A stretch of DNA of 64,000 nucleotides from Candidatus Arcticimaribacter sp. (GTDB lineage Bacteria > Bacteroidota > Bacteroidia > Flavobacteriales > Flavobacteriaceae). The DNA is taken from the NCBI GenBank assembly GCA_002708445.1, contig PAOB01000009.1:3146-67145 (forward strand). The letters are read 5' to 3'. Positions 1 to 64,000 of this stretch are shown here, one piece after another. The notes beneath the pieces are model-generated. The model was not told the DNA's origin, made no database searches, and was given only the letters and a program-made list of their open reading frames with translations. Position 1 is the first letter of the stretch. Every line of letters starts with the position of its first letter. The position numbers were made by a program, and so were the translations under genes.

Positions 1-605
1 TAGTAGCAGCAGATGCTCGTGCCAAAAGAGATGGTCGTTATCTCGAAAAAATCGGAACTTACAACCCAAATACTAATCCTGCAACAGTAGATCTTAATAT
101 TGATGTTGCTGTTAAATGGCTAGAAAACGGTGCACAACCAACTGATACTGCTCGTACTTTGTTGTCTTATCGAGGTGCTTTGTTGAAACATCACTTACAA
201 GGTGGAGTTCGAAAGGGAGCACTATCTCAAGAAGACGCAGACAAAAAGCTTGAAGCGTGGCTAGAACAAAAAGATGCACTCATCCAAGCAAAAGTTGACG
301 GTCTTTCTAGTGATAAAGAAAAAGCAAAAGCAGATTTACTTGCAGCCGAAAAAGCTGTGAATGAAAAGCGAGCTTCTGATGCTAAAGCATTGGTTGAAGC
401 TGCTGCTGCTGAAGAAGCTGCCGCCGCTGCTACTGAAGAAGAAGTTGTTGTTGAAGAAGAAGTTGCTGTTGCTGAAGAAGCTCCAGCCACCGAAAAAGAA
501 GCTCCAACTACTGATGAAGAAGCTCCAGCCGCCGAAGAAGAAGCACCTGCTACTGAGGAAGAAGCGCCTGCCGCTGAAAAGGCTGATGACGCACCAGAAG
601 CATAA
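1..605 (+). CDS. rpsP: 30S ribosomal protein bS16, 5' end outside the window
   Basis: Small-subunit ribosomal protein. The window opens inside the gene; the reading frame starts at base 3 and gives VAADARAKRDGRYLEKIGTY, then NPNTNPATVDLNIDVAVKWL and GAQPTDTARTLLS, all classic S16 sequence. The open frame's first in-frame start-like codon at 159 is internal, not the real start. After the S16 core (to about base 240) the protein carries a long tail: a charged helical segment and then about 70 residues of Ala/Glu-rich low complexity with imperfect EEAPA-type repeats. Extended acidic S16 tails occur in Bacteroidota; the tail's role is not known to me. rimM follows after 11 bases, the usual rpsP-rimM pairing. 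Confidence 0.96.
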   Translation, partial: VAADARAKRDGRYLEKIGTYNPNTNPATVDLNIDVAVKWLENGAQPTDTARTLLSYRGALLKHHLQGGVRKGALSQEDADKKLEAWLEQKDALIQAKVDGLSSDKEKAKADLLAAEKAVNEKRASDAKALVEAAAAEEAAAAATEEEVVVEEEVAVAEEAPATEKEAPTTDEEAPAAEEEAPATEEEAPAAEKADDAPEA

Positions 606-616
606 ACTCCTTATCG

Positions 617-1147
617 ATGACCAAAGAAGAATGCTTCTATCTGGGAACCATCGTTTCAAAATTCAGTTTTAAAGGAGAGGTTTTAGCTAAGCTAGATACC
701 GATAACCCTCAAGATTACATAAGTTTGGAATCGGTTTTTGTCTTACAAGGCAACAAACTGGTTCCTTTTTTTATTGAAAATGCTCAATTGCAAAAATCGA
801 GTTTATTGCGAATCCGATTTGAAGATATTGATTCTGAGTCAGAGGCAGAGTTACTGATCAAAAAAGAGCTTTATCTTCCCTTAACCCAACTTCCTGATTT
901 GAAAGGGAATCAATTTTATTATCACGAATTGATCGATTTCAAAGTAAAAGAAAACACAGGTAAAACTATTGGTCGCCTTCGATCAGTAAACGACCAAACA
1001 ACACAAGCTTTATTTGAAATAATTGATGACAAACAACGTTTGATCTTAGTTCCAGTTCACGATGATTTTATCACAAAGGTCGATCGTGAAAACTCCATTT
1101 TAATATTGGATTTACCCGATGGATTATTGGATATTTACAAGCCGTGA
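617..1147 (+). CDS. rimM: 16S rRNA processing protein RimM
   Basis: Ribosome maturation factor that binds uS19 and helps mature the 30S head. 176 residues, the usual family length. The N-terminal beta-barrel starts FYLGTIVSKFSFKGEVLAKL, with the G-x-I-x-x-x-x-x-x-G-E pattern of RimM, and the C-terminal PRC-barrel contains the motif ILVPVHDDFI. The start is an ATG 11 bases after rpsP, and the stop overlaps the next start by four bases (positions 1144-1147), so translation is probably coupled along rpsP-rimM-methyltransferase. Nothing unusual. Confidence 0.95.
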   Translation: MTKEECFYLGTIVSKFSFKGEVLAKLDTDNPQDYISLESVFVLQGNKLVPFFIENAQLQKSSLLRIRFEDIDSESEAELLIKKELYLPLTQLPDLKGNQFYYHELIDFKVKENTGKTIGRLRSVNDQTTQALFEIIDDKQRLILVPVHDDFITKVDRENSILILDLPDGLLDIYKP

Positions 1148-1854
1148 AAAATAGCATATTTCAATTTAAACAATTTAAAATAAATCAAACCAAGTCTGCC
1201 ATGAAAATAGGTACTGATGGGGTTTTGTTGGGAGCTTGGGCACCAATTACGAAACAACCGTTAAAGGTTTTAGATGTTGGATCGGGAACAGGTTTAATAG
1301 CACTTATGCTTGCTCAAAGACTCCCAGAAGCTGAGCTTGTAGGAGTTGAAATTGATGAAAATGCTGCATTTGAAGCAGCTGATAATTTCAAAAATTCTCT
1401 TTGGTCCTCTCGTTTGAAATCAGTAAACGAACAGTTTCAAGTTTTTGCTCAAAAGACTGAAGAAACTTTTGATCTAATTGTTTCCAATCCTCCCTTTTTT
1501 AGAACAGGAGTTGAGCAATCCAAAAACTCCAGAACAGCTGCTCGAAATAACCATTATCTGCCCTATGAAGATTTATTTATTGGAGTAAAAAAACTGTTGA
1601 GTAATCAAGGAAAATTTACTCTGATATGTCCTTTTGAATATCGAAATGATCTTATTGAACTTGGATTGTGTAACGCATTGTACTTGGGTCAAGAACTTTT
1701 TGTTAAAGGAATGCAGACCAGTTCTTTTAAAAGAATATTAATGTGTTTTTCAAAAGTAAAAACCAATTTAAAAACTCAAGAATTGGTACTCGAAAAAAAG
1801 AGACATATGCGAACTGAAGTTTATCAAAACCTAGTTAAAGACTTCTATCTTTAG
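1144..1854 (+). CDS. trmN6: tRNA1(Val) (adenine(37)-N6)-methyltransferase (YfiC/TrmN6 family)
   Basis: SAM-dependent enzyme expected to make m6A37 in tRNA-Val(1). 236 residues. The SAM-binding motif I is VLDVGSGTGLIALMLAQ near residues 43-59, and the N6-adenine catalytic motif is SNPPFF near residues 115-120. The start is a GTG overlapping the rimM stop (GTGA), which fits translational coupling with rimM. The 3' end overlaps the convergent TonB receptor by four bases, leaving no room for a dedicated terminator between them. Family assignment is secure; the exact tRNA target is inferred from the family. Confidence 0.9.
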   Translation: MKNSIFQFKQFKINQTKSAMKIGTDGVLLGAWAPITKQPLKVLDVGSGTGLIALMLAQRLPEAELVGVEIDENAAFEAADNFKNSLWSSRLKSVNEQFQVFAQKTEETFDLIVSNPPFFRTGVEQSKNSRTAARNNHYLPYEDLFIGVKKLLSNQGKFTLICPFEYRNDLIELGLCNALYLGQELFVKGMQTSSFKRILMCFSKVKTNLKTQELVLEKKRHMRTEVYQNLVKDFYL

Positions 1855-4205
1855 AAGTCAAAAACGAAACCAAATGAGGGAAAGGGTGTATTGCTTTGAT
1901 CTGTGTCAATTTTAACCAGAGTTTCTGGAGTAATCAATGATCCGTCATCATTTCTAGCCAAACCATATTCATCAGGTCTAGGATTTTCTTGAGCCAAGAA
2001 ATTTTGAATCTCCAAATAGAAGTTGAAAGATAATTTTTTAAAATTCCATTTTTTGTCAATTCGAATATCACCTTGACTAAAAGCAGTTAGTTTTTCTTCT
2101 CCTAGGCGATTGTAATCGAGAATAATTCTGGGATAGGCAGCCAGACTTTCTTCCGTGTCTACTGGAACGTATGGTGTTTTTCCGGCATAACGATAACGAA
2201 CACTTACTTCCCAGTTTTTTCGGAGTTTGTAGCCTCCTGTAAAAGAAATAAGATTACGACTGTCCCAAACCGACGGTAATTTGATGTTTTGAGTTCCACT
2301 GAATTCACTTTTGAAATAGGTGTATGCAAGAATCCCATAGAAGTTTTTTGATAGTTTTTGTTGAAAGAGTAATTCAAATCCTGAACTTTTTCCACTACCT
2401 AAATCCGAAACGGGCTCGTTTCCTAAAACTTCAAAACCTCCTCCTTTATTTGCCAGTGAAACACCATCGAGAATAGAAACAGGATATTGACTGTAGTTTT
2501 TGTTGAAGGCTTCTAAAGTAAAACGAGAAGAGGGACTTGGGTTGAACTCTAATCCGATTACGTAGTGATCGCTTTGAGTATACCGATTTACTTTGTTGAT
2601 AAAGGCACCACTGTTGTCTTGAAAACCGAGCATGGTGTAGATTGGAATTTTAAAATACCGTCCAACGGATGCGTTTACTTTCCAACGGTTATCTTCTTTG
2701 AGGGCATAGGAGGCAGATAAGCGTGGAGAAATGTTATCCTTCAAATCAGAACCCTCAGTAAAACTATCGGCATCGGATCGCAAACCAAGGGCTAAACTTA
2801 ATCGTTCATTCAATAATGAACCACTTATTTTTCCAAAAAAACCGATTTTAATAAAATCAATTTTGGTTTCGTAAAGAAAATTATCTAGAAGATTGACGGT
2901 ATTATTAGTGTAAACAGAATTCTGTAGGTTAGCTCCATAGGATAATTTCCAGTTTCTTATGTAGTTTGTTACATGAACTCTTAGTTTTATCTCTTGTTCT
3001 TTTGAATCGTTTCTAAAAAGTACACCTGTTTTATTTTGGTTATCGTCATATCGGCTGAAAATATTTTTCAACCGATTACTGCTCAGTATTGTATTTATTT
3101 GCCCTTTTCCGTTTTTTAATTTATGTTTCCAAGTTAAACCTAAAGTCAAGGTTTTTTGTTCGATGATAGGTACTTGTTCAAGAGTTGCTTGTTGTTCTGC
3201 ATCAAATTCATCAGGTGCTACAACCGAGAAATCATCAATAGACCCCAATCCAATAAATGTTAGTGTATTTCGTTCATCAATTTTATGATTTAATTTCCAT
3301 TGAAAATCCCAGTAATCTGGTCTTATGGGAAGTCCAACTAAAGCAAATACAAATTGCAAATAACTCCTTCTGGCAGAAAACATTAATGTGGTGTTCGATC
3401 GTTCATTAGCTCCCTTGAACAAAGGACCGTTAAAGGTGGCTCCGGCCTCGCTAGCCCCAATCCGAACGTTCCCCGTAAATTTTTGGTCGTCTCCGTCTCT
3501 TTGCTCAAAGGTTAAAACACCCGAAAGAGGATTGTCGTATTCAGCTCCAAATGCGGAGGAAGATAATGTTACCTCCCTTATGAAAGAAACATTTAGCATT
3601 CCTACGGGACCTCCAGCACTTCCTTGAGTACTGAAATGGTTGATGTTGGGGATTTCAACTCCATCAAGGTAATAAACACTTTCGTTTGGGGCTCCCCCTC
3701 GTATGATAAAGTCATTTCTAAAACCACCAATAGATGGAGAAATTCCGGGTAAACTTTGCGCTACTTTGGCAATATCATTATTCCCTCCTGGATAAGTTTC
3801 AATTTCTACAGCAGAAAAAGATTGAGTAGATAGTGGAGTTTCTTTTGTAGTTCTGAATGGGCTTTTTGAGAGAACTACCTCGTTTAGAGTTTCTGAACTT
3901 TCATTAAGTTTAAACAGAAGCTGAGGAGTTCCTACAGATTTTACAATTACATTGTATAGTATCTGAGACTCAAATCCCAAATAACTAGCTTTTATGTTGT
4001 ACGATTGAGTTGGGATGTTCTCAAAAACAAAAAAACCATTGGCATCGGTAATTACACCGATATTAGTTCCTTCCAAAAGAACGGTTGAACCTTCTAAAGG
4101 ATCTTGTGTCTTTTCATCGATAACTCTTCCTGAGAAGGATCCGGTATTTTGACCATAAATAACTAAAGACGCTATCAAAAAAACAGCTAAGAAATACTTG
4201 CGCAT
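1851..4205 (-). CDS. TonB-dependent receptor with carboxypeptidase-like N-terminal domain
   Basis: Outer-membrane active transporter. 784 residues: signal peptide at about 1-18 (ending VIYGQ), a CarboxypepD regulatory-like beta-sandwich (about 22-100, GRVIDEKTQDPLEG), a plug domain (about 115-220, with RGGAPNESVYYLDGVEIPN), then a 22-strand-type barrel ending in an aromatic-terminated strand (FGFVFDF). No SusD partner is adjacent, so a glycan-utilisation locus is not indicated; substrate cannot be read from sequence. The ExbB/ExbD genes at 17020-19397 are candidates to energise receptors of this type. Confidence 0.93.
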   Translation of the reverse strand: MRKYFLAVFLIASLVIYGQNTGSFSGRVIDEKTQDPLEGSTVLLEGTNIGVITDANGFFVFENIPTQSYNIKASYLGFESQILYNVIVKSVGTPQLLFKLNESSETLNEVVLSKSPFRTTKETPLSTQSFSAVEIETYPGGNNDIAKVAQSLPGISPSIGGFRNDFIIRGGAPNESVYYLDGVEIPNINHFSTQGSAGGPVGMLNVSFIREVTLSSSAFGAEYDNPLSGVLTFEQRDGDDQKFTGNVRIGASEAGATFNGPLFKGANERSNTTLMFSARRSYLQFVFALVGLPIRPDYWDFQWKLNHKIDERNTLTFIGLGSIDDFSVVAPDEFDAEQQATLEQVPIIEQKTLTLGLTWKHKLKNGKGQINTILSSNRLKNIFSRYDDNQNKTGVLFRNDSKEQEIKLRVHVTNYIRNWKLSYGANLQNSVYTNNTVNLLDNFLYETKIDFIKIGFFGKISGSLLNERLSLALGLRSDADSFTEGSDLKDNISPRLSASYALKEDNRWKVNASVGRYFKIPIYTMLGFQDNSGAFINKVNRYTQSDHYVIGLEFNPSPSSRFTLEAFNKNYSQYPVSILDGVSLANKGGGFEVLGNEPVSDLGSGKSSGFELLFQQKLSKNFYGILAYTYFKSEFSGTQNIKLPSVWDSRNLISFTGGYKLRKNWEVSVRYRYAGKTPYVPVDTEESLAAYPRIILDYNRLGEEKLTAFSQGDIRIDKKWNFKKLSFNFYLEIQNFLAQENPRPDEYGLARNDDGSLITPETLVKIDTDQSNTPFPSFGFVFDF

Positions 4206-4287
4206 GGGTTAATTTTTAACTAAATTATGTTTTGAAATTAAAAGCCCAAAATTTTTGTTTAATTTTTTTAACAAACTAATAAACAAT

Positions 4288-4863
4288 TTAATTTTTCCGC
4301 TTTTTCTTATTTCTTTTGGCTTCTTTGTTTTGTTGTTCTATTTTTTTTAGCTCTTTTTCTTTTTGTTGTAAGTCATATTCTTGTCTGAATTGCTCTATTT
4401 CTTCACTTTTGATTTTTTCCTGATCTACAGCTTGAATAGCAATGTCATCTACACCAAAGGAGGCTTTTTCGGTTTGTTTGCGCATGATTTCTTTTGAAGC
4501 CTTGAGGCTGTAATAAATCCCTGGATCAATCATTTTATTAGCAACATAATTTTCTTTCTTTTTTTTGTCCCATCGGACAAAAACAAATCCTCCTTCGTTT
4601 CCAGAATCTAGCTTCACTCGAAATACTCTTGCGTTGTTAGGAAGATTTTGATAAACCTCAATTCTTTTTAAAAGATAACCCGAAAGATCTAATAATTCCT
4701 CAACAAAAAGTGTTTGCCCTTCCAAGCTCTTGTCATTTAGTGGATACAGGTATTCAACTTCTTCGTTCTCTTCATCGTTATAATATTCGTCTTGAGCAAA
4801 ATTATTGTTGCAAAATAAGAGGAACACTAAAATGAATGTGTGTTTTAAGGTTTTATACTCCAT
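4288..4863 (-). CDS. Unknown secreted protein with basic coiled-coil tail
   Basis: I do not recognise a family. 191 residues: an N-terminal hydrophobic signal (about residues 8-23, ending NNNFAQ), an acidic stretch (DEYYNDEENEEVEY), a middle domain with alternating hydrophobics (GQTLFVEELLDLSGYLLKRI, RVFRVKLDSGNEGGFVFVRW), and a long charged C-terminal helix ending in a Lys/Arg-rich tail. The ATG overlaps the 3' end of the degraded YhhN gene by 11 bases, so it was probably once translated downstream of that gene; the stops upstream in that gene may now affect its expression. Function unknown. Confidence 0.7.
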   Translation of the reverse strand: MEYKTLKHTFILVFLLFCNNNFAQDEYYNDEENEEVEYLYPLNDKSLEGQTLFVEELLDLSGYLLKRIEVYQNLPNNARVFRVKLDSGNEGGFVFVRWDKKKKENYVANKMIDPGIYYSLKASKEIMRKQTEKASFGVDDIAIQAVDQEKIKSEEIEQFRQEYDLQQKEKELKKIEQQNKEAKRNKKKRKN

Positions 4864-5536
4864 GCTGTTTTCCAGGTTGATAGATAAAATAATAGCAAAT
4901 AAAAAACTGTGACCCTACATAGGTTATTTCTGTTTTGATGTCAAGGAAATTGGTTTCTCCAACAAAAAGGGAATTGGAAAGTAATGTTCCACTGAAAATG
5001 AGTAAAGTGATTCCAATCATAAGTGACAATGTTGTTTTGGTTCTTTGTTCGACCCACAGCATAACACTCACAAGTCCTGTTCCAATAAGGATCATACCGT
5101 AAAAAAGTATAGGCCAAAACAATAAACCCAGATTCGCATAAAGATTCATCAGTGCAAATATCAGATAAACTACCCAACCCAATGCAACAATTAAAGAATA
5201 TTTTTTTCTGAATTAACTCAAAAGATTACCCCGACGCTCTTTAAACATGGTATCCAAAAGAAGTAAAAGCACTCCTCAAAAAAGGATTATTCCACTAAGT
5301 ATATTAGAAAAATATGAACTTAAAATTAAAACATCTCCAATCCAAGAGAAAAATAAAATTATAAAATAGGCATTGGATCTATTTTTACCAGATAAATAAT
5401 AGAGTGAAAGGGTAGGGGTAGATGATAATTTGGCGATTTGTGCCAATTCCTGATATTGAAAAGCAACACCTGTAATGCTCAGTAAAGCAACAATCCAAAA
5501 GATGTAGAAGCCGTATTTGACTGGAAAAGATTGAAT
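4853..5536 (-). pseudogene. Degraded second copy of the YhhN family membrane protein
   Basis: Read from 5536 downward in one frame, this stretch encodes a paralog of the intact gene just upstream: KYGFYIFWIVALLSI aligns with KNAAYLFWAIGLAHF, FFSWIGDVLIL with LFSWVGDLLLM, and the C-terminal VGSQFFICYYF with IPAQFLICNYF. Two in-frame stops interrupt it: TGA at 5276-5278, at the position where the intact copy has Trp (FSGILSFW-type context), and TAA at 5213-5215. No in-frame ATG is present at the 5' end. The remainder stays open to the stop at 4853. The reading frame is otherwise undisturbed, which suggests recent inactivation. A shorter product from a TTG at 5182 is possible but would lack half the helices. 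Confidence 0.85.
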
Positions 5537-5540
5537 TAAT

Positions 5541-6203
5541 TTATGGAATGGGGTTTAAAAAATTGTTTTTAAAGTAATTGCAAATTAAAAATTGAGCAGG
5601 AATATATGTTGCCATAACCCAAAACCCAAAAATATTTTTTTCGAAATAAAATGTATTGAATGCGATCATGCTATCTGATACAATAAACAAAAGAACACCT
5701 GCAAAAAGGGCAAAAGTTTTGTTGTCTTTTTTGGTCATCCAAAGTAACATAGCTGCTACTCCTATTGATGCTAGAGTGATTGCATATCCACTCACAGGGA
5801 TGGTTAATGCTCCTAATTTAGAACTCAATAAACTCATGGTTCCAAGAAAATAGCCTCCAAATAAGAGGAGTGAAATTAATCCTTTTTTTGAAAAGAAAAA
5901 TTCGTTTAATGGGAGCTCTATTTCTTTGTTGATAAAATACAGATAAAAAAGCTGAGCAACCCAAAAGGATAAAATCCCCAAGAGAAAAAATAAGGGGCCT
6001 TCACCCATCAGCAAAAGATCTCCTACCCACGAGAACAACAGAGCTACTAAAAATATTTTTTTTGATTTTTTTTGATAATAAAACAATGCCAACAAGGGCA
6101 AAAGAAGTGGTTTTGTAAAGTTCACCCAGATCTCTTGATGTGTGTACTGGAAAAAAAAATGAGCAAGACCGATGGCCCAGAAAAGATATGCGGCGTTTTT
6201 CAT
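5541..6203 (-). CDS. YhhN family membrane protein (lysoplasmalogenase-like)
   Basis: Integral membrane protein of about seven to eight helices, 220 residues. The family includes TMEM86-type lysoplasmalogenases that hydrolyse the vinyl-ether bond of lysoplasmalogens; the activity of bacterial members is mostly inferred. Conserved features seen here are FSWVGDLLLM near residues 57-66, the matching LFIVSDSMIAFN near 172-183, and a terminal PAQFLICNY. The start is ATG at 6203. Immediately downstream on the same strand lies a paralog with two stop codons, so this is the working member of a tandem duplication. umuD ends 55 bases upstream. Confidence 0.85.
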   Translation of the reverse strand: MKNAAYLFWAIGLAHFFFQYTHQEIWVNFTKPLLLPLLALFYYQKKSKKIFLVALLFSWVGDLLLMGEGPLFFLLGILSFWVAQLFYLYFINKEIELPLNEFFFSKKGLISLLLFGGYFLGTMSLLSSKLGALTIPVSGYAITLASIGVAAMLLWMTKKDNKTFALFAGVLLFIVSDSMIAFNTFYFEKNIFGFWVMATYIPAQFLICNYFKNNFLNPIP

Positions 6204-6258
6204 TTAAGTACAAAATTTAGTATTTTAAATATAAAAAATCTTACTGATATTCAAAAAG

Positions 6259-6705
6259 TTAAACTTTTTTGACAACAAATGTTACGACTCCCCAAATGAT
6301 GAGCTCATTGTCCTCGGTTACCCGTATGGGTTTGTACTTTTTGTTTTCTGGTATCAGGTAGATACAATCGGCTTCTACCTTTAAACGTTTTACCGTAAAT
6401 TCTCCATCAACGAAGCATACGGCGATGCTGTTGTCTTGTGGTTCTTTACTTCTGTCAATAACCAAAAGGTCTCCGTCATCTAGTCCAGCTCCTTGCATTG
6501 ATTCTCCAGCAACTCGTGCATAAAAAGTCGCTTCTTCGTTTTTTACAACTTCTCTATCGATACTGATTCGAAGTTCTTTGAAATCATCTGCGGGAGACGG
6601 AAATCCTGCAGAGACTCCATTCTGAGCAAGAGGTATTTTTTGAAAATTTTCAGTATTGGGCTTGAAGAAAATGATCCCTTTTTGAATTTTATTTTTTTTC
6701 TTCAT
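6259..6705 (-). CDS. umuD: UmuD-like self-cleaving S24 peptidase
   Basis: SOS mutagenesis subunit, partner of UmuC in DNA polymerase V. 148 residues with a LexA/UmuD-type S24 fold. The expected autocleavage Ala-Gly bond is at residues 33-34 ([10 protein letters not shown]), the catalytic Ser is at 69 (GESMQGAG) and Lys at 106 (FTVKRLK). The start codon overlaps the umuC stop by four bases (6702-6705), so it is translated second, coupled to umuC. In the enterobacterial operon the order is umuD then umuC; here it is reversed. All catalytic residues are present. Confidence 0.93.
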
Positions 6706-7982
6706 AAAGTGATGCCTGAATTGTTGTTGACCACAATGACTTCATTAAGTTCAGTGGTGTATCGTTTAGAGAGATGTTCTTGTCGCATTTTCCAAGTTTT
6801 ATTGAGATCTTGGTTTCCTAACTTAATTTGATGTGGACCAAAGCGTAAGTGTATTTTGTCGATAGCTTGCATCAAAGGATCATGCTTATTTATGTTGGGC
6901 TGGAATAAGTTGAGTTGTCGCTCTTTAGAAGGGACAAGACCGAGTAAGAGGACTCCTGCTTTTTTGTATTCAATTCCATCGCGAAAAATCCGTTTCAATC
7001 CTTCGACAGCGTATTTACAAAGGATTATGCTTGAATCGGTAGCGTAGGGAAGTGTAATTACACAACTGTTTCGATATTGCTGTTTGTTTGTTTGATGTCG
7101 ATTACTACTTATGAATACTAATACTGCACTACAACTACTTTTTTGTTTGCGAAGTTTTTCTGCACAACTGTTGGCATAGGTCGAAATGCGATCCTCTAAT
7201 TCATGAAATAACTTGTAATTGTTTTTAAAACTTCGTGAAGTTGTGATGGATTTTTTTGCAGGGATAATTTCTTCGAGCTTAATGTAAGGCAAACCCAGCA
7301 GGTCTTTTTTTAAACGAAGTTCCAAAACACTCATGTGCTTTCGAATCCATGAGTCAGGAAGGTTTGCAAAATTGTAAGCTGTTCGAATTCCTTGCGCTTC
7401 TAGTTTTTTTGCATGTTGCCTTCCAATCCCCCAAATATCTTTCACAGCAGTCCATTTAAGGGCTTTTATTCGTTTCTCTTCAGTGTCGATTACATAAACC
7501 CCTTGTGTTTTAGAGCTGAATTTTTTAGCTATTTTATTTGCAATTTTAGCCAAAGCTTTTGTGGGTGCAAATCCAATGGAAACAGGGATTCCTGTCCATT
7601 GGCGTACTTGTTTTTTCATCTGAAAGCCTATTGCTTCAAGATCAAAATAATCAAAACCATCAAACCTTAAAAAAGCTTCATCAATACTGTAAATTTCTGT
7701 ATTGGGGGTGTAACGTTCAAGGATACGCATCACTCGATTACTCATATCCCCATAAAGAGGATAGTTCGAGGAAAACACTTTGATGTTTTGTTTTGCAAAA
7801 AAAGTCTGATATTTAAAAGTAGGAGCCCCCATAGGAATCCCCAAAGCTTTTGCTTCGTTACTTCGAGCAATAACACAACCATCGTTATTCGATAAGATAA
7901 CAATGGGTTTTGATTCCCACTGGGGTTGGAAAACACGCTCACAAGAAGCATAAAAATTATTACAATCAACAAGTGCAAACAT
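6702..7982 (-). CDS. umuC: DNA polymerase V catalytic subunit UmuC (Y family)
   Basis: Translesion polymerase, 426 residues, normal length. The palm motif [18 protein letters not shown] opens the protein (Asp6 first metal ligand), followed by [11 protein letters not shown] and the catalytic YSIDEAFL near residue 100. Helix-hairpin-helix ([20 protein letters not shown]) and little-finger domains follow; the C-terminal DUF4113-like segment contains HLSKRYTT. Transcribed first in a umuC-umuD pair. The 244 bases upstream (7983-8226) separate it from the divergent sucA; I see no clear LexA-type operator there. Confidence 0.95.
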
Positions 7983-8226
7983 GTTGTCTAAAGTAACGAA
8001 TTATGAAATGTGATGTTCCTTTTTTTTGAAAAGATGTTCTTAATTTTTTTGGACTTATTTTAAGGATTAGGTTCAAGTTTCGATTATTTTTTATTACAAA
8101 TGTTACAATTGGGATGTAAGAGGTCTTATTTGTGATAAAAACAACTTCATTTTTTTTTAAATACACGAAGGTCTTAGGCTAAAAGTTGTAATTTCGTAAA
8201 TGAATTTTAGACTAGTCTTCACATAA
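7983..8226. other. Divergent intergenic region between umuC and sucA
   Basis: AT-rich spacer that must hold both promoters. On the plus strand a TAATTTCG at 8189-8196 is one base off the flavobacterial minus-10 consensus and could serve sucA. On the minus strand nothing matches the consensus fully. A 66-codon minus-strand open frame here has no recognisable protein features and overlaps the umuC start. Confidence 0.45.
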
Positions 8227-10995
8227 ATGGATAAATATTCTTTTTTAAATGCAGCTCATACAGGCTATTTTGCTCAAATGTATGATCAATATCTTCAACA
8301 GCCTGATAGTGTTGAAGCCAGTTGGAGAGCTTTCTTCCAAGGTTTTGATTTTGGAGTAGAAAACAGTCAAGAAAGTTTTGATTCTGAAATAATATCTGAA
8401 GTGCCCGAACATTTACAAAAAGAGTTTCAGGTAGTACAGCTGATTGACGGATACAGAAAACGAGGCCATTTGTTCACCAAAACAAATCCTGTAAGAGATC
8501 GTAGAACTTATGCTCCAGATTTATCAATAGAGAATTTTGGGCTTACTCCAGAAGATCTTAATAGTGTTTTTAATGCAGGGGATATCATGGGAATTGGTCC
8601 CAGTACCCTTAATGTAATTATTGAACATTTAGAGCGAGTGTATTGTGATTCTATTGGAGTGGAATACATGTACATTCGAAATCATGAGAAACTCAATTGG
8701 ATTCAAAAAAGATTGCACATTAATGATAATCATCCCAATTTTTCTGATGATCAAAAGAAACATATTTTAAAAAAATTAAATCAAGCAGTTAGCTTCGAAA
8801 ACTTTTTGCATACCAAATATGTGGGTCAAAAACGTTTTTCTTTAGAAGGTGGAGAATCTCTGATTCCTGCTTTAGATGCTTTAGTAGAAGCTGCAGCCAA
8901 TCACGGAGTAGAAGAGTTTGTAATGGGAATGGCGCATCGAGGTCGCTTGAATACACTGACCAATATTTTTGGAAAATCGAGTAAAGATATTTTCAGTGAA
9001 TTTGACGGCAAAGATTACGAAGAAATAGTTTTTGATGGAGATGTAAAATATCATTTGGGTTGGACTTCAAAACGTACTACGGATACGGGTAAAAAAATCA
9101 ACATGAACATTGCTCCAAATCCTTCACACTTAGAAACGGTTGGAGCTGTTGTTGAAGGCATAACCAGAGCTAAACTGGAAAACAGTTTTCAAGGAGACAC
9201 CAATAAAGTATTGCCTATTGTTGTTCATGGAGACGCAGCAATTGCAGGTCAAGGATTACCCTATGAAATTGTTCAAATGGCTGGACTCAAAGGCTATGGA
9301 ACTGGAGGAACAATCCACATAGTTGTAAACAACCAAATTGGATTTACTACCAATTATTTAGATGCCCGATCAAGCACCTATTGTACCGATGTAGCTAAGG
9401 TAACCTTATCACCTGTTTTGCACGTGAATTCTGATGATGCGGAAGCGGTTGTCCACGCCACTCTTTTTGCATTAGATTATCGCATGCAATTTGGCAGAGA
9501 TGTATTTATTGACCTTTTGGGGTACAGAAAATATGGGCACAACGAAGGAGATGAACCACGTTTTACTCAACCAAAACTTTACAAGTCCATTGCAAAACAC
9601 AAAAATCCAAGAGACCTCTATGCTGAACAATTGATAGCTCAAAATATTGTGACGCCTTCTTACATAAAACAATTAGAAAAAGAATACAAAAATTCTTTAG
9701 AGGTAGATCTTCAAGATTCTCGCAAAGAAGAGAAAACAGTTATTACACCTTTTATGGCAGATGAGTGGGAAGGGCTTTCTCTGTCTAATGAAAAAGAAAT
9801 GATGACCGAGGTTGATACTCATGTCAAAGAAAATACCCTTACCGAAGTTGCAACTGCTATCACAACCCTACCAGAGCATAAAAAATTCTTACGAAAAATA
9901 GAAAAATTGATCAAAGATCGAAAGCGTATGTATTTCGAATCGGATTCAATGGATTGGGCAATGGGGGAACTTCTTGCATACGGAACTTTACTTCAAGAAG
10001 GTTTTGATGTTCGCATATCGGGTCAAGACGTAGAACGAGGAACATTTTCGCACAGACATGCCTTATTGAAAGCTGAAGACTCGGAAGATGAAACGGTCTT
10101 ATTGAATACACTGCCCTTCAAAAATCAAGGGAAATTTAGCATTTACAATTCTTTACTGTCCGAATATGCAGTTTTGGGTTTTGATTATGGTTATGCAATG
10201 GCAAGTCCTAACGCATTGACCATTTGGGAAGCTCAATTTGGAGATTTTAGTAACGGAGCCCAAATTGTAATTGACCAATACATTACCTCTGGAGAGGATA
10301 AATGGAAAACTCAAAATGGAATAGTAATGTTATTGCCTCATGGATACGAGGGGCAAGGTGCGGAACACTCTTCTGCACGAATTGAACGCTATTTACAGCT
10401 TTGTGCAAAAGACAATATGTATGTTGCAAATTGTTCAACCCCTGCAAATCTATTTCATCTTCTAAGAAGACAAATGAAAACGGATTTCCGTAAGCCTTTA
10501 ATTATTTTTACACCAAAAAGCTTATTACGTCATCCTGAGGTAGTTTCTTCAAAAAAAGATTTCACTTCAGGAAAGTTTCAAATGCTTATTGAAGATAAAA
10601 CCATAAAGGTAAAGGACACAAAAACACTGGTGTTCTGTACTGGTAAATTCTATTACGACCTTGTAAAAGCCAGAAAAGATGGTCAACGAAAAGATGTTGC
10701 GATTGTTCGTTTAGAGCAATTGTTTCCATTGCCTTCAGACGAAATTCGTTCGATATTAAATCAATACAAAGATGTAAAAGATGTAGTTTGGGCTCAAGAA
10801 GAACCTCGTAATATGGGAGTTTGGTCACATTTGCTTTTACATTTACCAGAAGCCATGAACTTCCGACCTGTAACAAGACGTTTTTATGCTGCTCCTGCGG
10901 CAGGAAGTGCTACCCGGTTCAACAAAAGGCATCGTGAAGTGATTGATTACGTTTTTGACGCATCAAAAGATAATTTTAATAAAAAACAAAAATAA
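8227..10995 (+). CDS. sucA: 2-oxoglutarate dehydrogenase E1 component
   Basis: Thiamine-diphosphate decarboxylase of the TCA cycle 2-oxoglutarate dehydrogenase complex. 922 residues. The N-terminal E2-binding segment (FLNAAHTGYFAQMYDQY) is followed by the E1 fold with GMAHRGRLNTLTN, the ThDP/Mg motif GDAAIAGQGLPYE near residue 337, and the transketolase-like C-terminal part (LLPHGYEGQGAEHSSAR). Followed after 30 bases by the E2 gene, the standard sucAB order. The E3 subunit is not in the window. Confidence 0.97.
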   Translation: MDKYSFLNAAHTGYFAQMYDQYLQQPDSVEASWRAFFQGFDFGVENSQESFDSEIISEVPEHLQKEFQVVQLIDGYRKRGHLFTKTNPVRDRRTYAPDLSIENFGLTPEDLNSVFNAGDIMGIGPSTLNVIIEHLERVYCDSIGVEYMYIRNHEKLNWIQKRLHINDNHPNFSDDQKKHILKKLNQAVSFENFLHTKYVGQKRFSLEGGESLIPALDALVEAAANHGVEEFVMGMAHRGRLNTLTNIFGKSSKDIFSEFDGKDYEEIVFDGDVKYHLGWTSKRTTDTGKKINMNIAPNPSHLETVGAVVEGITRAKLENSFQGDTNKVLPIVVHGDAAIAGQGLPYEIVQMAGLKGYGTGGTIHIVVNNQIGFTTNYLDARSSTYCTDVAKVTLSPVLHVNSDDAEAVVHATLFALDYRMQFGRDVFIDLLGYRKYGHNEGDEPRFTQPKLYKSIAKHKNPRDLYAEQLIAQNIVTPSYIKQLEKEYKNSLEVDLQDSRKEEKTVITPFMADEWEGLSLSNEKEMMTEVDTHVKENTLTEVATAITTLPEHKKFLRKIEKLIKDRKRMYFESDSMDWAMGELLAYGTLLQEGFDVRISGQDVERGTFSHRHALLKAEDSEDETVLLNTLPFKNQGKFSIYNSLLSEYAVLGFDYGYAMASPNALTIWEAQFGDFSNGAQIVIDQYITSGEDKWKTQNGIVMLLPHGYEGQGAEHSSARIERYLQLCAKDNMYVANCSTPANLFHLLRRQMKTDFRKPLIIFTPKSLLRHPEVVSSKKDFTSGKFQMLIEDKTIKVKDTKTLVFCTGKFYYDLVKARKDGQRKDVAIVRLEQLFPLPSDEIRSILNQYKDVKDVVWAQEEPRNMGVWSHLLLHLPEAMNFRPVTRRFYAAPAAGSATRFNKRHREVIDYVFDASKDNFNKKQK

Positions 10996-11025
10996 ATAAT
11001 AAGTACCCGTTAAAACACCATTCCT

Positions 11026-12237
11026 ATGATTTTAGAAATGAAAGTTCCTTCGCCAGGAGAATCGATAACAGAAGTAGAAATAGCTCAGTGGTTAGTAGCT
11101 GAAGGGGATTATGTCGAAAAAGATCAAGCCATTGCCGAGGTTGATTCAGATAAGGCTACCCTTGAACTTCCTGCAGAGGAAAGTGGTACGATCACCTTTA
11201 AAGCAGAGGAAGGAGATGCAGTAGCAGTTGGACAAGTTGTTTGTTTGATAGACACCGAAGGTAAACCCTCTGGGGATACTGTTGTTTCAGAAGTTTCAGA
11301 AGAAAAAAAGAAACCCGAAGCAGTTGTTGAAAAAGAAGTTGAGACTACAAAAACCTATGCTTCTGGTTCAGCTTCTCCAGCTGCTAAAAAAATATTGAGT
11401 GAAAAAGGAATTCAAGCCGATTCAATCGTAGGAACAGGAAGAGACGGACGTGTTACCAAACAAGATGCTGTAGATGCAGTTCCTTCAATGGGGACACCAC
11501 CCACCCACGGTACTCGAGAAGACAGCCGAAAGAAACTTTCTATGTTGAGGAGAAAAGTGGCTCAACGGCTGGTAAGTGCAAAAAATGAGACGGCTATGTT
11601 GACAACGTTCAATGAAGTCAATATGTCTCCTATTTTTGCATTACGAAACGAATTTAAAGAAGGTTTTAAGGAAAAACATAACGTTGGACTGGGATTTATG
11701 AGCTTTTTTACCAAAGCAGTAGTTCGAGCATTAAAATTATTTCCAGACGTAAATTCTATGATCGATGGTGATTATCAAATCAAATACGAGTATTGCGACA
11801 TCAGTGTTGCAGTTTCTGGTCCAAAAGGTTTAATGGTTCCTGTGGTTAGGAATGCAGAAACACTTTCATTTAGAGGTGTTGAAACGGAAATAAAGCGCTT
11901 GGCTATTCGTGCTCGAGATGGAAAGATAACAGTTGATGAAATGACAGGAGGAACTTTTACAATTTCAAACGGAGGTGTTTTTGGTTCAATGCTGTCCACA
12001 CCTATTATCAACCCCCCACAATCAGGTATTTTGGGAATGCACAACATACTCGAACGACCCATTGCAGTTGATGGAAAAGTTGAAATACACCCGATGATGT
12101 ATTTGGCTCTATCCTATGATCACCGAATTGTTGATGGAAAAGAATCTGTAGGTTTTTTGGTTGCAGTAAAAGAAGCTTTGGAAGATCCAACAAACCTTTT
12201 GATGGATAGCGACGCTAAAAAAGCTTTAGAGCTTTAG
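11026..12237 (+). CDS. sucB: 2-oxoglutarate dehydrogenase E2, dihydrolipoyl succinyltransferase
   Basis: Core acyltransferase of the same complex. 403 residues: one lipoyl domain (about 1-77) with the lipoylated Lys in [13 protein letters not shown], an Ala/Glu/Lys linker, a peripheral-subunit binding domain (about 118-152, [13 protein letters not shown]), and the catalytic domain ending with [17 protein letters not shown], whose DHRxxDG motif carries the active-site His. Its 3' end overlaps the convergent retropepsin-like gene by 12 bases. Confidence 0.97.
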
Positions 12238-12660
12238 AAAAAGATTTTTGCTTTTGTAATCGATAACAGCGTTGGTTCTTTTGAGAAAGTCAGCACCGAT
12301 AATACCATCTATTGTTGAACTTCCTTGTTCTGACAAAGAAGAATTAATCCCATCCATATCGAGTAAAAAAAATTTTAGTTTAACTAAAAAAGTCCCTTTG
12401 TAGTCAATAGTGCTATTGTAACTTGGATTGGCTTTTAACTTTTCATTTCCAGCTCCGCTCATTTCTAATTCGTCCTGTTTTCTTTTGATAGAAAAATAAC
12501 CTTCTTTATTCAGAGAAATACAGCTGTTTGAAGCGCCAGTGTCAATTAAAAAAAGCCCTTCTTTTTTATTAACATTTAGTTTAGCAACAAAATGTTGACT
12601 TTTTGTTATCTTCAATTTTATTGAAAGAAACCCATGAGGTTTTAAAATAGTTTTCAGCAC
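12226..12660 (-). CDS. Retropepsin-like aspartic protease family protein
   Basis: Small single-domain aspartyl-protease fold with [15 protein letters not shown] carrying the D-T-G catalytic triplet, and a second conserved element [20 protein letters not shown] near the end, the typical ILG-type C-terminal motif of retropepsins. The open frame extends to a TTG at 12735, but a minus-10 element at 12672-12679 sits inside that extension and the GTG at 12660 lies 11 bases after it, so I start there (144 residues). Such proteins act as homodimers in the known families; substrate unknown. Divergent from tatD. Confidence 0.8.
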
Positions 12661-12671
12661 TTTTTTTATTT

Positions 12672-12679
12672 CAAAGATA
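12672..12679 (-). promoter_or_regulatory. Minus-10 element TATCTTTG for the retropepsin-like gene
   Basis: Perfect match to the Bacteroidota TAnnTTTG consensus, 11 bases before the GTG at 12660. It supports the shorter start. No good upstream TTTG box at ideal spacing. Confidence 0.5.
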
Positions 12680-12695
12680 CAGAAAGGAGTTAAGC

Positions 12696-12725
12696 TTTGT
12701 TTCCAAATTGAAATGCCTATTTTTG
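12696..12725 (+). promoter_or_regulatory. Promoter of tatD: TTTG, 18 bases, TATTTTTG
   Basis: TTTG at 12696-12699 and TATTTTTG at 12718-12725 are separated by 18 bases, the Bacteroidota minus-33/minus-7 arrangement. The ATG at 12730 begins only four bases after the element, so the transcript should be leaderless or nearly so. Confidence 0.65.
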
Positions 12726-12729
12726 CGTC

Positions 12730-13500
12730 ATGCAATTAATTGACACCCACACGCACCTTTATGTAGAGGCTTTTGATAAAGATCGAGACGAAATGATTGA
12801 AAGAGCTTTGGAAATTGGTGTCAGTGATTTCTTTGTGCCAGCTATTGACTCTACTTACACGGAAGGAATGTTTGCTCTTGAGTCTCAATATCCCGATCAA
12901 GTTCATCTTATGACTGGAGTTCACCCAACTCACATAAAGAACAACTATCGGGAGGAACTTGCCCATGTCTCTTCTTTATTAAAATCACGATCCTTTTGTG
13001 CTGTTGGAGAAATAGGAATTGATTTGTATTGGGATAAAATCTTTATTAAAGAACAACAAGAGGCTTTTGATATTCAAATTCAATGGGCAAAAGACCACAA
13101 ACTTCCCATTGTAATTCACTGTAGAGATGCTTTTGATGAGGTTTTCGAAGTTTTAGAAGGGCATAAATCTGAAGAACTTTATGGAATATTTCACTGCTTC
13201 ACTGGAACAGTAGAGCAAGCAAAACAAGCTTTATCCTACAATCTAAAATTAGGAATTGGAGGCGTAGTTACTTTTAAGAATGGTAAAATCGATCAATTTT
13301 TAAATAAAATTCCTCTTAGTAAAATAGTATTGGAAACAGATTCACCTTATTTAGCGCCTATACCCAATCGCGGAAAAAGAAATGAAAGTTCTTACATAAA
13401 GCAAGTTGCTGAAAAAGTTGCTGCTATTTACGATTTGACTGTTGAACAAGTAGCAGAGCAAACCACCAAGAATGCTTTTGAAGTATTTAAATTAATTTGA
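12730..13500 (+). CDS. tatD: TatD family metal-dependent hydrolase/DNase
   Basis: Predicted 3'-5' deoxyribonuclease of the amidohydrolase superfamily. 256 residues, normal for the family. Metal ligands are visible in order: IDTHTHLY (HxH) at residues 4-11, GEIGIDLYWD near 93-102, HCRDAFDEV, GIFHCFTGT, and LETDSPYLAP near 200. Starts at the ATG four bases after a strong promoter; the upstream sequence has no ribosome-binding site. Monocistronic, with tRNA-Ser downstream. Confidence 0.95.
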   Translation: MQLIDTHTHLYVEAFDKDRDEMIERALEIGVSDFFVPAIDSTYTEGMFALESQYPDQVHLMTGVHPTHIKNNYREELAHVSSLLKSRSFCAVGEIGIDLYWDKIFIKEQQEAFDIQIQWAKDHKLPIVIHCRDAFDEVFEVLEGHKSEELYGIFHCFTGTVEQAKQALSYNLKLGIGGVVTFKNGKIDQFLNKIPLSKIVLETDSPYLAPIPNRGKRNESSYIKQVAEKVAAIYDLTVEQVAEQTTKNAFEVFKLI

Positions 13501-13569
13501 TTTTGTGCGAGCTAAATTTTTGGAAGAAGTTTTTTTTTTGTTATTTCGATAACTAAAATTTTTACCTCT

Positions 13570-13657
13570 AGAGAGGTGGCCGAGCGGTCTAAGGCGCACG
13601 CCTGGAAAGCGTGTATACGCCAAAAGCGTATCGAGGGTTCGAATCCCTTCCTCTCTG
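13570..13657 (+). tRNA. tRNA-Ser, anticodon GGA
   Basis: 88 bases. The acceptor stem AGAGAGG (13570-13576) pairs with CCTCTCT (13650-13656), discriminator G at 13657. D arm GGCCGAGCGGTCTAAGGC, anticodon GGA within GCCTGGAAAGC, a long class II variable arm (GTATACGCCAAAAGCGTATC) and the T loop TTCGAAT. CCA is not encoded. The 3' end is the likely integration site of the element to its right. Confidence 0.97.
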
Positions 13658-13659
13658 CT
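13649..13659. repeat. Left attachment-site repeat in the tRNA-Ser 3' end
   Basis: TCCTCTCTGCT here is repeated exactly at 15927-15937. Extended to 22 bases (13638-13659 against 15916-15937) the two copies match at 19 positions. The placement at a tRNA 3' end is typical of tyrosine-recombinase attachment sites. Confidence 0.7.
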
Positions 13660-13665
13660 CATATG

Positions 13666-13702
13666 CCCTGAAAGCCCAATGTTTTCAGGGTTTTGTTTTT
13701 TT
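13666..13702 (+). terminator. Rho-independent terminator after tRNA-Ser
   Basis: CCCTGAAA (13666-13673) pairs with TTTCAGGG (13683-13690) across a nine-base loop, followed by a T-rich run TTTTGTTTTTTT. Confidence 0.85.
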
Positions 13703-13712
13703 GGAGGTCGGA

Positions 13713-13725
13713 CAGGTGGTCGGTT
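13713..13725. repeat. Direct repeat CAGGTGGTCGGTT, left copy
   Basis: Thirteen bases repeated exactly at 15817-15829, inside the right end of the decayed element. The G-rich composition stands out from the AT-rich surroundings. Each copy lies inside the element: 54 bases from the end of the left att repeat and 98 bases before the right one. It could be an integrase arm site; that is inference. Confidence 0.6.
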
Positions 13726-13742
13726 CGGTCTTTTTTAGCTAA

Positions 13743-13886
13743 TTAATAGTTCTCAATTTTTGATAAAAATTTACCAGGAATCATCTTATTGGGATCAAAT
13801 AAGTCGTCCTGTATATCCTTATCACGAATCTCAATTTTTCTATATGCTCGGCCAGCTTCTTCTAGTTGTTCAGATGTTAGTTTCAT
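13743..13886 (-). CDS. Small unknown protein, 47 residues, in the decayed element
   Basis: Reads MKLTSEQLEEAGRAYRKIEI then RDKDIQDDLFDPNKMIPGKF and a short tail. The ATG overlaps the end of the endonuclease-like fragment by 17 bases in a different frame, as in coupled gene pairs. The sequence is charged and helical, with no signal or membrane segment. I do not recognise it; it may be a genuine element gene or a chance open frame. Confidence 0.4.
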   Translation of the reverse strand: MKLTSEQLEEAGRAYRKIEIRDKDIQDDLFDPNKMIPGKFLSKIENY

Positions 13887-14193
13887 CTTTGCTTTTTTTT
13901 ACCTTTTCAGTTAAAACTTTATCTATGTATTTGTCAAGGGCCTTAACATTCTGTAATCCATCCTTTGAGATATAATTTTCAATTTTAAGTTTCATTGAAT
14001 CCTTTACTTGGTATAGTTCCATAATCTTTTTCAGGATATTATCAGTTATTTCTTTACCATTGTATGGAAGTTTACTAACAATATCATTTTCTTGAATCTT
14101 CTTTAATGGCTGCTCCCTAATTCTGATAACCTGATAACCCTCATCCATTAGCATTTCAGATTTGATTTTATCAAGAGCTCTCTCGGAACGTAT
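13870..14193 (-). pseudogene. C-terminal fragment of an endonuclease-like protein
   Basis: The open frame MLMDEGYQVIRIREQPLKKI continues upstream without a start as IRSERALDKIKSE, giving the pattern R-x-L-D-K-x-K-x-x-x-L-x-x-x-G-Y-x-V-I-R-I-R-E-x-P-L-x-x-I. This resembles the C-terminal strand-helix of restriction-endonuclease-fold proteins associated with zinc ribbons or DUF559. The N-terminal part is missing; the fragment begins where the isomerase gene ends (14199). A further 60 charged residues follow. Homology is judged by eye only. Confidence 0.45.
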
Positions 14194-14198
14194 CTTTA

Positions 14199-15182
14199 CT
14201 ATTGAATATTTTCAACATAGGCTAAACAGCGTTTGACCTCTTGAACTGCATCTGAACCTTCAGGAATATCGTATTCGAGTTCAATAGTTACAGGAAAATC
14301 ATAGCCATTTTCTTTGATCAGTTTAATGACTTCAGCTATGGGTGTATCACCTTCACCCCAGACTAAATTTCCTCCTCCATTGCTTTTCTTTTGTCGATCC
14401 TTTAGGTGCATACTCACGATTTTGTGGTGTTTGCTTTTGATTATTTCAAGAGGGTTTTCGTTTTCAGCAGCAATGTAGTGACCAAAGTCAAGATTCATGC
14501 GGTTTGCATCTGACTGACTCATCGCGGTATCCCAAAGAGTAGGAGTTTGTTGTTCGTGACCGTGATAGCCAATCAGCATTCCTTCTTCCTCTGCTATTTT
14601 AGCTAGTCTGGCAGTATGTTGGTCATCTTCAGGGTGTTCCAACGTTATGTGGCTAGCGCCAAGTGCTTTTGCAGCACTCATACCGTATCTTATATCGTCA
14701 TCACTATTGTTTTTTCTAAATACGCTAGGTTTAAAAGCATAGATTGAAATCCCAGCTTGAGCGTATAAACTTTTGAGTTCTTCAAACTTTTTGAAATCTA
14801 CATTTTTGAGCCAGGCAGCAACCTCTGCATTATAAGTTTCTCTCATTGCAGCCACTTCAGCAGCTATGACTTTTTCATCTTCAGTAAGGGGTTCTTTTCG
14901 GTATTGTTTGATCAGAACAGCCATTTTAGAAGGATCATTGATTGGACTTTCAGGTGCACCAGCAAATGGCTCAGCGTGATTTCCCATCAGCTCAACTTGT
15001 TTAATTCCAGTTTGCTTGATGTATTCCAATATTGCCAATGGACTTTGATCTTCCATGGTTCGAAATGAATAGGTCTGTATACCTATCGATAGCTCGTTTT
15101 TTTTCTTTGTCTCAGATTGGCAAGAAATGGTTGTTTGTGATATTATAGCAAAGGCTACAATTAGTTGAAGTAATACTCTCAT
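14199..15182 (-). CDS. Sugar phosphate isomerase/epimerase-like TIM-barrel protein
   Basis: Xylose-isomerase-like TIM barrel, 327 residues from the ATG at 15182. The first residues (MRVLLQLIVAFAIISQTTIS) are a signal sequence followed by Cys, perhaps a lipoprotein. Barrel motifs: ELSIGIQTYSFRTM, QVELMGNHAEPF, SHITLEHPEDD, GYHGHEQQ, NLDFGHYIAAEN (metal region), VSMHLKDRQ and VTIELEYD. The open frame extends to 15269, but a TAAATTTG promoter at 15203-15210 places the start at 15182. The gene looks intact although everything around it in the element is broken. Substrate unknown; cell location is probably periplasmic. Confidence 0.85.
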   Translation of the reverse strand: MRVLLQLIVAFAIISQTTISCQSETKKKNELSIGIQTYSFRTMEDQSPLAILEYIKQTGIKQVELMGNHAEPFAGAPESPINDPSKMAVLIKQYRKEPLTEDEKVIAAEVAAMRETYNAEVAAWLKNVDFKKFEELKSLYAQAGISIYAFKPSVFRKNNSDDDIRYGMSAAKALGASHITLEHPEDDQHTARLAKIAEEEGMLIGYHGHEQQTPTLWDTAMSQSDANRMNLDFGHYIAAENENPLEIIKSKHHKIVSMHLKDRQKKSNGGGNLVWGEGDTPIAEVIKLIKENGYDFPVTIELEYDIPEGSDAVQEVKRCLAYVENIQ

Positions 15183-15202
15183 AAGTTTTTTTTTGCTTAG
15201 AC

Positions 15203-15210
15203 CAAATTTA
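15203..15210 (-). promoter_or_regulatory. Minus-10 element TAAATTTG of the isomerase-like gene
   Basis: Perfect TAnnTTTG with a TTG 17 bases upstream, and 20 bases before the ATG at 15182. Confidence 0.6.
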
Positions 15211-15435
15211 ATTAAAAAGATGTAATACAATTTAATGAGACTAGCACTATATTTTTCTGCCTTTAACATAAAACGAGTTTTTCTGAAAGTGTTATCGGAA
15301 ATGAAAGATTATAGGGTTAAATAATTTCATAAAATATTTGCGTTCTACATGCGATAAATTAATTAAACTGGTTGTGTTAAATAAATAAATAACTCTTGTT
15401 AATCATTTTAAATTAAAAAAAAAGTAAATAAGAAT

Positions 15436-15531
15436 ATGGAATTAAATACACAACAACAAAATGCTACTACTTTTAGTGGTAAACATCTTTTGGTTTTAGC
15501 TGGTGCTGGAACAGGAAAAACTAAAAAATAA
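15436..15531 (+). pseudogene. N-terminal fragment of a UvrD/Rep-type helicase
   Basis: 31 codons reading MELNTQQQNATTFSGKHLLV then LAGAGTGKTKK and a stop. It contains the Q motif (LNTQQQNA) and the Walker A motif (LAGAGTGKT) of superfamily 1A helicases such as UvrD and PcrA, at the expected spacing from the N terminus. The remaining 600 or more residues are absent; the sequence changes to opposite-strand remnants at about 15530. Part of the decayed element. Confidence 0.75.
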
Positions 15532-15660
15532 TTTCAAGAGCATCTTACTTACATTAAGTGATGTGGATTTCTCATAATTATTAATTTGAAAAACAGTATT
15601 ATCTAACTTAATGGTAATTACATTGATCAATTTGAAATTGCGGAGTAATTTATCAATCAT
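15496..15660 (-). pseudogene. N-terminal fragment of an unknown gene after the integrase
   Basis: The ATG overlaps the stop of the integrase remnant (ATGA at 15657-15660), a coupled arrangement. The frame reads MIDKLLRNFKLINVITIKLD and continues for 54 residues, but the last dozen lie antisense to the helicase fragment and look like chance sequence, so the native part probably ends near 15530. Family not recognised. Confidence 0.4.
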
Positions 15661-15788
15661 AACTTCCCAAAAACTCTCTGAGCTTGGCTCATAAAAGTTT
15701 CAAGATTAATTTTCTTATACTTCTGTAATGTCTTTGGGTCACGAATCCCAGTGATTGACACAATAATATGATCGGGCAAAAGGTTTTG
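15657..15788 (-). pseudogene. C-terminal remnant of a tyrosine recombinase/integrase
   Basis: The frame reads DHIIVSITGIRDPKTLQKYK then KINLETFMSQAQRVFGKL and a stop. This is the end of a phage/element integrase: the I-x-x-I-x-G-[HK]-R box followed by the catalytic-Tyr region (T-L-x-K-Y). The conserved His of the GHR box is Ile here. A stop in frame at the left of QNLLPD ends the match, so the catalytic R-x-x-R part is lost. It sits next to the right att copy, the usual position. Confidence 0.7.
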
Positions 15789-15816
15789 TCAATGCAAATC
15801 TCATAGGGTGGTAGGT

Positions 15817-15829
15817 CAGGTGGTCGGTT
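15817..15829. repeat. Direct repeat CAGGTGGTCGGTT, right copy
   Basis: Exact match to 13713-13725. It lies upstream of the integrase remnant on that gene's strand, between it and the right att repeat. Confidence 0.6.
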
Positions 15830-15915
15830 AATATTGGGTAAATGTAAGAAAATTGTATTATGTTGTCCCCACAAAGAAAGGATTTCCCTAGATATGACAA
15901 GATGTCCCCAAAAAG

Positions 15916-15937
15916 TCCGAGTCCCCTCCTCTCTGCT
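15916..15937. repeat. Right attachment-site repeat, degenerate copy of the tRNA-Ser 3' end
   Basis: Differs from 13638-13659 at three of 22 positions, all transitions in the T-arm half; the last 11 bases are identical. There is no tRNA body in front of it. Confidence 0.7.
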
Positions 15938-15977
15938 AAGTTATTTTTTGATATTTAAAGAAATTGTGTTAATGTAA

Positions 15978-16067
15978 TTATAGATTAATTACAACAGAAT
16001 ATGCAATTGCACAAAAGAATATTGCCAATCCTACATAGAATATATTTAGAGCAGTTTTTAATTTCAT
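15978..16067 (-). CDS. Small hydrophobic membrane peptide, 29 residues
   Basis: Too short for routine gene finding. It reads MKLKTALNIFYVGLAIFFCA then IAYSVVINL: a positively charged N terminus followed by one transmembrane helix, the layout of single-span small membrane proteins. A perfect TATATTTG element at 16074-16081 ends six bases before the ATG. Just outside the right boundary of the decayed element. No family recognised; coding status rests on composition and promoter. Confidence 0.45.
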   Translation of the reverse strand: MKLKTALNIFYVGLAIFFCAIAYSVVINL

Positions 16068-16073
16068 ACAATT

Positions 16074-16081
16074 CAAATATA
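16074..16081 (-). promoter_or_regulatory. Minus-10 element TATATTTG of the 29-residue peptide
   Basis: Perfect TAnnTTTG six bases before the ATG at 16067; no clear minus-33 box. Confidence 0.45.
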
Positions 16082-16323
16082 AAGAATTTTGGTTTTAAAA
16101 TAGTAGTAATTAGGGGGGTTAAATAGAATTTAAATTGGGTTAGTAACTTAAAGTACTTTTTTTAGTGTTCTTTTGTTAGCATTTTTTTATTAACCTCACT
16201 ATGAGCAATGTGGTTGATGTAGTTGTAGGTTAAAGATATACTTACAACTCTATTATAAATCAAAGAAACACTTTGTGCTAACCCATACTTTAATTTATAA
16301 TTTAATTATTTTATGATAAGCTT

Positions 16324-16752
16324 ATGACGAAATATGATAAAGAAAATTATTTCCATCGAAAGTATACAAAAACATTAATGATAATAAGTGCTATTTTTTT
16401 AGCCGTCAATGGATTTGGACTTTCTTTTTTCCCTAATGAAATTTCTTTTTTATTAACCAACGATGATAATCATATTTTTATATTAATTCTACAGATTTTA
16501 GGGGCTCTATATTTGGGTTTTAGCTATATAAATTGGATGTCAAAAAATAGTTTAATAGGTGGTATTTATAACAAACCTTTAATTATAGGAAATACACTTC
16601 ATTTCTTAACTGCTTCAATTGCTATGATAAAATTAGTTTTCAAATTTGATAATAATCTTCAGTTAATTTTATCTTACACATTAATTTACTGTCTTTTCAC
16701 ATTATTTTTTGGATATGTCTTTTTCACTAGTCCATTTTCAAACAAACAATAG
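16324..16752 (+). CDS. Unknown four-helix membrane protein
   Basis: 142 residues with four predicted transmembrane helices (about 18-38, 49-68, 83-103 and 112-132) and short loops; motif GALYLGFSYINWMSK between helices two and three. The layout resembles small DoxX-like or DUF4345-like proteins, but I cannot assign a family. The start codon lies within a perfect palindrome ATAAGCTTAT (16316-16325). Stands alone between the tRNA-Ser element and the exbB cluster; perhaps accessory DNA. Confidence 0.7.
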   Translation: MTKYDKENYFHRKYTKTLMIISAIFLAVNGFGLSFFPNEISFLLTNDDNHIFILILQILGALYLGFSYINWMSKNSLIGGIYNKPLIIGNTLHFLTASIAMIKLVFKFDNNLQLILSYTLIYCLFTLFFGYVFFTSPFSNKQ

Positions 16753-17019
16753 AGATAAATATTTGAAGTGATTTCCTCTATGAGTTCCAAAAAAACAAGT
16801 CTTATTTTTTATGAAATAGATATTGATAAATTCTCTCATGCAAATGAAATTTCCAAAGAATCCATCAAATGATTTGAAAAGTATTAGAGATTATCTCATT
16901 TTTTCTTTTCTTTGTCAGCACAATAAAAATGGAGATAAACAAAAAATTAGTTTAAACAGTATTTTTTTTTATCTTTAAAACTTTAAAACTTTAAAAAATT
17001 AAGAACAAAAATTTATTCA
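16753..17019. other. Intergenic region upstream of exbB
   Basis: Contains three tandem copies of CTTTAAAA at 16973-16996, preceded by TAT so that the first reads TATCTTTA, one base off the minus-10 consensus. This is the likely exbB promoter area. A 30-codon plus-strand frame at 16780-16872 has no recognisable features. Confidence 0.45.
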
Positions 17020-17793
17020 ATGAGAAAATTATTAGTTGCCTTTGTAGCCAGCATTTTGATGACCGGTTTTTCCGTGAGTGCAAATACAATTACTCTTGCA
17101 GCTGCTGATAATACAGTAGCTTCAACAATCATTCAAGATGATGATCAAGATTCTGGAGAATCAGCATCTTTTACACAAGAATTAAAAACAAGATTTATTG
17201 AAGGTGGTCCAGGATTTATGGGTATTGTTTTAATCTGTTTGATACTAGGTCTTGCAATTGCTATTGAAAGAATTATCTTTTTAAATTTAGCAACAACAAA
17301 CACTAAGAAATTAACTGAAGGTGTTGAAGAAGCTCTTGCAAATGGTGGAGTTGATGCTGCTAAAGACCTTTGTAGAGATACAAAAGGACCCGTTGCTTCG
17401 ATCTTTTATCAAGGTCTTGACCGCGTTGACGAAGGTGTGGAAAGCGCAGAGAAAGCAATAGTAGCTTACGGTGGAGTTCAAATGGGACAATTAGAGAAAA
17501 ATGTTTCTTGGATTTCATTATTTATCGCTCTAGCCCCGATGCTTGGGTTTATGGGAACTGTAATCGGGATGATTCAAGCTTTTGACAAAATTGAAGCAGC
17601 AGGAGACATGCAGCCTTCTCTTGTAGCTGGAGGTATTAAAGTTGCACTTTTGACTACTGTATTTGGTCTTGTTGTTGCCATTATCCTTCAAATTTTTTAT
17701 AACTACATCGTTGCTAAAATTGACAGCATTGTTAATGATATGGAAGATGCATCAATCACATTGGTTGACATTCTGGTAGCACACAAGAAATAG
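17020..17793 (+). CDS. exbB: MotA/TolQ/ExbB proton channel family protein
   Basis: Inner-membrane proton channel subunit that energises TonB- or Tol-type systems. 257 residues: N-terminal signal-like helix (1-22) and an acidic linker, then three TM helices (about 68-90, 160-185, 200-232). Conserved ExbB sequence LAPMLGFMGTVIGMIQAFDK at helix two and AGGIKVALLTTVFGLVVAII at helix three are present. First gene of a plus-strand cluster with two ExbD genes, which together would form one ExbB5-ExbD2 type motor. The extended signal-bearing N terminus is common in Bacteroidota. Confidence 0.93.
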   Translation: MRKLLVAFVASILMTGFSVSANTITLAAADNTVASTIIQDDDQDSGESASFTQELKTRFIEGGPGFMGIVLICLILGLAIAIERIIFLNLATTNTKKLTEGVEEALANGGVDAAKDLCRDTKGPVASIFYQGLDRVDEGVESAEKAIVAYGGVQMGQLEKNVSWISLFIALAPMLGFMGTVIGMIQAFDKIEAAGDMQPSLVAGGIKVALLTTVFGLVVAIILQIFYNYIVAKIDSIVNDMEDASITLVDILVAHKK

Positions 17794-17820
17794 TTATTTA
17801 CCCACATAAATTTGTAAATT

Positions 17821-18267
17821 ATGAATTTTCAAAAAATAGTAAAAATCATCACAGGAATTCTTGGAATTCTAGGAATTGTATTCCTTTTCATGGTAGTTGG
17901 AGCCGGTGATGAAGAAATAAAGGCAGCCGCTGCTGTAGGTAACTACAGTAAAGTGAGTCCTCTAATTAGCCTCTCTCAATTTATTTTGGGTATAGCCGTA
18001 ATAGCTACTTTGATTTTCTCCATGATTGGTCTCTTCTCGGATGGGGCTAAATTGAAAAAAGCTCTTTTCTCAGCAGTAGGATTTCTAGTCGTCTTAGGAA
18101 TAGCTTATGCAACCTCAGAAGGTGTTGAAACACCAATGAAAGACGGAGAAATATTGTCTGCATCTGGATCTCGGTGGGTAGGTACAGGAATTAGAATGTT
18201 TTATTTCCTTGCCGTAATTGCAATTGGTTCAATGCTATTTGCAGGTGCAAAGAAATTAATCAAATAA
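17821..18267 (+). CDS. Unknown four-helix membrane protein in the exbB-exbD cluster
   Basis: 148 residues, four TM helices (about 7-28, 47-70, 79-100 and 122-142). Lies between exbB and exbD with 27-base and 9-base gaps, so almost certainly co-transcribed. No enzymatic motif is seen. This position between exbB and exbD is a recurring arrangement in Flavobacteriaceae as far as I recall, which suggests an accessory subunit of the motor; that is inference. Confidence 0.75.
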   Translation: MNFQKIVKIITGILGILGIVFLFMVVGAGDEEIKAAAAVGNYSKVSPLISLSQFILGIAVIATLIFSMIGLFSDGAKLKKALFSAVGFLVVLGIAYATSEGVETPMKDGEILSASGSRWVGTGIRMFYFLAVIAIGSMLFAGAKKLIK

Positions 18268-18276
18268 ACGAATAAC

Positions 18277-18900
18277 ATGGCAAAAAGAGCAGCACCGGAG
18301 GTAAATGCTGGATCGATGGCAGACATTGCTTTCTTACTTTTGATTTTCTTTCTGGTTACCACAACTATTGAAACGGATTCAGGGATTAACAGAAAGCTTC
18401 CACCTACTGATGAAGTAGTAGATCCTCCGATCATTAAAGAAAGAAACATATTTACGGTAGTTGTAAATAAAAACAATCAATTTCTTGTTGAGGAAAAGCC
18501 ACTAGAAATTTCTGAAATTAGAGAGCAAGCAATTGCTTTCTTGGATAACGGAGGCGGAGTAGGTGATGAGGCTTGTGACTATTGCCAAGGAGCAAAAGAT
18601 CCAAGTTCTTCCGATAACCCAGAAAAAGCAATTATCTCTTTAAAGAACAACAGGGAGACTTCTTACAAAGTTTACATAGCAGTTCAAAATGAATTAGTTG
18701 CAGCCTACAACGATTTAAGAGATCGTGAATTTGTGAGACTTAATCCACTTTTGGGATTAACTTTCGTAGAGGCAAATAAGCGCTACGCTGATCCACGGAC
18801 TTCTCCAGAAGAAAAGGAACGACTAAAGCCTAAATTAGCTGAAGTTAAATTAATGTTTCCTCAGAAATTATCTGAAGCAGAACCAAGTAAGAACAATTAA
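18277..18900 (+). CDS. exbD: ExbD/TolR family biopolymer transport protein, first copy
   Basis: 207 residues. Cytoplasmic N terminus, one TM helix (about 14-33) in the sequence GSMADIAFLLLIFFLVTTTI, with the functional Asp at residue 15 expected to relay protons. The periplasmic domain is larger than in E. coli ExbD and carries a two-Cys insertion (GDEACDYCQG near residues 87-96). Follows the unknown membrane protein by nine bases and precedes a second ExbD by 11. Confidence 0.92.
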   Translation: MAKRAAPEVNAGSMADIAFLLLIFFLVTTTIETDSGINRKLPPTDEVVDPPIIKERNIFTVVVNKNNQFLVEEKPLEISEIREQAIAFLDNGGGVGDEACDYCQGAKDPSSSDNPEKAIISLKNNRETSYKVYIAVQNELVAAYNDLRDREFVRLNPLLGLTFVEANKRYADPRTSPEEKERLKPKLAEVKLMFPQKLSEAEPSKNN

Positions 18901-18911
18901 AACCTTAAAAC

Positions 18912-19397
18912 ATGGCTAAATTTAAAAAGAAAAAAGGAGGAGAAACCCCTGCTATTTCAACAGCATCTTTACCCGATATTGTTTTCATGTTATTGTTCTT
19001 CTTCATGGTAGCTACAGTAATGCGAGATAGTACGTTGATGGTTCAAAACACCTTACCAGCAGCGGATCAAATCCAAAAACTAGATAAGAAAGATCGTGTA
19101 ATGTACATCTACGCAGGAAAACCTTCAAGCAGATATGCTGATAAATACGGGAGTCAGGCACGTATTCAACTGAATGATAAATTCGCTACAGTCGAAGACG
19201 TAGGCGCTTTTGTACTAGCTGAACGTGCTTCAAAACGTCAAGAATTACAGAATGTTTTGACAACTGCTTTGAAAGTTGACGGGGACACCAACATGGGACT
19301 GATCTCCGATATTAAGCAAGAGTTAAGACAGGTTAATGCTTTGAAAATCAACTACACTACTCGTGTGGGAGATTACACGCAAAACATGAAAAACTGA
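18912..19397 (+). CDS. exbD: ExbD/TolR family biopolymer transport protein, second copy
   Basis: 161 residues with basic N terminus (MAKFKKKKGG), one TM helix with SLPDIVFMLLFFFMVATVM and the functional Asp at about residue 21, then a compact periplasmic domain. Divergent from the first copy, so a heterodimer of ExbD paralogs is plausible. A strong terminator follows, closing the exbB cluster. Confidence 0.92.
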   Translation: MAKFKKKKGGETPAISTASLPDIVFMLLFFFMVATVMRDSTLMVQNTLPAADQIQKLDKKDRVMYIYAGKPSSRYADKYGSQARIQLNDKFATVEDVGAFVLAERASKRQELQNVLTTALKVDGDTNMGLISDIKQELRQVNALKINYTTRVGDYTQNMKN

Positions 19398-19419
19398 TAA
19401 AAATTTTATTTCAAAAAAA

Positions 19420-19449
19420 GGGTGTTTCTTAGAAACACCCTTTTTTTTT
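19420..19449 (+). terminator. Terminator after the exbB-exbD cluster
   Basis: GGGTGTTTCT (19420-19429) and AGAAACACCC (19431-19440) form the stem, flanked by seven A before and nine T after, so it may work in both directions. Confidence 0.9.
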
Positions 19450-19474
19450 GGAAAACTTCTTCTACCTTTATACA

Positions 19475-20152
19475 ATGAATTTTTTTTTAAAATTTTTCTT
19501 TTTCTTTTTGAGTATTCATTCTGTGGCTCAAGACAGTCTGAGGATTACAAAAGATCGTTACAAGGAAGATCAATGGTACACAAGTATTTCATTTTTACTT
19601 GCCGATGAATCCATCGAAGGTTTTCGATTGAATGGTTTATCACAATCTTTTAGTGTTGGTTTTATTAAAGATATTTCTTTAAACGATAGATCAAACAGGG
19701 CATTGGGAATCGGTTTGGGATATGGAATCAATAATTACGGATCAAACCTTAGCTATTCAAAAGAAAACAATAATATTTATGAATTTAGTTTAATTGAAAG
19801 CACTCAGCTAATTTCTAAGAATCGGTTGATTACTCATTTCCTCGAAGTCCCAATTGAATTTCGGTGGAGGACTTCAACTGCCACAAAATACAAGTTTTGG
19901 AGGATTTACACTGGCTATCTTCTGCGTTACAATTTTTTTTCAAGACTCAAACCTTTCTATGACCCTTCAATAATTTTAAATGAAGTAATACCCATAAGTC
20001 ATGCATTAAAGATTTCGGCGGGATACAATACTTGGAATATTTATTTTGAATACAGCTTAACTCCTTTTTTCAAAACTGGTACACAAACAAATTTGGGCAC
20101 TCCATTAGAATTGAATGCCATAAGAGCGGGTTTAGTATTCTATGTTTTATAA
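19475..20152 (+). CDS. porT: PorT family outer-membrane beta-barrel protein
   Basis: 225 residues from the ATG at 19475; the open frame extends upstream to a TTG at 19448 that lies in the terminator T-run, so I reject that start. Signal peptide 1-18 (FFFFFLSIHSVAQ), then a short eight-strand type barrel with repeated amphipathic strands (IGLGYGINNYG, EVPIEFRWRTS, FEYSLTPFF). PorT/SprT is required for type IX secretion and gliding in Bacteroidota. The position next to rpoN and exbD supports this, but small barrels are hard to tell apart by eye. Confidence 0.7.
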   Translation: MNFFLKFFFFFLSIHSVAQDSLRITKDRYKEDQWYTSISFLLADESIEGFRLNGLSQSFSVGFIKDISLNDRSNRALGIGLGYGINNYGSNLSYSKENNNIYEFSLIESTQLISKNRLITHFLEVPIEFRWRTSTATKYKFWRIYTGYLLRYNFFSRLKPFYDPSIILNEVIPISHALKISAGYNTWNIYFEYSLTPFFKTGTQTNLGTPLELNAIRAGLVFYVL

Positions 20153-21592
20153 TTCTTTTCGAAGACGGGCTACAGGAAAATCCATTTGTTCTCTGTACTT
20201 AGCAACTGTTCTTCTAGCTACTCTGTAACCTCCTTTTAGTAACTCTTCAGATAATGCTAAATCTGCCAAAGGTTTCTTTTTGTCTTCTTGTTCGATTAGC
20301 GTGCGTAGGTTTTTTTTAATTTCTAAAGTTGAAACTTCTTCTCCATCTTCATTGGTAAGAGATTCTGAAAAGAAGCTTTTAAGAAGTTTAGTTCCATAAG
20401 GAGTTTCTATGTATTTACTGTTTGCTACTCTCGAAACGGTTGAAATGTCCATTTTGATTATTTCAGCAATATCTTTTAGAATCATCGGTTTTAACTTTAG
20501 TTCATCCCCCGATAAAAAATATGCTTCCTGATGCTTTACAATTGCATTGATCGTTTGAAATAAAGTTTGATGACGTTGAGCTACAGCATCGATAAACCAC
20601 TGGGCAGCGTCTAGTTTTTGTTTGATGAATTGTATTGCGTCTTTTTGAGCTGAATTTTTACCTGGAGCTGCTTGATAACCTTTCATCATTTCTTTGTAGG
20701 ATGATGAAATATGTAGCTCAGGTGCATTTCGACGATTCAATACCACATTGAGTATTCCATTATCAACTGTCAAAATAAAATCGGAAACGATATGAGTGTT
20801 TTGAAAAGTTCCAGACAAAGCTCCACCAGGTTTGGGGTTTAGTCGTTCTATTTCTTTAAGTCCTTGTTTCAAAAGCTCTTGATCAACATCAAATTTTTCT
20901 TGGAGTTTTACAAAGTGTTTTTTAGAAAACAAGTCAAAGGCTTCATTAATAATTTTAGAAGCCATGATTTGGGGGACAGAAAGCTGTTTTCTACTCAATT
21001 GTAGAGAAAGACATTCCTGTAGTGTTCGCGCTCCAACACCAGCAGGGTCCAGTGATTGTACCTTTTCAAGAACTAATTCCAGTTGTTCTTCTTCTACAAT
21101 AATGTTTTGAGTGAAAGCCAAATCATCTAGAACATCTTGTAAAGATCTCCTCAGATATCCACTGTCATCGATACTTCCAATCAAAAATTCAGCAATTTGC
21201 TCTTCTTCTGGAGTTAATATTAAAGAGCTGATTTGACCTTTTAAATATTGATGAAAACCAATTCCACCAGTTAAAGGAATGGTTTTTTCTTCATCGTCAC
21301 TACTAAAATTATTTGCGGTTAGTTTGTACGATGGTGTTTCATCATCACTCAAATAAGCATCAATATCGATTTCTTGAGTGTCAATTGTTTCATGGTCCTC
21401 AAAGTCATCTTGAAAATCACTTAATGGCTCATCTTCCTTTTCCTTTCCTGTTTCAAGAGCTGGATTTTCTTCAATTTCATTTTGTAGTCGTTGTTCAAAA
21501 TCTAAAGTTGTCAGCTGAATCATCTTCATCAACTGAATCTGCTGAGGAGATAATTTCTGTGAGAGCTTTAATTGAAATTGTTGTTTGAGCAT
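20147..21592 (-). CDS. rpoN: RNA polymerase sigma-54 factor
   Basis: Alternative sigma factor that needs AAA+ activators. 481 residues: Q-rich activator-interacting N terminus (MLKQQFQLKLSQKLSPQQIQ), acidic linker (about 45-95), core-binding domain, an HTH near residues 365-390 (DIAEIIKMDISTVSRVANSK) and the RpoN box ARRTVAKYRE near 462-471. Convergent overlap of six bases with the PorT-like gene. Its TATATTTA upstream is one base off the minus-10 consensus. No sigma-54 activator gene is in the window. Confidence 0.96.
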   Translation of the reverse strand: MLKQQFQLKLSQKLSPQQIQLMKMIQLTTLDFEQRLQNEIEENPALETGKEKEDEPLSDFQDDFEDHETIDTQEIDIDAYLSDDETPSYKLTANNFSSDDEEKTIPLTGGIGFHQYLKGQISSLILTPEEEQIAEFLIGSIDDSGYLRRSLQDVLDDLAFTQNIIVEEEQLELVLEKVQSLDPAGVGARTLQECLSLQLSRKQLSVPQIMASKIINEAFDLFSKKHFVKLQEKFDVDQELLKQGLKEIERLNPKPGGALSGTFQNTHIVSDFILTVDNGILNVVLNRRNAPELHISSSYKEMMKGYQAAPGKNSAQKDAIQFIKQKLDAAQWFIDAVAQRHQTLFQTINAIVKHQEAYFLSGDELKLKPMILKDIAEIIKMDISTVSRVANSKYIETPYGTKLLKSFFSESLTNEDGEEVSTLEIKKNLRTLIEQEDKKKPLADLALSEELLKGGYRVARRTVAKYREQMDFPVARLRKEL

Positions 21593-21639
21593 AAATAAGC
21601 TTGAGACTTTTTTCTTAAATATAAAAAAAACCCTAGACT

Positions 21640-23064
21640 TTAGAAAGCAGCATTCTGAGGGGTTCTAGGAAATGGAATTACATCACGTATGTTACTCATA
21701 CCTGTTGCGAACAAAACTAAGCGTTCAAAACCGAGTCCAAATCCACTGTGGGGAGCACTTCCAAAACGTCTAAGATCAAGGTACCACCACAACTCTTCTT
21801 CATCAATTCCCATGGCTTTTATTCGTTCTTGAAGAACTTCCAAACGCTCTTCTCGTTGAGATCCACCTACAATTTCTCCAATTCCTGGAAATAAAATATC
21901 CATTGCTCTAACGGTCTTTTGATCCTGGTTCATACGCATGTAAAATGCTTTGATGGTTGCTGGGTAGTCATAGAGAATAACGGGACATTTAAAGTGTTTT
22001 TCAACTAAAAATCGCTCGTGCTCACTTTGTAAATCTGCACCCCATTGGTCAATATTAAACTTGAATTTTTTCTTTTTATTTGGCTTGCTGTTACGTAATA
22101 CGTCGATGGCTTCGGTGTAGCTTACTCGTTTAAATTCATTTTCTACAACAAATTTGATTTTTTCTAATAATCCCATGGGTGATCTTTCCGCTTGAGGTTT
22201 GGATTTATCTTCTTGTTTCAATCTGTTATCCAAAAACATCAAATCTTCTTCACATTCTTTGAGAATGTATACCAAAACATTTTTTATGAATTTTTCTGCC
22301 AAATCCATATTGTCATTTAAATCAAAAAAAGCCATTTCGGGTTCAATCATCCAAAACTCTGCAAGATGACGAGTAGTATTCGAATTTTCTGCTCTAAAAG
22401 TAGGTCCAAAGGTGTAAACTTCCCCCAAACCCATAGCATAGGTTTCGGCTTCAAGTTGTCCAGAAACGGTGAGATGTGTTTCTTTTCCAAAAAAGTCTTT
22501 GCTAAAATCTACACTACCTTCCTCTGTCAGGGGTGTATTTTTTAAATCTAAAGCACTAACACGAAACATTTCTCCTGCTCCCTCAGCGTCACTTCCAGTA
22601 ACAATAGGAGTGTTTACGTATTGAAAGCCTTCATTTCTAAAAAATTGATGTACTCCAAACGCAAGAGCCGAACGTACTCGCATTACGGCACTAAAGGTTG
22701 CTGTTCTAACTCGTAAATGAGCCTTTTCTCTTAAAAACTCTAGGCTGTGTTTCTTAGGTTGAATCGGATAGCTCTCTGGATCAGCCTCTCCATAAACGTG
22801 TAGATCGGTTACTTGAATTTCATATGATTGACCTTTCCCTTGGCTTTCGATGTAATTCCCTGTGATTTTGACAGCAGCTCCCGTATTAATGCTTTTGAGT
22901 AATGCTTCATCCATCGACTCAAAATCTACAACACATTGTAAATTCCCTAATGTAGAACCGTCATTCAAAGCAATAAACCGATTGGCTCTAAAGGTTCTTA
23001 CCCAACCTTTAACAGTAACTTGTTGGCCTGTAGCGGATGTTTTTAATAAGGACTTGATCTTCAT
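21640..23064 (-). CDS. asnS: Asparaginyl-tRNA synthetase
   Basis: Class IIb aminoacyl-tRNA synthetase, 474 residues. N-terminal OB-fold anticodon-binding domain (about 1-105, VKGWVRTFRANRFIALNDGS), then the class II core with motif 2 FGPTFRAENSNTTRHLAEFW and motif 3 GFGLGFERLVLFATG near the C terminus. The AsnRS hallmark is the motif 2 region rather than the AspRS insertion. A TATCTTTG element lies 19 bases before the ATG. Confidence 0.97.
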   Translation of the reverse strand: MKIKSLLKTSATGQQVTVKGWVRTFRANRFIALNDGSTLGNLQCVVDFESMDEALLKSINTGAAVKITGNYIESQGKGQSYEIQVTDLHVYGEADPESYPIQPKKHSLEFLREKAHLRVRTATFSAVMRVRSALAFGVHQFFRNEGFQYVNTPIVTGSDAEGAGEMFRVSALDLKNTPLTEEGSVDFSKDFFGKETHLTVSGQLEAETYAMGLGEVYTFGPTFRAENSNTTRHLAEFWMIEPEMAFFDLNDNMDLAEKFIKNVLVYILKECEEDLMFLDNRLKQEDKSKPQAERSPMGLLEKIKFVVENEFKRVSYTEAIDVLRNSKPNKKKKFKFNIDQWGADLQSEHERFLVEKHFKCPVILYDYPATIKAFYMRMNQDQKTVRAMDILFPGIGEIVGGSQREERLEVLQERIKAMGIDEEELWWYLDLRRFGSAPHSGFGLGFERLVLFATGMSNIRDVIPFPRTPQNAAF

Positions 23065-23083
23065 AATGTTTCTAATTTCGCTG

Positions 23084-23091
23084 CAAAGATA
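23084..23091 (-). promoter_or_regulatory. Minus-10 element TATCTTTG of asnS
   Basis: Perfect consensus, 19 bases before the asnS ATG at 23064. Confidence 0.55.
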
Positions 23092-23120
23092 GCAGTTTAT
23101 CTAAAATTTAATTGTTCGTT

Positions 23121-25511
23121 TTATGCTTCCTTTGATTCTTTTTGTTCTAAAATTTGAAGCTTAGGTTCTTTGATGACATTTTCATTTGAGACAGTGCGTT
23201 CCAAGGAAATTAATAAAGAGGGAAGTAGAATTAAATTTGCAAGCATTGCAAAAAGTAAGGTTGCTGAAACCAAACCTCCAAGTGCAACAGTTCCACCAAA
23301 TTCTGAAATCATAAAAATAGAAAACCCAAAAAATAAAACAATGGACGTGTAGAACATACTTACTCCAGTTTCTCTCAATGCAGCATAAACCGATCGTTGT
23401 ATTTTCCATTTTGATTCAATGAGTTCCTGCCGATATTTTGCGAGGAAATGGATGGTATCGTCAACAGAAATTCCGAAGGCAATACTAAAAACCAATATGG
23501 TAGATGGTTTTATGGGAATGCCCAAAAACCCCATCATCCCTGCTGTAACCAACAAGGGTAATAGGTTAGGGATGAGTGAAATCAGGATCATTTTAAAAGA
23601 CCTAAACAAGTATGCCATAAAAAGAGCAATTAATAAAATGGCCAGAGAAAGCGATAAAATTAAATTCTTGATAAGGTATTTAGTCCCCTTTAAAAAAATC
23701 AGGGACTTCCCAGTGAGCTGAATGTCATAGCGATTTTCAGGAAAAATCTTTTTAATTTCTTTTTCAAGTTCATATTTAATTTCCTCCATTCGTTCGGTAA
23801 GAATGTCCTTCATAAACGTAGTCATTCGAGCATATTGACCTGTTGAGTCTACATAATTTTTCAATAAAGCATCTCCCTGTTCTGAGGAATCAAAATAGGA
23901 GAAAATGAATTTGTTTTCTTGAGCAGTCGGAAGTTTGTAGTAGTTTGGATTTCCATTGTAATAGGCCTGTTTGGCATATTTTATCGCATTGACTACTGAA
24001 ATGGGTTTAGAAAGCTCAGGAAAAGCATCAATACTTTTTCCAAGTGCATCCATTCGCTTTAATGTGGGAAGTTTGATAACTCCATTTTTTCGTTGGGTAT
24101 TGATCAAAATTTCTAGAGGGACAACTCCATCAAACTCTCTATCAAAGAAAAGAATGTCTTTAAAAAATTCTTTTTTCTGAGGCATGTCCTCTAAAATACT
24201 TCCAGAGATTCTGATTTGATAAATTCCAATGATACTTCCTATGAGGAGAATGAGTGAAATAATGTAGGTATTGATTCTTCGGTGTCGAACGTTTTTTTCC
24301 ATCCAATTCACAAAGCGATCAATGGATTTATTTTTTAAATGATTCAGATGCTTTTGGTTGGGGAGTGGCAAGAAACTGTAGATGATTGGAATTAATAGCA
24401 GTGAGAGAATAAAGATTCCAATAACATTGATTGAGGCAATGATTCCAAATTCGGTCAATAACTTACTGTCGGTTAAAATAAAAGTTGCAAAACCTGATGC
24501 AGTGGTAAGGTTGGTCATCAAAGTTACATTCCCAATTTTGATGATTACTTGTTGGAGTGATTTTATTTGATTTCCATGTTTAGCAACCTCTTGTTGGTAT
24601 TTATTGATAAGAAAAATACAATTGGGTATTCCAATAACAATAATCAAAGGTGGTATCAGGGCTGTTAATACAGTAATTTCGTAACCCATCCATCCAAGTG
24701 TACCAAGTGCCCAAGCAACACCAAAAAGAACGATGACCATGGAAATGACAGTAGTGCGAATGGAACGGAAAAACAAAAAGAAAATTAAAGAGGTTACCCC
24801 CATTGCTCCTAGAACAAAAATCCCGATTTCATCGACAATATTTTGAGCATTTAGAGTTCTGATGTATGGCATCCCAGAAATACGGACATCAGTGTTGCTT
24901 TCCTTTTCAAATTTTTCTATTGTAGGAATAAAAACATCGTAAATAAAAGCCTTTCTTAAGGCACTATTTACAACTTCATTCTTCATGTAAATAGCAGTTC
25001 TAACAGTCTGTGTTTCTTTGTTGAAGATTAGGTTTTCAAAGAAGGGTAATTCTTTAAATAATTTCTGTTTGAGTAAAGCATAAGCATCTTCAGTTTCTGG
25101 TTTGTCAGCCAGAAAAGGAGTTATTTCAAATTTATTTCTCTTTGTGTTTTTTGATAATGTGCTTAAATTTTCGAGTGATAAAACAAAATCAATTTCAGGA
25201 TAAGCCCCAAGTTCTTTACTTAGCTTATTCCATGCTTCAAATTTACCTTTACTAAATAAATTCGGGTCTTGAAGTGCCAAAACCATCACGTTTCCATCCT
25301 CTCCAAAAAGGTCTAAAAACTGATTGTATCGGACGTTTTCTTCGTGTTGATCAGGAAGTAAATTGGCTTCAGTAAAAGTAAAACGCATGTACTTCCATTG
25401 AGAAGCCCAAAAAAAGGTTATAGCAATGAGTAGTAAAAGTATTGTTATGCGATTACGAAGAATGAGTCGAGCAACACCTTCCCAAAAATTCCATTTCACT
25501 TTTTTCTTCAT
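23121..25511 (-). CDS. RND superfamily (MMPL/HAE3-type) transporter
   Basis: 796 residues with the duplicated RND layout: TM1 (about 20-38), a periplasmic domain, five TMs (about 235-400), then TM7 (about 425-445), a second periplasmic domain and five TMs to about 775. Each TM block carries a sterol-sensing-like signature (FLFFRSIRTTVISMVIVLFG; VFSIAFGISVDDTIHFLAKY with the proton-relay Asp pair). No membrane-fusion or outer-membrane partner is adjacent, typical for lipid-type MMPL/HAE3 exporters. Located in the pyrH-frr-asnS-rpoN block; substrate unknown. Confidence 0.88.
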   Translation of the reverse strand: MKKKVKWNFWEGVARLILRNRITILLLLIAITFFWASQWKYMRFTFTEANLLPDQHEENVRYNQFLDLFGEDGNVMVLALQDPNLFSKGKFEAWNKLSKELGAYPEIDFVLSLENLSTLSKNTKRNKFEITPFLADKPETEDAYALLKQKLFKELPFFENLIFNKETQTVRTAIYMKNEVVNSALRKAFIYDVFIPTIEKFEKESNTDVRISGMPYIRTLNAQNIVDEIGIFVLGAMGVTSLIFFLFFRSIRTTVISMVIVLFGVAWALGTLGWMGYEITVLTALIPPLIIVIGIPNCIFLINKYQQEVAKHGNQIKSLQQVIIKIGNVTLMTNLTTASGFATFILTDSKLLTEFGIIASINVIGIFILSLLLIPIIYSFLPLPNQKHLNHLKNKSIDRFVNWMEKNVRHRRINTYIISLILLIGSIIGIYQIRISGSILEDMPQKKEFFKDILFFDREFDGVVPLEILINTQRKNGVIKLPTLKRMDALGKSIDAFPELSKPISVVNAIKYAKQAYYNGNPNYYKLPTAQENKFIFSYFDSSEQGDALLKNYVDSTGQYARMTTFMKDILTERMEEIKYELEKEIKKIFPENRYDIQLTGKSLIFLKGTKYLIKNLILSLSLAILLIALFMAYLFRSFKMILISLIPNLLPLLVTAGMMGFLGIPIKPSTILVFSIAFGISVDDTIHFLAKYRQELIESKWKIQRSVYAALRETGVSMFYTSIVLFFGFSIFMISEFGGTVALGGLVSATLLFAMLANLILLPSLLISLERTVSNENVIKEPKLQILEQKESKEA

Positions 25512-25546
25512 AATTTAAAAGAACCCTAAGCCATTGATGAAAAGGT

Positions 25547-26101
25547 TCAGACGGTTAAAATCTCTTTTTCTTTACGTGCGAATACATTATCTGTCTTTTG
25601 GATAAATGTATCGGTGTGTTTTTGAATATCGATTTCATAATTCTTTTGCTCGTCTTCAGAAACCTTAGATTTTTTAATTTCGTTATTCGCATCTTTACGA
25701 GCATTACGAATACTTACTTTTGCAGTTTCGGACTCTGCTTTAGCCATTTTAGCCAATTCCTTTCTTCGTTCTTCTGTCAGGGGAGGAACATTGATAATAA
25801 TTGATTCTCCGTTGTTCATCGGATTAAATCCAAGATTAGAATTAATAATAGCTTTTTCTATTTCTCCTAACATTGCTTTTTCCCAAGGTTGAATGGATAA
25901 GGTACGTGCATCAGTGGTGTTCACATTTGCAACCTGATTAAGAGGAGTTGGAGACCCGTAATAATCTACCATAACGCTGCTGAGCATTACTGGATTTGCT
26001 TTTCCAGCTCTAATTTTTAAAAGTTCATTTTCAAGATGCTCGAGAGCACTATTCATGCTTTCAAGGGCATTATCAATAATAAATTGTAATTCTTCGTTCA
26101 T
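25547..26101 (-). CDS. frr: Ribosome recycling factor
   Basis: 184 residues, the standard length. Recognised by the L-x-x-I-R-A-G-K-A-N-P segment (LLKIRAGKANPVMLSSVMVD), YGSPTPLNQVANV and PPLTEERRKELAKMAK, followed by the coiled three-helix-bundle C terminus. Releases the 50S after termination with EF-G. Ten bases downstream of pyrH, the common pyrH-frr pair. Confidence 0.97.
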   Translation of the reverse strand: MNEELQFIIDNALESMNSALEHLENELLKIRAGKANPVMLSSVMVDYYGSPTPLNQVANVNTTDARTLSIQPWEKAMLGEIEKAIINSNLGFNPMNNGESIIINVPPLTEERRKELAKMAKAESETAKVSIRNARKDANNEIKKSKVSEDEQKNYEIDIQKHTDTFIQKTDNVFARKEKEILTV

Positions 26102-26111
26102 AGGGTTTAAC

Positions 26112-26819
26112 TTAAAGATCTACTTTGGTTCCAATATTCTCACCACGAACTACCCGAATAAGGTTGCCTTGGGTGTTCATGTCAAATACAATTATCGGAA
26201 GCTTGTTTTCTTGGCTAAGCGTGAAGGCTGTTGTATCCATCACTTTGAGCCCTCTTTTTAAAACTTCTTCAAAAGAAAGATTGTCAAATTTCACAGCTTC
26301 TTTATTTTTTTCGGGATCTTCATTGTAGATGCCATCTACTCGAGTTCCTTTTAAGATAACATCTGCATTTATTTCTACAGCTCGAAGTACTGCAGCAGAA
26401 TCTGTGGTAAAGAATGGATTTCCTGTTCCAGCACTAAAAATTACGACTCTATTTTTTTCTAGATGACGAACCGCTTTTCTTTTGATGTAAGGTTCCGCAA
26501 CGGCTTCAATTTTTAGTGCAGTTTGAAGTCGGGTTGGAACATCTATGTTTTCCAGAGCACTTTGAAGGGCAAGTCCATTTATTACGGTGGCCAACATTCC
26601 CATATAATCTGCCTGAACTCGGTCTACTCCCTGACTGGATCCAGAAACACCTCTAAAAATATTACCTCCACCAATTACGATTGCTATTTCTACATTTTGG
26701 CTGTAAATCTGCTTAATTTCTTCGGCATATTTACTAATTCGAATGGGGTCTATCCCGTAAGAACGTTCTCCCATTAGTGCTTCACCACTCAGTTTTAGTA
26801 AAATACGTTTAAAATTCAT
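26112..26819 (-). CDS. pyrH: UMP kinase
   Basis: Phosphorylates UMP to UDP; 235 residues of the amino-acid-kinase fold. [15 protein letters not shown] at the N terminus, [11 protein letters not shown], the UMP-binding [14 protein letters not shown] and [14 protein letters not shown] are all canonical. First gene of the pyrH-frr unit, with a TATATTTG promoter element 18 bases upstream of the ATG. Confidence 0.97.
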
Positions 26820-26837
26820 ACACTTTTTTTAGTATTA

Positions 26838-26845
26838 CAAATATA
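26838..26845 (-). promoter_or_regulatory. Minus-10 element TATATTTG of pyrH-frr
   Basis: Perfect TAnnTTTG, 18 bases before the pyrH ATG at 26819. Confidence 0.55.
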
Positions 26846-26898
26846 AAAAATTAAGGGGATTGATTTTGAGATCTTGGCACATAATACAAGGATTACCG

Positions 26899-27594
26899 TT
26901 ACTTTTCTAGGAGTTTTTCAAAATCTTCAATTTGGATTGCATTCTCTATACTGTATTTGCCAATTCGAGTTCGTCTTAATACACTGAGATATGCACCCGA
27001 GTTGAGTGATTTTCCAAAGTCGTGAGCTAGGGATCTGATGTAAGTCCCTTTGCTGCAATTTACTTTGAAATCTATTTCTGGAAAATTTATTTGAGTGATC
27101 TCAAAATTTCGGATGGTAACTTTTCTAGATGGAACTTCCACCTCTTGACCCTCTCTGGCAAATTCATACAAACGTTTTCCTTCTTTTTTTAATGCAGAAA
27201 AAACAGGGGGTTGTTGGTCAATGATTCCTGTAAATTGAGTTAAGGTATTTTCGAGTAGTTTTTTGTCGATATGTTCGATAGGGAAATACTGATTAATTTC
27301 GGTTTCGAGATCATAAGAAGGGGTCGTTGCTCCAAGTGAAAAAGTTCCAACATACTCCTTTTCTTGACCCATGAATTGTTCAATTTGTTTGGTCATTTTA
27401 CCCGTACACAAAATCAAAAGCCCCGAAGCCAGTGGATCTAGTGTTCCTGCGTGCCCGACTTTTATTTTTTTGATTCCAAGTGTAGTTTTAATCATCCAGC
27501 GGATTTTATTTACTACTTGAAATGAAGTCCAATTAAACGGTTTATCAACAAGAATGACTTCGCCATTCAGAAACTTTTCTCTCAGTTCACTCAT
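26899..27594 (-). CDS. truB: tRNA pseudouridine(55) synthase
   Basis: Modifies U55 of tRNA T loops. 231 residues; catalytic Asp in VGHAGTLDPLASGLLI near residues 47-62, KEYVGTFSLGATTPSYD and the KGTYIRSLAHDFGK motif are present. The PUA domain seen in longer TruB proteins is absent or vestigial, as in many Bacteroidota. Overlaps uppP by four bases and belongs to the ftsX-DUF3098-uppP-truB unit. Confidence 0.95.
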   Translation of the reverse strand: MSELREKFLNGEVILVDKPFNWTSFQVVNKIRWMIKTTLGIKKIKVGHAGTLDPLASGLLILCTGKMTKQIEQFMGQEKEYVGTFSLGATTPSYDLETEINQYFPIEHIDKKLLENTLTQFTGIIDQQPPVFSALKKEGKRLYEFAREGQEVEVPSRKVTIRNFEITQINFPEIDFKVNCSKGTYIRSLAHDFGKSLNSGAYLSVLRRTRIGKYSIENAIQIEDFEKLLEK

Positions 27595-28382
27595 AAAAAT
27601 TCATAAATGATAGCTACAGTTCCAACAATCATACAATAAATGCTAAAGTACCATAACTTTGAATTTTTTACCCATTCAATCATCCATTTACAAGCGATTA
27701 TTCCAGTAATAAAAGCTGCTGTAAAACCTACAAATATTGCTAATGAGTTTATTTGTATTGGACTGGTTCCAATTTCAAAAAAACTTTTGATCATGCTACC
27801 AAAAATCAAAGGAATTACCATAAGAAAAGAAAAACGAGCAGCCTTACTTTTGTCAATTCCCAGAAGAACACCCAAGGCTATGGTAGCTCCACTTCTAGAA
27901 ATACCAGGAAGAATTGCGATGGCCTGAATTACGCCAATGTAAAAAGCAGATTTTAGGTTCAATTTTTTTTTAGTCACTTGAGAATGGTTTGCCAAATACA
28001 AAAGCGCAGCTGTTATCCATAACATTGCTCCAACCAAAAGAATGTTTTGATGGAACAGTTGAGAAATAAAGTCTTCTAAAAAGAGACCGACAAAGACTGC
28101 GGGAATCATGGATGTGATGATTTTCAAAGAAAAATAAAAAGCTTCGTTTTTCTTGAACTCAAATAAACCTTGAAATATTTCATAGATGTCTTTTCTAAAA
28201 ACAATAAGGGTACTCAAGCCAGTTGCACCATGAAGTACAATTGTCATTAATAAACTTTCTTTGGGTAAAGACTGGTCTCCTAAGATTACTTTTACAAGTT
28301 CTAAATGCCCACTAGAAGAGATGGGTAAAAACTCTGTTAACCCTTGAATTATCCCCAACATAATTGCTGTTAGTAGATCCAT
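27591..28382 (-). CDS. uppP: Undecaprenyl-diphosphatase UppP/BacA
   Basis: Recycles the lipid carrier for cell-wall synthesis by dephosphorylating C55-PP. 263 residues, about eight TM helices. Signature 1 GLTEFLPISSSGHLEL (residues 15-30) and signature 2 LPGISRSGATIALGVLLG are intact, with the catalytic Glu, Ser and Arg. Five bases after the DUF3098 gene and overlapping truB. Confidence 0.96.
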   Translation of the reverse strand: MDLLTAIMLGIIQGLTEFLPISSSGHLELVKVILGDQSLPKESLLMTIVLHGATGLSTLIVFRKDIYEIFQGLFEFKKNEAFYFSLKIITSMIPAVFVGLFLEDFISQLFHQNILLVGAMLWITAALLYLANHSQVTKKKLNLKSAFYIGVIQAIAILPGISRSGATIALGVLLGIDKSKAARFSFLMVIPLIFGSMIKSFFEIGTSPIQINSLAIFVGFTAAFITGIIACKWMIEWVKNSKLWYFSIYCMIVGTVAIIYEFL

Positions 28383-28386
28383 TGAA

Positions 28387-28629
28387 TTATTTTTTAGGGG
28401 AAGTCAAAATTGAATAAACAGCTACTGCAAAACCGATTAAAACCAAAGTGGGAGCCAAGCGAATACGTCTAAAATTAAATATTTCTGGGTTAAAAATGTT
28501 TGGGTCAGAACTGCCTCCACCTACCATCAAAACAAATCCAACACCAATTATTATTATCGATAGCAATAGGAATTGATAGTTGCGCTTTTTAAATAAGAAT
28601 TCTTTTTTTGTAGATTTTATTTTTTTCAT
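28387..28629 (-). CDS. DUF3098 small membrane protein
   Basis: 80 residues with two TM helices (about 21-39 and 59-76) around a loop containing GGGSSDPNIFNPEIFNFRRI. This is the Bacteroidota-specific DUF3098 family, always found between ftsX and uppP in the genomes I know. Role unknown; the location suggests a cell-envelope or division function. Six bases downstream of ftsX. Confidence 0.88.
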   Translation of the reverse strand: MKKIKSTKKEFLFKKRNYQFLLLSIIIIGVGFVLMVGGGSSDPNIFNPEIFNFRRIRLAPTLVLIGFAVAVYSILTSPKK

Positions 28630-28635
28630 AAAAAG

Positions 28636-29514
28636 TTATTGAACAGCTTCAGTGGTTAGATTCAAGAAACGTTGAGTTGCGAAAAAGGTACTAAGTCCCG
28701 TAATTAAAATTCCCATTCCAAGAACAGCAGAAAATATTAAGCTAGGCTCAAAGGGATTTGCAATTAAGTTAAGCTCGGGAAATCGTTTGTCGAGCTCATA
28801 TAGAACAACCGTTAGACCACCAAGAGCAATAATAGAAGCTAAAACTCCGAGCTGGAGATGTTTCATTATGAAAGGAAATCGAATAAAGCTTTTTGTAGCC
28901 CCAACCAACTGCATTGTTTTGATAATCATTCTTTTTGAATAAATGGACAATCGAATGGAACTATTGATAAGAAGAATTGCAACCAAAATAAAAACAAAAC
29001 TTAAGATCAATATCCATTGAGTAATTTTCTTGATATTTTCATCTAATATTTCTACCAGAGGTTGATCATAAAGAACCTCACTTATGTATGCTTTTTCTTC
29101 AAAATTCTTTTGTAAATCTTTAAGAAATACAGGAGAGATAAAAGCTGCATTAAAATAGACATCGATAGAGCTTAGCAGGGGGTTGTATCCAAGAAACTCC
29201 ATAAAATCTTCTCCAATTTCTTGAGCATGAATTTCTGCAGCCTCTTCTTTTGACACAAAATGGGAGGTTTTGGTCTCCTGACGGAGTGCTAAACTTTTTT
29301 GAAGTTGTTTTATTTCGATTGGCTTGGCAGAATCGTCAATGTAAATTGTTAAAGCAATTTGTTCTTTAAAATGATCCGCAACTTTTTTTGAATTCAATAA
29401 AAGTAGACCTAACAATCCCACCAGAAACAATACTAAGGAAATGCTTATGACTACAGAAAAGTATGTAGAAAGCAATCGTCTTTTTTGATAATTTTCTTGT
29501 GAATTTTTACGCAC
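28636..29514 (-). CDS. ftsX: Cell division protein FtsX-like permease
   Basis: Permease half of the FtsEX complex that activates septal murein hydrolases. About 292 residues from a GTG at 29514; an upstream TTG at 29556 adds 14 unlikely residues, and known flavobacterial FtsX proteins begin near the NYQKRRLLSTYFSVVISISL segment. One N-terminal TM, a large extracellular loop, then three TMs in the FtsX domain (about 165-290). FtsE is not adjacent here. Divergent from leuS. Confidence 0.9.
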   Translation of the reverse strand: MRKNSQENYQKRRLLSTYFSVVISISLVLFLVGLLGLLLLNSKKVADHFKEQIALTIYIDDSAKPIEIKQLQKSLALRQETKTSHFVSKEEAAEIHAQEIGEDFMEFLGYNPLLSSIDVYFNAAFISPVFLKDLQKNFEEKAYISEVLYDQPLVEILDENIKKITQWILILSFVFILVAILLINSSIRLSIYSKRMIIKTMQLVGATKSFIRFPFIMKHLQLGVLASIIALGGLTVVLYELDKRFPELNLIANPFEPSLIFSAVLGMGILITGLSTFFATQRFLNLTTEAVQ

Positions 29515-29603
29515 TTGTATTAAATTGATTACGTAAAAATAGTAAACAAGAAGCAATTTGTATTCTTGGTGTCAATAAACTTTTTCCTTTCCTGCTTTAA
29601 TCC

Positions 29604-29611
29604 TATTTTTG
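29604..29611 (+). promoter_or_regulatory. Minus-10 element TATTTTTG of leuS
   Basis: Perfect consensus, 23 bases before the GTG start at 29635; no clear minus-33 box. Confidence 0.5.
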
Positions 29612-29634
29612 TGGATCAAATAAACTGAACTGTC

Positions 29635-32448
29635 GTGGGGTACAATTTCCTTGAAATCGAAAAAAAGTGGCAAAACTATTGGGCCAAAAATCAAACCTTT
29701 AAAGCAAACAATAAAAGTACACTACCAAAATATTATGTTTTGGACATGTTTCCATATCCCTCGGGCGCAGGTTTGCACGTAGGACATCCTCTGGGTTACA
29801 TTGCAAGTGATATTTATGCCCGTTACAAACGCCATAAAGGATTCAATGTTCTTCATCCTCAGGGATATGACTCCTTTGGTTTGCCTGCAGAACAATATGC
29901 AATTCAAACGGGACAGCACCCCAACATAACTACCGAAACCAATATTAGCCGCTACAGAAAGCAGCTTGACAAAATGGGGTTTTCTTTCGATTGGAGTAGA
30001 GAAGTTAGAACTTCGCAAGCAGATTTTTATAAATGGACTCAATGGATATTTTTGTTATTGTTTGATTCTTATTACTGTAATAAAACAAATTCAGCAAAGC
30101 CTATTGAAAAGTTGGTAGCACATTTTGAAACTCACGGGAGTGCCAATTTAAATGCTGTTTGCGATGAAAATACAACTTCATTTTCAAGAGATGAATGGAT
30201 TGGATTTTCACACCCCGAAAAACAAGAAGTTTTATTGATGTATCGTTTGGCGTATTTATCTGATTCTGAAGTTAATTGGTGCCCAGACTTGGGAACAGTT
30301 TTGGCTAATGATGAAATAATCAATGGTGTATCGGAGCGAGGAGGTTATCTGGTAACCAAAAAGAAGATGAAGCAATGGAGTATGCGAATAGGAGCCTATG
30401 CAGAACGTTTACTTCAGGGATTGAATAAGTTGGATTGGCCAGAATCTTTAAAAGAAATTCAGCGTAATTGGATTGGTAAATCAATAGGTGCAAACGTTCG
30501 TTTTGATATTCAAGATAATGAAGGAGAAATAGAAGTTTTTACAACCCGACCCGATACTCTGTTCGGTGTAACTTTTATGACATTGGCACCAGAACATCCG
30601 TTGGTAGATATTATTGTAAGCGACGAGCAAAAAACCGAAGTAGCAGCATATGTTGAAGCAAGCGCAAAACGCTCTGAACGAGATCGTATGGCTGACGTAA
30701 AATCCATCAGCGGAGTATTTACAGGAGCTTACGCAATTCACCCTTTCACAAAAGAGCCCATCCCAATCTGGATTGGAGATTATGTTTTAGCAGGATACGG
30801 AACAGGGGCAGTAATGGCGGTTCCCTGTGGTGACCAAAGAGATTTTGATTTTGCAAAACATTTTGACATTCAAATCCGTAATATTTTTGAAGGAGCTGAC
30901 ATTACCAACGAGGCTTTTGTTGAAAAAGGAAAAACAAAAATTAAAGATTCTGATTTTTTAAATGGCTTAGTTTATGAAGAAGCAATGATAAAAGTCATAG
31001 AACGACTTGAACAAGAGGGATCTGGTGAGGGTACCATTAACTACAGATTAAGAGATGCTGTTTTCAGTAGACAAAGATACTGGGGAGAACCTATTCCCAT
31101 TTATTATAAAAATGGAATGCCTGTTGCATTAAAACCAGAAAACCTCCCCTTAGTTCTTCCAGAGGTTGAACAATATTTACCCACTCCAGAAGGAGCACCC
31201 CCTCTGGGAAATGCAACCTCTTGGGCATGGGATACTGTTTCTGAAAAAGTGGTTCCTAACTCTGAATTGAATGAAACTAGTGTTTTTCCCTTAGAACTGA
31301 ATACTATGCCTGGTTGGGCTGGAAGTTCATGGTACTTCAATAGATACATGGATGCAAATAATCATGAGGTTTTTGTGAGTAAAGAAGCTGTAAATTATTG
31401 GCAAAATGTAGATTTGTATATCGGTGGGAGTGAGCATGCTACTGGACACTTATTGTATTCTCGTTTTTGGCAGAAATTTCTTTTTGATCTAAACTTATTA
31501 CCAGTTGATGAGTACGCAAAAAAGTTAATTAATCAAGGAATGATATTGGGATCATCAGCTTTTACATACCGTAAAAAAGGAACTCAAGAATATGTGTCTA
31601 AAAATTTAATAAAAGATTTTGAAGTTGAACCGATCCGAGTAGACATCAGTATGGTAAATAATGCAGACGAACTTGATTTAGAAGCTCTTAAAAAATGGCA
31701 ACCTCAATTTAGTAATGCTTTTTTTGTTTTAGAAAATGGAGTTTATTATGTTGGACGTGAAGTAGAAAAAATGTCCAAATCAAAATACAATGTAGTTAAT
31801 CCAGATCTTATTTGTGAACAGTATGGAGCAGATACATTACGGATGTATGAAATGTTTTTAGGACCGCTAGAACAAGCTAAACCTTGGAACACAGCAGGTA
31901 TTTCAGGTGTTCATTCGTTTCTTAAGAAACTATGGAAATTGTACCATAAATCAGAAGAATTTTATGTGTCAGATGGAACTGCATCCAAAGAATCTTTGAA
32001 AAGTTTACATCAAACCATAAAAAAAGTCACAGAGGACATTGAGGATTTTTCTTTCAATACATGTATCAGTTCTTTTATGATTTGTGTAAATGAATTGACT
32101 ACACAAAAGTGTAATGAAAGAGAAGTACTAGAACCTTTAGCAGTATTATTATCCCCGTTTGCAGCCCATTTATCTGAAGAGCTCTGGCAATTATTGGGTC
32201 ACGACACAAGTATAAGTTCAGTCTCTTTTCCAATTTACGAACCCTCTTATTTGGTTGAATCTTCTAAAAATTATCCTGTTTCATTTAATGGAAAAATGAG
32301 GTTTACTGTTGAACTTTCTTTAGAATTAAACCCCAAAGAAATTGAAGAAATAATTATGAATGATGAACGTACACAGCAACAATTGCAGGGAAGAGTTCCT
32401 AAAAAAGTTATTGTTGTGCCAGGTAAAATAATAAATATTGTTGGTTAA
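29635..32448 (+). CDS. leuS: Leucyl-tRNA synthetase
   Basis: Class Ia aminoacyl-tRNA synthetase, 937 residues. The start is a GTG giving MGYNFLEIEKKWQNYW, the usual N terminus. The HIGH motif appears as PYPSGAGLHVGHPLGY near residues 39-54, the CP1 editing domain has FTTRPDTLFGVTFMTLAPEH, and KMSKS is intact (VEKMSKSKYNVVNPD, about residue 712). The SemiSWEET gene overlaps its stop by one base. Confidence 0.97.
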   Translation: MGYNFLEIEKKWQNYWAKNQTFKANNKSTLPKYYVLDMFPYPSGAGLHVGHPLGYIASDIYARYKRHKGFNVLHPQGYDSFGLPAEQYAIQTGQHPNITTETNISRYRKQLDKMGFSFDWSREVRTSQADFYKWTQWIFLLLFDSYYCNKTNSAKPIEKLVAHFETHGSANLNAVCDENTTSFSRDEWIGFSHPEKQEVLLMYRLAYLSDSEVNWCPDLGTVLANDEIINGVSERGGYLVTKKKMKQWSMRIGAYAERLLQGLNKLDWPESLKEIQRNWIGKSIGANVRFDIQDNEGEIEVFTTRPDTLFGVTFMTLAPEHPLVDIIVSDEQKTEVAAYVEASAKRSERDRMADVKSISGVFTGAYAIHPFTKEPIPIWIGDYVLAGYGTGAVMAVPCGDQRDFDFAKHFDIQIRNIFEGADITNEAFVEKGKTKIKDSDFLNGLVYEEAMIKVIERLEQEGSGEGTINYRLRDAVFSRQRYWGEPIPIYYKNGMPVALKPENLPLVLPEVEQYLPTPEGAPPLGNATSWAWDTVSEKVVPNSELNETSVFPLELNTMPGWAGSSWYFNRYMDANNHEVFVSKEAVNYWQNVDLYIGGSEHATGHLLYSRFWQKFLFDLNLLPVDEYAKKLINQGMILGSSAFTYRKKGTQEYVSKNLIKDFEVEPIRVDISMVNNADELDLEALKKWQPQFSNAFFVLENGVYYVGREVEKMSKSKYNVVNPDLICEQYGADTLRMYEMFLGPLEQAKPWNTAGISGVHSFLKKLWKLYHKSEEFYVSDGTASKESLKSLHQTIKKVTEDIEDFSFNTCISSFMICVNELTTQKCNEREVLEPLAVLLSPFAAHLSEELWQLLGHDTSISSVSFPIYEPSYLVESSKNYPVSFNGKMRFTVELSLELNPKEIEEIIMNDERTQQQLQGRVPKKVIVVPGKIINIVG

Positions 32449-32714
32449 TGGATATTGAAATCATTGGTTATGTAGCTGCCGTTTTGACAACATCATCTTT
32501 TTTGCCTCAAGTAATAAAGGTGTGGAAGTCAAAATCATCTGAAGGAGTTTCTGTAACCATGTATATGGTAATGCTCACGGGAGTTATTCTTTGGGGGATT
32601 TATGGTTTTTACATTGGTAGCAGATCGGTTTTACTGGCTAATTTTGTGGCAGGACTTTTACAACTCATGATTTTGATTATTGTTTTTAGAAATAAAAGAA
32701 AAAACACAAGTTGA
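32448..32714 (+). CDS. SemiSWEET-type sugar transporter
   Basis: 88 residues with three TM helices forming one triple-helix bundle; functions as a homodimer in characterised members that pass sugars down gradients. The PQ-loop motif is TTSSFLPQVIKVWKSKSSEG (Pro-Gln at about 20-21), and the third helix has GFYIGSRSVLLANFV. Its ATG overlaps the leuS stop codon, so it is coupled to leuS. Confidence 0.9.
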   Translation: MDIEIIGYVAAVLTTSSFLPQVIKVWKSKSSEGVSVTMYMVMLTGVILWGIYGFYIGSRSVLLANFVAGLLQLMILIIVFRNKRKNTS

Positions 32715-33188
32715 TTACAGTGCTATTTGCCTTTTGATTTGTTGGTTTAGAGAAATAAAAGTTTCTGTTCGTGAAACTCCCGGAATGGCTTGTATCTTTG
32801 TGTTTAGTAAATGCATTAAATGTTCATTATCCTTGCATAAAATTTTAATAAAAATACTCCAATTTCCTGTAGTGTAATGACACTCGGTAACTTCAGGTAT
32901 CTTTTTCAGTTGTGCCACAGCTTGGGGATTACTTGCAGCTTTATCTAAAAAAACACCAATAAATGCTAAGGTTGTGTACCCCAAAACCTTTGGATTAATA
33001 TTGATTTGAGATCCGCTAATTAAAGAAGAATTTTCTAGTTTCTTTAGACGTTGATGAACTGCAGCTCCAGAAATTCCAGCTCTTTGAGCCAGTTCAGCGA
33101 TAGAAACCCTTGCATTTTTAATTAAACCATTTAAAATAATTTTATCGATACCGTCAACTTGGATTTCTTGATTTGTAATTTTCATCAT
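32715..33188 (-). CDS. Lrp/AsnC family transcriptional regulator
   Basis: About 157 residues. N-terminal HTH (ARVSIAELAQRAGISGAAVHQRLKKLE) and C-terminal RAM ligand-binding domain (VTECHYTTGNWSIFIKILCK). The open frame continues to an ATG at 33215, but the TATTTTTG promoter element (33203-33210) lies inside it, so the start is ATG 33188 or the next ATG at 33185. Probably responds to an amino acid; autoregulation is common in the family. Divergent from the DUF423 gene, which it might control. Confidence 0.9.
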   Translation of the reverse strand: MMKITNQEIQVDGIDKIILNGLIKNARVSIAELAQRAGISGAAVHQRLKKLENSSLISGSQININPKVLGYTTLAFIGVFLDKAASNPQAVAQLKKIPEVTECHYTTGNWSIFIKILCKDNEHLMHLLNTKIQAIPGVSRTETFISLNQQIKRQIAL

Positions 33189-33202
33189 TAATTTTATTTC
33201 GT

Positions 33203-33235
33203 CAAAAATATGCATTTAGTTGATAAAATCAATTA
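33203..33235 (-). promoter_or_regulatory. Promoter of the Lrp-type regulator
   Basis: TTG, 19 bases, then TATTTTTG (33203-33210). The element overlaps the longest possible open frame and rules out the upstream ATG at 33215. Confidence 0.6.
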
Positions 33236-33315
33236 ATTTCTATTAATCTATTAATTTAATTAAACTGACTAGGACAAAAGCCTTTCCGTAAGTATCTTTA
33301 CCAAAAAATAAAAAG

Positions 33316-33705
33316 ATGGAATTTCAAGAAAAGCTTAGCAACGCCGTAGCAAGTGGTTTACTTGCAATTGCTGTAAGTTTGGGTGCTTTGGGGAGTCATT
33401 TTCTCAAAGCTCGATTAACTAATGAAGCACTTGACAGTTTCGAAGTGGGCGTGCGTTATTTAATGTATCATGCACTAGCAATAATCTTGATCAATAATAT
33501 CACATACATTCAATCAGAGTCCAAAGATATATTTGTTAAGCTAGTTCTAGCTGGCGTTTTTCTTTTTTCTGGAAGTATTTTCCTTTTATCTACAAAACAA
33601 TTACATGGCTTGCCTGTAAAATACTTGGGTCCTGTCACTCCAACAGGAGGGGTTTTGATAATTTCCGCTTGGGTTTATTTGACGTTATCTTTTCTAAAGA
33701 AGTAA
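33316..33705 (+). CDS. DUF423 family membrane protein
   Basis: 129 residues with four TM helices; motifs LAIAVSLGALGSHFLKARL (the GAxGAH-like family signature) and TPTGGVLIISAWVYLTL. Members are widespread, of unknown function. A TATCTTTA one base off the minus-10 consensus lies just upstream. Convergent with hemD, one base apart. Confidence 0.87.
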   Translation: MEFQEKLSNAVASGLLAIAVSLGALGSHFLKARLTNEALDSFEVGVRYLMYHALAIILINNITYIQSESKDIFVKLVLAGVFLFSGSIFLLSTKQLHGLPVKYLGPVTPTGGVLIISAWVYLTLSFLKK

Positions 33706-33706
33706 A

Positions 33707-34450
33707 TTATTTTAAGTTTTTGGCAATGTATTTTTCAATTGCCATGGTCATAGATGGAGTTTCTTCAGTAGGAGCTTTAATATCTATTCTAAGTTTGGCC
33801 TTGTCTGCAGCTTTGACAGTAGTGTTCCCATAGACAGCAATTCGAGTATCGTTCTGTTCAAAATCAGGGAAATTATGCAGTAAAGACTCAATTCCAGAAG
33901 GACTAAAGAATACTAAAACGTCGTAATAAACATCACGTAAATCGGATAAATCACTTACCACTGTTTTGTACAATTGAGCACGGGTCCAATTGATTCCCAA
34001 GCTATTCAAAAAGTCGGGAGTTGCAGGTTTTAAAATATCAGAAGAAGGAAGTAAAAACTTTTCATCTCCAAATTTTTTAAAAACAGATTCAAGTTCGGTC
34101 AAGCTTTTCTGACCCACATAAATTTTACGTTTTCTGTAAACGACATATTTTTGAAGGTAAAATGCTACTGCTTCAGATTGGCAAAAATATTTTGTTGCAT
34201 CAGAAACTTTAAAGCGCATTTCTTCGGCTAATCTAAAAAAATGATCAACAGAATTACGACTTGTCAAAATTACAGAATTGTATTCTGCAAAATCTATCTT
34301 TTGTCGTCGAACTTCTTTCGCGTCAACACCCTCAATATGGATAAAAGGTCTGAAATCAATCTTTAGATTGTGTTTTTCTTTCAGACGAGTGTAAGGTGAA
34401 TTTTCGTTTGTAGGTTCAGGCTGAGATATCAATATCGTTTTTAATTTCAT
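33707..34450 (-). CDS. hemD: Uroporphyrinogen-III synthase
   Basis: Cyclises hydroxymethylbilane to uroporphyrinogen III in haem biosynthesis. 247 residues in the two-domain HemD fold; family members share little sequence, but VILTSRNSVDHFF and the later VVFFSPSGIESLL are the characteristic elements. Located beside DUF4271, a conserved flavobacterial neighbour. Other haem genes are not in the window. Confidence 0.88.
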   Translation of the reverse strand: MKLKTILISQPEPTNENSPYTRLKEKHNLKIDFRPFIHIEGVDAKEVRRQKIDFAEYNSVILTSRNSVDHFFRLAEEMRFKVSDATKYFCQSEAVAFYLQKYVVYRKRKIYVGQKSLTELESVFKKFGDEKFLLPSSDILKPATPDFLNSLGINWTRAQLYKTVVSDLSDLRDVYYDVLVFFSPSGIESLLHNFPDFEQNDTRIAVYGNTTVKAADKAKLRIDIKAPTEETPSMTMAIEKYIAKNLK

Positions 34451-34468
34451 ATGGGTTTTATGATTGTC

Positions 34469-35116
34469 CTAATTCAATGTACTGTAAAGCACAATCCAAG
34501 GTGCAATTTTGAATACGCAAAGGTACAAAATTAAATACAATAAATTACCCTTAAATTCATTCCAATATTCTCGATACAAAGAGAGTTGAGATAAAACGTA
34601 AAGAATTAATATTGTGACAAGCAAAGCATACAAAAATTCGGAATAGTGAAAAGTAAATTGATAGAAAAGAAATAAGAAAAATGAAAGGATAGATATTTGA
34701 ATTTGATGACTTAAACTTTTGAACTGAAATGATTCGGTAAGTTCATTTAATCCTAATAGTTTAAATACCGTATTTTCAACAATAAAACGAATCAAGATTA
34801 AAGCCAGAATTCCAAAAGTAAGATTTATGAAAAAAGGAAAAGATGGAGATGCAAACTTTAGAAAAGTTAAAGTGTAGAATAAAATAAGACTGAAATTAAG
34901 GGTTAAAAATAAAGTCCCTATTATCGTAAAACGATGAAGTCTAGTTTTTTCTTTCCCGTAAATTTTGAAATACAAAGCCGAGTCAAAAAAGCGAATAAAA
35001 TATTTGAATTCACTTTTATTTGAACTCCCAAGAATAGTAAAAAGAACGAAATTAAATAGGAATACAAGACTGATCCAATCTTGTTGGGTGTTGTTTCTTA
35101 AAATCCAATCTTCCAT
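34469..35116 (-). CDS. DUF4271 membrane protein
   Basis: 215 residues, about six TM helices, with a cytoplasmic N terminus containing DWISLVFLFNFVLF and the later FIVENTVFKLLGLNE segment typical of DUF4271. The family is Bacteroidota-specific and normally sits next to hemD, as here (18 bases). Function unknown. Confidence 0.82.
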   Translation of the reverse strand: MEDWILRNNTQQDWISLVFLFNFVLFTILGSSNKSEFKYFIRFFDSALYFKIYGKEKTRLHRFTIIGTLFLTLNFSLILFYTLTFLKFASPSFPFFINLTFGILALILIRFIVENTVFKLLGLNELTESFQFKSLSHQIQISILSFFLFLFYQFTFHYSEFLYALLVTILILYVLSQLSLYREYWNEFKGNLLYLILYLCVFKIAPWIVLYSTLN

Positions 35117-35212
35117 GGGCTAAAATTAATGGTTTTCATTAAGAATTCAATTACAAATGGATTTCTAAATTTCGTATCGATCCTTTTAAATTTATTACTT
35201 TTATTACTTCAA

Positions 35213-35938
35213 ATGAAAAACACACTCATCGTCATACCGACCTTCAATGAGGCGGATAACATAGAAGCGATTATTAATGAATTATTTCTAATAAGTGATA
35301 ATTATCACGCACTTGTAGTGGATGATTCTTCACCTGACGGAACGGGTAAATTGGTGAAAAATCTTTCCAAGCAATATCCAAATCGTCTTTTTTTAGAAAC
35401 CCGACTAAAAAAAGAAGGGCTTGGTCGTGCATATTTACATGCTTTCCGATGGGCAAAATCAAGAGATTACAAATACATTTTTCAAATGGATGCTGATTTT
35501 TCTCACAACCCCAAGGATGTCCCCAAGATGGAACAACTGATTGGTCAAGGGCCAGATGTTGTGATAGGTTCTCGGTATGTTGATGGTATTAATGTAGTAA
35601 ACTGGCCTTTGGGAAGAATTTTACTTTCTCTAGGGGCATCGTATTACGTTAAATTCTTTACTGGACTTCCTGTAAAGGATCCTACAGCTGGTTTTGTGGG
35701 GTACAAATCTGAAGTGTTGGACGCAATTGATTTAGATGAAGTTAAATTTGTAGGATATGCTTTTCAAATAGAATTGAAATACAAAGCATGGATCAAAGGA
35801 TTTACTCTGAAAGAACATTCGATCATATTTTTAAATCGGGTAAAGGGACAATCCAAAATGAATGGGTCAATTATTTGGGAAGCAATTTACGGAGTATTGT
35901 ATCTTCGAATAGAATCATTATTTAAACGTAAAACATGA
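35213..35938 (+). CDS. Polyprenol monophosphomannose synthase (Dpm1-like GT2)
   Basis: Family 2 glycosyltransferase expected to transfer mannose or glucose from a nucleotide sugar to polyprenyl phosphate. 241 residues from the ATG at 35213 (MKNTLIVIPTFNEADNIEAI); the open frame reaches 35129 but the extra 28 residues are hydrophobic filler without support. GT-A motifs VVDDSSPDGTG, QMDADFSHNP (DxD) and GSRYVDG are intact; no C-terminal TM domain, as in soluble Dpm1. Overlaps the dihydroorotase start by four bases. Confidence 0.9.
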   Translation: MKNTLIVIPTFNEADNIEAIINELFLISDNYHALVVDDSSPDGTGKLVKNLSKQYPNRLFLETRLKKEGLGRAYLHAFRWAKSRDYKYIFQMDADFSHNPKDVPKMEQLIGQGPDVVIGSRYVDGINVVNWPLGRILLSLGASYYVKFFTGLPVKDPTAGFVGYKSEVLDAIDLDEVKFVGYAFQIELKYKAWIKGFTLKEHSIIFLNRVKGQSKMNGSIIWEAIYGVLYLRIESLFKRKT

Positions 35939-37269
35939 ATACAGTTTTAATCAGAAATGCAACTGTTGTAAATGAGGGTTTACAGGAGATAAAAGATGTT
36001 TTGATTGTGGGAGAAAAAATCAAAAAAATTGGTGAAAATCTCAACATTAAAGCAAATCAGGTTATTGATGCAACGGGAAAACATTTGATCCCGGGATTGA
36101 TAGACGATCAAGTTCATTTTAGAGAACCCGGTTTAACACACAAAGCAACGATTGAATCTGAATCACGTGCAGCAGTAGCAGGGGGAATTACTTCATTTAT
36201 TGAAATGCCCAACACCACTCCCCAGACCACAAATATTGAAGCACTGGAGAATAAGTTTGATCGCGCCCGAGAAACATCACTTGCAAATTATTCTTTTATG
36301 TTTGGTGGAACCAACGACAATATTGAAGAAATAAAAAAACTTGATAAAACCAAAGTAGCTGGTCTTAAACTCTTCTTGGGATCCTCAACGGGTAATATGT
36401 TGGTTGATGATCAAGCAGTTTTAAAAGAAATCTTTTCTAGTACGGATCTTTTGATTTCGGTTCACTGTGAGGACGAATCAACAGTTAAAGCAAATTTTAC
36501 AAAACATAAAGAACAATATGGAGAGAATATCCCCATTGAATTACATCCAGTGATCAGGAGCCATGAAGCTTGTTATTTGTCTTCCTCAAGAGCAGTTTCT
36601 TTAGCCAAAGAAACTGGAGCACGTCTTCACATATTTCATTTGTCAACTGCAATAGAAACTGAGCTTTTTAGAAATGACCTACCATTAGCCGAGAAAAAAA
36701 TCACATCAGAAGTTTGTGTTCATCATCTCTGGTTTTCAGCCAAAGATTATGAAACACATGGTACCCGAATTAAATGGAATCCAGCAGTTAAAAATCAGAA
36801 AGATCAAGATGCACTATGGGAAGCACTTAATGATGATCGAATTGATGTTTTAGCAACCGATCATGCACCTCATACACTTGAAGAGAAAAATAATAAATAT
36901 GCCTCTGCTCCTTCTGGAGGACCATTGGTTCAACATGCACTCTTGGCATTACTAACCTCCTCAAAAAAAGGGAAAATATCTCTTGAAAAATTAGTTCAAA
37001 AAGCTTGTCATAATCCTGCAATTTTATTTGAAATTGAGAAAAGAGGTTATGTAAAAGAAGGCTATTATGCCGATTTGGTATTAGTAGATTTAAAAAAAAC
37101 AACAACCGTTACTTCAGAATCTTTACTCTACAAATGCAAATGGTCTCCATTTGAAGGGGTAAAATTTCAAGCAAAAATTGACACAACATGGGTAAATGGT
37201 TCATGCGTATTTACAAAAGATTCTATTGTTGAAAACAAAGCGGCGAAACGTTTAACTTTTAACAGATAA
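35935..37269 (+). CDS. pyrC: Dihydroorotase (Bacteroidota-type, class I)
   Basis: Third step of pyrimidine synthesis, 444 residues of the amidohydrolase fold. Present are GLIDDQVHFREPG (residues about 53-65), the carboxylated-Lys region GLKLFLGSSTGNM, two His segments (SVHCEDES and HIFHLSTA) and the late Asp in DVLATDHAPHTLEEK. The usual metal pair HxH near residue 60 reads QxH: the first His is Gln. I recall this variant in other Bacteroidota, so it is probably active, but the metal site differs from the E. coli and B. subtilis enzymes. Confidence 0.9.
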   Translation: MNTVLIRNATVVNEGLQEIKDVLIVGEKIKKIGENLNIKANQVIDATGKHLIPGLIDDQVHFREPGLTHKATIESESRAAVAGGITSFIEMPNTTPQTTNIEALENKFDRARETSLANYSFMFGGTNDNIEEIKKLDKTKVAGLKLFLGSSTGNMLVDDQAVLKEIFSSTDLLISVHCEDESTVKANFTKHKEQYGENIPIELHPVIRSHEACYLSSSRAVSLAKETGARLHIFHLSTAIETELFRNDLPLAEKKITSEVCVHHLWFSAKDYETHGTRIKWNPAVKNQKDQDALWEALNDDRIDVLATDHAPHTLEEKNNKYASAPSGGPLVQHALLALLTSSKKGKISLEKLVQKACHNPAILFEIEKRGYVKEGYYADLVLVDLKKTTTVTSESLLYKCKWSPFEGVKFQAKIDTTWVNGSCVFTKDSIVENKAAKRLTFNR

Positions 37270-37273
37270 GATT

Positions 37274-37633
37274 ATGAAGAATATTTTAGTTCTTTTTGTC
37301 GTAATATTCTTTCTAGCATGCGATGGAAGTACACCAGTAACTGAGCCAGAAAAAAAGATTTCACCCGAAATTATGGAGGATATCTTTTACGATTTAACAG
37401 TAATGAAATCCGTTCAAAACTCTAACGATTTAAATGAGGAATTCAAAAGTTATCTCGGGACACAATACATTTATGAAAAGTATGGTATTGATAGTCTTCA
37501 GTTGATCCAAAATCAAATGTATTATGTCCAAAAACCTAAACTGATGAAAAAGATTTTTCAAAACCTTGAAGCTCGATATTTAAACATTCAGGATAGTTTA
37601 GACACCCTGATTAAAAATGAGTATAAAAATTAA
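37274..37633 (+). CDS. DUF4296 lipoprotein
   Basis: 119 residues; signal peptide with lipobox FFLACDG (Cys at residue 16), so anchored in an envelope membrane. The rest is helical and charged, with DIFYDLTVMKSVQ and YEKYGIDSLQLIQNQMYY, matching the DUF4296 family of Bacteroidota. Five bases after dihydroorotase, the usual neighbour. Function unknown. Confidence 0.85.
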   Translation: MKNILVLFVVIFFLACDGSTPVTEPEKKISPEIMEDIFYDLTVMKSVQNSNDLNEEFKSYLGTQYIYEKYGIDSLQLIQNQMYYVQKPKLMKKIFQNLEARYLNIQDSLDTLIKNEYKN

Positions 37634-38619
37634 AAAGGGTTTCCAACATTTTTAACCAAATACTTATCAATCTCTGAGTATCTGAAGGACGTTTTTTCTT
37701 CTATCCGAGTTCCCATTATTTTTTTTTCGCCACAGAGACTACCAATTAGTGCTTTAGTCATAAATCGTCTTTTACCAAACAATGAGAGGAAGATTTCGAG
37801 AAAATTAAAAAGTTGTAGCCAAGATTTTCTCAAGGCTATTTTTGGAGGTTTTTTCCCTTTTAAAAAAGCAATTCTTTTAAACATTTGTTCGTAGCTCCAA
37901 TTTGCTGCAACAAGAACAAATCTCTCATTTTTTATTTCAGAATTCATTAAATGAACAAGTACATCAACAACATCTTCGACCGTTACATAGCCTGTTGTGC
38001 CTTTTGGAAAAAAACGAAGACGATTATCTATTTGATCGCACAAAAGCTCTAGTGGATTTCCTCTCACACCTGTGCCAAGAATTACACCGGGGTTGATTAT
38101 TACCGCAGGAATTCCTTCTTGAGTTCCCCTCCAGACTTCAAGTTCTGCCCCAAATTTAGAATAAGCATAAGGCGTATGATCAAGTTCTGCATTCCAAGGC
38201 GTTGATTCGTCAATAAAATCCGAGTTAAGATCATTACCAAGGGCAGCAATGGAACTTATGTAAGCTATTTTTTTAAGTTGATGTTTTATGGCAAGATTAA
38301 CCAAAAGGGTAGTTCCTTCTTGATTAACTTCCATTAAAGTTTCTTGTTTGTAGTGAGCAAAAGAAATAAATGCAGCGCAATGATACAAATGCGTAATCCC
38401 TTCAAAAGCCAACTCAAGACTGGGAAGATTACAAATATCTCCTTTACGCCAAATGATTTTGATTTCTTTTTTGGAAAGCATACGATCTTTTATGAAAGAA
38501 ATCGTTGTTTCTTTTTTCGATTCTGAACGATAGAGTGCTACAACATCTTCATCTTGCTCAAGAAGTTTTAAAAGTAAATGAGACCCCACTAATCCAGTTG
38601 CTCCAGTAACTAAAATCAT
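37630..38619 (-). CDS. NAD-dependent epimerase/dehydratase family protein
   Basis: Extended short-chain dehydrogenase, 329 residues. NAD-binding GATGLVGSHLLLKLLEQ (residues 5-21), the catalytic YxxxK is in YAYSKFGAELEVWRG near residues 151-165 with an upstream Ser (AYISSIAAL). Substrate is not apparent; families of this length include 4-dihydromethyltrisporate-like and flavanone reductases. Promoter TACTTTTG lies four bases before the ATG. Overlaps the DUF4296 gene 3' end by four bases. Confidence 0.88.
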   Translation of the reverse strand: MILVTGATGLVGSHLLLKLLEQDEDVVALYRSESKKETTISFIKDRMLSKKEIKIIWRKGDICNLPSLELAFEGITHLYHCAAFISFAHYKQETLMEVNQEGTTLLVNLAIKHQLKKIAYISSIAALGNDLNSDFIDESTPWNAELDHTPYAYSKFGAELEVWRGTQEGIPAVIINPGVILGTGVRGNPLELLCDQIDNRLRFFPKGTTGYVTVEDVVDVLVHLMNSEIKNERFVLVAANWSYEQMFKRIAFLKGKKPPKIALRKSWLQLFNFLEIFLSLFGKRRFMTKALIGSLCGEKKIMGTRIEEKTSFRYSEIDKYLVKNVGNPF

Positions 38620-38623
38620 GATT

Positions 38624-38631
38624 CAAAAGTA
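38624..38631 (-). promoter_or_regulatory. Minus-10 element TACTTTTG of the epimerase gene
   Basis: Perfect TAnnTTTG only four bases before the ATG at 38619: predicts a leaderless transcript. Confidence 0.5.
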
Positions 38632-38672
38632 CTGTTTTTTATTATTGACTTTCTTGTTTCAGCTCAGAAATC

Positions 38673-38680
38673 TATCTTTG
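38673..38680 (+). promoter_or_regulatory. Minus-10 element TATCTTTG of tyrS
   Basis: Perfect consensus with a TTG 16 bases upstream. It implies a leader of about 100 bases before tyrS, long for this genome. Confidence 0.5.
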
Positions 38681-38702
38681 TACAAATTGATGCCTTGCCG
38701 GT

Positions 38703-38774
38703 ATGGATTTGAAAGAATTACTAATTTGTTTTGAAGAGATCATTGAAATCAAAACGCTTAAGATCAATTTGTAA
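38703..38774 (+). CDS. Possible 23-residue leader peptide before tyrS
   Basis: ATG at 38703 opens MDLKELLICFEEIIEIKTLK and ends INL-stop, 14 bases before tyrS, downstream of the predicted promoter. The peptide is amphipathic but contains no Tyr, so simple tyrosine attenuation is not supported. Coding status is a guess from position and a clean open frame; it could equally be the remnant of a longer gene. Confidence 0.25.
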   Translation: MDLKELLICFEEIIEIKTLKINL

Positions 38775-38788
38775 ACTAGAACTATTAA

Positions 38789-40084
38789 ATGAAAAATCTT
38801 TTTGTTGAAGAGTTAAGATGGCGTGGAATGTTACATGACATTATGCCAGAAACTGAAAATCACTTAAATGAAAAAAAGACAACGGGATACATAGGTTTTG
38901 ATCCCACTGCAGACTCACTCCATATTGGTAGTTTAGTGCAAATTATGATTTTAATGCATTTTCAAAAAGCAGGTCATCGACCCATAGCTCTTGTAGGTGG
39001 TGCTACTGGAATGATCGGTGACCCGTCTGGCAAATCAGCAGAACGCAATTTGCTAAACGAACAAACCTTAAATAAAAATATTCAAGGGATTAAAAGTCAA
39101 TTGTCTCGCTTTTTGGACTTTGATCAAAACAGCGAAAACCCAGCACTTCTAGTAAATAACTTTGATTGGATGAAAGGATATTCTTTGATTGACTTTTCAA
39201 GAGACATAGGAAAGCACATCACAGTAAATTACATGATGTCCAAAGACTCAGTCAAAAAACGCTTGGGTTCAGAATCACAAGTGGGAATGTCATTTACAGA
39301 ATTTACATATCAATTGTTACAGGGATACGATTTTTTACACCTTTACAAAAATCTAGATTGTACCCTTCAAATGGGAGGAAGTGATCAGTGGGGAAATATC
39401 ACAACAGGGACCGAGCTTGTACGTCGCAAGGCAAATGGAAAAGCCTACGCAATTACCTGTCCATTGATTACTAAAGCAGATGGGGCTAAATTTGGAAAAA
39501 CAGAAGGAGGTAACATATGGTTGGATAAAGAACGCACTTCCCCATATAAATTTTATCAGTATTGGTTGAATGCTTCTGATGAAGACGCAGCAAATTACAT
39601 AAAGATATTTACTTTCTTAAGCCGAGAAGAGATTGACTCTTTGATAGAGCAGCACAAGCAAGCACCGCATTTGAGAGTTTTACAAAACAAAATTGCAAAT
39701 GAAATTACTTTTTTAGTGCACTCCAAAGATGATTTAGATAAAGCAAAAAAAGCTTCTCAAATTTTGTTTGGAAAATCAACTTCAGAGGAGCTTAAAAGTT
39801 TAGATATGGCAACCTTTTTAGATGTGTTTGAAGGAGTTCCACAGGGAGAAATAAGCAGGTCAAAACTAGAATCTGGAATTGATATTATTGCTGCCTTGGC
39901 GGGCGAATCTTCGTTCTTAAAATCCAATGGGGAAGCACGTCGTGCATTGAAAGAAAACTCGATTTCGATTAATAAAATTAAAGTAAACGACGAATATTCC
40001 ATAACCAACAAAGATTTGATTAATGATCGATATGTTTTGCTTCAACGTGGAAAGAAAACTTATTTTATCCTCAAGTTCGTTTAA
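38789..40084 (+). CDS. tyrS: Tyrosyl-tRNA synthetase
   Basis: Class Ic aminoacyl-tRNA synthetase, 431 residues. HIGH motif as [15 protein letters not shown] (about 37-51), tyrosine pocket [25 protein letters not shown], and the KMSKS equivalent as [14 protein letters not shown]-terminal S4 domain (about 365-431). Convergent overlap of four bases with the LuxE-like gene. Confidence 0.97.
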
Positions 40085-41064
40085 TAAACCAATAAATTAC
40101 ACCCTCGGATATCAGAGTAATCTGCTCTCCCCAGAATTTCAAATTGATTTTCAACATGGATTTTTCCGATGTCCTGAGTAGCAATAAAGGCACATGAAAA
40201 TTGATTGGCAAGATCAATTACATTGACATTACCCATTCCACCATTCTCTACTGACTTGAAAGGGTCTGTTACTTCGCGTAAAGAAACACGCATCCATGAA
40301 GGACAGCTAAAAATACCATGTCCAATAGAGTAAGCTTGTGAGAGTAATTCTGTCATCCCATATTCGGAGTGAATTTTTTCCACCCCAAAACCTTTGCAAA
40401 GTTGTTGATGTAGATCTTCTCGAATCAATTCTTTGCGTCTTCCTTTCATACCGCCAGTCTCCATAACAAGCGTATGATTTAGATCAAAATTAAATTGCTC
40501 TATCAAATCGAGAAGAGCAAAACTTACGCCAATTAAAATCGTGGGTTGTTGAGCAGCTTCAAGTTTTTCAATCACAGATTTTAGTTTCTCGTAATCATTT
40601 AAATAAAAACCACTATCAGTACCCTGACTTTGTTGAATGAGGCTCTCAGTCATGTAAATCAACGAAGATCCCTCTCGTTCAAGATAGGAGGGCAGTAATG
40701 CTAGAATAGTTACCTCTTTTGGATCTCCGTAAAATGATCGAAATGCAAAATTGAAACTGTTCTCATAATCTTTCAGGCTTTTAATAAAATGTGTTGAAGT
40801 TTGTTTGCCACCAGTTCCACTTGAGCTAAAAGTAATTTCCTCAGTTCCTTTAAAAGATTTTACTTCATGAGTTTTAAAAAACTGAATTGGTAAAAATGGA
40901 ATTTGCTCAATCGAACTGACATCGGCCTTGTTAAAGTTAATTAAATCGCAATATGAGCGATAAACCGAATTGTTTTCATGCTGAAAAAAAAAGGTTTGCA
41001 TGGCAAACATTTCAAAATCTGATTTTGAGTTAATTTCCCAGAAATGTTCGATCGATCGTTTCAT
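40081..41064 (-). CDS. LuxE-like acyl-protein synthetase / acyl transferase
   Basis: 327 residues from the ATG at 41064; a TTG at 41073 overlaps the promoter element and is rejected. ANL-superfamily relative of LuxE, which activates fatty acids as acyl-AMP and holds them as thioesters. The phosphate-binding loop [48 protein letters not shown] and [15 protein letters not shown] (the YGMTE adenylate motif) are all visible. No LuxC or LuxAB partner is near, so luminescence is not implied. Substrate unknown. Confidence 0.82.
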
Positions 41065-41070
41065 AGAATA

Positions 41071-41078
41071 CAAAGCTA
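41071..41078 (-). promoter_or_regulatory. Minus-10 element TAGCTTTG of the LuxE-like gene
   Basis: Perfect TAnnTTTG six bases before the ATG at 41064; sets the start site. Confidence 0.5.
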
Positions 41079-41159
41079 TTCATTTTTAAAGGTTTTCTAT
41101 GTAATTTTGTTTCATTGTGAAGAAATCATTATTAAGTTAAAAGCGGTTAATTTTATTCT

Positions 41160-41167
41160 TATTTTTG
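41160..41167 (+). promoter_or_regulatory. Minus-10 element TATTTTTG of the two-component operon
   Basis: Perfect consensus 60 bases before the response-regulator ATG; no clear minus-33 box. Confidence 0.4.
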
Positions 41168-41227
41168 AGTAATTATGTTTTGTTTGATTATTGATTTAAA
41201 AATCAACCAATGAAATAGCAAGTCAAT

Positions 41228-41920
41228 ATGGAGAAAGATAAAATTAAAATTTTGTTGGTTGATGATGAGCCAGATATTATTGAAATTCTGAGTTACAACC
41301 TAAAAAAAGAAGGGTATCAAGTCTTTTCAGCTTCTAACGGTGAAGAAGCTTTAGTTCAGGTAGAAAAAGTTAAACCTCATTTAATAATTTTAGATGTCAT
41401 GATGCCTGTAATGGACGGAATTGAAACCTGTGAAATTATTCGGAAAGATAAACGCCATCTAGAAACAATAATCATGTTCTTGTCAGCACGTTCAGAAGAT
41501 TACTCCCATGTTGCAGCTTTTGATGTAGGGGCAGATGATTATGTAAATAAACCAATAAAGCCAAAAGTACTCAACTCAAAAGTAAATGCATTGCTAAGAC
41601 GTTTTCTTAACAGCGAAGCCGCCTCAGAAATTGTCCACGGTGACCTGACCATTAATCTTGATGAATACAAAGTTACCATCAAGGATAAAAAGATATTATT
41701 TCCCAGAAAAGAATTTGAATTACTGAGACTATTGGCATCCCAGCCCGACAAGGTTTTTAAACGAGATGTTATTCTAGAATCTGTTTGGGGTAATAATGTA
41801 GTAGTAGGTGACAGAACTATTGATGTTCATGTACGTAAATTGAGAGAGAAAATGGGTGCAAACTACATTAAAACGATTAAGGGAGTTGGATACAAATTTG
41901 TCATTAACCAGAACAATTGA
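41228..41920 (+). CDS. OmpR/PhoB family response regulator
   Basis: 230 residues: receiver domain (1-125) with acidic pocket VDDEPD at 11-16, phosphoacceptor Asp56 in ILDVMMPVMDG and switch Lys in VNKPIKPK, and a winged-helix output domain (about 135-228, VFKRDVILESVWG, DRTIDVHVRKLREKMG, TIKGVGYKF). Pairs with the kinase that follows and overlaps its start by four bases. The receiver and kinase resemble PhoB/PhoR of Bacteroidota; a phosphate role is inference. Confidence 0.94.
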   Translation: MEKDKIKILLVDDEPDIIEILSYNLKKEGYQVFSASNGEEALVQVEKVKPHLIILDVMMPVMDGIETCEIIRKDKRHLETIIMFLSARSEDYSHVAAFDVGADDYVNKPIKPKVLNSKVNALLRRFLNSEAASEIVHGDLTINLDEYKVTIKDKKILFPRKEFELLRLLASQPDKVFKRDVILESVWGNNVVVGDRTIDVHVRKLREKMGANYIKTIKGVGYKFVINQNN

Positions 41921-42972
41921 TTAAATTATTCTTAAGATTTAGGACTTCATTCTTTATTACCCTATTCATATGTTTGTCCGGGGTTACACTGGTTATTGCC
42001 TTAAATTACTATTTCAAAGACCTTACATATTTTGATTACCCATTGACAGCAATAGTGATAGGTTTTATTCTGTTCTTTTTTTTTTGTGTTTCATTTATTC
42101 AATATCAAATAGAACGATACATTTTATTGAAGGTAAAGGTTCTTTATGATGAATTTTACACCGAAGGATCATCTTTGAGCAAAAATTTATTGAAGAAAGA
42201 TGCACAGTCCTTGACCAGAAGTATTCAGAACTTTGCAAAAGAGAGTAAGCTTGAAATAGAATTACTAAAAGTAAAAGACAACTACAGGAAAGAATTTATT
42301 GGAAACGTAGCACATGAATTAAAAACCCCTTTATTTACAGTAGAAAGTTATATTTTAACCCTTCTAGAGGGTGCTGCCGATGATGAAGACATAAGAATCA
42401 AATACCTTCAAAAAGCTGCTCAAAGCATAGATCGATTGAATCACATCGTTAATGATTTGGATTTAATAACCAAATTCGAGGCTGGAATCACATCAATAGA
42501 AATAGAACGTTTTGATTTAATTGTTTTAATTGATGAAGTTTTGGGTCTTATGGAGATAAGAGCCAAGGAAAGAAAAATTGAATTGGTTTTTGAAAAACCC
42601 TCAGACAGTGATACTCTCTGGGTAAAAGCTGATAGAAAAAGAATTTCTCAAGTAATTACCAATTTAATTGTCAATTCTCTCAAGTATGGCGTAGTAGGTG
42701 GAACTTCAGAGATAGTCATAGGTTTTTTGAATAAACAAAAAATATTGGTGCGGGTAATTGATAATGGAAGCGGAATTGAGGAAAAGCATATCCCAAGACT
42801 TTTTGAACGTTTTTACAGAATAGATAAAGCTAGAAATCGCGATGAAGGAGGTTCAGGGCTTGGGCTCGCTATTGTGAAACATATTATTGAGGCTCATCAA
42901 GAAAAAATTTATGTTCAAAGTACTTTTGGGGTTGGTTCAGAATTTTCTTTTTCGTTGCCCAAAACAAAATAG
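41917..42972 (+). CDS. Sensor histidine kinase (PhoR-like)
   Basis: 351 residues with a TTG start overlapping the regulator stop (TTGA). Two TM helices (about 9-30 and 43-62) with almost no extracytoplasmic loop, so it does not sense through a large periplasmic domain. HisKA with the phosphorylated His133 in GNVAHELKTPL, then HATPase_c with N box (VITNLIVNSLKYG), G1 (DNGSGIEEKHIPRLFERFYR) and G2 (GGSGLGLAIVKHII). No HAMP or PAS domain is apparent. Confidence 0.94.
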   Translation: MIKLFLRFRTSFFITLFICLSGVTLVIALNYYFKDLTYFDYPLTAIVIGFILFFFFCVSFIQYQIERYILLKVKVLYDEFYTEGSSLSKNLLKKDAQSLTRSIQNFAKESKLEIELLKVKDNYRKEFIGNVAHELKTPLFTVESYILTLLEGAADDEDIRIKYLQKAAQSIDRLNHIVNDLDLITKFEAGITSIEIERFDLIVLIDEVLGLMEIRAKERKIELVFEKPSDSDTLWVKADRKRISQVITNLIVNSLKYGVVGGTSEIVIGFLNKQKILVRVIDNGSGIEEKHIPRLFERFYRIDKARNRDEGGSGLGLAIVKHIIEAHQEKIYVQSTFGVGSEFSFSLPKTK

Positions 42973-43028
42973 TTCAAGACAGGAGTTCGCTTAAATTTTA
43001 TTTATTTTTACACCCAAACAAATACATT

Positions 43029-43706
43029 TTGGGGAGCAAAAATAAATTAAAAAGATTCAATCAAAATTTAACATTTTCAAATGTAATTCAGCCAAGTCGA
43101 GAAGAATTGGTTGAGCAAAGATTTCCGTTAAAAGGAAATTGGAACAAAGATTTTTTTAAAAATGAAAACCCTATCGTTCTTGAATTGGGTTGTGGTAAAG
43201 GAGAGTACTCCGTTTATTTAGCTCAAAAGTTCCCTAAAAAAAACTTTATTGGGATTGATTTGAAAGGAGCTCGATTTTGGTCAGGTGCAAAAGAATCTCT
43301 CGAAAAAGGACTTCCAAATGTGGCTTTTATTCGTACGCAAATAGAACTGGTAACAGACTTATTTTCAGCTTGTGAAGTTGATGAGATTTGGATAACGTTT
43401 CCTGATCCACAGATAAAATTTAAACGAACGAAACATCGGCTAACCAATCCCCAGTTTTTAGCCAAATACAAATCTATTCTAAAGCCTAAGGGTTTTGTTC
43501 ATCTCAAAACTGATAACGAATACATGCACGGCTACACCCTTGGCCTTTTGGAAGGGATGGGTATTGTAGTAGATTATTCTCATCATGATTTGTATGCCAA
43601 TCCACATGCTCCCGAAGAAGCAACAGCAATTCAAACGTATTATGAAAGTATTTACTTGGAGCAGAAAAAACCAATTACCTATTTAAAATTCAAATTTCCC
43701 AGATAA
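43029..43706 (+). CDS. trmB: tRNA (guanine(46)-N7)-methyltransferase
   Basis: 225 residues, start TTG at 43029 giving MGSKNKLKRFNQNLTF, the normal N terminus for this group. SAM-binding VLELGCGKGEYSVYLAQKFP near residues 56-75, IGIDLKGARFW, and the TrmB signature ITFPDPQIKFKRTKHRLTNP. The stop codon overlaps the start of the alkyltransferase-like gene by one base. Confidence 0.95.
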   Translation: MGSKNKLKRFNQNLTFSNVIQPSREELVEQRFPLKGNWNKDFFKNENPIVLELGCGKGEYSVYLAQKFPKKNFIGIDLKGARFWSGAKESLEKGLPNVAFIRTQIELVTDLFSACEVDEIWITFPDPQIKFKRTKHRLTNPQFLAKYKSILKPKGFVHLKTDNEYMHGYTLGLLEGMGIVVDYSHHDLYANPHAPEEATAIQTYYESIYLEQKKPITYLKFKFPR

Positions 43707-44044
43707 TGTCCCCAAAAAAGCTTAATTTTTTTGAACGTGTGTACGAAGTAGTTCGAAAAATTCCCTCTGGTCGAGTATCTTCATATGGTTTGATAGCACG
43801 TTATCTGGGATCGCCACAAAGTGCAAGAATGGTAGGTTGGGCAATGAATGCTTCGCACAACATAGATGATGTTCCAGCACATAGGGTAGTAAATAGATTG
43901 GGTCTTTTAACAGGGAAACATCATTTTGATGGAACAAACCTCATGCAGCAATTACTCGAGAATGAAGGCATCGAAATCGAAGACAATCAAATAATTAATT
44001 TTGATCAATTTTTATGGGATCCATCCGATCATTTAACTTATTAA
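43706..44044 (+). CDS. Alkyltransferase-like protein (MGMT-fold, no active Cys)
   Basis: 112 residues of the DNA-binding domain of O6-alkylguanine-DNA alkyltransferase. HTH and recognition motif IPSGRVSSYGLIARYLGSPQ and RMVGWAMNAS are conserved, but the reactive Cys of the PCHRV motif is Ala58 (VPAHRVVNR). Proteins of this type (ATL) bind alkylated guanine and recruit nucleotide excision repair rather than repairing directly. Located right after trmB. Confidence 0.9.
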   Translation: MSPKKLNFFERVYEVVRKIPSGRVSSYGLIARYLGSPQSARMVGWAMNASHNIDDVPAHRVVNRLGLLTGKHHFDGTNLMQQLLENEGIEIEDNQIINFDQFLWDPSDHLTY

Positions 44045-44071
44045 TACTCATAAGGTAGAGAAACGTTCTTA

Positions 44072-44096
44072 TTCTCGATTGAGAACCTTATATTTG
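44072..44096 (+). promoter_or_regulatory. mrp promoter with overlapping inverted repeat
   Basis: TATATTTG at 44089-44096 is a perfect minus-10 element 33 bases before the mrp ATG. Directly upstream, TTCTC-GATT-GAGAA (44072-44085) is a perfect inverted repeat placed between the minus-33 and minus-10 regions, with an outer GTTCT/AGAAC pair around it. The position fits a repressor operator; the protein that would bind it is unknown. Confidence 0.5.
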
Positions 44097-44129
44097 CAGT
44101 TTAGAGTCAATATCTAAAGGGAAACCTAA

Positions 44130-45263
44130 ATGAACATAACAAAACAGGCAGTACATGAAGTTCTTGAGGGACTCACCGTTCCTGGAGAAGGGCAAAATTT
44201 AGTTGCAAGCGGTGCACTCAAAAACATTAATGTTTTTGGTGAAGAGATTGTAATTGATTTAGTTCTTAAAAATCCTAGTCTTCAAGCTCGAAAAAAAGTT
44301 GAAGTTGAAATTCTTAAAAGTATTCATGCTCAAATTCATCAAAAAGCAAAAGTAACAACCAATGTAAAGGTTGAAGCTCCACCAAAAAAAGAAGCACCCA
44401 TAAAAGGAAAACCGATCGAGGGAATAAGTTCAATCGTTGCCATTTCATCAGGTAAAGGAGGTGTTGGTAAATCTACAGTAACTTCAAACATTGCTGTAAC
44501 CTTGGCTCAAATGGGATTTAAAGTAGGGATATTGGATGCGGATATTTATGGCCCTTCTATTCCGACTATGATGGATATGGAAGGTAAACGACCACTTTCA
44601 GTATCGGTTGATGGAAAGTCCAAAATGGAACCGATTGAAAACTATGGAGTAAAAGTGCTTTCAATTGGTTTTTTTACTCAACCCAATCAAGCAGTTATTT
44701 GGCGTGGACCTATGGCATCTAAAGCATTGAATCAAATGATTTTTGATGCAGCTTGGGGAGAACTTGATTTTTTGTTAATTGATTTACCTCCTGGAACGGG
44801 AGACATCCATTTGAGCATTGTTCAGTCACTTCCAATAAATGGAGCTGTAGTTGTGAGTACCCCACAAAATGTAGCTTTAGCAGATGCTAAAAAGGGAATA
44901 GCAATGTTCCAACAGGAAAGTATTCAAGTTCCTGTTTTGGGAGTAGTTGAAAATATGTCATATTTTACACCCGAAGAACTTCCTGAAAATAAATATTATT
45001 TATTTGGAAAAGAAGGTGCAAAAAATTTGGCTCAAGATACAGGAGTTCCTTTTCTTGGTGAAATACCATTGGTACAGAGTGTCCGTGAAGCTGGAGATTT
45101 TGGGCGGCCAGCTGCCCTTCAGTTTCAAACACCCGTTTCAAAAGCAATTGAATTGATTACTCAAAATATGGCTGCTCAATTAGTAGATCGGAACAAAACA
45201 TTACCTCCAACTCAAGCAGTTAAAATAACCACAATGTCAGGCTGCTCAGCCCTAAAAAAATAA
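44130..45263 (+). CDS. mrp: Mrp/ApbC-type iron-sulfur carrier ATPase
   Basis: P-loop NTPase that carries and transfers [4Fe-4S] clusters. 377 residues: N-terminal MIP18/DUF59-like domain (about 1-90), then the deviant Walker A ISSGKGGVGKSTVTSNIAV near residue 109, ILDADIYGPSIP, and LIDLPPGTGDIH. A Cys appears only at the C-terminal end (MSGCSALKK); the usual CxxC cluster ligands seen in many Mrp proteins are not evident. Two bases before the NifU-type gene; the three genes make an Fe-S carrier unit. Confidence 0.94.
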   Translation: MNITKQAVHEVLEGLTVPGEGQNLVASGALKNINVFGEEIVIDLVLKNPSLQARKKVEVEILKSIHAQIHQKAKVTTNVKVEAPPKKEAPIKGKPIEGISSIVAISSGKGGVGKSTVTSNIAVTLAQMGFKVGILDADIYGPSIPTMMDMEGKRPLSVSVDGKSKMEPIENYGVKVLSIGFFTQPNQAVIWRGPMASKALNQMIFDAAWGELDFLLIDLPPGTGDIHLSIVQSLPINGAVVVSTPQNVALADAKKGIAMFQQESIQVPVLGVVENMSYFTPEELPENKYYLFGKEGAKNLAQDTGVPFLGEIPLVQSVREAGDFGRPAALQFQTPVSKAIELITQNMAAQLVDRNKTLPPTQAVKITTMSGCSALKK

Positions 45264-45265
45264 TT

Positions 45266-45508
45266 ATGAAATCATCTGAAACGAAACAGAAAGTTCTTCT
45301 TGCCCTAACAGAAATACGACCTTTTCTTGCCGCTGATGGAGGCGACATCTCTTTAGTCTCAATCGAAGACGATAAGATTGTAAATGTAATGCTTCACGGT
45401 GCTTGTGTTGGATGTTCTGTGAATCAAATGACCTTAAAGTTGGGTGTTGAAATGACGATTAAAAAATATGCACCCCACATTGAAAAAGTAATAAACATAG
45501 AAGCCTAA
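45266..45508 (+). CDS. NifU C-terminal domain (Nfu-type) iron-sulfur scaffold
   Basis: 80 residues, a stand-alone NifU domain. The cluster-binding CxxC is in LHGACVGCSVNQMTLKLGVE (Cys about 53 and 56), and the N-terminal IRPFLAADGGDISLVSI is typical. Predicted to carry a [4Fe-4S] cluster bridging a dimer. Lies between mrp and a ferredoxin gene in the same direction. Confidence 0.94.
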   Translation: MKSSETKQKVLLALTEIRPFLAADGGDISLVSIEDDKIVNVMLHGACVGCSVNQMTLKLGVEMTIKKYAPHIEKVINIEA

Positions 45509-45524
45509 TCCTAAGTCAAATCTA

Positions 45525-45848
45525 TTGAGTCAAGATATCAAAATCAAAATCATCGATCGAGAAGGAGAAACTCATGATGTTGATGCACCTCATGATATGG
45601 CTATGAATTTAATGGAGGTGTGTAAGGCTTATGATTTGCCCGTAGAGGGTACTTGTGGTGGAATGGCAATGTGTGCATCATGTCAATGCTATGTCCTCTC
45701 TGACTCAATACTTCCCGATAGATCTGATGATGAAGAAGCGATGTTGTCCGAAGCTTTTAATGTAAAAGACAACAGTCGTTTGGGGTGTCAAATTCCAATA
45801 ACCAAAGAGTTAGAAGGCCTTGTGATAGAATTAGCCCCAGAGGAGTAA
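45525..45848 (+). CDS. [2Fe-2S] ferredoxin
   Basis: 107 residues, start TTG at 45525. Adrenodoxin-type ligand pattern C-x5-C-x2-C is GTCGGMAMCASCQCYV (Cys 44, 50, 53), with the fourth Cys in RLGCQIPITKEL near residue 90. Electron carrier, possibly for Fe-S assembly given mrp and the NifU-type gene upstream (16-base gap). Confidence 0.94.
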   Translation: MSQDIKIKIIDREGETHDVDAPHDMAMNLMEVCKAYDLPVEGTCGGMAMCASCQCYVLSDSILPDRSDDEEAMLSEAFNVKDNSRLGCQIPITKELEGLVIELAPEE

Positions 45849-45902
45849 AACTTTGTTTTTCAAAGCCTTTTAAGGGATGTAAAATCTTAAAAAATTATTT
45901 TT

Positions 45903-46676
45903 ATGCGTTCTCTAATATCTATCTCAGTAATAACAATTATGACTATGCTAACCACCTCTTCTTGTGCAAAAAAAGACTCTAAAATTTTGACTATCGGTCA
46001 TCGAGGTGCCAAGGGGCATGTTGCAGAGAATACCATTGCATCGATACAAAAAGCAATGGATTTGAATGTTGATGCTATTGAAATTGATATTTTTAAGTGC
46101 GCAACAGGAGAATTGGTGGTTTTTCATGATCAAACTTTAGAAAAACTAACAGATGGTAAAGGTTTCATAGAACAGATGTCTTTAGATTCCATTAAGCAAT
46201 TTCGTGTTTTAGGAAAAGAACCCATTCCTACCCTAAATGAGGTTATGGATCTTATCGATGGGCGTGTTCAGTTGAATATTGAATTGAAAGGAGCTCAAAC
46301 AGCAGAATTAACTTCTAAGTTGATTAATACTTATTTTGAAAAAGCAAATTGGGATTCAAAGGATGTGTTTATTTCTAGTTTTAATTGGGATGAACTTGAA
46401 CTATTTTACAAAGTAAACAAAGAAGTGGCGATTGCAGTACTTACCGAAGATGATCCATTAGATGCTATTCCCGTTGCAAAGACATTAGATGCATTTGCCA
46501 TAAACCCTGATTATCAAACTTTAAGCCCCCAAAACATCAAAAAAATACATAAGGCTGGTTTAAAAATCTATCCCTGGACAGTTAACGAACCTGAAAACAT
46601 AGCTAGGATGGTTGAATTTGGAGTTGATGGGATTATTACAGATTTTCCAGAAAGAGTTCAAGAAAAAATCAACTAA
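45903..46676 (+). CDS. Glycerophosphodiester phosphodiesterase family lipoprotein
   Basis: 257 residues. Signal peptide with a Cys at about 21 (MLTTSSCAKKD), so likely a lipoprotein. GDPD TIM-barrel: catalytic His in IGHRGAKGHVAENTIASI, metal ligands in AIEIDIFKCATGELVVFHDQ, and the second His in the same stretch. Hydrolyses glycerophosphodiesters to glycerol-3-phosphate in the family; substrate range not visible. Stands 54 bases after the ferredoxin gene. Confidence 0.92.
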   Translation: MRSLISISVITIMTMLTTSSCAKKDSKILTIGHRGAKGHVAENTIASIQKAMDLNVDAIEIDIFKCATGELVVFHDQTLEKLTDGKGFIEQMSLDSIKQFRVLGKEPIPTLNEVMDLIDGRVQLNIELKGAQTAELTSKLINTYFEKANWDSKDVFISSFNWDELELFYKVNKEVAIAVLTEDDPLDAIPVAKTLDAFAINPDYQTLSPQNIKKIHKAGLKIYPWTVNEPENIARMVEFGVDGIITDFPERVQEKIN

Positions 46677-46778
46677 TTATTTTTTGACTCCATCGAATTA
46701 TTCTTCCGGTAAATTAAAGATGAGGTTTAAAGGTTGTCACTGATTTTGATTTCAGGGTTATTGTATTAAAAATTGATT

Positions 46779-47261
46779 CTAGTTTAGAACAAAAACGCCT
46801 ATGTTCAATCCAGTGGCATAGATTAACCAAAGCAAATAAGGGTACAATAAATATGCAGCTTTTTTGTTTACAACCCGAAACCATTTTATGGTAATTATTA
46901 CTAAAATTAAAAGTGCAACTATGATTACCAGTCCACCAAGAATGTTTTTTAAACCAAAAAAGACTAAAGACCACATTCCATTTAAAACCAACTGTGCTCC
47001 AAAATGATAAAATGCTGTTTTAACCCATTTATGATGGCTTCCAAAAGACCATATCCATCCAGCTGACCAGCCCATCAAGATGTACAAAAGAGTCCAAACA
47101 GGACCAAAGAGCCAATTTGGTGGAGTAAAAAAAGGTTTGTTAAGAGCAGCATACCAAACTGGTATTGAGGATTGAGTAACACTGCCAGCAATACCGCCAA
47201 CAGCAAGGCAGATAATTATGCCAGAAAGGATTGCTAATCTTTTTTTAATTTTTGTTTTCAT
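46779..47261 (-). CDS. tspO: TspO/MBR family protein
   Basis: 160 residues, five TM helices. Trp-rich family sequence: VWYAALNKPFFTPPNWLFGP and VWTLLYILMGWSAGWIW in the first half, MWSLVFFGLKN and the WFRVVNKKAAYLLYPYLLWL segment later. TspO binds porphyrins and related ligands and is linked to stress and light responses. Monocistronic, divergent from mvaD. Confidence 0.93.
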   Translation of the reverse strand: MKTKIKKRLAILSGIIICLAVGGIAGSVTQSSIPVWYAALNKPFFTPPNWLFGPVWTLLYILMGWSAGWIWSFGSHHKWVKTAFYHFGAQLVLNGMWSLVFFGLKNILGGLVIIVALLILVIITIKWFRVVNKKAAYLLYPYLLWLIYATGLNIGVFVLN

Positions 47262-47334
47262 AAAAACAATGAATCAAATACTAATATACAAAATTCCAAA
47301 GGTTCAATTGCTTCTTATTAAACAATGAATCCAT

Positions 47335-47342
47335 TATCTTTG
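47335..47342 (+). promoter_or_regulatory. Minus-10 element TATCTTTG of mvaD
   Basis: Perfect TAnnTTTG five bases before the ATG at 47348; leaderless transcript expected. Confidence 0.55.
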
Positions 47343-47347
47343 TAATC

Positions 47348-48427
47348 ATGAAAAGTGAAGAAGATTTTATTGAAAATCAGGTAAAAGAAGTTGAAGGAAC
47401 TTCAACTTGGGAGTCTCCTAGTAATATTGCATTGATTAAGTATTGGGGCAAATTTGGAATGCAATATCCCCAAAATCCTTCATTAAGTTTTACTTTGTCG
47501 AAATGTAAGACTCAGACTTCGGTCTCTTTTGTTCCAAAAGAAATTAGAAATCAAGCTTTTTCTTTTGAGTTTAAATTTGAAGGAAACAACACTCCAGCTT
47601 TTCACCCTAAAATCGAAACTTTTTTAGAACGAATAGACCACTATGTCCCCTTTGTCAGACAGCATCACCTAAAGATAGAAAGTAGTAATTCATTCCCTCA
47701 CAGTAGTGGGATAGCTTCTTCAGCATCAGGAATGAGTGCTTTAGCCTTAGGGATAATGTCAATTGAAAAGAAAATTAATCCTGTAATGACCGATGCATAT
47801 TTTTTTCAAAAAGCTTCTTTTTTAGCGCGATTAGGTTCAGGGAGTGCGGCTAGAAGCATAGAAGGGCCTTTGGTGTCTTGGGGGAAATCAGATGCTTTTG
47901 AAGGAAGTTCAGATTTATTTGGAACTGCTCTTGATTCTAGAACCCACCCTATTTTTGAAGAATATCAGGACACCATTTTAATTATTGATAAAGGTCAGAA
48001 AAAAGTAAGTAGTACTGTTGGCCACAACTTGATGAATAATCACCCCTATGCAACTACCCGATTTGATCAAGCTTGTACAAACATAAAAAAACTTAAAACA
48101 ATTATTTCACAAGGAAATCTTACAGAGTTTATTTCCTTAGTAGAATCTGAAGCATTAACCTTACATGCTTTGATGATGGCCTCACAGCCCTATTTTATTC
48201 TTATGCAACCCAACACTCTTGAGGTAATTAACAGGGTGTGGAAGTATCGTCAGGATAATAATTCTGCATTGTGTTTTACGCTTGATGCAGGAGCAAATGT
48301 TCATTTGCTGTACCCAAAGACAGAAAAAGAAACGGTTTTAAAGTTTATTAAGGATGAACTAATGTGTTATTGTCAAAACGGTCAATTCATTGAAGATCAA
48401 ATTGGTAATGGTGCAAAAAAAGTGTAA
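47348..48427 (+). CDS. mvaD: Diphosphomevalonate decarboxylase
   Basis: ATP-dependent decarboxylation of mevalonate diphosphate to isopentenyl diphosphate. 359 residues of the GHMP-kinase fold: SNIALIKYWGKFGMQYPQNP near residue 25, the GHMP ATP loop FPHSSGIASSASGMSALALG, and ARLGSGSAARSIEGPLVSWG with the catalytic region. The Bacteroidota use the mevalonate route, so this fits the host. The next gene (mevalonate kinase) begins 11 bases after the stop. Confidence 0.95.
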   Translation: MKSEEDFIENQVKEVEGTSTWESPSNIALIKYWGKFGMQYPQNPSLSFTLSKCKTQTSVSFVPKEIRNQAFSFEFKFEGNNTPAFHPKIETFLERIDHYVPFVRQHHLKIESSNSFPHSSGIASSASGMSALALGIMSIEKKINPVMTDAYFFQKASFLARLGSGSAARSIEGPLVSWGKSDAFEGSSDLFGTALDSRTHPIFEEYQDTILIIDKGQKKVSSTVGHNLMNNHPYATTRFDQACTNIKKLKTIISQGNLTEFISLVESEALTLHALMMASQPYFILMQPNTLEVINRVWKYRQDNNSALCFTLDAGANVHLLYPKTEKETVLKFIKDELMCYCQNGQFIEDQIGNGAKKV

Positions 48428-48432
48428 CTTTG
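48425..48432 (+). promoter_or_regulatory. Internal minus-10 element TAACTTTG before the GHMP kinase
   Basis: Perfect TAnnTTTG overlapping the mvaD stop and six bases before the ATG at 48439. Confidence 0.45.
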
Positions 48433-48438
48433 AAATGT

Positions 48439-49362
48439 ATGAAAGGACCTTTGTTTTACGCCAAAATCTTACTCTTCGGAGAATACGGAATCATCAAAGA
48501 CTCAAAAGGTCTTTCAATTCCGTATAACTTTTACAGAGGAGCACTAAAGATCTCTGAGGATTCATCAACACAAGATTCACATCTCAAATTAGTTGCTTTT
48601 TGTGAGTATCTCAAAAAGCTTCCAGAATCAATAGTATCTTTCGATTGGCCTCGATTAGATACAGATTTAGATAAAAAAATGTATTTTGACAGTAGTATTC
48701 CTCAAGGATATGGAGTAGGAAGTAGTGGAGCTTTGGTAGCCTCTGTCTACGATCAATATGCTTTAAATAAAATTACTGTTTTAGAGAATTTGACCAAAGA
48801 AAAATTGCAACATCTCAAAACTGTTTTTGCGGCAATGGAATCTTTTTTTCACGGAAAGTCATCTGGTTTAGATCCGCTTAATAGTTATTTGAGCCTACCC
48901 ATTTTAATTAATTCTAACGATCATGTTGAACCCACGGGTATTCCTTCCCAAAACCCTAAAGGCAAAGGAGCTGTTTTTCTTTTGGATAGTGGTGTAACTG
49001 GTGAAACTGCACCCATGGTTTCTATTTTTATGGAAAACATGAAACAGGAATCTTTTCGCATCATGATGAAAGATCAATTCATCAATTACACAGATGCCTG
49101 TGTCGATGATTTTTTGAATGGTAACTTGAAGTCTCTTTTTACCAACATGAAACAACTTTCTCATTTGGTCCTCAATAATTTTAAACCTATGATACCAAAA
49201 GAATTTCACACCCTTTGGAAGCAAGGTATCGATTCCAACGATTACTATCTTAAACTGTGTGGTTCTGGAGGCGGAGGGTTTATTTTAGGATTTGCCGAAG
49301 ATTTTAACAAAGCAAAAAAAGCACTCAAGGATTATCGATTAGAGGTTGTCTACAATTTATAG
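48439..49362 (+). CDS. Mevalonate kinase-like GHMP kinase
   Basis: 307 residues from the ATG at 48439 (MKGPLFYAKILLFGEYGIIK), chosen over the TTG at 48430, which lies in a promoter element. GHMP motifs: lid/ATP loop IPQGYGVGSSGALVASVYD, GKSSGLDPLNSYLSLP, and the C-terminal KLCGSGGGGFILGF. It sits in the slot where mevalonate kinase is found in Flavobacteriaceae, between mvaD and the UbiA gene. Phosphomevalonate kinase activity would be the alternative. Confidence 0.88.
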   Translation: MKGPLFYAKILLFGEYGIIKDSKGLSIPYNFYRGALKISEDSSTQDSHLKLVAFCEYLKKLPESIVSFDWPRLDTDLDKKMYFDSSIPQGYGVGSSGALVASVYDQYALNKITVLENLTKEKLQHLKTVFAAMESFFHGKSSGLDPLNSYLSLPILINSNDHVEPTGIPSQNPKGKGAVFLLDSGVTGETAPMVSIFMENMKQESFRIMMKDQFINYTDACVDDFLNGNLKSLFTNMKQLSHLVLNNFKPMIPKEFHTLWKQGIDSNDYYLKLCGSGGGGFILGFAEDFNKAKKALKDYRLEVVYNL

Positions 49363-49370
49363 CTAAACCT

Positions 49371-50267
49371 ATGTTTCTTAAGAATAAACATATTAAAAAG
49401 TATGGTTATCAAATTTTAGGTCTTTTTGCATCTGTTCGAGGTTACACGCTTTTAACAATAATTGCAGCTCAGTATTTAAGTGCCCGATATATTTTTGCGC
49501 CCCAACATACATGGAGTCACATACTTTCTGACCAAAAGTTGTTAATGTTGGTTTTAGCAACATCATTTGCGATTGCGGGTGGATATTTGATCAACAACTT
49601 TTATGACGCAGAAAAAGATCAAATTAATCGACCTCACAAGTATCTTTTGGAAAACCGAGTTTCATCATCTTTTCAGTTACTTTGCTATGGGGTATTGAAT
49701 TTTTTCGTTCTGGTTTTATCTGTGATTGTTTCACTGCGAACCTTACCTTTTTTTGGAATTTATATTTTTGGATTATGGCTTTACAGTCACTTACTAAAAA
49801 AACAATTCTGGACCAGCAATGTTTTTGCGGTCTTGTTGGGAGTAACTCCTTTCTTCGTAATTACTCTTTATTTTAAAAATTTTTCAAATATTGTTTTTTA
49901 CCACGGAGCGTTTTTGTTTTTAGTAGTACTGATTCGAGATTTAATAAAAGATTTAGAAAACTTTAAGGGAGATTGGGTCAGGCAATATAAAACCATAGCA
50001 GTTGTATTTGGAGAAACTTCAACTAAAAAAGTAATTACTTTCTTAGCGATTCTAACCTTTATTCCGATTCGATTACTATTGACTCAAAAAGAGATTTTGG
50101 GAACCATGTGGTATTATTTCTTGATAGCTATTCCCTTTTTATTATTGATCGTTTTAATCTTGTGGAAATCTACGAGTCAAAAGACGTATCTTTGGCTTCA
50201 TAATTTATTAAAATTTCTTATTGTTACTGGAATATTGAGTATTGTGCTTATTCGGTTTCCTCTTTAG
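49371..50267 (+). CDS. UbiA family prenyltransferase (GGGP synthase-type)
   Basis: Membrane prenyltransferase, 298 residues, eight to nine TM helices. The prenyl-PP/Mg motifs are NNFYDAEKDQINRP (NDxxD type, near residue 82) and a second acidic motif RDLIKDLENFKGD near residues 190-202. The flavobacterial orthologs beside the mevalonate kinase genes are annotated as geranylgeranylglycerol-phosphate geranylgeranyltransferase. Nine bases after the GHMP kinase; product not proven. Confidence 0.88.
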   Translation: MFLKNKHIKKYGYQILGLFASVRGYTLLTIIAAQYLSARYIFAPQHTWSHILSDQKLLMLVLATSFAIAGGYLINNFYDAEKDQINRPHKYLLENRVSSSFQLLCYGVLNFFVLVLSVIVSLRTLPFFGIYIFGLWLYSHLLKKQFWTSNVFAVLLGVTPFFVITLYFKNFSNIVFYHGAFLFLVVLIRDLIKDLENFKGDWVRQYKTIAVVFGETSTKKVITFLAILTFIPIRLLLTQKEILGTMWYYFLIAIPFLLLIVLILWKSTSQKTYLWLHNLLKFLIVTGILSIVLIRFPL

Positions 50268-50288
50268 ATTAAAACTATTTACATCATT

Positions 50289-51044
50289 ATGGTCTCTAAG
50301 CCAAACAATTCCTCACCCAAAAAATCAGTAAATACCACGCGATTAAATAAGTTTATTGCCAATTCAGGAATTTGTTCTCGACGTGAGGCAGATATGTTTA
50401 TTGCAATGGGAATGGTAAAAATAAATGGGAAGATTGTTGTTGAAATGGGATATCAAGTTCAACCTGGTGATGATGTCCGCTACGATGGAAGAAGGATAAT
50501 CTCTGATAAACCGGCTTATGTTTTGTTGAATAAACCGAAAGGTTTTTTAGCTTCGGTAAAGAAAGGAACTTACAAAAAGGATGTTTTAGAGCTTGTCGAA
50601 AATGCAACTTCCTACAGAATAGACCCCGTCAATGCAATGGATCGAACTACTACAGGTTTACTTTTATTTACAAATGATACGGAACTCAAAATCAAATTAA
50701 GAAAGCCATCTCGTAGCCTTTCAAAGATTTTTCAAGTTGTCCTCGATAAGAATTTAGTTCAAGCTGATCTTGAGAAAATCAGAGCTGGTGTTGTTATCGA
50801 TAAATTTGACAAAATTGAAGTAGATTCGATTAGTTTCATCAAAGGAGAAACCAAACGAAAAGTAGGGGTAGAGCTCTCTACAGAACGTCATCGTGCAATA
50901 TTTCATGTCTTTGAAAAATTAGGTTACAAAGTTGAGCAAGTCGATCGTGTAGTGTACGCTCATCTGACAAAGAAAGAACTACCCAGAGGGAAATGGAGAC
51001 ATTTAAATGAGCGTGAAATAAATTTATTTAAAATGATGAAATAA
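50289..51044 (+). CDS. rRNA pseudouridine synthase (RluB/RsuA family)
   Basis: 251 residues: S4 RNA-binding domain (about 15-75, RLNKFIANSGICSRREADMF) and a RsuA/RluB catalytic domain. The catalytic Asp lies in VNAMDRTTTGLLLFTND near residue 118; the usual GRLD before it reads NAMD, so only the Asp and the TTGLLL part are conserved. Other family motifs (VLLNKPKGFL) are intact. Convergent overlap of 21 bases with the membrane glycosyltransferase gene. Confidence 0.9.
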   Translation: MVSKPNNSSPKKSVNTTRLNKFIANSGICSRREADMFIAMGMVKINGKIVVEMGYQVQPGDDVRYDGRRIISDKPAYVLLNKPKGFLASVKKGTYKKDVLELVENATSYRIDPVNAMDRTTTGLLLFTNDTELKIKLRKPSRSLSKIFQVVLDKNLVQADLEKIRAGVVIDKFDKIEVDSISFIKGETKRKVGVELSTERHRAIFHVFEKLGYKVEQVDRVVYAHLTKKELPRGKWRHLNEREINLFKMMK

Positions 51045-52367
51045 TTTTTTTTTGGTACGAAGTTCATACACAAAAACTCCATAAACGACCCCATACTGAA
51101 GACCAATCAAGTAAAAATTTTCTTTAAAATCAGGATTTCCATAAGTTGCATAACTCAGAACTATTAGACAACTCCAAAACAGAGGGTAGGTGAAGTTTGT
51201 GAAGACCGAAAGACCTACCAATGTAACCACATACCAGGGGTGAACTGTAGTGGAAATAAAAAAATAACAACTTAAAGTAAGTAACATTCCATTAATTACC
51301 GAAACAGCTGTTTTGTTTGATCTAAAAAAGCTGAATGCAGCAACGATAGCTAAAACAATAAAAGGTGTAACCTTCCCCAATTTTCTGATGATATTGTATC
51401 CCTTTATTTCATAACCAATTTCTCGTATGATGTAATAAATGCTTCCATTAAACTCAAAGCGATTGAACCAAAGGTTGAGGGTTTTGAGATAATGAACAAT
51501 GCTGTTTTCTGTAATAAAGAATGGAATAAAAATTACTCCTAATAAAACGAAACAGTAAAGTCCAAAAAGCATGCTTTTTTTGGGTCTTAAATAACGCCAC
51601 AATACAGGTAAAATGATTAAAGGAATCAATTTAGTGGCAACCGAAACAACCATTGAAATTGCTCCAAGTTTGATTTTATTATGAGAAAAAATCAAATACA
51701 GTCCTGTAATAAAAAAGAATACCATCACACCTTCCCAATGAAGATTTCCAGTCAATTCAAGGATAATCAATGGGTTTAGAAAGTAATAAGCAATTCTTTT
51801 TTTGTTAAGGTTTAAAAAATCTAATAACTTAATTCCAATCCAAAAAATTCCAAGATCAGCTAAAATCAAGAGGATGCGGATACAAATTACATTGAAAAGG
51901 ATTGAATTTCCTCCAATTGTATTGGCCAAAAAAAATCCAATTTGATTTATGGGTGGATAATTAGAATAATGCTTAGCACTCAAACTGCCCATACCCTCAT
52001 AGAGTTTTTGACTGAATTCAGTTGGTATTGCTGAGGTTTGGTTTAATAAATCTGGGGTAGATTCATATGGATTTATTCCGTTAGAAAGAAGCATCCCATC
52101 CCAAATAAATCGGAAAAAATCTTGTGAAAGGAGAGGAGTTGACTCAAAAAAGATGAGTCGAAATAAAATTCCAAGTTCGAGAATTCTTCTCAAGCTTGGG
52201 TTTTGATGAATTATTAAATAACTGCCTAGAAAGAGTGAAGCATAAACAGGAATTAAGATTGAACTTTGGTTTCTGTCGATTTCATAACCCATAAAATAAT
52301 AACCAAGGATACAGCCGAATAGAAGTACGACATTGAGGATTTTCAGAAAGCTTCCTCGATCAATCAT
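51024..52367 (-). CDS. GT-C type polyprenyl-phosphate-dependent mannosyltransferase-like protein
   Basis: 447 residues with about eleven TM helices. The first extracytoplasmic loop holds the acidic motif SQDFFRFIWDGMLLSNGINP typical of DUF2029/MptA-like GT-C enzymes, followed by YPPINQIGFF. Such enzymes take sugars from polyprenyl phosphates outside the membrane. Its 3' end overlaps rluB convergently, and its start codon shares one base with the next gene's stop, in a three-glycosyltransferase unit (51024-54567). Confidence 0.8.
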   Translation of the reverse strand: MIDRGSFLKILNVVLLFGCILGYYFMGYEIDRNQSSILIPVYASLFLGSYLIIHQNPSLRRILELGILFRLIFFESTPLLSQDFFRFIWDGMLLSNGINPYESTPDLLNQTSAIPTEFSQKLYEGMGSLSAKHYSNYPPINQIGFFLANTIGGNSILFNVICIRILLILADLGIFWIGIKLLDFLNLNKKRIAYYFLNPLIILELTGNLHWEGVMVFFFITGLYLIFSHNKIKLGAISMVVSVATKLIPLIILPVLWRYLRPKKSMLFGLYCFVLLGVIFIPFFITENSIVHYLKTLNLWFNRFEFNGSIYYIIREIGYEIKGYNIIRKLGKVTPFIVLAIVAAFSFFRSNKTAVSVINGMLLTLSCYFFISTTVHPWYVVTLVGLSVFTNFTYPLFWSCLIVLSYATYGNPDFKENFYLIGLQYGVVYGVFVYELRTKKKLFHHFK

Positions 52368-53869
52368 TAGCCTTGAGTACGATAAGAATTTACAAATACA
52401 AATCCAAAACCAATAAAGAGCATTAAATGAAAAGGGAATAACCCCATATCGCCCGAATCACCAACGATAATTCCACTGTACATACCAAATAAAAAATATA
52501 AAGTTAATAAGCCTTCGAAAATTGTGTTTTTAGAAACTTTTTTTCGGATGTACTTATTTTTTTTCCAAGAGTCATTCATAGTAAAAATATTGAATTTTGG
52601 AGTACGAATAAAATCACTTTTTTTGCTTCGATGACCCTGTAAAACAGCAAGTGTATTGTGAAAAGAGAATCCCATAGCAACGGTGTAAAAGGTGAAAAAT
52701 ATTTTAATGTATTCTAAAAAGTTAAGTAATCCACCCCCTTTTGAATATCTGTAAAGAACCCAATAGCAACCAAAAAATATAAGAGTACTCACAATAAAAA
52801 AACTCGACAAATCAAAGTACAAACTGAGGTGGCCCCATTCATTTTTGATGTAAAGCATAGGAATACTTAATACGCCAACAAAAAAAACATTCAAGAACAT
52901 GGTGCTGTTGAGCAGATGAAGAATAGAATGTACTTTGGTAATTAGAGGAATGTTTTTAGCTCTAATTACATTTTTTACCATTTTCTGAAAATTCTCAGCT
53001 CCACCTTTATTCCATCTAAATTGTTGAGAGCGAATAGCACTCATAACTATTGGTAATTCTGAAGGAGTTTCTACATCTTCTAAATATTTGAATTTCCAGT
53101 TTTTTAGTTGTGCTCTGTAACTCAAATCTAAATCCTCGGTCAAGGTATCTCCTTCCCAATTCCCAGCATCAATTATGCAAGTCTTTCTCCAGATTCCCGC
53201 AGTTCCATTGAAATTCATAAAGTGGTTCTTACTGTTTCTTCCAACTTGTTCTAAAGTGAAATGTGCATCTAGTGCAAAGGCTTGAATTTGAGTAAGAATG
53301 GAATAATTTCTATTGATATGCGACCAACGTGTTTGAACAACTCCTATTTTCTTGTTTTCAAAATGAGGAACAGTGCGTAAAAGCCAGTCAGATTTTGGGA
53401 GAAAGTCAGCATCAAAAATTGCAATAAACTCTCCTTTGGCAACTTCTAAACCCTCTTTAAGGGCTCCAGCTTTAAAACCAATTCGTTTTTCTCTTCTAAT
53501 TTGAATAATGTCTAGCCCTCCTTTTTTTAGTTTTTCTACAAGATTTTGGGTCAGTTTAACCGATTCATCTGTAGAATCATCGAGTACCTGAATTTCTAAT
53601 TTGGTTCTGGGGTATTCGATTAAATTGATACATTCTAAGAGGCGTTCAATTACATAGAGTTCATTGAAAACAGGAAGTTGAATAGTGACAAAGGGAACAG
53701 CGTCTGAATCACTTAAATCAAGTTTCAATGGAATTTCTTTTTTCTTTTTGTGTTGAATGTAGTTCCAAAGAAGATTGAGCTGAGAGAGGCTGTACAACAA
53801 AACTAGAATTAATGATATCGAATATAAAAACATCAAAAAAACCGATAAATACAACCAGGTATTTTCCAT
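52367..53869 (-). CDS. Cellulose-synthase-like family 2 glycosyltransferase
   Basis: 500 residues: TM helix at the N terminus, cytoplasmic GT-A domain with VTIQLPVFNE, VLDDSTDES, AIFDADFLPKSDWLL (DxD), TLTEDLDLSYRAQ and the QxxRW motif in RSQQFRWNKGGAENF, then four TM helices. This is the processive-type layout of CESA-like enzymes (CsbB/CslA-like). Belongs to the three-gene glycosyltransferase unit; product unknown. Confidence 0.9.
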   Translation of the reverse strand: MENTWLYLSVFLMFLYSISLILVLLYSLSQLNLLWNYIQHKKKKEIPLKLDLSDSDAVPFVTIQLPVFNELYVIERLLECINLIEYPRTKLEIQVLDDSTDESVKLTQNLVEKLKKGGLDIIQIRREKRIGFKAGALKEGLEVAKGEFIAIFDADFLPKSDWLLRTVPHFENKKIGVVQTRWSHINRNYSILTQIQAFALDAHFTLEQVGRNSKNHFMNFNGTAGIWRKTCIIDAGNWEGDTLTEDLDLSYRAQLKNWKFKYLEDVETPSELPIVMSAIRSQQFRWNKGGAENFQKMVKNVIRAKNIPLITKVHSILHLLNSTMFLNVFFVGVLSIPMLYIKNEWGHLSLYFDLSSFFIVSTLIFFGCYWVLYRYSKGGGLLNFLEYIKIFFTFYTVAMGFSFHNTLAVLQGHRSKKSDFIRTPKFNIFTMNDSWKKNKYIRKKVSKNTIFEGLLTLYFLFGMYSGIIVGDSGDMGLFPFHLMLFIGFGFVFVNSYRTQG

Positions 53870-53874
53870 TTAGG

Positions 53875-54567
53875 TTATTTAAAAAAGTTGTGTTTGAAAA
53901 TCCACCAAATTATTTTTATGCCGGCAAAGATAGTTCCTTTTAAAGTTCCAGACACTTTTGAAACTCCAATTCTTTGTCTGTAATTCACTTCAACTTCTTG
54001 GTATGAAATCTTTTTGCGTAAAATTTTCAATTGCATCTCAATAGTCCAACCGTAAGTCTTATCGGTCATATTAAGATCTATTAATGTATTCCAACGAATT
54101 GCCCTAAAAGGCCCCAGATCGGTAAAGCTTGATCCGTATAAAATTTTCATAAGGAAACACGCCAACCAATTACCAAAAACTTGTTGTGGTGTCATGGAAC
54201 CAGATTCTCTTTTTTCGGCTACTCGTGCCCCCAATACGAAATCAAATTTACCATCTCGTATGGGAGTAACAAGGGATATTAGTTCTTCGGGGAAGTCAGA
54301 ATAATCCCCATCCAAAAAAACAACAATATCCGGTGTTTCCTTTAGGTTTTTGAGATAATCTATGCCTTTTAGGCAAGCATATCCATATCCTTTTCTGTAT
54401 TCTGAAAGAACAGTTGCACCAGCTAATCGAGCTACTTCGGCAGTATTATCATTCGAATTATTATCGATAACTATGATCTCATCAACAATTTTTGGAAGGT
54501 CATTTATTACGTGGCTTACGGATTCTTGTTCATTAAAAGCTGGTATGATAACTTTGATTTGTTGCAT
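53875..54567 (-). CDS. Family 2 glycosyltransferase (Dpm1/UgtP-like)
   Basis: 230 residues, soluble GT-A: VIIPAFNEQESVSHVI, VIDNNSNDNTAEVA, FLDGDYSDFPEEL (DxD) and TDLGPFRAIRWNTL, which resembles polyprenyl-phosphate glycosyltransferases that supply donors to GT-C enzymes such as the one at 51024. A C-terminal hydrophobic helix (GTIFAGIKIIWWIFKH) may anchor it. First of the three-gene unit, five bases before the cellulose-synthase-like gene. Confidence 0.88.
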   Translation of the reverse strand: MQQIKVIIPAFNEQESVSHVINDLPKIVDEIIVIDNNSNDNTAEVARLAGATVLSEYRKGYGYACLKGIDYLKNLKETPDIVVFLDGDYSDFPEELISLVTPIRDGKFDFVLGARVAEKRESGSMTPQQVFGNWLACFLMKILYGSSFTDLGPFRAIRWNTLIDLNMTDKTYGWTIEMQLKILRKKISYQEVEVNYRQRIGVSKVSGTLKGTIFAGIKIIWWIFKHNFFK

Positions 54568-54643
54568 GAATTTTTTCGAAGGTTTTGATTTAACTAAAGT
54601 TAAACTAGCATTTCAATTGAGATTTAAAACAAGGGCCATAATT

Positions 54644-56206
54644 TTATTTAATTGTATTTCCCAAGGGAAATTCTGGAGAAAAAATTCTATTTTCCAAGGG
54701 TCCATTTTCTAATTTCAAAACCCCTCTGGGACAAACAGCAGAACACACCCCGCAACCAACACAAGAGGAACGAACTATGTTCTGTCCTTTTTGAGCGTAT
54801 GCACGAACATCAATTCCCATTTCACAATAGGTTGAACAATTTCCACAAGAAATACATTGTCCTCCGTTTGTAGTAATTCTATACCTGGATTTGAAACGCT
54901 GAATTAAACCTAAATATGCAGCTAAAGGACATCCAAAACGACACCACACCCTGTTTCCAAAAATTGGATAAAATCCAGTACCAATAACACCGGCAAAAAC
55001 TGAACCAATAAGAAAGCCATAGATGTTTTGAATGGTTTGTGTTTTAATACCGATAACATTTTGTGTTCCCGAAAAATAAGAATACAAGGTCAATCCAGTC
55101 ATGACAATAGAAAAGAGTAAAACACTATGAACCATCCACCGTTCCAATTTCCATGCTCCAATTGATTTATTTGATAGGTGCCTAAAAGGGTCCCCTAAAG
55201 TTTCTGCAAGTCCACCACAACCACAAACCCAAGAACAATACCACCTTTTCCCAAAGAAATAGACCATTATGGGAACAATTACAAGGGTAAGCACAATTCC
55301 CCAAACAAGAATAAATAAACCAAACCCTCCACTTGAAATTAAGCTGTTTAAATTCCAACTAAAGAAAAAGTCATAATCTAAAGGAAAGGCATTTTTGAAG
55401 TCATACCAAGGTTTATCAAATCGAACTAAAATTTCAGGAATTAAAAAGGCAAATACAACTTGGAAAAACAAAACGGAGGTCGTTCTTAATATTTGGTACT
55501 TATTGTTTCTGTATTTAATGTACATGCGGATCGCCATAACGATCATTACAACGCAATAGAGAAATCCATACAAAAACCATTGACTGGCAAGATTTCCACT
55601 AATGCTTTGGCTGATGGGATCTACAATAAATGTCCAGTTTACAATGTAATCTGGAAAGAAATACAACAGTACGTAAAAAGCTACTAAAAACAAAAAGACA
55701 AACCACCCCAAAAATCCTCTATTGGTTGAAGAGTTGAAGTAGATACCATTATTTTTTATTCCAGGTGGCCCCAAAACAATTACGTTTGGCAGAATGTAGA
55801 GCAAAGACCCTAAAATTCCAAGCCCAAAAGTTAAGAGCCAAAACAAAGATTTATTTTCTTTAACAGCTCCTTTTGCTGCTATTTTGGCAATTTCAAAAGA
55901 CAAACTGTGGGGTTTTTCCCAGATGATCTTCTTCCATTCTCTGTTTTTTTTATGGATTTTATTTGATTCCTCAACGGCAGTTATTATTGTTGAAGAAAAT
56001 GAAAAAGGTTCTGTAAACTCTTTGTCTACAAGATTTGTATTTATGGAATTAATAAACAACTCGCTATGGATTCCTTTGGCATCCAATATGCTTTTAAATT
56101 CTTTTGAATTTAACTTGTAATTTCCAAGTAAAATTAAAGTACAGAACAAGCCTAGACCAATTAAAAAAACACCTAAACCAATTTTTTGTAATAATTTCAT
56201 ATTCAT
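54644..56206 (-). CDS. Membrane-bound 4Fe-4S protein (NapH/NosR/CcoG-like)
   Basis: 520 residues. About eight TM helices (first at 10-30), cytoplasmic Cys motifs WCSWVCGCGG and VWCRFGCPL between helices, then a C-terminal two-cluster ferredoxin domain: CISCGNCSTYC and CVGCGVCSAVC. These resemble electron-transfer subunits like NosR and NapH that pass electrons across the membrane. The ATG overlaps the stop of the flavin oxidoreductase by four bases, so the two form a redox pair. Confidence 0.88.
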   Translation of the reverse strand: MNMKLLQKIGLGVFLIGLGLFCTLILLGNYKLNSKEFKSILDAKGIHSELFINSINTNLVDKEFTEPFSFSSTIITAVEESNKIHKKNREWKKIIWEKPHSLSFEIAKIAAKGAVKENKSLFWLLTFGLGILGSLLYILPNVIVLGPPGIKNNGIYFNSSTNRGFLGWFVFLFLVAFYVLLYFFPDYIVNWTFIVDPISQSISGNLASQWFLYGFLYCVVMIVMAIRMYIKYRNNKYQILRTTSVLFFQVVFAFLIPEILVRFDKPWYDFKNAFPLDYDFFFSWNLNSLISSGGFGLFILVWGIVLTLVIVPIMVYFFGKRWYCSWVCGCGGLAETLGDPFRHLSNKSIGAWKLERWMVHSVLLFSIVMTGLTLYSYFSGTQNVIGIKTQTIQNIYGFLIGSVFAGVIGTGFYPIFGNRVWCRFGCPLAAYLGLIQRFKSRYRITTNGGQCISCGNCSTYCEMGIDVRAYAQKGQNIVRSSCVGCGVCSAVCPRGVLKLENGPLENRIFSPEFPLGNTIK

Positions 56207-57561
56207 GGCATTATGTTTTTGAATATTACTTTCCAGCTTTTCTTTTTGAGTTTAATTTCGGTATTAAATTCTTTATTAAATTTCTGGAGAATTTCTTCTT
56301 CAAAAGATTCGAAAAATTCAGGATCAAAATTGCAATTAGCTAGCTGTTCAATTACATAGAAAATTGATTTTTTTTCGTAAAGCATTTGATCAAATAGTTC
56401 ATGTCGCATTCTAATTCCAAAGGTATTGATTCCTAAAAACTGCTTAGTATTTTGATCGTATGCAATGGTTATTGCAACGTTTTCAATGGGATGTTTCCAA
56501 TGAAAATGTTTTTCGAAATTTTCGGTTTGAGCCGCAACAAGCCCATAGGTTTGATATTCGATATCGAAAAATTTAGCACTATTAAACCAATGTCCAGGGC
56601 GATAGGCTTTTTTATTTCCTGTTAGAGTTTGCGCTAGTGTTTCTCCCATCATTCTACCCGTGTACCATACCGCCTCAATTGGTCTTCTTCCAACTTGGGG
56701 TTCTTGCTGTTCTGAACAGTCACCAATTGCATAAATTGAAGTTTGATTTGTTTCGAGGTATTTGTTTACAAGAATACCTCGATTGGTTGCAATGTCTGTG
56801 TTTTTTAAAAAATCAATATTGGGTTTCACGCCTGCTGTAAGTCCTACAAACTGACAGCTGATAATTTCTCCAGAATCTGTTCGAATTGCTTTTACCCGAC
56901 CAGTTTTATCTTCTATTATTTCACTCAAATTGGTACTGAGTCTCAAGTCAATTCCGTGCTTTAGTAGGTGTTGATTAATTAACTCTGATTCCCCTTTTGG
57001 TAAAACGTTGTTCCAAAAACTATTTTCTCTAACCAAGAAAGTTACTTTTTTCCCTCTAGAATGAAGCATTTCTGCTAATTCTACACCAATAAGCCCCCCA
57101 CCAACAATAACAGCTTCATTAGTTGTAGCACTGAAATCTTCAAGACTGTCCAGATCTTGTTTAGAATAGAAACCTTGAACACCTGTTAAGTTTTCACCGG
57201 GCCAACCAAATTTATTTGGTAAAGAACCTGTAGCAATAACAAGACTATCATAAGAGAGTATGGATTCATCAGAAAGAGTAATTTTTTTTTCTTTTGGATT
57301 TATGTGAGTTACGGTTCCTTGAAGTAAGTCTAGTTTGTTTTTTTTCCAAAAGTTTCTTTCATAGGGTTGAGTATCTTCCCATCGTAAATGCCCCATATAA
57401 ACATACATTAATGCAGTCCGTGAGAAAAAATATGGAGTCTCTTTGGAAATTATCAATAGGGGTTTCGTTGAATTTTTTCTGAAATGCCGAGCAAAAGTAA
57501 CACCTGAAATTCCATTCCCGACAACAATAATTGGGGGGGCATCCATCTTTATTATTTTCAT
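56203..57561 (-). CDS. NAD(P)/FAD-dependent oxidoreductase
   Basis: 452 residues of the pyridine-nucleotide-disulfide oxidoreductase type. FAD loop IIVVGNGISGVTFARHF (about residues 11-27), NAD loop AVIVGGGLIGVELAEMLHSR near residue 150, second FAD motif SIYAIGDCSE near 270. No CxxxxC active disulfide is present, so it resembles NADH-type reductases rather than thiol reductases. Starts at ATG 57561 or at a second ATG at 57546 (MDAPP). Coupled to the Fe-S membrane protein, to which it could feed electrons. Confidence 0.9.
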   Translation of the reverse strand: MKIIKMDAPPIIVVGNGISGVTFARHFRKNSTKPLLIISKETPYFFSRTALMYVYMGHLRWEDTQPYERNFWKKNKLDLLQGTVTHINPKEKKITLSDESILSYDSLVIATGSLPNKFGWPGENLTGVQGFYSKQDLDSLEDFSATTNEAVIVGGGLIGVELAEMLHSRGKKVTFLVRENSFWNNVLPKGESELINQHLLKHGIDLRLSTNLSEIIEDKTGRVKAIRTDSGEIISCQFVGLTAGVKPNIDFLKNTDIATNRGILVNKYLETNQTSIYAIGDCSEQQEPQVGRRPIEAVWYTGRMMGETLAQTLTGNKKAYRPGHWFNSAKFFDIEYQTYGLVAAQTENFEKHFHWKHPIENVAITIAYDQNTKQFLGINTFGIRMRHELFDQMLYEKKSIFYVIEQLANCNFDPEFFESFEEEILQKFNKEFNTEIKLKKKSWKVIFKNIMP

Positions 57562-57688
57562 ACAAGGTACTTAATTTTAAACATTAATAAAAATCATTAC
57601 ATTGGAGAAGCTCAATTTTACTTAAACTAAAAAACCTATTGAAATCAGTTTTCATCATCACTAATATCGAAACCCCAAAACTTCATTT

Positions 57689-58135
57689 ATGGAAAACGAA
57701 AAAAAATGCGTCTGTTTAAAAATACTTTTAGATGTAAATAAAGAGCGAATCTGGAAAGCTCTTACAGATCCTAGTCTGACCGAAAAACACATGTACAATT
57801 GCCAACTGCATTCCTCTTGTGAAATAAATAGTGATGCACTCTGGAAACAAAAAAATGAAGATGAAACATTTACAACACATGAAGAAGCAAAGGTGTTTGA
57901 GTAAAGCCCATACAACAAGCTTCGTTTTTTGATTTTTCATAACTCAGATCAGTATGATATCAAAGAGTCAGAACTAAACTTTACCCTTGAAGATCAATCT
58001 ACAGGAGTTTTATTGAAGATTGAGCAGGGGAATTTTCCTCAAACTCCAGAGGGTAAACAACTCTTTGAAGAATGTTTAGCGGGCTGGAACTTTGTTAGTG
58101 AAGATCTAATAACTAGCATAAAAGAGCTAACCTAG
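57689..58135 (+). pseudogene. SRPBCC/AHSA1-like gene with an in-frame stop
   Basis: One frame reads MENEKKCVCLKILLDVNKER, IWKALTDPSLTEKHMY, then a TAA at 57902-57904, and continues in the same frame with SPYNKLRFLIFHNSDQYDIK to TPEGKQLFEECLAGWNFVSE and a stop at 58135. Both halves fit the AHSA1/START helix-grip fold (N-terminal I-W-x-A-L-T-D-P; C-terminal G-W-x-x-x-x-x-x-L). A single nonsense codon interrupts it; the remaining frame is clean. About 148 codons in total, the family size. Confidence 0.78.
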
Positions 58136-58292
58136 TTGATTAAAATTAAATAAGCAAGTTAAATCATTTATCTAATCACTACTAAAAGTTGTAAAACGTT
58201 CTTTCTTTGTTCATTCGACTAAGAATTTTAATTAGACCTATTTTCTTGAATCTAAGTTATCTAATTTAATATTTGTCTCAGAAAAATAAGTG

Positions 58293-58985
58293 CTATTTCA
58301 CAAAATTTGAATAGTATTGATTAAGCGTGGTTGGGGATCTCCCAACATATCTTAAAAGATGAATCATAAAGAAGTGAAATTGCAAACGAAAGACACCGTT
58401 ATCCTCAAAACGACGAGCAGAAGTTTTTACCTCTTTCGGTAAAACACAAAATAAAGTTTCCTTGTAAATTCTGTCGATCAGCTCACCATCCTCACAAACC
58501 AAATATTCTTCATTGAAACCCTCAAGAGATTCAAAAAACTTTTTTTTGATGAATAAAGACTGATCTCCACCCCTGCAAAACCGATTGTTAAATCGACTGG
58601 CAAAAGAAGCCAATTGCAGGCTCAAATGAGAGCTTAAAAATTTCAGCCGAAAAGAACCTGCTTTGAATCCTTGTTTAAATGCTTCATATATGATTTTGTC
58701 AAAACCATATGGAGGAATGGTGTCCGCATGGATAAAGTACAAAAAATCAGATGAGGCCATTTCAGCTCCCAAGTTTTGCTGTCTTGCCCTACCTTTTTTG
58801 GTTTGAATTACAGAATAGTCTTCTTTTTTTCTTAAAAACTCATAGCTTCCATCAGAACTCCCTCCATCAACAAAAATGATTTCATTTTCAAAAATCATAT
58901 TTTTTTTTAGAGCAGTCAACAATCCTTCTAGTTGATCTATTTCATTTAGAATGGGTATGATTATCGAAAGGTATGGTTTATTCAT
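58293..58985 (-). CDS. Arsenosugar-associated family 2 glycosyltransferase (TIGR04283-type)
   Basis: 230 residues. GT-A motifs ISIIIPILNEIDQLEGLLTA, IIFVDGGSSDGSYEFL, YFIHADTIPPYGFD (DxD-like), and GGDQSLFIKKKFFESLEGFN. It matches the transferase 2 subfamily that travels with the rSAM/seleno-domain ArsS. Last gene of the seven-gene arsenosugar operon; its start overlaps the DUF547 3' end by eight bases. Acceptor unknown. Confidence 0.86.
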   Translation of the reverse strand: MNKPYLSIIIPILNEIDQLEGLLTALKKNMIFENEIIFVDGGSSDGSYEFLRKKEDYSVIQTKKGRARQQNLGAEMASSDFLYFIHADTIPPYGFDKIIYEAFKQGFKAGSFRLKFLSSHLSLQLASFASRFNNRFCRGGDQSLFIKKKFFESLEGFNEEYLVCEDGELIDRIYKETLFCVLPKEVKTSARRFEDNGVFRLQFHFFMIHLLRYVGRSPTTLNQYYSNFVK

Positions 58986-59703
58986 TCAAACTCCAATCGT
59001 ATTTTTTGTAAGTAATTTCAGCTTGGTTATCAAATTCTTTATGCGAATATTTTTGAATAAAAGTGATTCTCTCTTTTTTTGATCCAAAGTCTTTGCTAAA
59101 CCATAAGAAAATTCTGGAGAGGTTAATTTTGTTGTATTCTATCTGATTTTTGGTTGTATCATTAATAAAAAGTGCTGTAGCAGTTTCTAGTTGTTTTGGG
59201 ATCTTCGAAGCTCTGAAAGCCTCATTGAATAATTGGGGACAAGAAGCGGAGGCGCAGTTTATTGCAAAATGAATCCTCGGTTCATCTATTTTCCGGAGTA
59301 TTTTATGTTCAATATCGTTAAGTGTCAGATTTCCAGTTGGAAGTTTTAGAAAAACACTATCCCAGGGGTCTTTTATGTCTCGAATGCTTTCAACGGGATA
59401 ATTATCAAGAATTAGTTTTACTGTAATTGCGTTGTAAGCATTAATAAAATAAGCCAATGAGTCATTTTTATCAAAATAAGGAGCAGGGGGTTTTCGTTCC
59501 AGAAGTTTGATGTAGTTGTCCAAAGCGGATTGATTTTTTTCCCAGCTTCTGTAATTTACAGTTCCGTTTTTATCCACATACTTTTGTAAAAGGATATTCC
59601 AATTTGAGTGAATTCCTTTGTCTTGAGAAATTATTTTTTTTGATTCTATTTTTGAGAATCCAAATCCAAGGATAAGCGATGTAATGAGGAGTAGGTTTTT
59701 CAT
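58978..59703 (-). CDS. DUF547 domain protein
   Basis: 241 residues with an N-terminal signal (1-17). The DUF547 core shows LAYFINAYNAITVKLIL, SVFLKLPTGNLTLNDIEH and HFAINCASASCPQLFNEAF; the conserved Cys and His look like a papain-like or transglutaminase-like catalytic pair, though no activity is established to my knowledge. Predicted to be exported. Nine bases after arsM in the operon; its role in arsenic metabolism is unknown. Confidence 0.85.
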   Translation of the reverse strand: MKNLLLITSLILGFGFSKIESKKIISQDKGIHSNWNILLQKYVDKNGTVNYRSWEKNQSALDNYIKLLERKPPAPYFDKNDSLAYFINAYNAITVKLILDNYPVESIRDIKDPWDSVFLKLPTGNLTLNDIEHKILRKIDEPRIHFAINCASASCPQLFNEAFRASKIPKQLETATALFINDTTKNQIEYNKINLSRIFLWFSKDFGSKKERITFIQKYSHKEFDNQAEITYKKYDWSLNE

Positions 59704-59712
59704 TTTTTTAGT

Positions 59713-60681
59713 TTAACAACAGCCTCCACCATCATAGTGATGGGTTGATTCGCTGATGAAGATTTCATCGTTATTAATATTTTTCAAAGCTTGAGCAGTT
59801 TTATCACAAATTGCCAAGGGCTGGTTTTGAAGTAAAACGTGGCCTTTTTTGTCATCAAAATAAGGTTCATTGCCGTAATAAATAGCGGATTTTCCAGTAA
59901 AAACACATGGCCCGTCATCGGGCATTGGGTCTTTGATGGCACAAACCTCCACACTTTCAATAAAAATTCTTTCTTTGGTAGGGTAGTGTTTTGGGTCTAA
60001 TATTCGATAAGGTCTTTTTGCTCTGATTTCAATAGTTCCAAAACCGACATCGGTTAACATTTTTACATAATCAGCTAATGGAATTGATCCCGAAAGGCAA
60101 AGCGCTCTCAATCGTTTGTCGTCCCGCAAGGTTTTGTCCAATGGTTGTTCGCAAATAGGATCACTCATTACTAGTCTTCCATTGGGTTTTATTACCCGAT
60201 ACATTTCTTCAAGAGCTTTTTTTAGTTCTTCCATTTTGAAGATGTTAAACAAACAATTTTGCGCAGCAACATCAATGCTTTTGTCCTCAACAGGAAGGTT
60301 TAAAGCATCCCCTTTTTTGAGGGTTACAAAATCAGATTTGAACCATTCGTTTTGCTCCTCTGCTAGCAGGAAATTCTTTCTTGAAGCTTCGAGCATTTCA
60401 TCAACTACATCAATCCCAATAACTCCCTCTTTTTGTCTTGAAAAGTATGAAAATTGAAGTAACTCCATTCCACCTCCTACTCCCACATACAATATTTTAG
60501 GGTTGTTAATCAAATCTCTAGGATGAACTGTTGACCCACATCCGTAATTCATTTCCTGCATTATTGTAGGAATTTTGAGTCCCGGGAATTGCCAAATGGG
60601 AGTTGTAGTGCAACATAAACCAACATCTGGAGTAAGTGCAGCTTCTTTGTAAACATCTTTGGTGACTTCTAAATAGTGCAT
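59713..60681 (-). CDS. arsM: Arsenosugar-type arsenite methyltransferase ArsM
   Basis: SAM-dependent methylation of As(III). 322 residues. N-terminal Cys motif GLCCTTTPIWQFPGL (Cys23, Cys24) and MNYGCGSTVHP (Cys48), SAM motif I YVGVGGGMELLQ at 65-76, then Cys143 (QNCLFN), Cys177 (DPICEQP) and Cys195 (RALCLSG) as candidate arsenic ligands. A C-terminal extension ends YDGGGCC, a vicinal Cys pair. This is the branch found beside ArsS rather than stand-alone ArsM. Between the DUF547 and phosphorylase genes, with gaps of 9 and 10 bases. Confidence 0.93.
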   Translation of the reverse strand: MHYLEVTKDVYKEAALTPDVGLCCTTTPIWQFPGLKIPTIMQEMNYGCGSTVHPRDLINNPKILYVGVGGGMELLQFSYFSRQKEGVIGIDVVDEMLEASRKNFLLAEEQNEWFKSDFVTLKKGDALNLPVEDKSIDVAAQNCLFNIFKMEELKKALEEMYRVIKPNGRLVMSDPICEQPLDKTLRDDKRLRALCLSGSIPLADYVKMLTDVGFGTIEIRAKRPYRILDPKHYPTKERIFIESVEVCAIKDPMPDDGPCVFTGKSAIYYGNEPYFDDKKGHVLLQNQPLAICDKTAQALKNINNDEIFISESTHHYDGGGCC

Positions 60682-60691
60682 TTTGAAAAAT

Positions 60692-61513
60692 TTAGATTAA
60701 AGAAATTAATTGTTTTACTAATACTATCAAAGATTGTTCCGCTTTTTTGGCCATCTCCATAATATTAGGAATATCTATTGGTTGTAGGTTGTCGGGATCA
60801 CATACATCAGTTAAGACAGAAAAAGCGATACAATCGATTCCAAGTTGGTTTGCAACTATTACCTCCGGAACCGTTGACATTCCGACTGCGTCGGCACCAA
60901 TTATTTTCAAATAACGATATTCTGCCTTAGTTTCTAGTTGCGGTCCCACAACAGCTGCATACACTCCTTTATGAAGCGTTATTTTTTTTGTAGCTGCAAT
61001 TTTTATGGCTTTATCTTTTAATGAGCGATCATAAGGTTCACTCATATCAACAAAACGATTCCCAAGAGAATCAATCCCTTTTCCAGCTAAAGGCGATCCA
61101 CCTTGTAGGTTAATGTGATCTTCAATCAACATAATTTCACCTTTATCAAAATTTAAATTTATTGCTCCAGCAGCATTACTGATAATTAGTTTTTTTACCC
61201 CAAGTGAATTCATAATCCTTACAGGATATGTTATTTCAAAAAAATCATATCCCTCATAAAGGTGAAAGCGACCCTGAAAGACGAGTACTTTCTTTGAATT
61301 TAAAGAACCGTAAATTAGTTTTCCAGTATGGTATTCTACGGTAGCCGATTGAAAATGAGGGATGGCTTCAAAAGGAATTTCTTTTTCAATTTCAAGGTGG
61401 TCAATCAAATTACCCAATCCTGTGCCTAAAATAATGCCAATTGCACCTGTTTCAACACCTTGCTTATTAAGGTAGTTTGAACTTTCTTCAATTTTTTGGA
61501 TCATTGTTTTCAT
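60692..61513 (-). CDS. Purine nucleoside phosphorylase (trimeric PNP/MTAP family)
   Basis: 273 residues. Family motifs: IGIILGTGLGNLIDHL phosphate loop, VLVFQGRFHLYEGYD, LIISNAAGAIN, VGPQLETKAEYRYLK (base-binding Glu) and GADAVGMSTVPEVIVANQLG. In FSVLTDVCDPDN the residue aligned with human PNP Asn243 is Asp, which in human PNP engineering and in MTAP favours 6-aminopurines such as adenine. That would suit removal of adenine from an arsenical adenosine made by ArsS, but Asp here is also common in ordinary Bacteroidota PNPs. Starts within the upstream stop (ATGA). Confidence 0.9.
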   Translation of the reverse strand: MKTMIQKIEESSNYLNKQGVETGAIGIILGTGLGNLIDHLEIEKEIPFEAIPHFQSATVEYHTGKLIYGSLNSKKVLVFQGRFHLYEGYDFFEITYPVRIMNSLGVKKLIISNAAGAINLNFDKGEIMLIEDHINLQGGSPLAGKGIDSLGNRFVDMSEPYDRSLKDKAIKIAATKKITLHKGVYAAVVGPQLETKAEYRYLKIIGADAVGMSTVPEVIVANQLGIDCIAFSVLTDVCDPDNLQPIDIPNIMEMAKKAEQSLIVLVKQLISLI

Positions 61514-62115
61514 TGGTCTAAGAGTTGTAAAAGTTCAGGATTTGCTTTGAGGTCTTCAAAATAATCTACATCGTTTTTGGTTTCTAATTGAACTAAGGTA
61601 TTGTTTTTAAAATCGGTTAGAGTATCGTCCAAGACCGAGGAAGTTCCCCAATTTTTTCCATCAAACACTTGGGGGATCCATTTTGAAAGACCTAATAAAT
61701 AATACCCCCCATCGGTTGCAGGTCCAATTACACCGTCTTTATTTTTTAGAGCTGCAAAGGCCTTGTTGATGATTTGAGTATCTAAATTCCAAAGATCGGT
61801 TCCAATTACTATGATTCGATTAAAACCATCATCAAAACCCTTTTTGAAAGCATTAGCCATCCTTTCTCCCAAACAGTTTCCTTCTTGAATACTTTTATCA
61901 GAAACACTACCTTCCCAAATGTCTTGATCATCAACAAAATCTGAATAATAAAGACTCTTATGCACATTTACTTTTTCTACAACTTCGGATGTTTTACTTA
62001 CCAACTTATTGAAAATAAAAAGTGCTTTTTCATCCCCAATTGTCTTTGCCAATCGGGTCTTTACCTTTCCCAACTGTGGGTTTTTTGTAAAGATCAGTAG
62101 TAGTTTTTTTCTCAT
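61510..62115 (-). CDS. Arsenosugar-associated glycosyltransferase (TIGR04282-type)
   Basis: 201 residues of the nucleotidyltransferase/GT-A fold, DUF2064 relative. KKLLLIFTKNPQLGKVKTRLA at the N terminus is the nucleotide-binding signature, followed by GFNRIIVIGTDLWNLDTQII and DGVIGPATDGGYYLLGL. This is the transferase 1 subfamily that accompanies ArsS. Five bases after arsS and overlapping the phosphorylase by four bases. Confidence 0.88.
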   Translation of the reverse strand: MRKKLLLIFTKNPQLGKVKTRLAKTIGDEKALFIFNKLVSKTSEVVEKVNVHKSLYYSDFVDDQDIWEGSVSDKSIQEGNCLGERMANAFKKGFDDGFNRIIVIGTDLWNLDTQIINKAFAALKNKDGVIGPATDGGYYLLGLSKWIPQVFDGKNWGTSSVLDDTLTDFKNNTLVQLETKNDVDYFEDLKANPELLQLLDQ

Positions 62116-62120
62116 AAAAG

Positions 62121-63176
62121 CTAAGCAATACTTCCTTGACAGCTACTCCCAGCTCCAGCGGTACATCCATAACAATGTTGTGAAAGGATTATGAAACGAT
62201 TCTTGAGTTCATCTTGATTAAACTCACTTATGTGCCTAGAGGGAATATCAACTTTGAGGTTTAACATTTGGTTGAAATCACAATCAAATAAAAAGCCTTC
62301 CCAACTAACCGAAAGAGTGTTCGTACACATTACGTTTTCTAAAGCTGAGGGGTTGAAAGCATCAACTAAAGTATGCATGTATTCTTCATAGTTTTCTGAG
62401 GCGATAAGATAGTCTAGAAATCGACTGATTGGGAGATTTGTTATTGTAAACAATTGATTGAATTTAACACCAAAATCCTCAAATAAAGCTTTTTTGAAAT
62501 CGGTTTCTAGTGCTGCTTGATTCCCAGGTAAAAATGCACCAGAGGGATTGTAAACAAGATCCAATTGAAGATCGCTTTCTAAGACTCCATATCCAACTTT
62601 ATTAAGCATTTGAAGTGCTTTTATGGATGATTCAAAAACTCCATTGCCTCGTTGACGGTCTGTTTTTTCTCTTTTGTAAAACGGTAAGGATGAAATGACA
62701 TGAACTTTATGTTTTGCAAAAAAAGCTGGAAGATCATTGTACTTTTTGTTTGCCAAAAGGATCGTTAGATTAGATCTAACAATAATTTCTTCAACATCAG
62801 TTTTTCGAAGTTCTTCAACAAACCATCTAAATTCTGGATGCATCTCGGGTGCTCCACCAGTAAGGTCAATTGTTCTAATTTTTGTGTTTTTTATAACCTT
62901 CAAGATTTGTTCCATGGTTTTGTAGGTCATAATTTCTTTTCGATCAGGACCAGCATCAACATGACAATGCGCACATACTTGATTACACATGTACCCTACG
63001 TTGAGTTGTAAAATTTCTAGTTTTTTGGGTCGAATCGGAGGAAGGTTATTGGAAGCTATTTTTTTTTTAAAAGTAGGCAAACTCCCATCTTTGAAAATCC
63101 CGTTAGCTAATATTTCAAGCTGTTTTTCGGTTTTAGAAAGTGAATTATTTTGAGCTTTAAGTGATTTTGTTTTCAT
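62121..63176 (-). CDS. arsS: Arsenosugar biosynthesis radical SAM enzyme ArsS
   Basis: Radical SAM enzyme that couples dimethylarsenite to the SAM-derived 5'-deoxyadenosyl group to give a dimethylarsinoyl-adenosine in the studied systems. 351 residues. CxxxCxxC cluster at Cys64, Cys68 and Cys71 (NVGYMCNQVCAHCHVDAGPD), GxxP-type TGGAPEMHPEFRW, and the C-terminal domain with HCYGCTAGAGSSCQG (Cys about 335, 338, 346). Some relatives carry selenocysteine in that motif; here it is all Cys and no TGA is read through. One base after the peroxidase-like gene. Confidence 0.94.
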   Translation of the reverse strand: MKTKSLKAQNNSLSKTEKQLEILANGIFKDGSLPTFKKKIASNNLPPIRPKKLEILQLNVGYMCNQVCAHCHVDAGPDRKEIMTYKTMEQILKVIKNTKIRTIDLTGGAPEMHPEFRWFVEELRKTDVEEIIVRSNLTILLANKKYNDLPAFFAKHKVHVISSLPFYKREKTDRQRGNGVFESSIKALQMLNKVGYGVLESDLQLDLVYNPSGAFLPGNQAALETDFKKALFEDFGVKFNQLFTITNLPISRFLDYLIASENYEEYMHTLVDAFNPSALENVMCTNTLSVSWEGFLFDCDFNQMLNLKVDIPSRHISEFNQDELKNRFIILSQHCYGCTAGAGSSCQGSIA

Positions 63177-63177
63177 A

Positions 63178-63513
63178 CTACATGCTCAATTGATCATGTC
63201 GATTCATCATTTGAACTCCGTGTACCAGTGCAGCACCAGCTTTTATGGCTGCACCAACATGAACTGCCTCCATCATATCTTCTTTTACAATCCCTCTTTG
63301 TAAACAATCTTTAGTGTATGCGTCAATACAATAAGGACATTGAACCACATGAGACACTGCTAATGCTATTAATGATTTCTCTCGCTTTGTCAATGAGCCC
63401 TTTTCAAAAACAGAATTGTAATAATCAAAAAATTTTGCTCCAAGATCTTCATTCCATTCTGATATTGAGCCAAACTTCTTAAGATCCTCTGGTTGATAAT
63501 AATTTTTTTTCAT
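63178..63513 (-). CDS. Arsenosugar-associated AhpD/carboxymuconolactone decarboxylase-like protein
   Basis: 111 residues of the AhpD fold. The redox motif is VVQCPYCIDAYTKDCLQRG, with the CxxC pair (Cys about 59 and 62) and the downstream His absent from the usual CxxCxxxH; the third Cys (DCLQ) is extra. AhpD proteins reduce peroxides or disulfides, so a role in keeping arsenic trivalent or regenerating ArsS/ArsM thiols is plausible inference. First gene of the operon; upstream TATCTTTA is one base off the minus-10 consensus. Confidence 0.88.
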   Translation of the reverse strand: MKKNYYQPEDLKKFGSISEWNEDLGAKFFDYYNSVFEKGSLTKREKSLIALAVSHVVQCPYCIDAYTKDCLQRGIVKEDMMEAVHVGAAIKAGAALVHGVQMMNRHDQLSM

Positions 63514-63772
63514 TTTTTAGATTGGAGTTAAATTCCATTAAAGATATACATAAAATAGAAATTTACTGGATTTAAATAATTTATATATTTGTTTACTTAA
63601 TAACCCCGTATCTTGTATATTATAATATATTTTTATAGTTTTACTCACGCATTTGTATTTGACTTGTTTTTAATAAACCAAATTTTAAACGGTACAGCAA
63701 TGTTTGAATTAAATCAGCAGAATCAAAAGCTTAATTCTGGTATAAGAATTTTTTAAAAACAAAACAGTAAAT
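63514..63772. other. Intergenic region upstream of the arsenosugar operon
   Basis: Very AT-rich. On the minus strand TATCTTTA near 63550 is the best candidate operon promoter. On the plus strand a TATATTTG near 63583-63590 has no supported gene behind it; an 18-codon frame begins at 63701 but is unconvincing. No ArsR-type operator is evident by eye. Confidence 0.4.
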
Positions 63773-64000
63773 TCACTTGAGCTTTGGAGAAATATCTAAA
63801 ACATAATCTCTCAAATAGTTTTCAATAAATTCTTCGGTAAAATATTCTTTACCCAATATTTTCTTATTATTCAATAAAGAATCTAAATTAATTTTCAAAT
63901 ATTCATTGAGAAAAGGCTTTGATAAGGGAGCGTAGCTGTAGTGCCAAGGTTCGTATTTAAACCCTTTGCGATTAATGTCATTTGTGTAAACTAAATAAAA
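63773..64000 (-). CDS. VanY-like D-alanyl-D-alanine carboxypeptidase (M15), 3' end only
   Basis: Open from the window edge to TGA at 63773-63775, 75 codons. The first residues, FYLVYTNDINRKGFKYEPWH then YSYAPLSKPF, hold the E-P-W-H zinc and catalytic motif of VanY/M15B peptidases, followed by a helical C-terminal tail (LGKEYFTEEFIENYLRDYVL). The start lies beyond the window, so length and signal peptide cannot be judged. Too short for routine gene finding because it is cut by the edge. Confidence 0.8.
   Translation of the reverse strand, partial: FYLVYTNDINRKGFKYEPWHYSYAPLSKPFLNEYLKINLDSLLNNKKILGKEYFTEEFIENYLRDYVLDISPKLK

Follow-up and report, generated by a model that had tools for sequence, protein, structure and literature searches.

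What happens to the product of ArsS on the way to an arsenosugar? Arsenosugars are a major arsenic form in marine food webs. Enzymes of the ArsM family dimethylate arsenite, and those of the ArsS family add a 5'-deoxyadenosyl group to the methylated arsenic. An ArsM/ArsS pathway of this kind is described for Synechocystis and its relatives (Xue 2019; Cheng 2021; as cited in PMC8552651 and PMC12159101), and a proposal summarized in PMC4632732 has a dimethylarsinoyl-adenosine intermediate undergo "glycosidation." We found no gene assigned to this last step in the openly accessible literature searched and nothing relevant there that ties a purine nucleoside phosphorylase (PNP) or methylthioadenosine phosphorylase (MTAP) to arsenosugars. 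The question is raised by an operon in the 64,000-nucleotide stretch of DNA analyzed here (the window), in which a PNP gene lies among genes of arsenosugar families.

Genes of the operon

Seven genes, all on the minus strand, make up the operon. It runs from an AhpD/CMD-like peroxidase-like protein with a CxxC motif (TIGR04169; 63178..63513; 111 aa; 188.2 bits, cutoff 120) through the radical SAM enzyme ArsS (TIGR04167; 62121..63176; 351 aa; 446 bits, cutoff 300), a TIGR04282 protein (61510..62115; 201 aa; 194.8 bits, cutoff 134), a PNP with MTAP-like residues (NF006054; 60692..61513; 273 aa; 330.3 bits, cutoff 218), the arsenosugar-type arsenite methyltransferase ArsM (NF038099; 59713..60681; 322 aa; 567.6 bits, cutoff 400), and a DUF547 protein (PF04784; 58978..59703; 241 aa; 80 bits, cutoff 27) to a GT2-fold glycosyltransferase (TIGR04283; 58293..58985; 230 aa; 211.7 bits, cutoff 182) that also matches PF00535. 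Successive gaps and overlaps are +1, +5, -4, +10, +9, and -8 bases, the 4-base overlap being that of the TIGR04282 and PNP genes. ORF calls agree with the first-pass annotation, which had described seven same-strand genes spaced by at most 10 bases, and HMM searches of NCBIfam and Pfam upheld its family assignments for all seven.

Curated NCBIfam cutoffs were passed by six of the seven genes, DUF547 being represented by a Pfam model alone. Five (ArsM, ArsS, and the TIGR04169, TIGR04282, and TIGR04283 genes) scored above cutoff with arsenosugar-biosynthesis models, and the CxxxCxxC and C-terminal Cys motifs of ArsS are invariant in its alignment. These curated families support the arsenosugar role first proposed for the locus. 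With NF040538, the ArsM model of the arsinothricin cluster (arsQML), it scored below cutoff: ArsM reached 88 bits (cutoff, 500). Judged by its NCBIfam arsenosugar families, the operon type is already known; the new part is support for the phosphorylase and DUF547 as members of arsenosugar loci.

Two genes directly downstream on the same strand had been overlooked. One encodes an FAD-dependent pyridine nucleotide-disulfide oxidoreductase (56203..57561; PF07992, 171.6 bits) and belongs to a block separate from the operon; the other, which overlaps it by 4 bases, encodes a NapH-like membrane 4Fe-4S (ferredoxin) protein (54644..56206; NapH/MauN, 67 bits, below the cutoff of 213). Scans for sigma-70 promoters and terminators stayed at background level, and an Rfam search of the whole window returned one tRNA and nothing else.

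Gene neighborhoods of ArsS

We surveyed the loci around ArsS in the window's genus (12 loci), other genera of its family (36), other Bacteroidota (31), and proteobacteria (80). In the genus, gene order was kept in 12/12 loci for six genes and in 10/12 for TIGR04283; the same order recurs in many other genera. The PNP gene lay close to ArsS in all 12 same-genus loci, in 29 of the 36 family loci, and in 0 of 31 loci from other Bacteroidota, whose genomes carry the enzyme unlinked. We conclude that PNP-ArsS linkage in the surveyed Bacteroidota is limited to the window's family. TIGR04282 adjoins PNP on the same strand in 35/36 family loci, mostly overlapping it or within 31 bases, and where ArsS has relocated (loci L181 to L183), PNP still accompanies TIGR04282, ArsM, and TIGR04283. 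The TIGR04169 gene was close to ArsS in 12/12 genus, 35/36 family, and 27/31 other Bacteroidota loci, and DUF547 recurs at ArsS loci across phyla. The association of PNP, DUF547, and AhpD-like genes with arsS that the initial reading implied therefore holds in this survey.

Chance synteny was rejected: operon genes occur in 18 to 35 of the 36 family loci, compared to 9/36 for the best flanking families (antisense ORFs inside operon genes were excluded). The one exception among the flanking families is a rhodanese-like gene, which is near the operon in 23/36 family loci and looks like a further operon member. The FAD oxidoreductase gene was close to ArsS in all 12 loci of the genus and in 11 of the 36 from other genera of the family. 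The NapH-like gene, which we equated by its matching position with a cluster of 440-aa-ORF membrane proteins (12/12 and 9/36), shows a weaker association with the operon than the FAD gene.

An MTAP-type phosphorylase was found within 10 kb of ArsS in 18 of the 80 proteobacterial loci (about 0.63 expected), in several arrangements; about three-quarters of these loci have no phosphorylase nearby. (The Cupriavidus plasmid record is unannotated around ArsS, and neighbors there were called by phmmer.) The MTAP clusters, such as those of Acinetobacter portensis, Psychrobacter, Microbulbifer, and Burkholderia glumae, resemble the operon in joining ArsS to a PF01048 phosphorylase, most with TIGR04283 and TIGR04282 and several with DUF547. 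They differ in gene order, in commonly carrying a TVP38/FAD fusion protein, and in that their phosphorylase is of the MTAP, not the PNP, family. We conclude that Proteobacteria independently recruited a different enzyme to ArsS loci. Such convergence provides independent evidence for phosphorolytic adenine removal in the pathway. The Synechocystis-type pathway shares with the operon the same curated ArsM and ArsS families for the first two steps, but the Pseudanabaena locus (arsM, arsS, an FAD oxidoreductase, and TVP38 proteins) lacks a linked phosphorylase, DUF547, and TIGR04282/TIGR04283 within 8 kb.

The phosphorylase

Mammalian PNP has Asn243 and His257, the latter contacting the 5'-hydroxyl. 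By alignment (bovine numbering), the operon PNP has Asp at 243 and Ile at 257 and lacks this histidine. The MTAP contact residues Asp220 and Val233 align with its Asp and Ile, reproducing the base- and 5'-contact pattern, and all ArsS-linked PNPs have Ile, Val, or Leu at the mammalian His257 position, where human MTAP has Val233. Loss of the 5'-hydroxyl histidine together with the MTAP-like Asp/Ile pair fits 5'-substituted adenosines. The MTAP model TIGR01694 gave 83.5 bits (cutoff, 274.85); the operon PNP appears from its residues to work like MTAP without being a member of that family. With TIGR01700 (PNPH, inosine/guanosine specific) it fell just under the cutoff (292.8 versus 293.35 bits) and lacks the Asn243/His257 of that type; the Asp/His-type PNP of another genome (G043) scored 332.9 bits. 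Its closest solved relatives, 4lna and 4m1e, pair Asp243 with Leu257. Their PDB description is purine nucleoside phosphorylase alone, and we know of no arsenic context for either.

Is this enzyme type specific to arsenic? Asp243 was rejected as an arsenosugar marker: it is common to non-ArsS PNPs of the order, and hence position 257 alone discriminates there. Strict ArsS specificity of the Asp/hydrophobic type was also rejected, as it also occurs in 9 genomes of the family that lack ArsS (typing of ArsS-negative Bacteroidota was confined to the window's order). Outside the family, 29 of 30 ArsS-positive Bacteroidota genomes carry an Asp/hydrophobic copy somewhere. Because the type occurs without ArsS and also unlinked across the phylum, arsenic is not its exclusive context, and it may simply be a phosphorylase for MTA or 5'-deoxyadenosine in general. 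The operon PNP is the sole PF01048 protein found in every genome of the window's genus that was searched and is therefore probably a housekeeping enzyme too.

Perhaps, then, the phosphorylase is only a housekeeping MTA, 5'-deoxyadenosine, or purine enzyme that clears adenosine by-products of SAM enzymes, with arsenosugars made by another route? The distribution above favors this, as does the single PF01048 gene of Psychrobacter and of Microbulbifer genomes, which lies near ArsS. We nevertheless consider it rather unlikely. All 3 ArsS-positive genomes of genus g68 carry, besides an Asp/His copy, an extra Asp/Ile phosphorylase 1.3 to 8.2 kb from ArsS, while 0 of 14 ArsS-negative genomes do (Fisher p = 0.0015). 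Moreover, several proteobacterial genomes have a second PF01048 gene away from ArsS, and the operon gene is coupled to TIGR04282, not to SAM-recycling genes. Phosphorolysis of the ArsS product, as originally proposed, is supported by Flavobacteriales linkage, proteobacterial MTAP recruitment, within-genus presence and absence, and the lost 5'-hydroxyl-binding histidine.

The HpnH/HpnG hopanoid side-chain pathway pairs a radical SAM enzyme, which attaches 5'-deoxyadenosyl to its acceptor, with a PF01048 phosphorylase that then removes adenine. The operon would work in the same way on a different acceptor but is not a member of that pathway: ArsS and related PNPs gave weak matches or none to TIGR03470/TIGR03468.

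The TIGR04282 and TIGR04283 proteins

The first-pass annotation had both transferases glycosylate the arsenosugar. This is probably wrong for TIGR04282, while TIGR04283 stands as the proposed arsenoribose transferase. The best characterized fold matches of the TIGR04282 structure model (pLDDT 90) are 3-phosphoglycerate guanylyltransferase, Rv2983, CofC-like proteins, IspD, and GlmU, with glycosyltransferases lower. Its fold matches of the CofC/FbiD nucleotidyltransferase type include 7p97 (E 1.7e-10, TM 0.79) and 6bwg (E 8e-10). CofC is also its sole other sequence-family match, below cutoff (CofC/FbiD models TIGR03552, 25.3 versus 105, and PF01983, 21.8 versus 22). On the modeled fold, a sugar-1-phosphate nucleotidyltransferase is more likely than a glycosyltransferase. 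We think it unlikely that both proteins glycosylate the arsenoriboside with no nucleotide-activated arsenoribose, even though NCBIfam names TIGR04282 a glycosyltransferase, nucleotidyltransferases have the same fold as GT-A glycosyltransferases, and the matches include mannosylglycerate synthase and ArnC: the top characterized matches are nucleotidyltransferases, and the phosphorylase product, a sugar-1-phosphate, requires activation ahead of transfer. The curated name may need revision.

Three genomes (G019, G036, and G055) retain TIGR04282-PNP-TIGR04283 without ArsS, which could reflect a non-arsenic role or decay. That TIGR04282-PNP-DUF547-TIGR04283 is a general 5-deoxy or 5-methylthio ribose glycoside pathway, joined by ArsM/ArsS in some lineages, is improbable, because these three, which keep all or part of it without ArsS/ArsM, are the only such cases, an ArsS remnant in G036 lets decay after ArsS loss explain at least one, and elsewhere TIGR04282 and TIGR04283 track ArsS over two phyla.

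Accessory proteins and arsenic resistance genes

The DUF547 protein has a probable signal peptide and is probably exported. H145, N149, C150, and C155 are invariant in its alignment; its structure model (pLDDT 82) had no usable Foldseek match in the PDB (best E, 4.3). We guess that its site of action is extracytoplasmic and that it may help to handle or anchor the product. The AhpD-like protein, initially taken to be undescribed, belongs to a family that NCBIfam names arsenosugar biosynthesis associated (TIGR04169). Our guess is that it and the linked FAD oxidoreductase probably maintain arsenic or thiol redox state.

The operon contains no arsR, arsB/acr3, or arsC, as had been noted. From this, conversion rather than efflux had been argued; the absence is compatible with either use or detoxification. 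A search of the organism's own genome found one ArsR-type HTH match and one ArsC/Spx-family match on other contigs and no Acr3 above cutoff, a weak absence in a genome that is 65% complete.

Proposed pathway

The operon probably directs arsenosugar biosynthesis with its own 5'-deoxyadenosine-type phosphorylase, by the route ArsM-ArsS-PNP-TIGR04282-TIGR04283. ArsM and ArsS would make 5'-deoxy-5'-dimethylarsinoyl-adenosine, from which the phosphorylase, using phosphate, would remove adenine to leave 5-deoxy-5-dimethylarsinoyl-ribose-1-phosphate, a step well supported by gene context and active-site residues. These predicted steps are fairly likely. From its fold and the coupling to the phosphorylase gene, we infer that TIGR04282 uses an NTP to convert arsenoribose-1-phosphate to NDP-arsenoribose; the TIGR04283 GT2 enzyme would then pass the arsenoribosyl group on, with glycerol or a glycerolipid as acceptor. 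If this GT2 is inverting and its donor an alpha-NDP sugar, the product would be the beta-riboside of natural arsenosugars. Whether the operon covers the whole missing "glycosidation" step, with an MTAP-like phosphorylase, TIGR04282 as a new nucleotidyltransferase, and transfer by TIGR04283, in two phyla with different phosphorylases, is a possibility that we advance tentatively.

With the operon and its relatives, every chemical step of arsenosugar synthesis has a candidate enzyme that can be named. In this marine bacterium, a compact gene set would convert toxic arsenic to arsenic-containing sugars, the phosphorylase probably clipping off adenine for activation and attachment of the sugar.

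An arsenosugar operon with a nucleoside phosphorylase

The operon comprises seven minus-strand ORFs (58293-63513), with junctions of +1, +5, -4, +10, +9 and -8 bases. In transcription order, they encode a CxxC peroxidase-like (AhpD-like) protein (TIGR04169), ArsS (TIGR04167), a TIGR04282 protein, a purine nucleoside phosphorylase (PNP; NF006054), ArsM (NF038099), a DUF547 protein (PF04784) and a TIGR04283 protein. All but the DUF547 protein pass a curated NCBIfam cut-off, and the curated family names of five of the seven include "arsenosugar biosynthesis." ORFs, junctions and family matches thus bear out the seven-gene operon of the first-pass annotation. Its description of the AhpD-like protein as undescribed does not stand: TIGR04169 is a curated arsenosugar biosynthesis family. 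The source assembly is a 1.56-Mb draft genome, 65% complete.

Between the TIGR04283 gene and an FAD oxidoreductase gene, in opposite orientation to both, lies what looks like a recently broken gene (57689-58135, plus strand), a 148-codon frame interrupted by a single TAA at codon 72, after which it reads on in frame to a stop. It appears SRPBCC-like by eye, a Pfam search gave no match, and seven same-genus loci carry a homologous ORF. Immediately downstream of the FAD/NapH-like pair, three tandem minus-strand glycosyltransferase genes (51024-54567; AglJ/DPM1-like GT2, cellulose synthase-like GT2 and MptA/B-like membrane GT) possibly constitute a lipid-linked glycan pathway.

The phosphorylase is linked to arsenosugar genes

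The first-pass annotation suggested surveying ArsS neighborhoods. We did so, counting genes anywhere within 19-kb regions around ArsS. All 12 same-genus loci had AhpD, TIGR04282, PNP, ArsM, DUF547 and the FAD oxidoreductase, and 10 had TIGR04283. Among 36 family loci outside the genus, we found AhpD in 35, TIGR04282 in 34 (an upper count, as some weak matches of 40-55 bits are probably other proteins), PNP in 29, DUF547 and ArsM in 23 each, TIGR04283 in 18 and FAD in 11. Flanking gene families, a built-in control, reached at most 9/36; the exception was a rhodanese-like gene (NF045521, "rhoda_near_glyco") lying between ArsS and TIGR04282 in 23/36 loci (e.g., L103, 7685-8191) and not in the window's genus. 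The 31 other Bacteroidota loci had AhpD (27), TIGR04282 (13), TIGR04283 (8), DUF547 (6) and ArsM (3), and none had PNP within the 19-kb region. Beyond the window's family, the neighborhoods of ArsS repeatedly contain further gene families: a SelD-associated-type FAD oxidoreductase (14 loci; L200 8405-9580 and others), an ECF sigma factor (20 loci; L209 2072-2677 and others) and a third family (13-18 loci; L196 7963-8982 and others) with by-eye kinship to a metallophosphoesterase-like protein of locus L104.

TIGR04282 stands beside PNP on the same strand in 35 of 36 PNP-bearing, ArsS-positive family loci, mostly overlapping or no more than 31 bases apart (overlaps are approximate, since ORF starts were set mechanically). 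Where ArsS lies elsewhere (genomes G029, G044 and G050), PNP is still with TIGR04282, ArsM and TIGR04283. The cleanest test of PNP following arsenosugar genes is genus g68: a second PNP type, additional to the normal PNP, was present in all three ArsS-positive genomes examined, 1.3, 8.2 and 8.2 kb from ArsS, versus 0 of 14 ArsS-negative genomes (Fisher p = 0.0015, to which common descent of the three may contribute). At three further loci (L172, L174 and L179, in genomes G019, G036 and G055), TIGR04282-PNP-(DUF547)-TIGR04283 occur together although the genomes lack both an intact ArsS and a linked ArsM; in G036, a stop interrupts what remains of ArsS.

The phosphorylase has MTAP-like residues

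Using bovine PNP numbering (sequence verified against PDB chains), we observed in the alignment that position 257 is Ile, Val or Leu in every ArsS-linked PNP. In mammalian PNPs and in ordinary flavobacterial ones this residue is His, and human MTAP has Val233 at the same place. His257 makes contact with the nucleoside 5'-hydroxyl, and Asn243 selects for 6-oxopurines. The window PNP combines Asp (243) with Ile (257), the MTAP pattern, which appears to suit 6-amino purines whose 5' group is not a hydroxyl. Since the order's remaining PNPs also carry Asp243, position 257 is the sole discriminating residue within the order.

The Asp/hydrophobic (type B) PNPs group in a single clade (57 sequences, support 0.81). 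An Asp/hydrophobic copy was found in 29 of 30 ArsS-positive genomes from other families of Bacteroidota, most often accompanied by an Asn/His paralogue; a TIGR01694 MTAP was absent from all 30. This type thus probably fills the place of MTAP in the phylum and was brought into the operon in Flavobacteriaceae. Among typed genomes, type B PNP occurs in 27/27 with ArsS and 9/30 without it; for the family alone, the figures are 26/26 and 9/12. Because nine ArsS-negative family genomes have it, it is not exclusive to arsenic. In each of 19 genomes of the window's genus (small; completeness up to 95%), the operon PNP is the only PF01048 protein found; a distinct MTA nucleosidase, DeoD or uridine phosphorylase did not turn up. 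Hence, it must also perform any housekeeping needed.

Phosphorylases near ArsS in Proteobacteria

A scan of named genomes yielded 80 ArsS loci, essentially all proteobacterial. An MTAP-family phosphorylase lay within 10 kb of ArsS in 18, where genome size and gene number would predict about 0.63. Relatedness among the loci makes the p-value look stronger than it is, but gene arrangements differ. In Microbulbifer, MTAP precedes ArsS by 6 bases on the same strand, whereas in Psychrobacter it is downstream on the opposite strand. NCBI annotation also places an MTAP-type phosphorylase with ArsS in Acinetobacter portensis and Burkholderia glumae plasmid clusters. Hence, two PF01048 enzyme families stand beside ArsS in two phyla, and their recruitment is independent. 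DUF547 was present in 13 of the 80 loci, and also in plasmid ArsS loci of Acinetobacter, Burkholderia, Cupriavidus and Hymenobacter.

A proposed pathway

The predicted TIGR04282 structure (pLDDT 90) best matched 3cgx, an uncharacterised relative, followed by 7p97 (3-phosphoglycerate guanylyltransferase with product, TM 0.79), Rv2983 and then a probable nucleotidyltransferase, IspD, CMP-Kdo synthetase and GlmU; glycosyltransferases (mannosylglycerate synthase, ArnC) ranked lower, at TM about 0.5. Together with the coupling to the phosphorylase gene, these matches point to a nucleotidyltransferase that would act on the phosphorylase product. The DUF547 protein has an apparent N-terminal signal peptide, and its model (pLDDT 82) matched no PDB fold. 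Its conserved H145, N149, C150 and C155 may form an active site or serve metalloid/thiol chemistry beyond the cytoplasm.

The ArsM and ArsS steps are established for these families, according to papers cited by PMC8552651 and PMC12159101. In the pathway we propose, ArsM and then ArsS would act first. Phosphorolysis by the operon phosphorylase is a likely third step; subsequent NDP activation and transfer by TIGR04283 are a more tentative, if realistic, possibility. The roles proposed for AhpD, the FAD oxidoreductase and DUF547 are guesses. We conclude that the operon belongs to a known kind of cluster, as a new version of it, and that the comparative evidence for the phosphorylase step is good.
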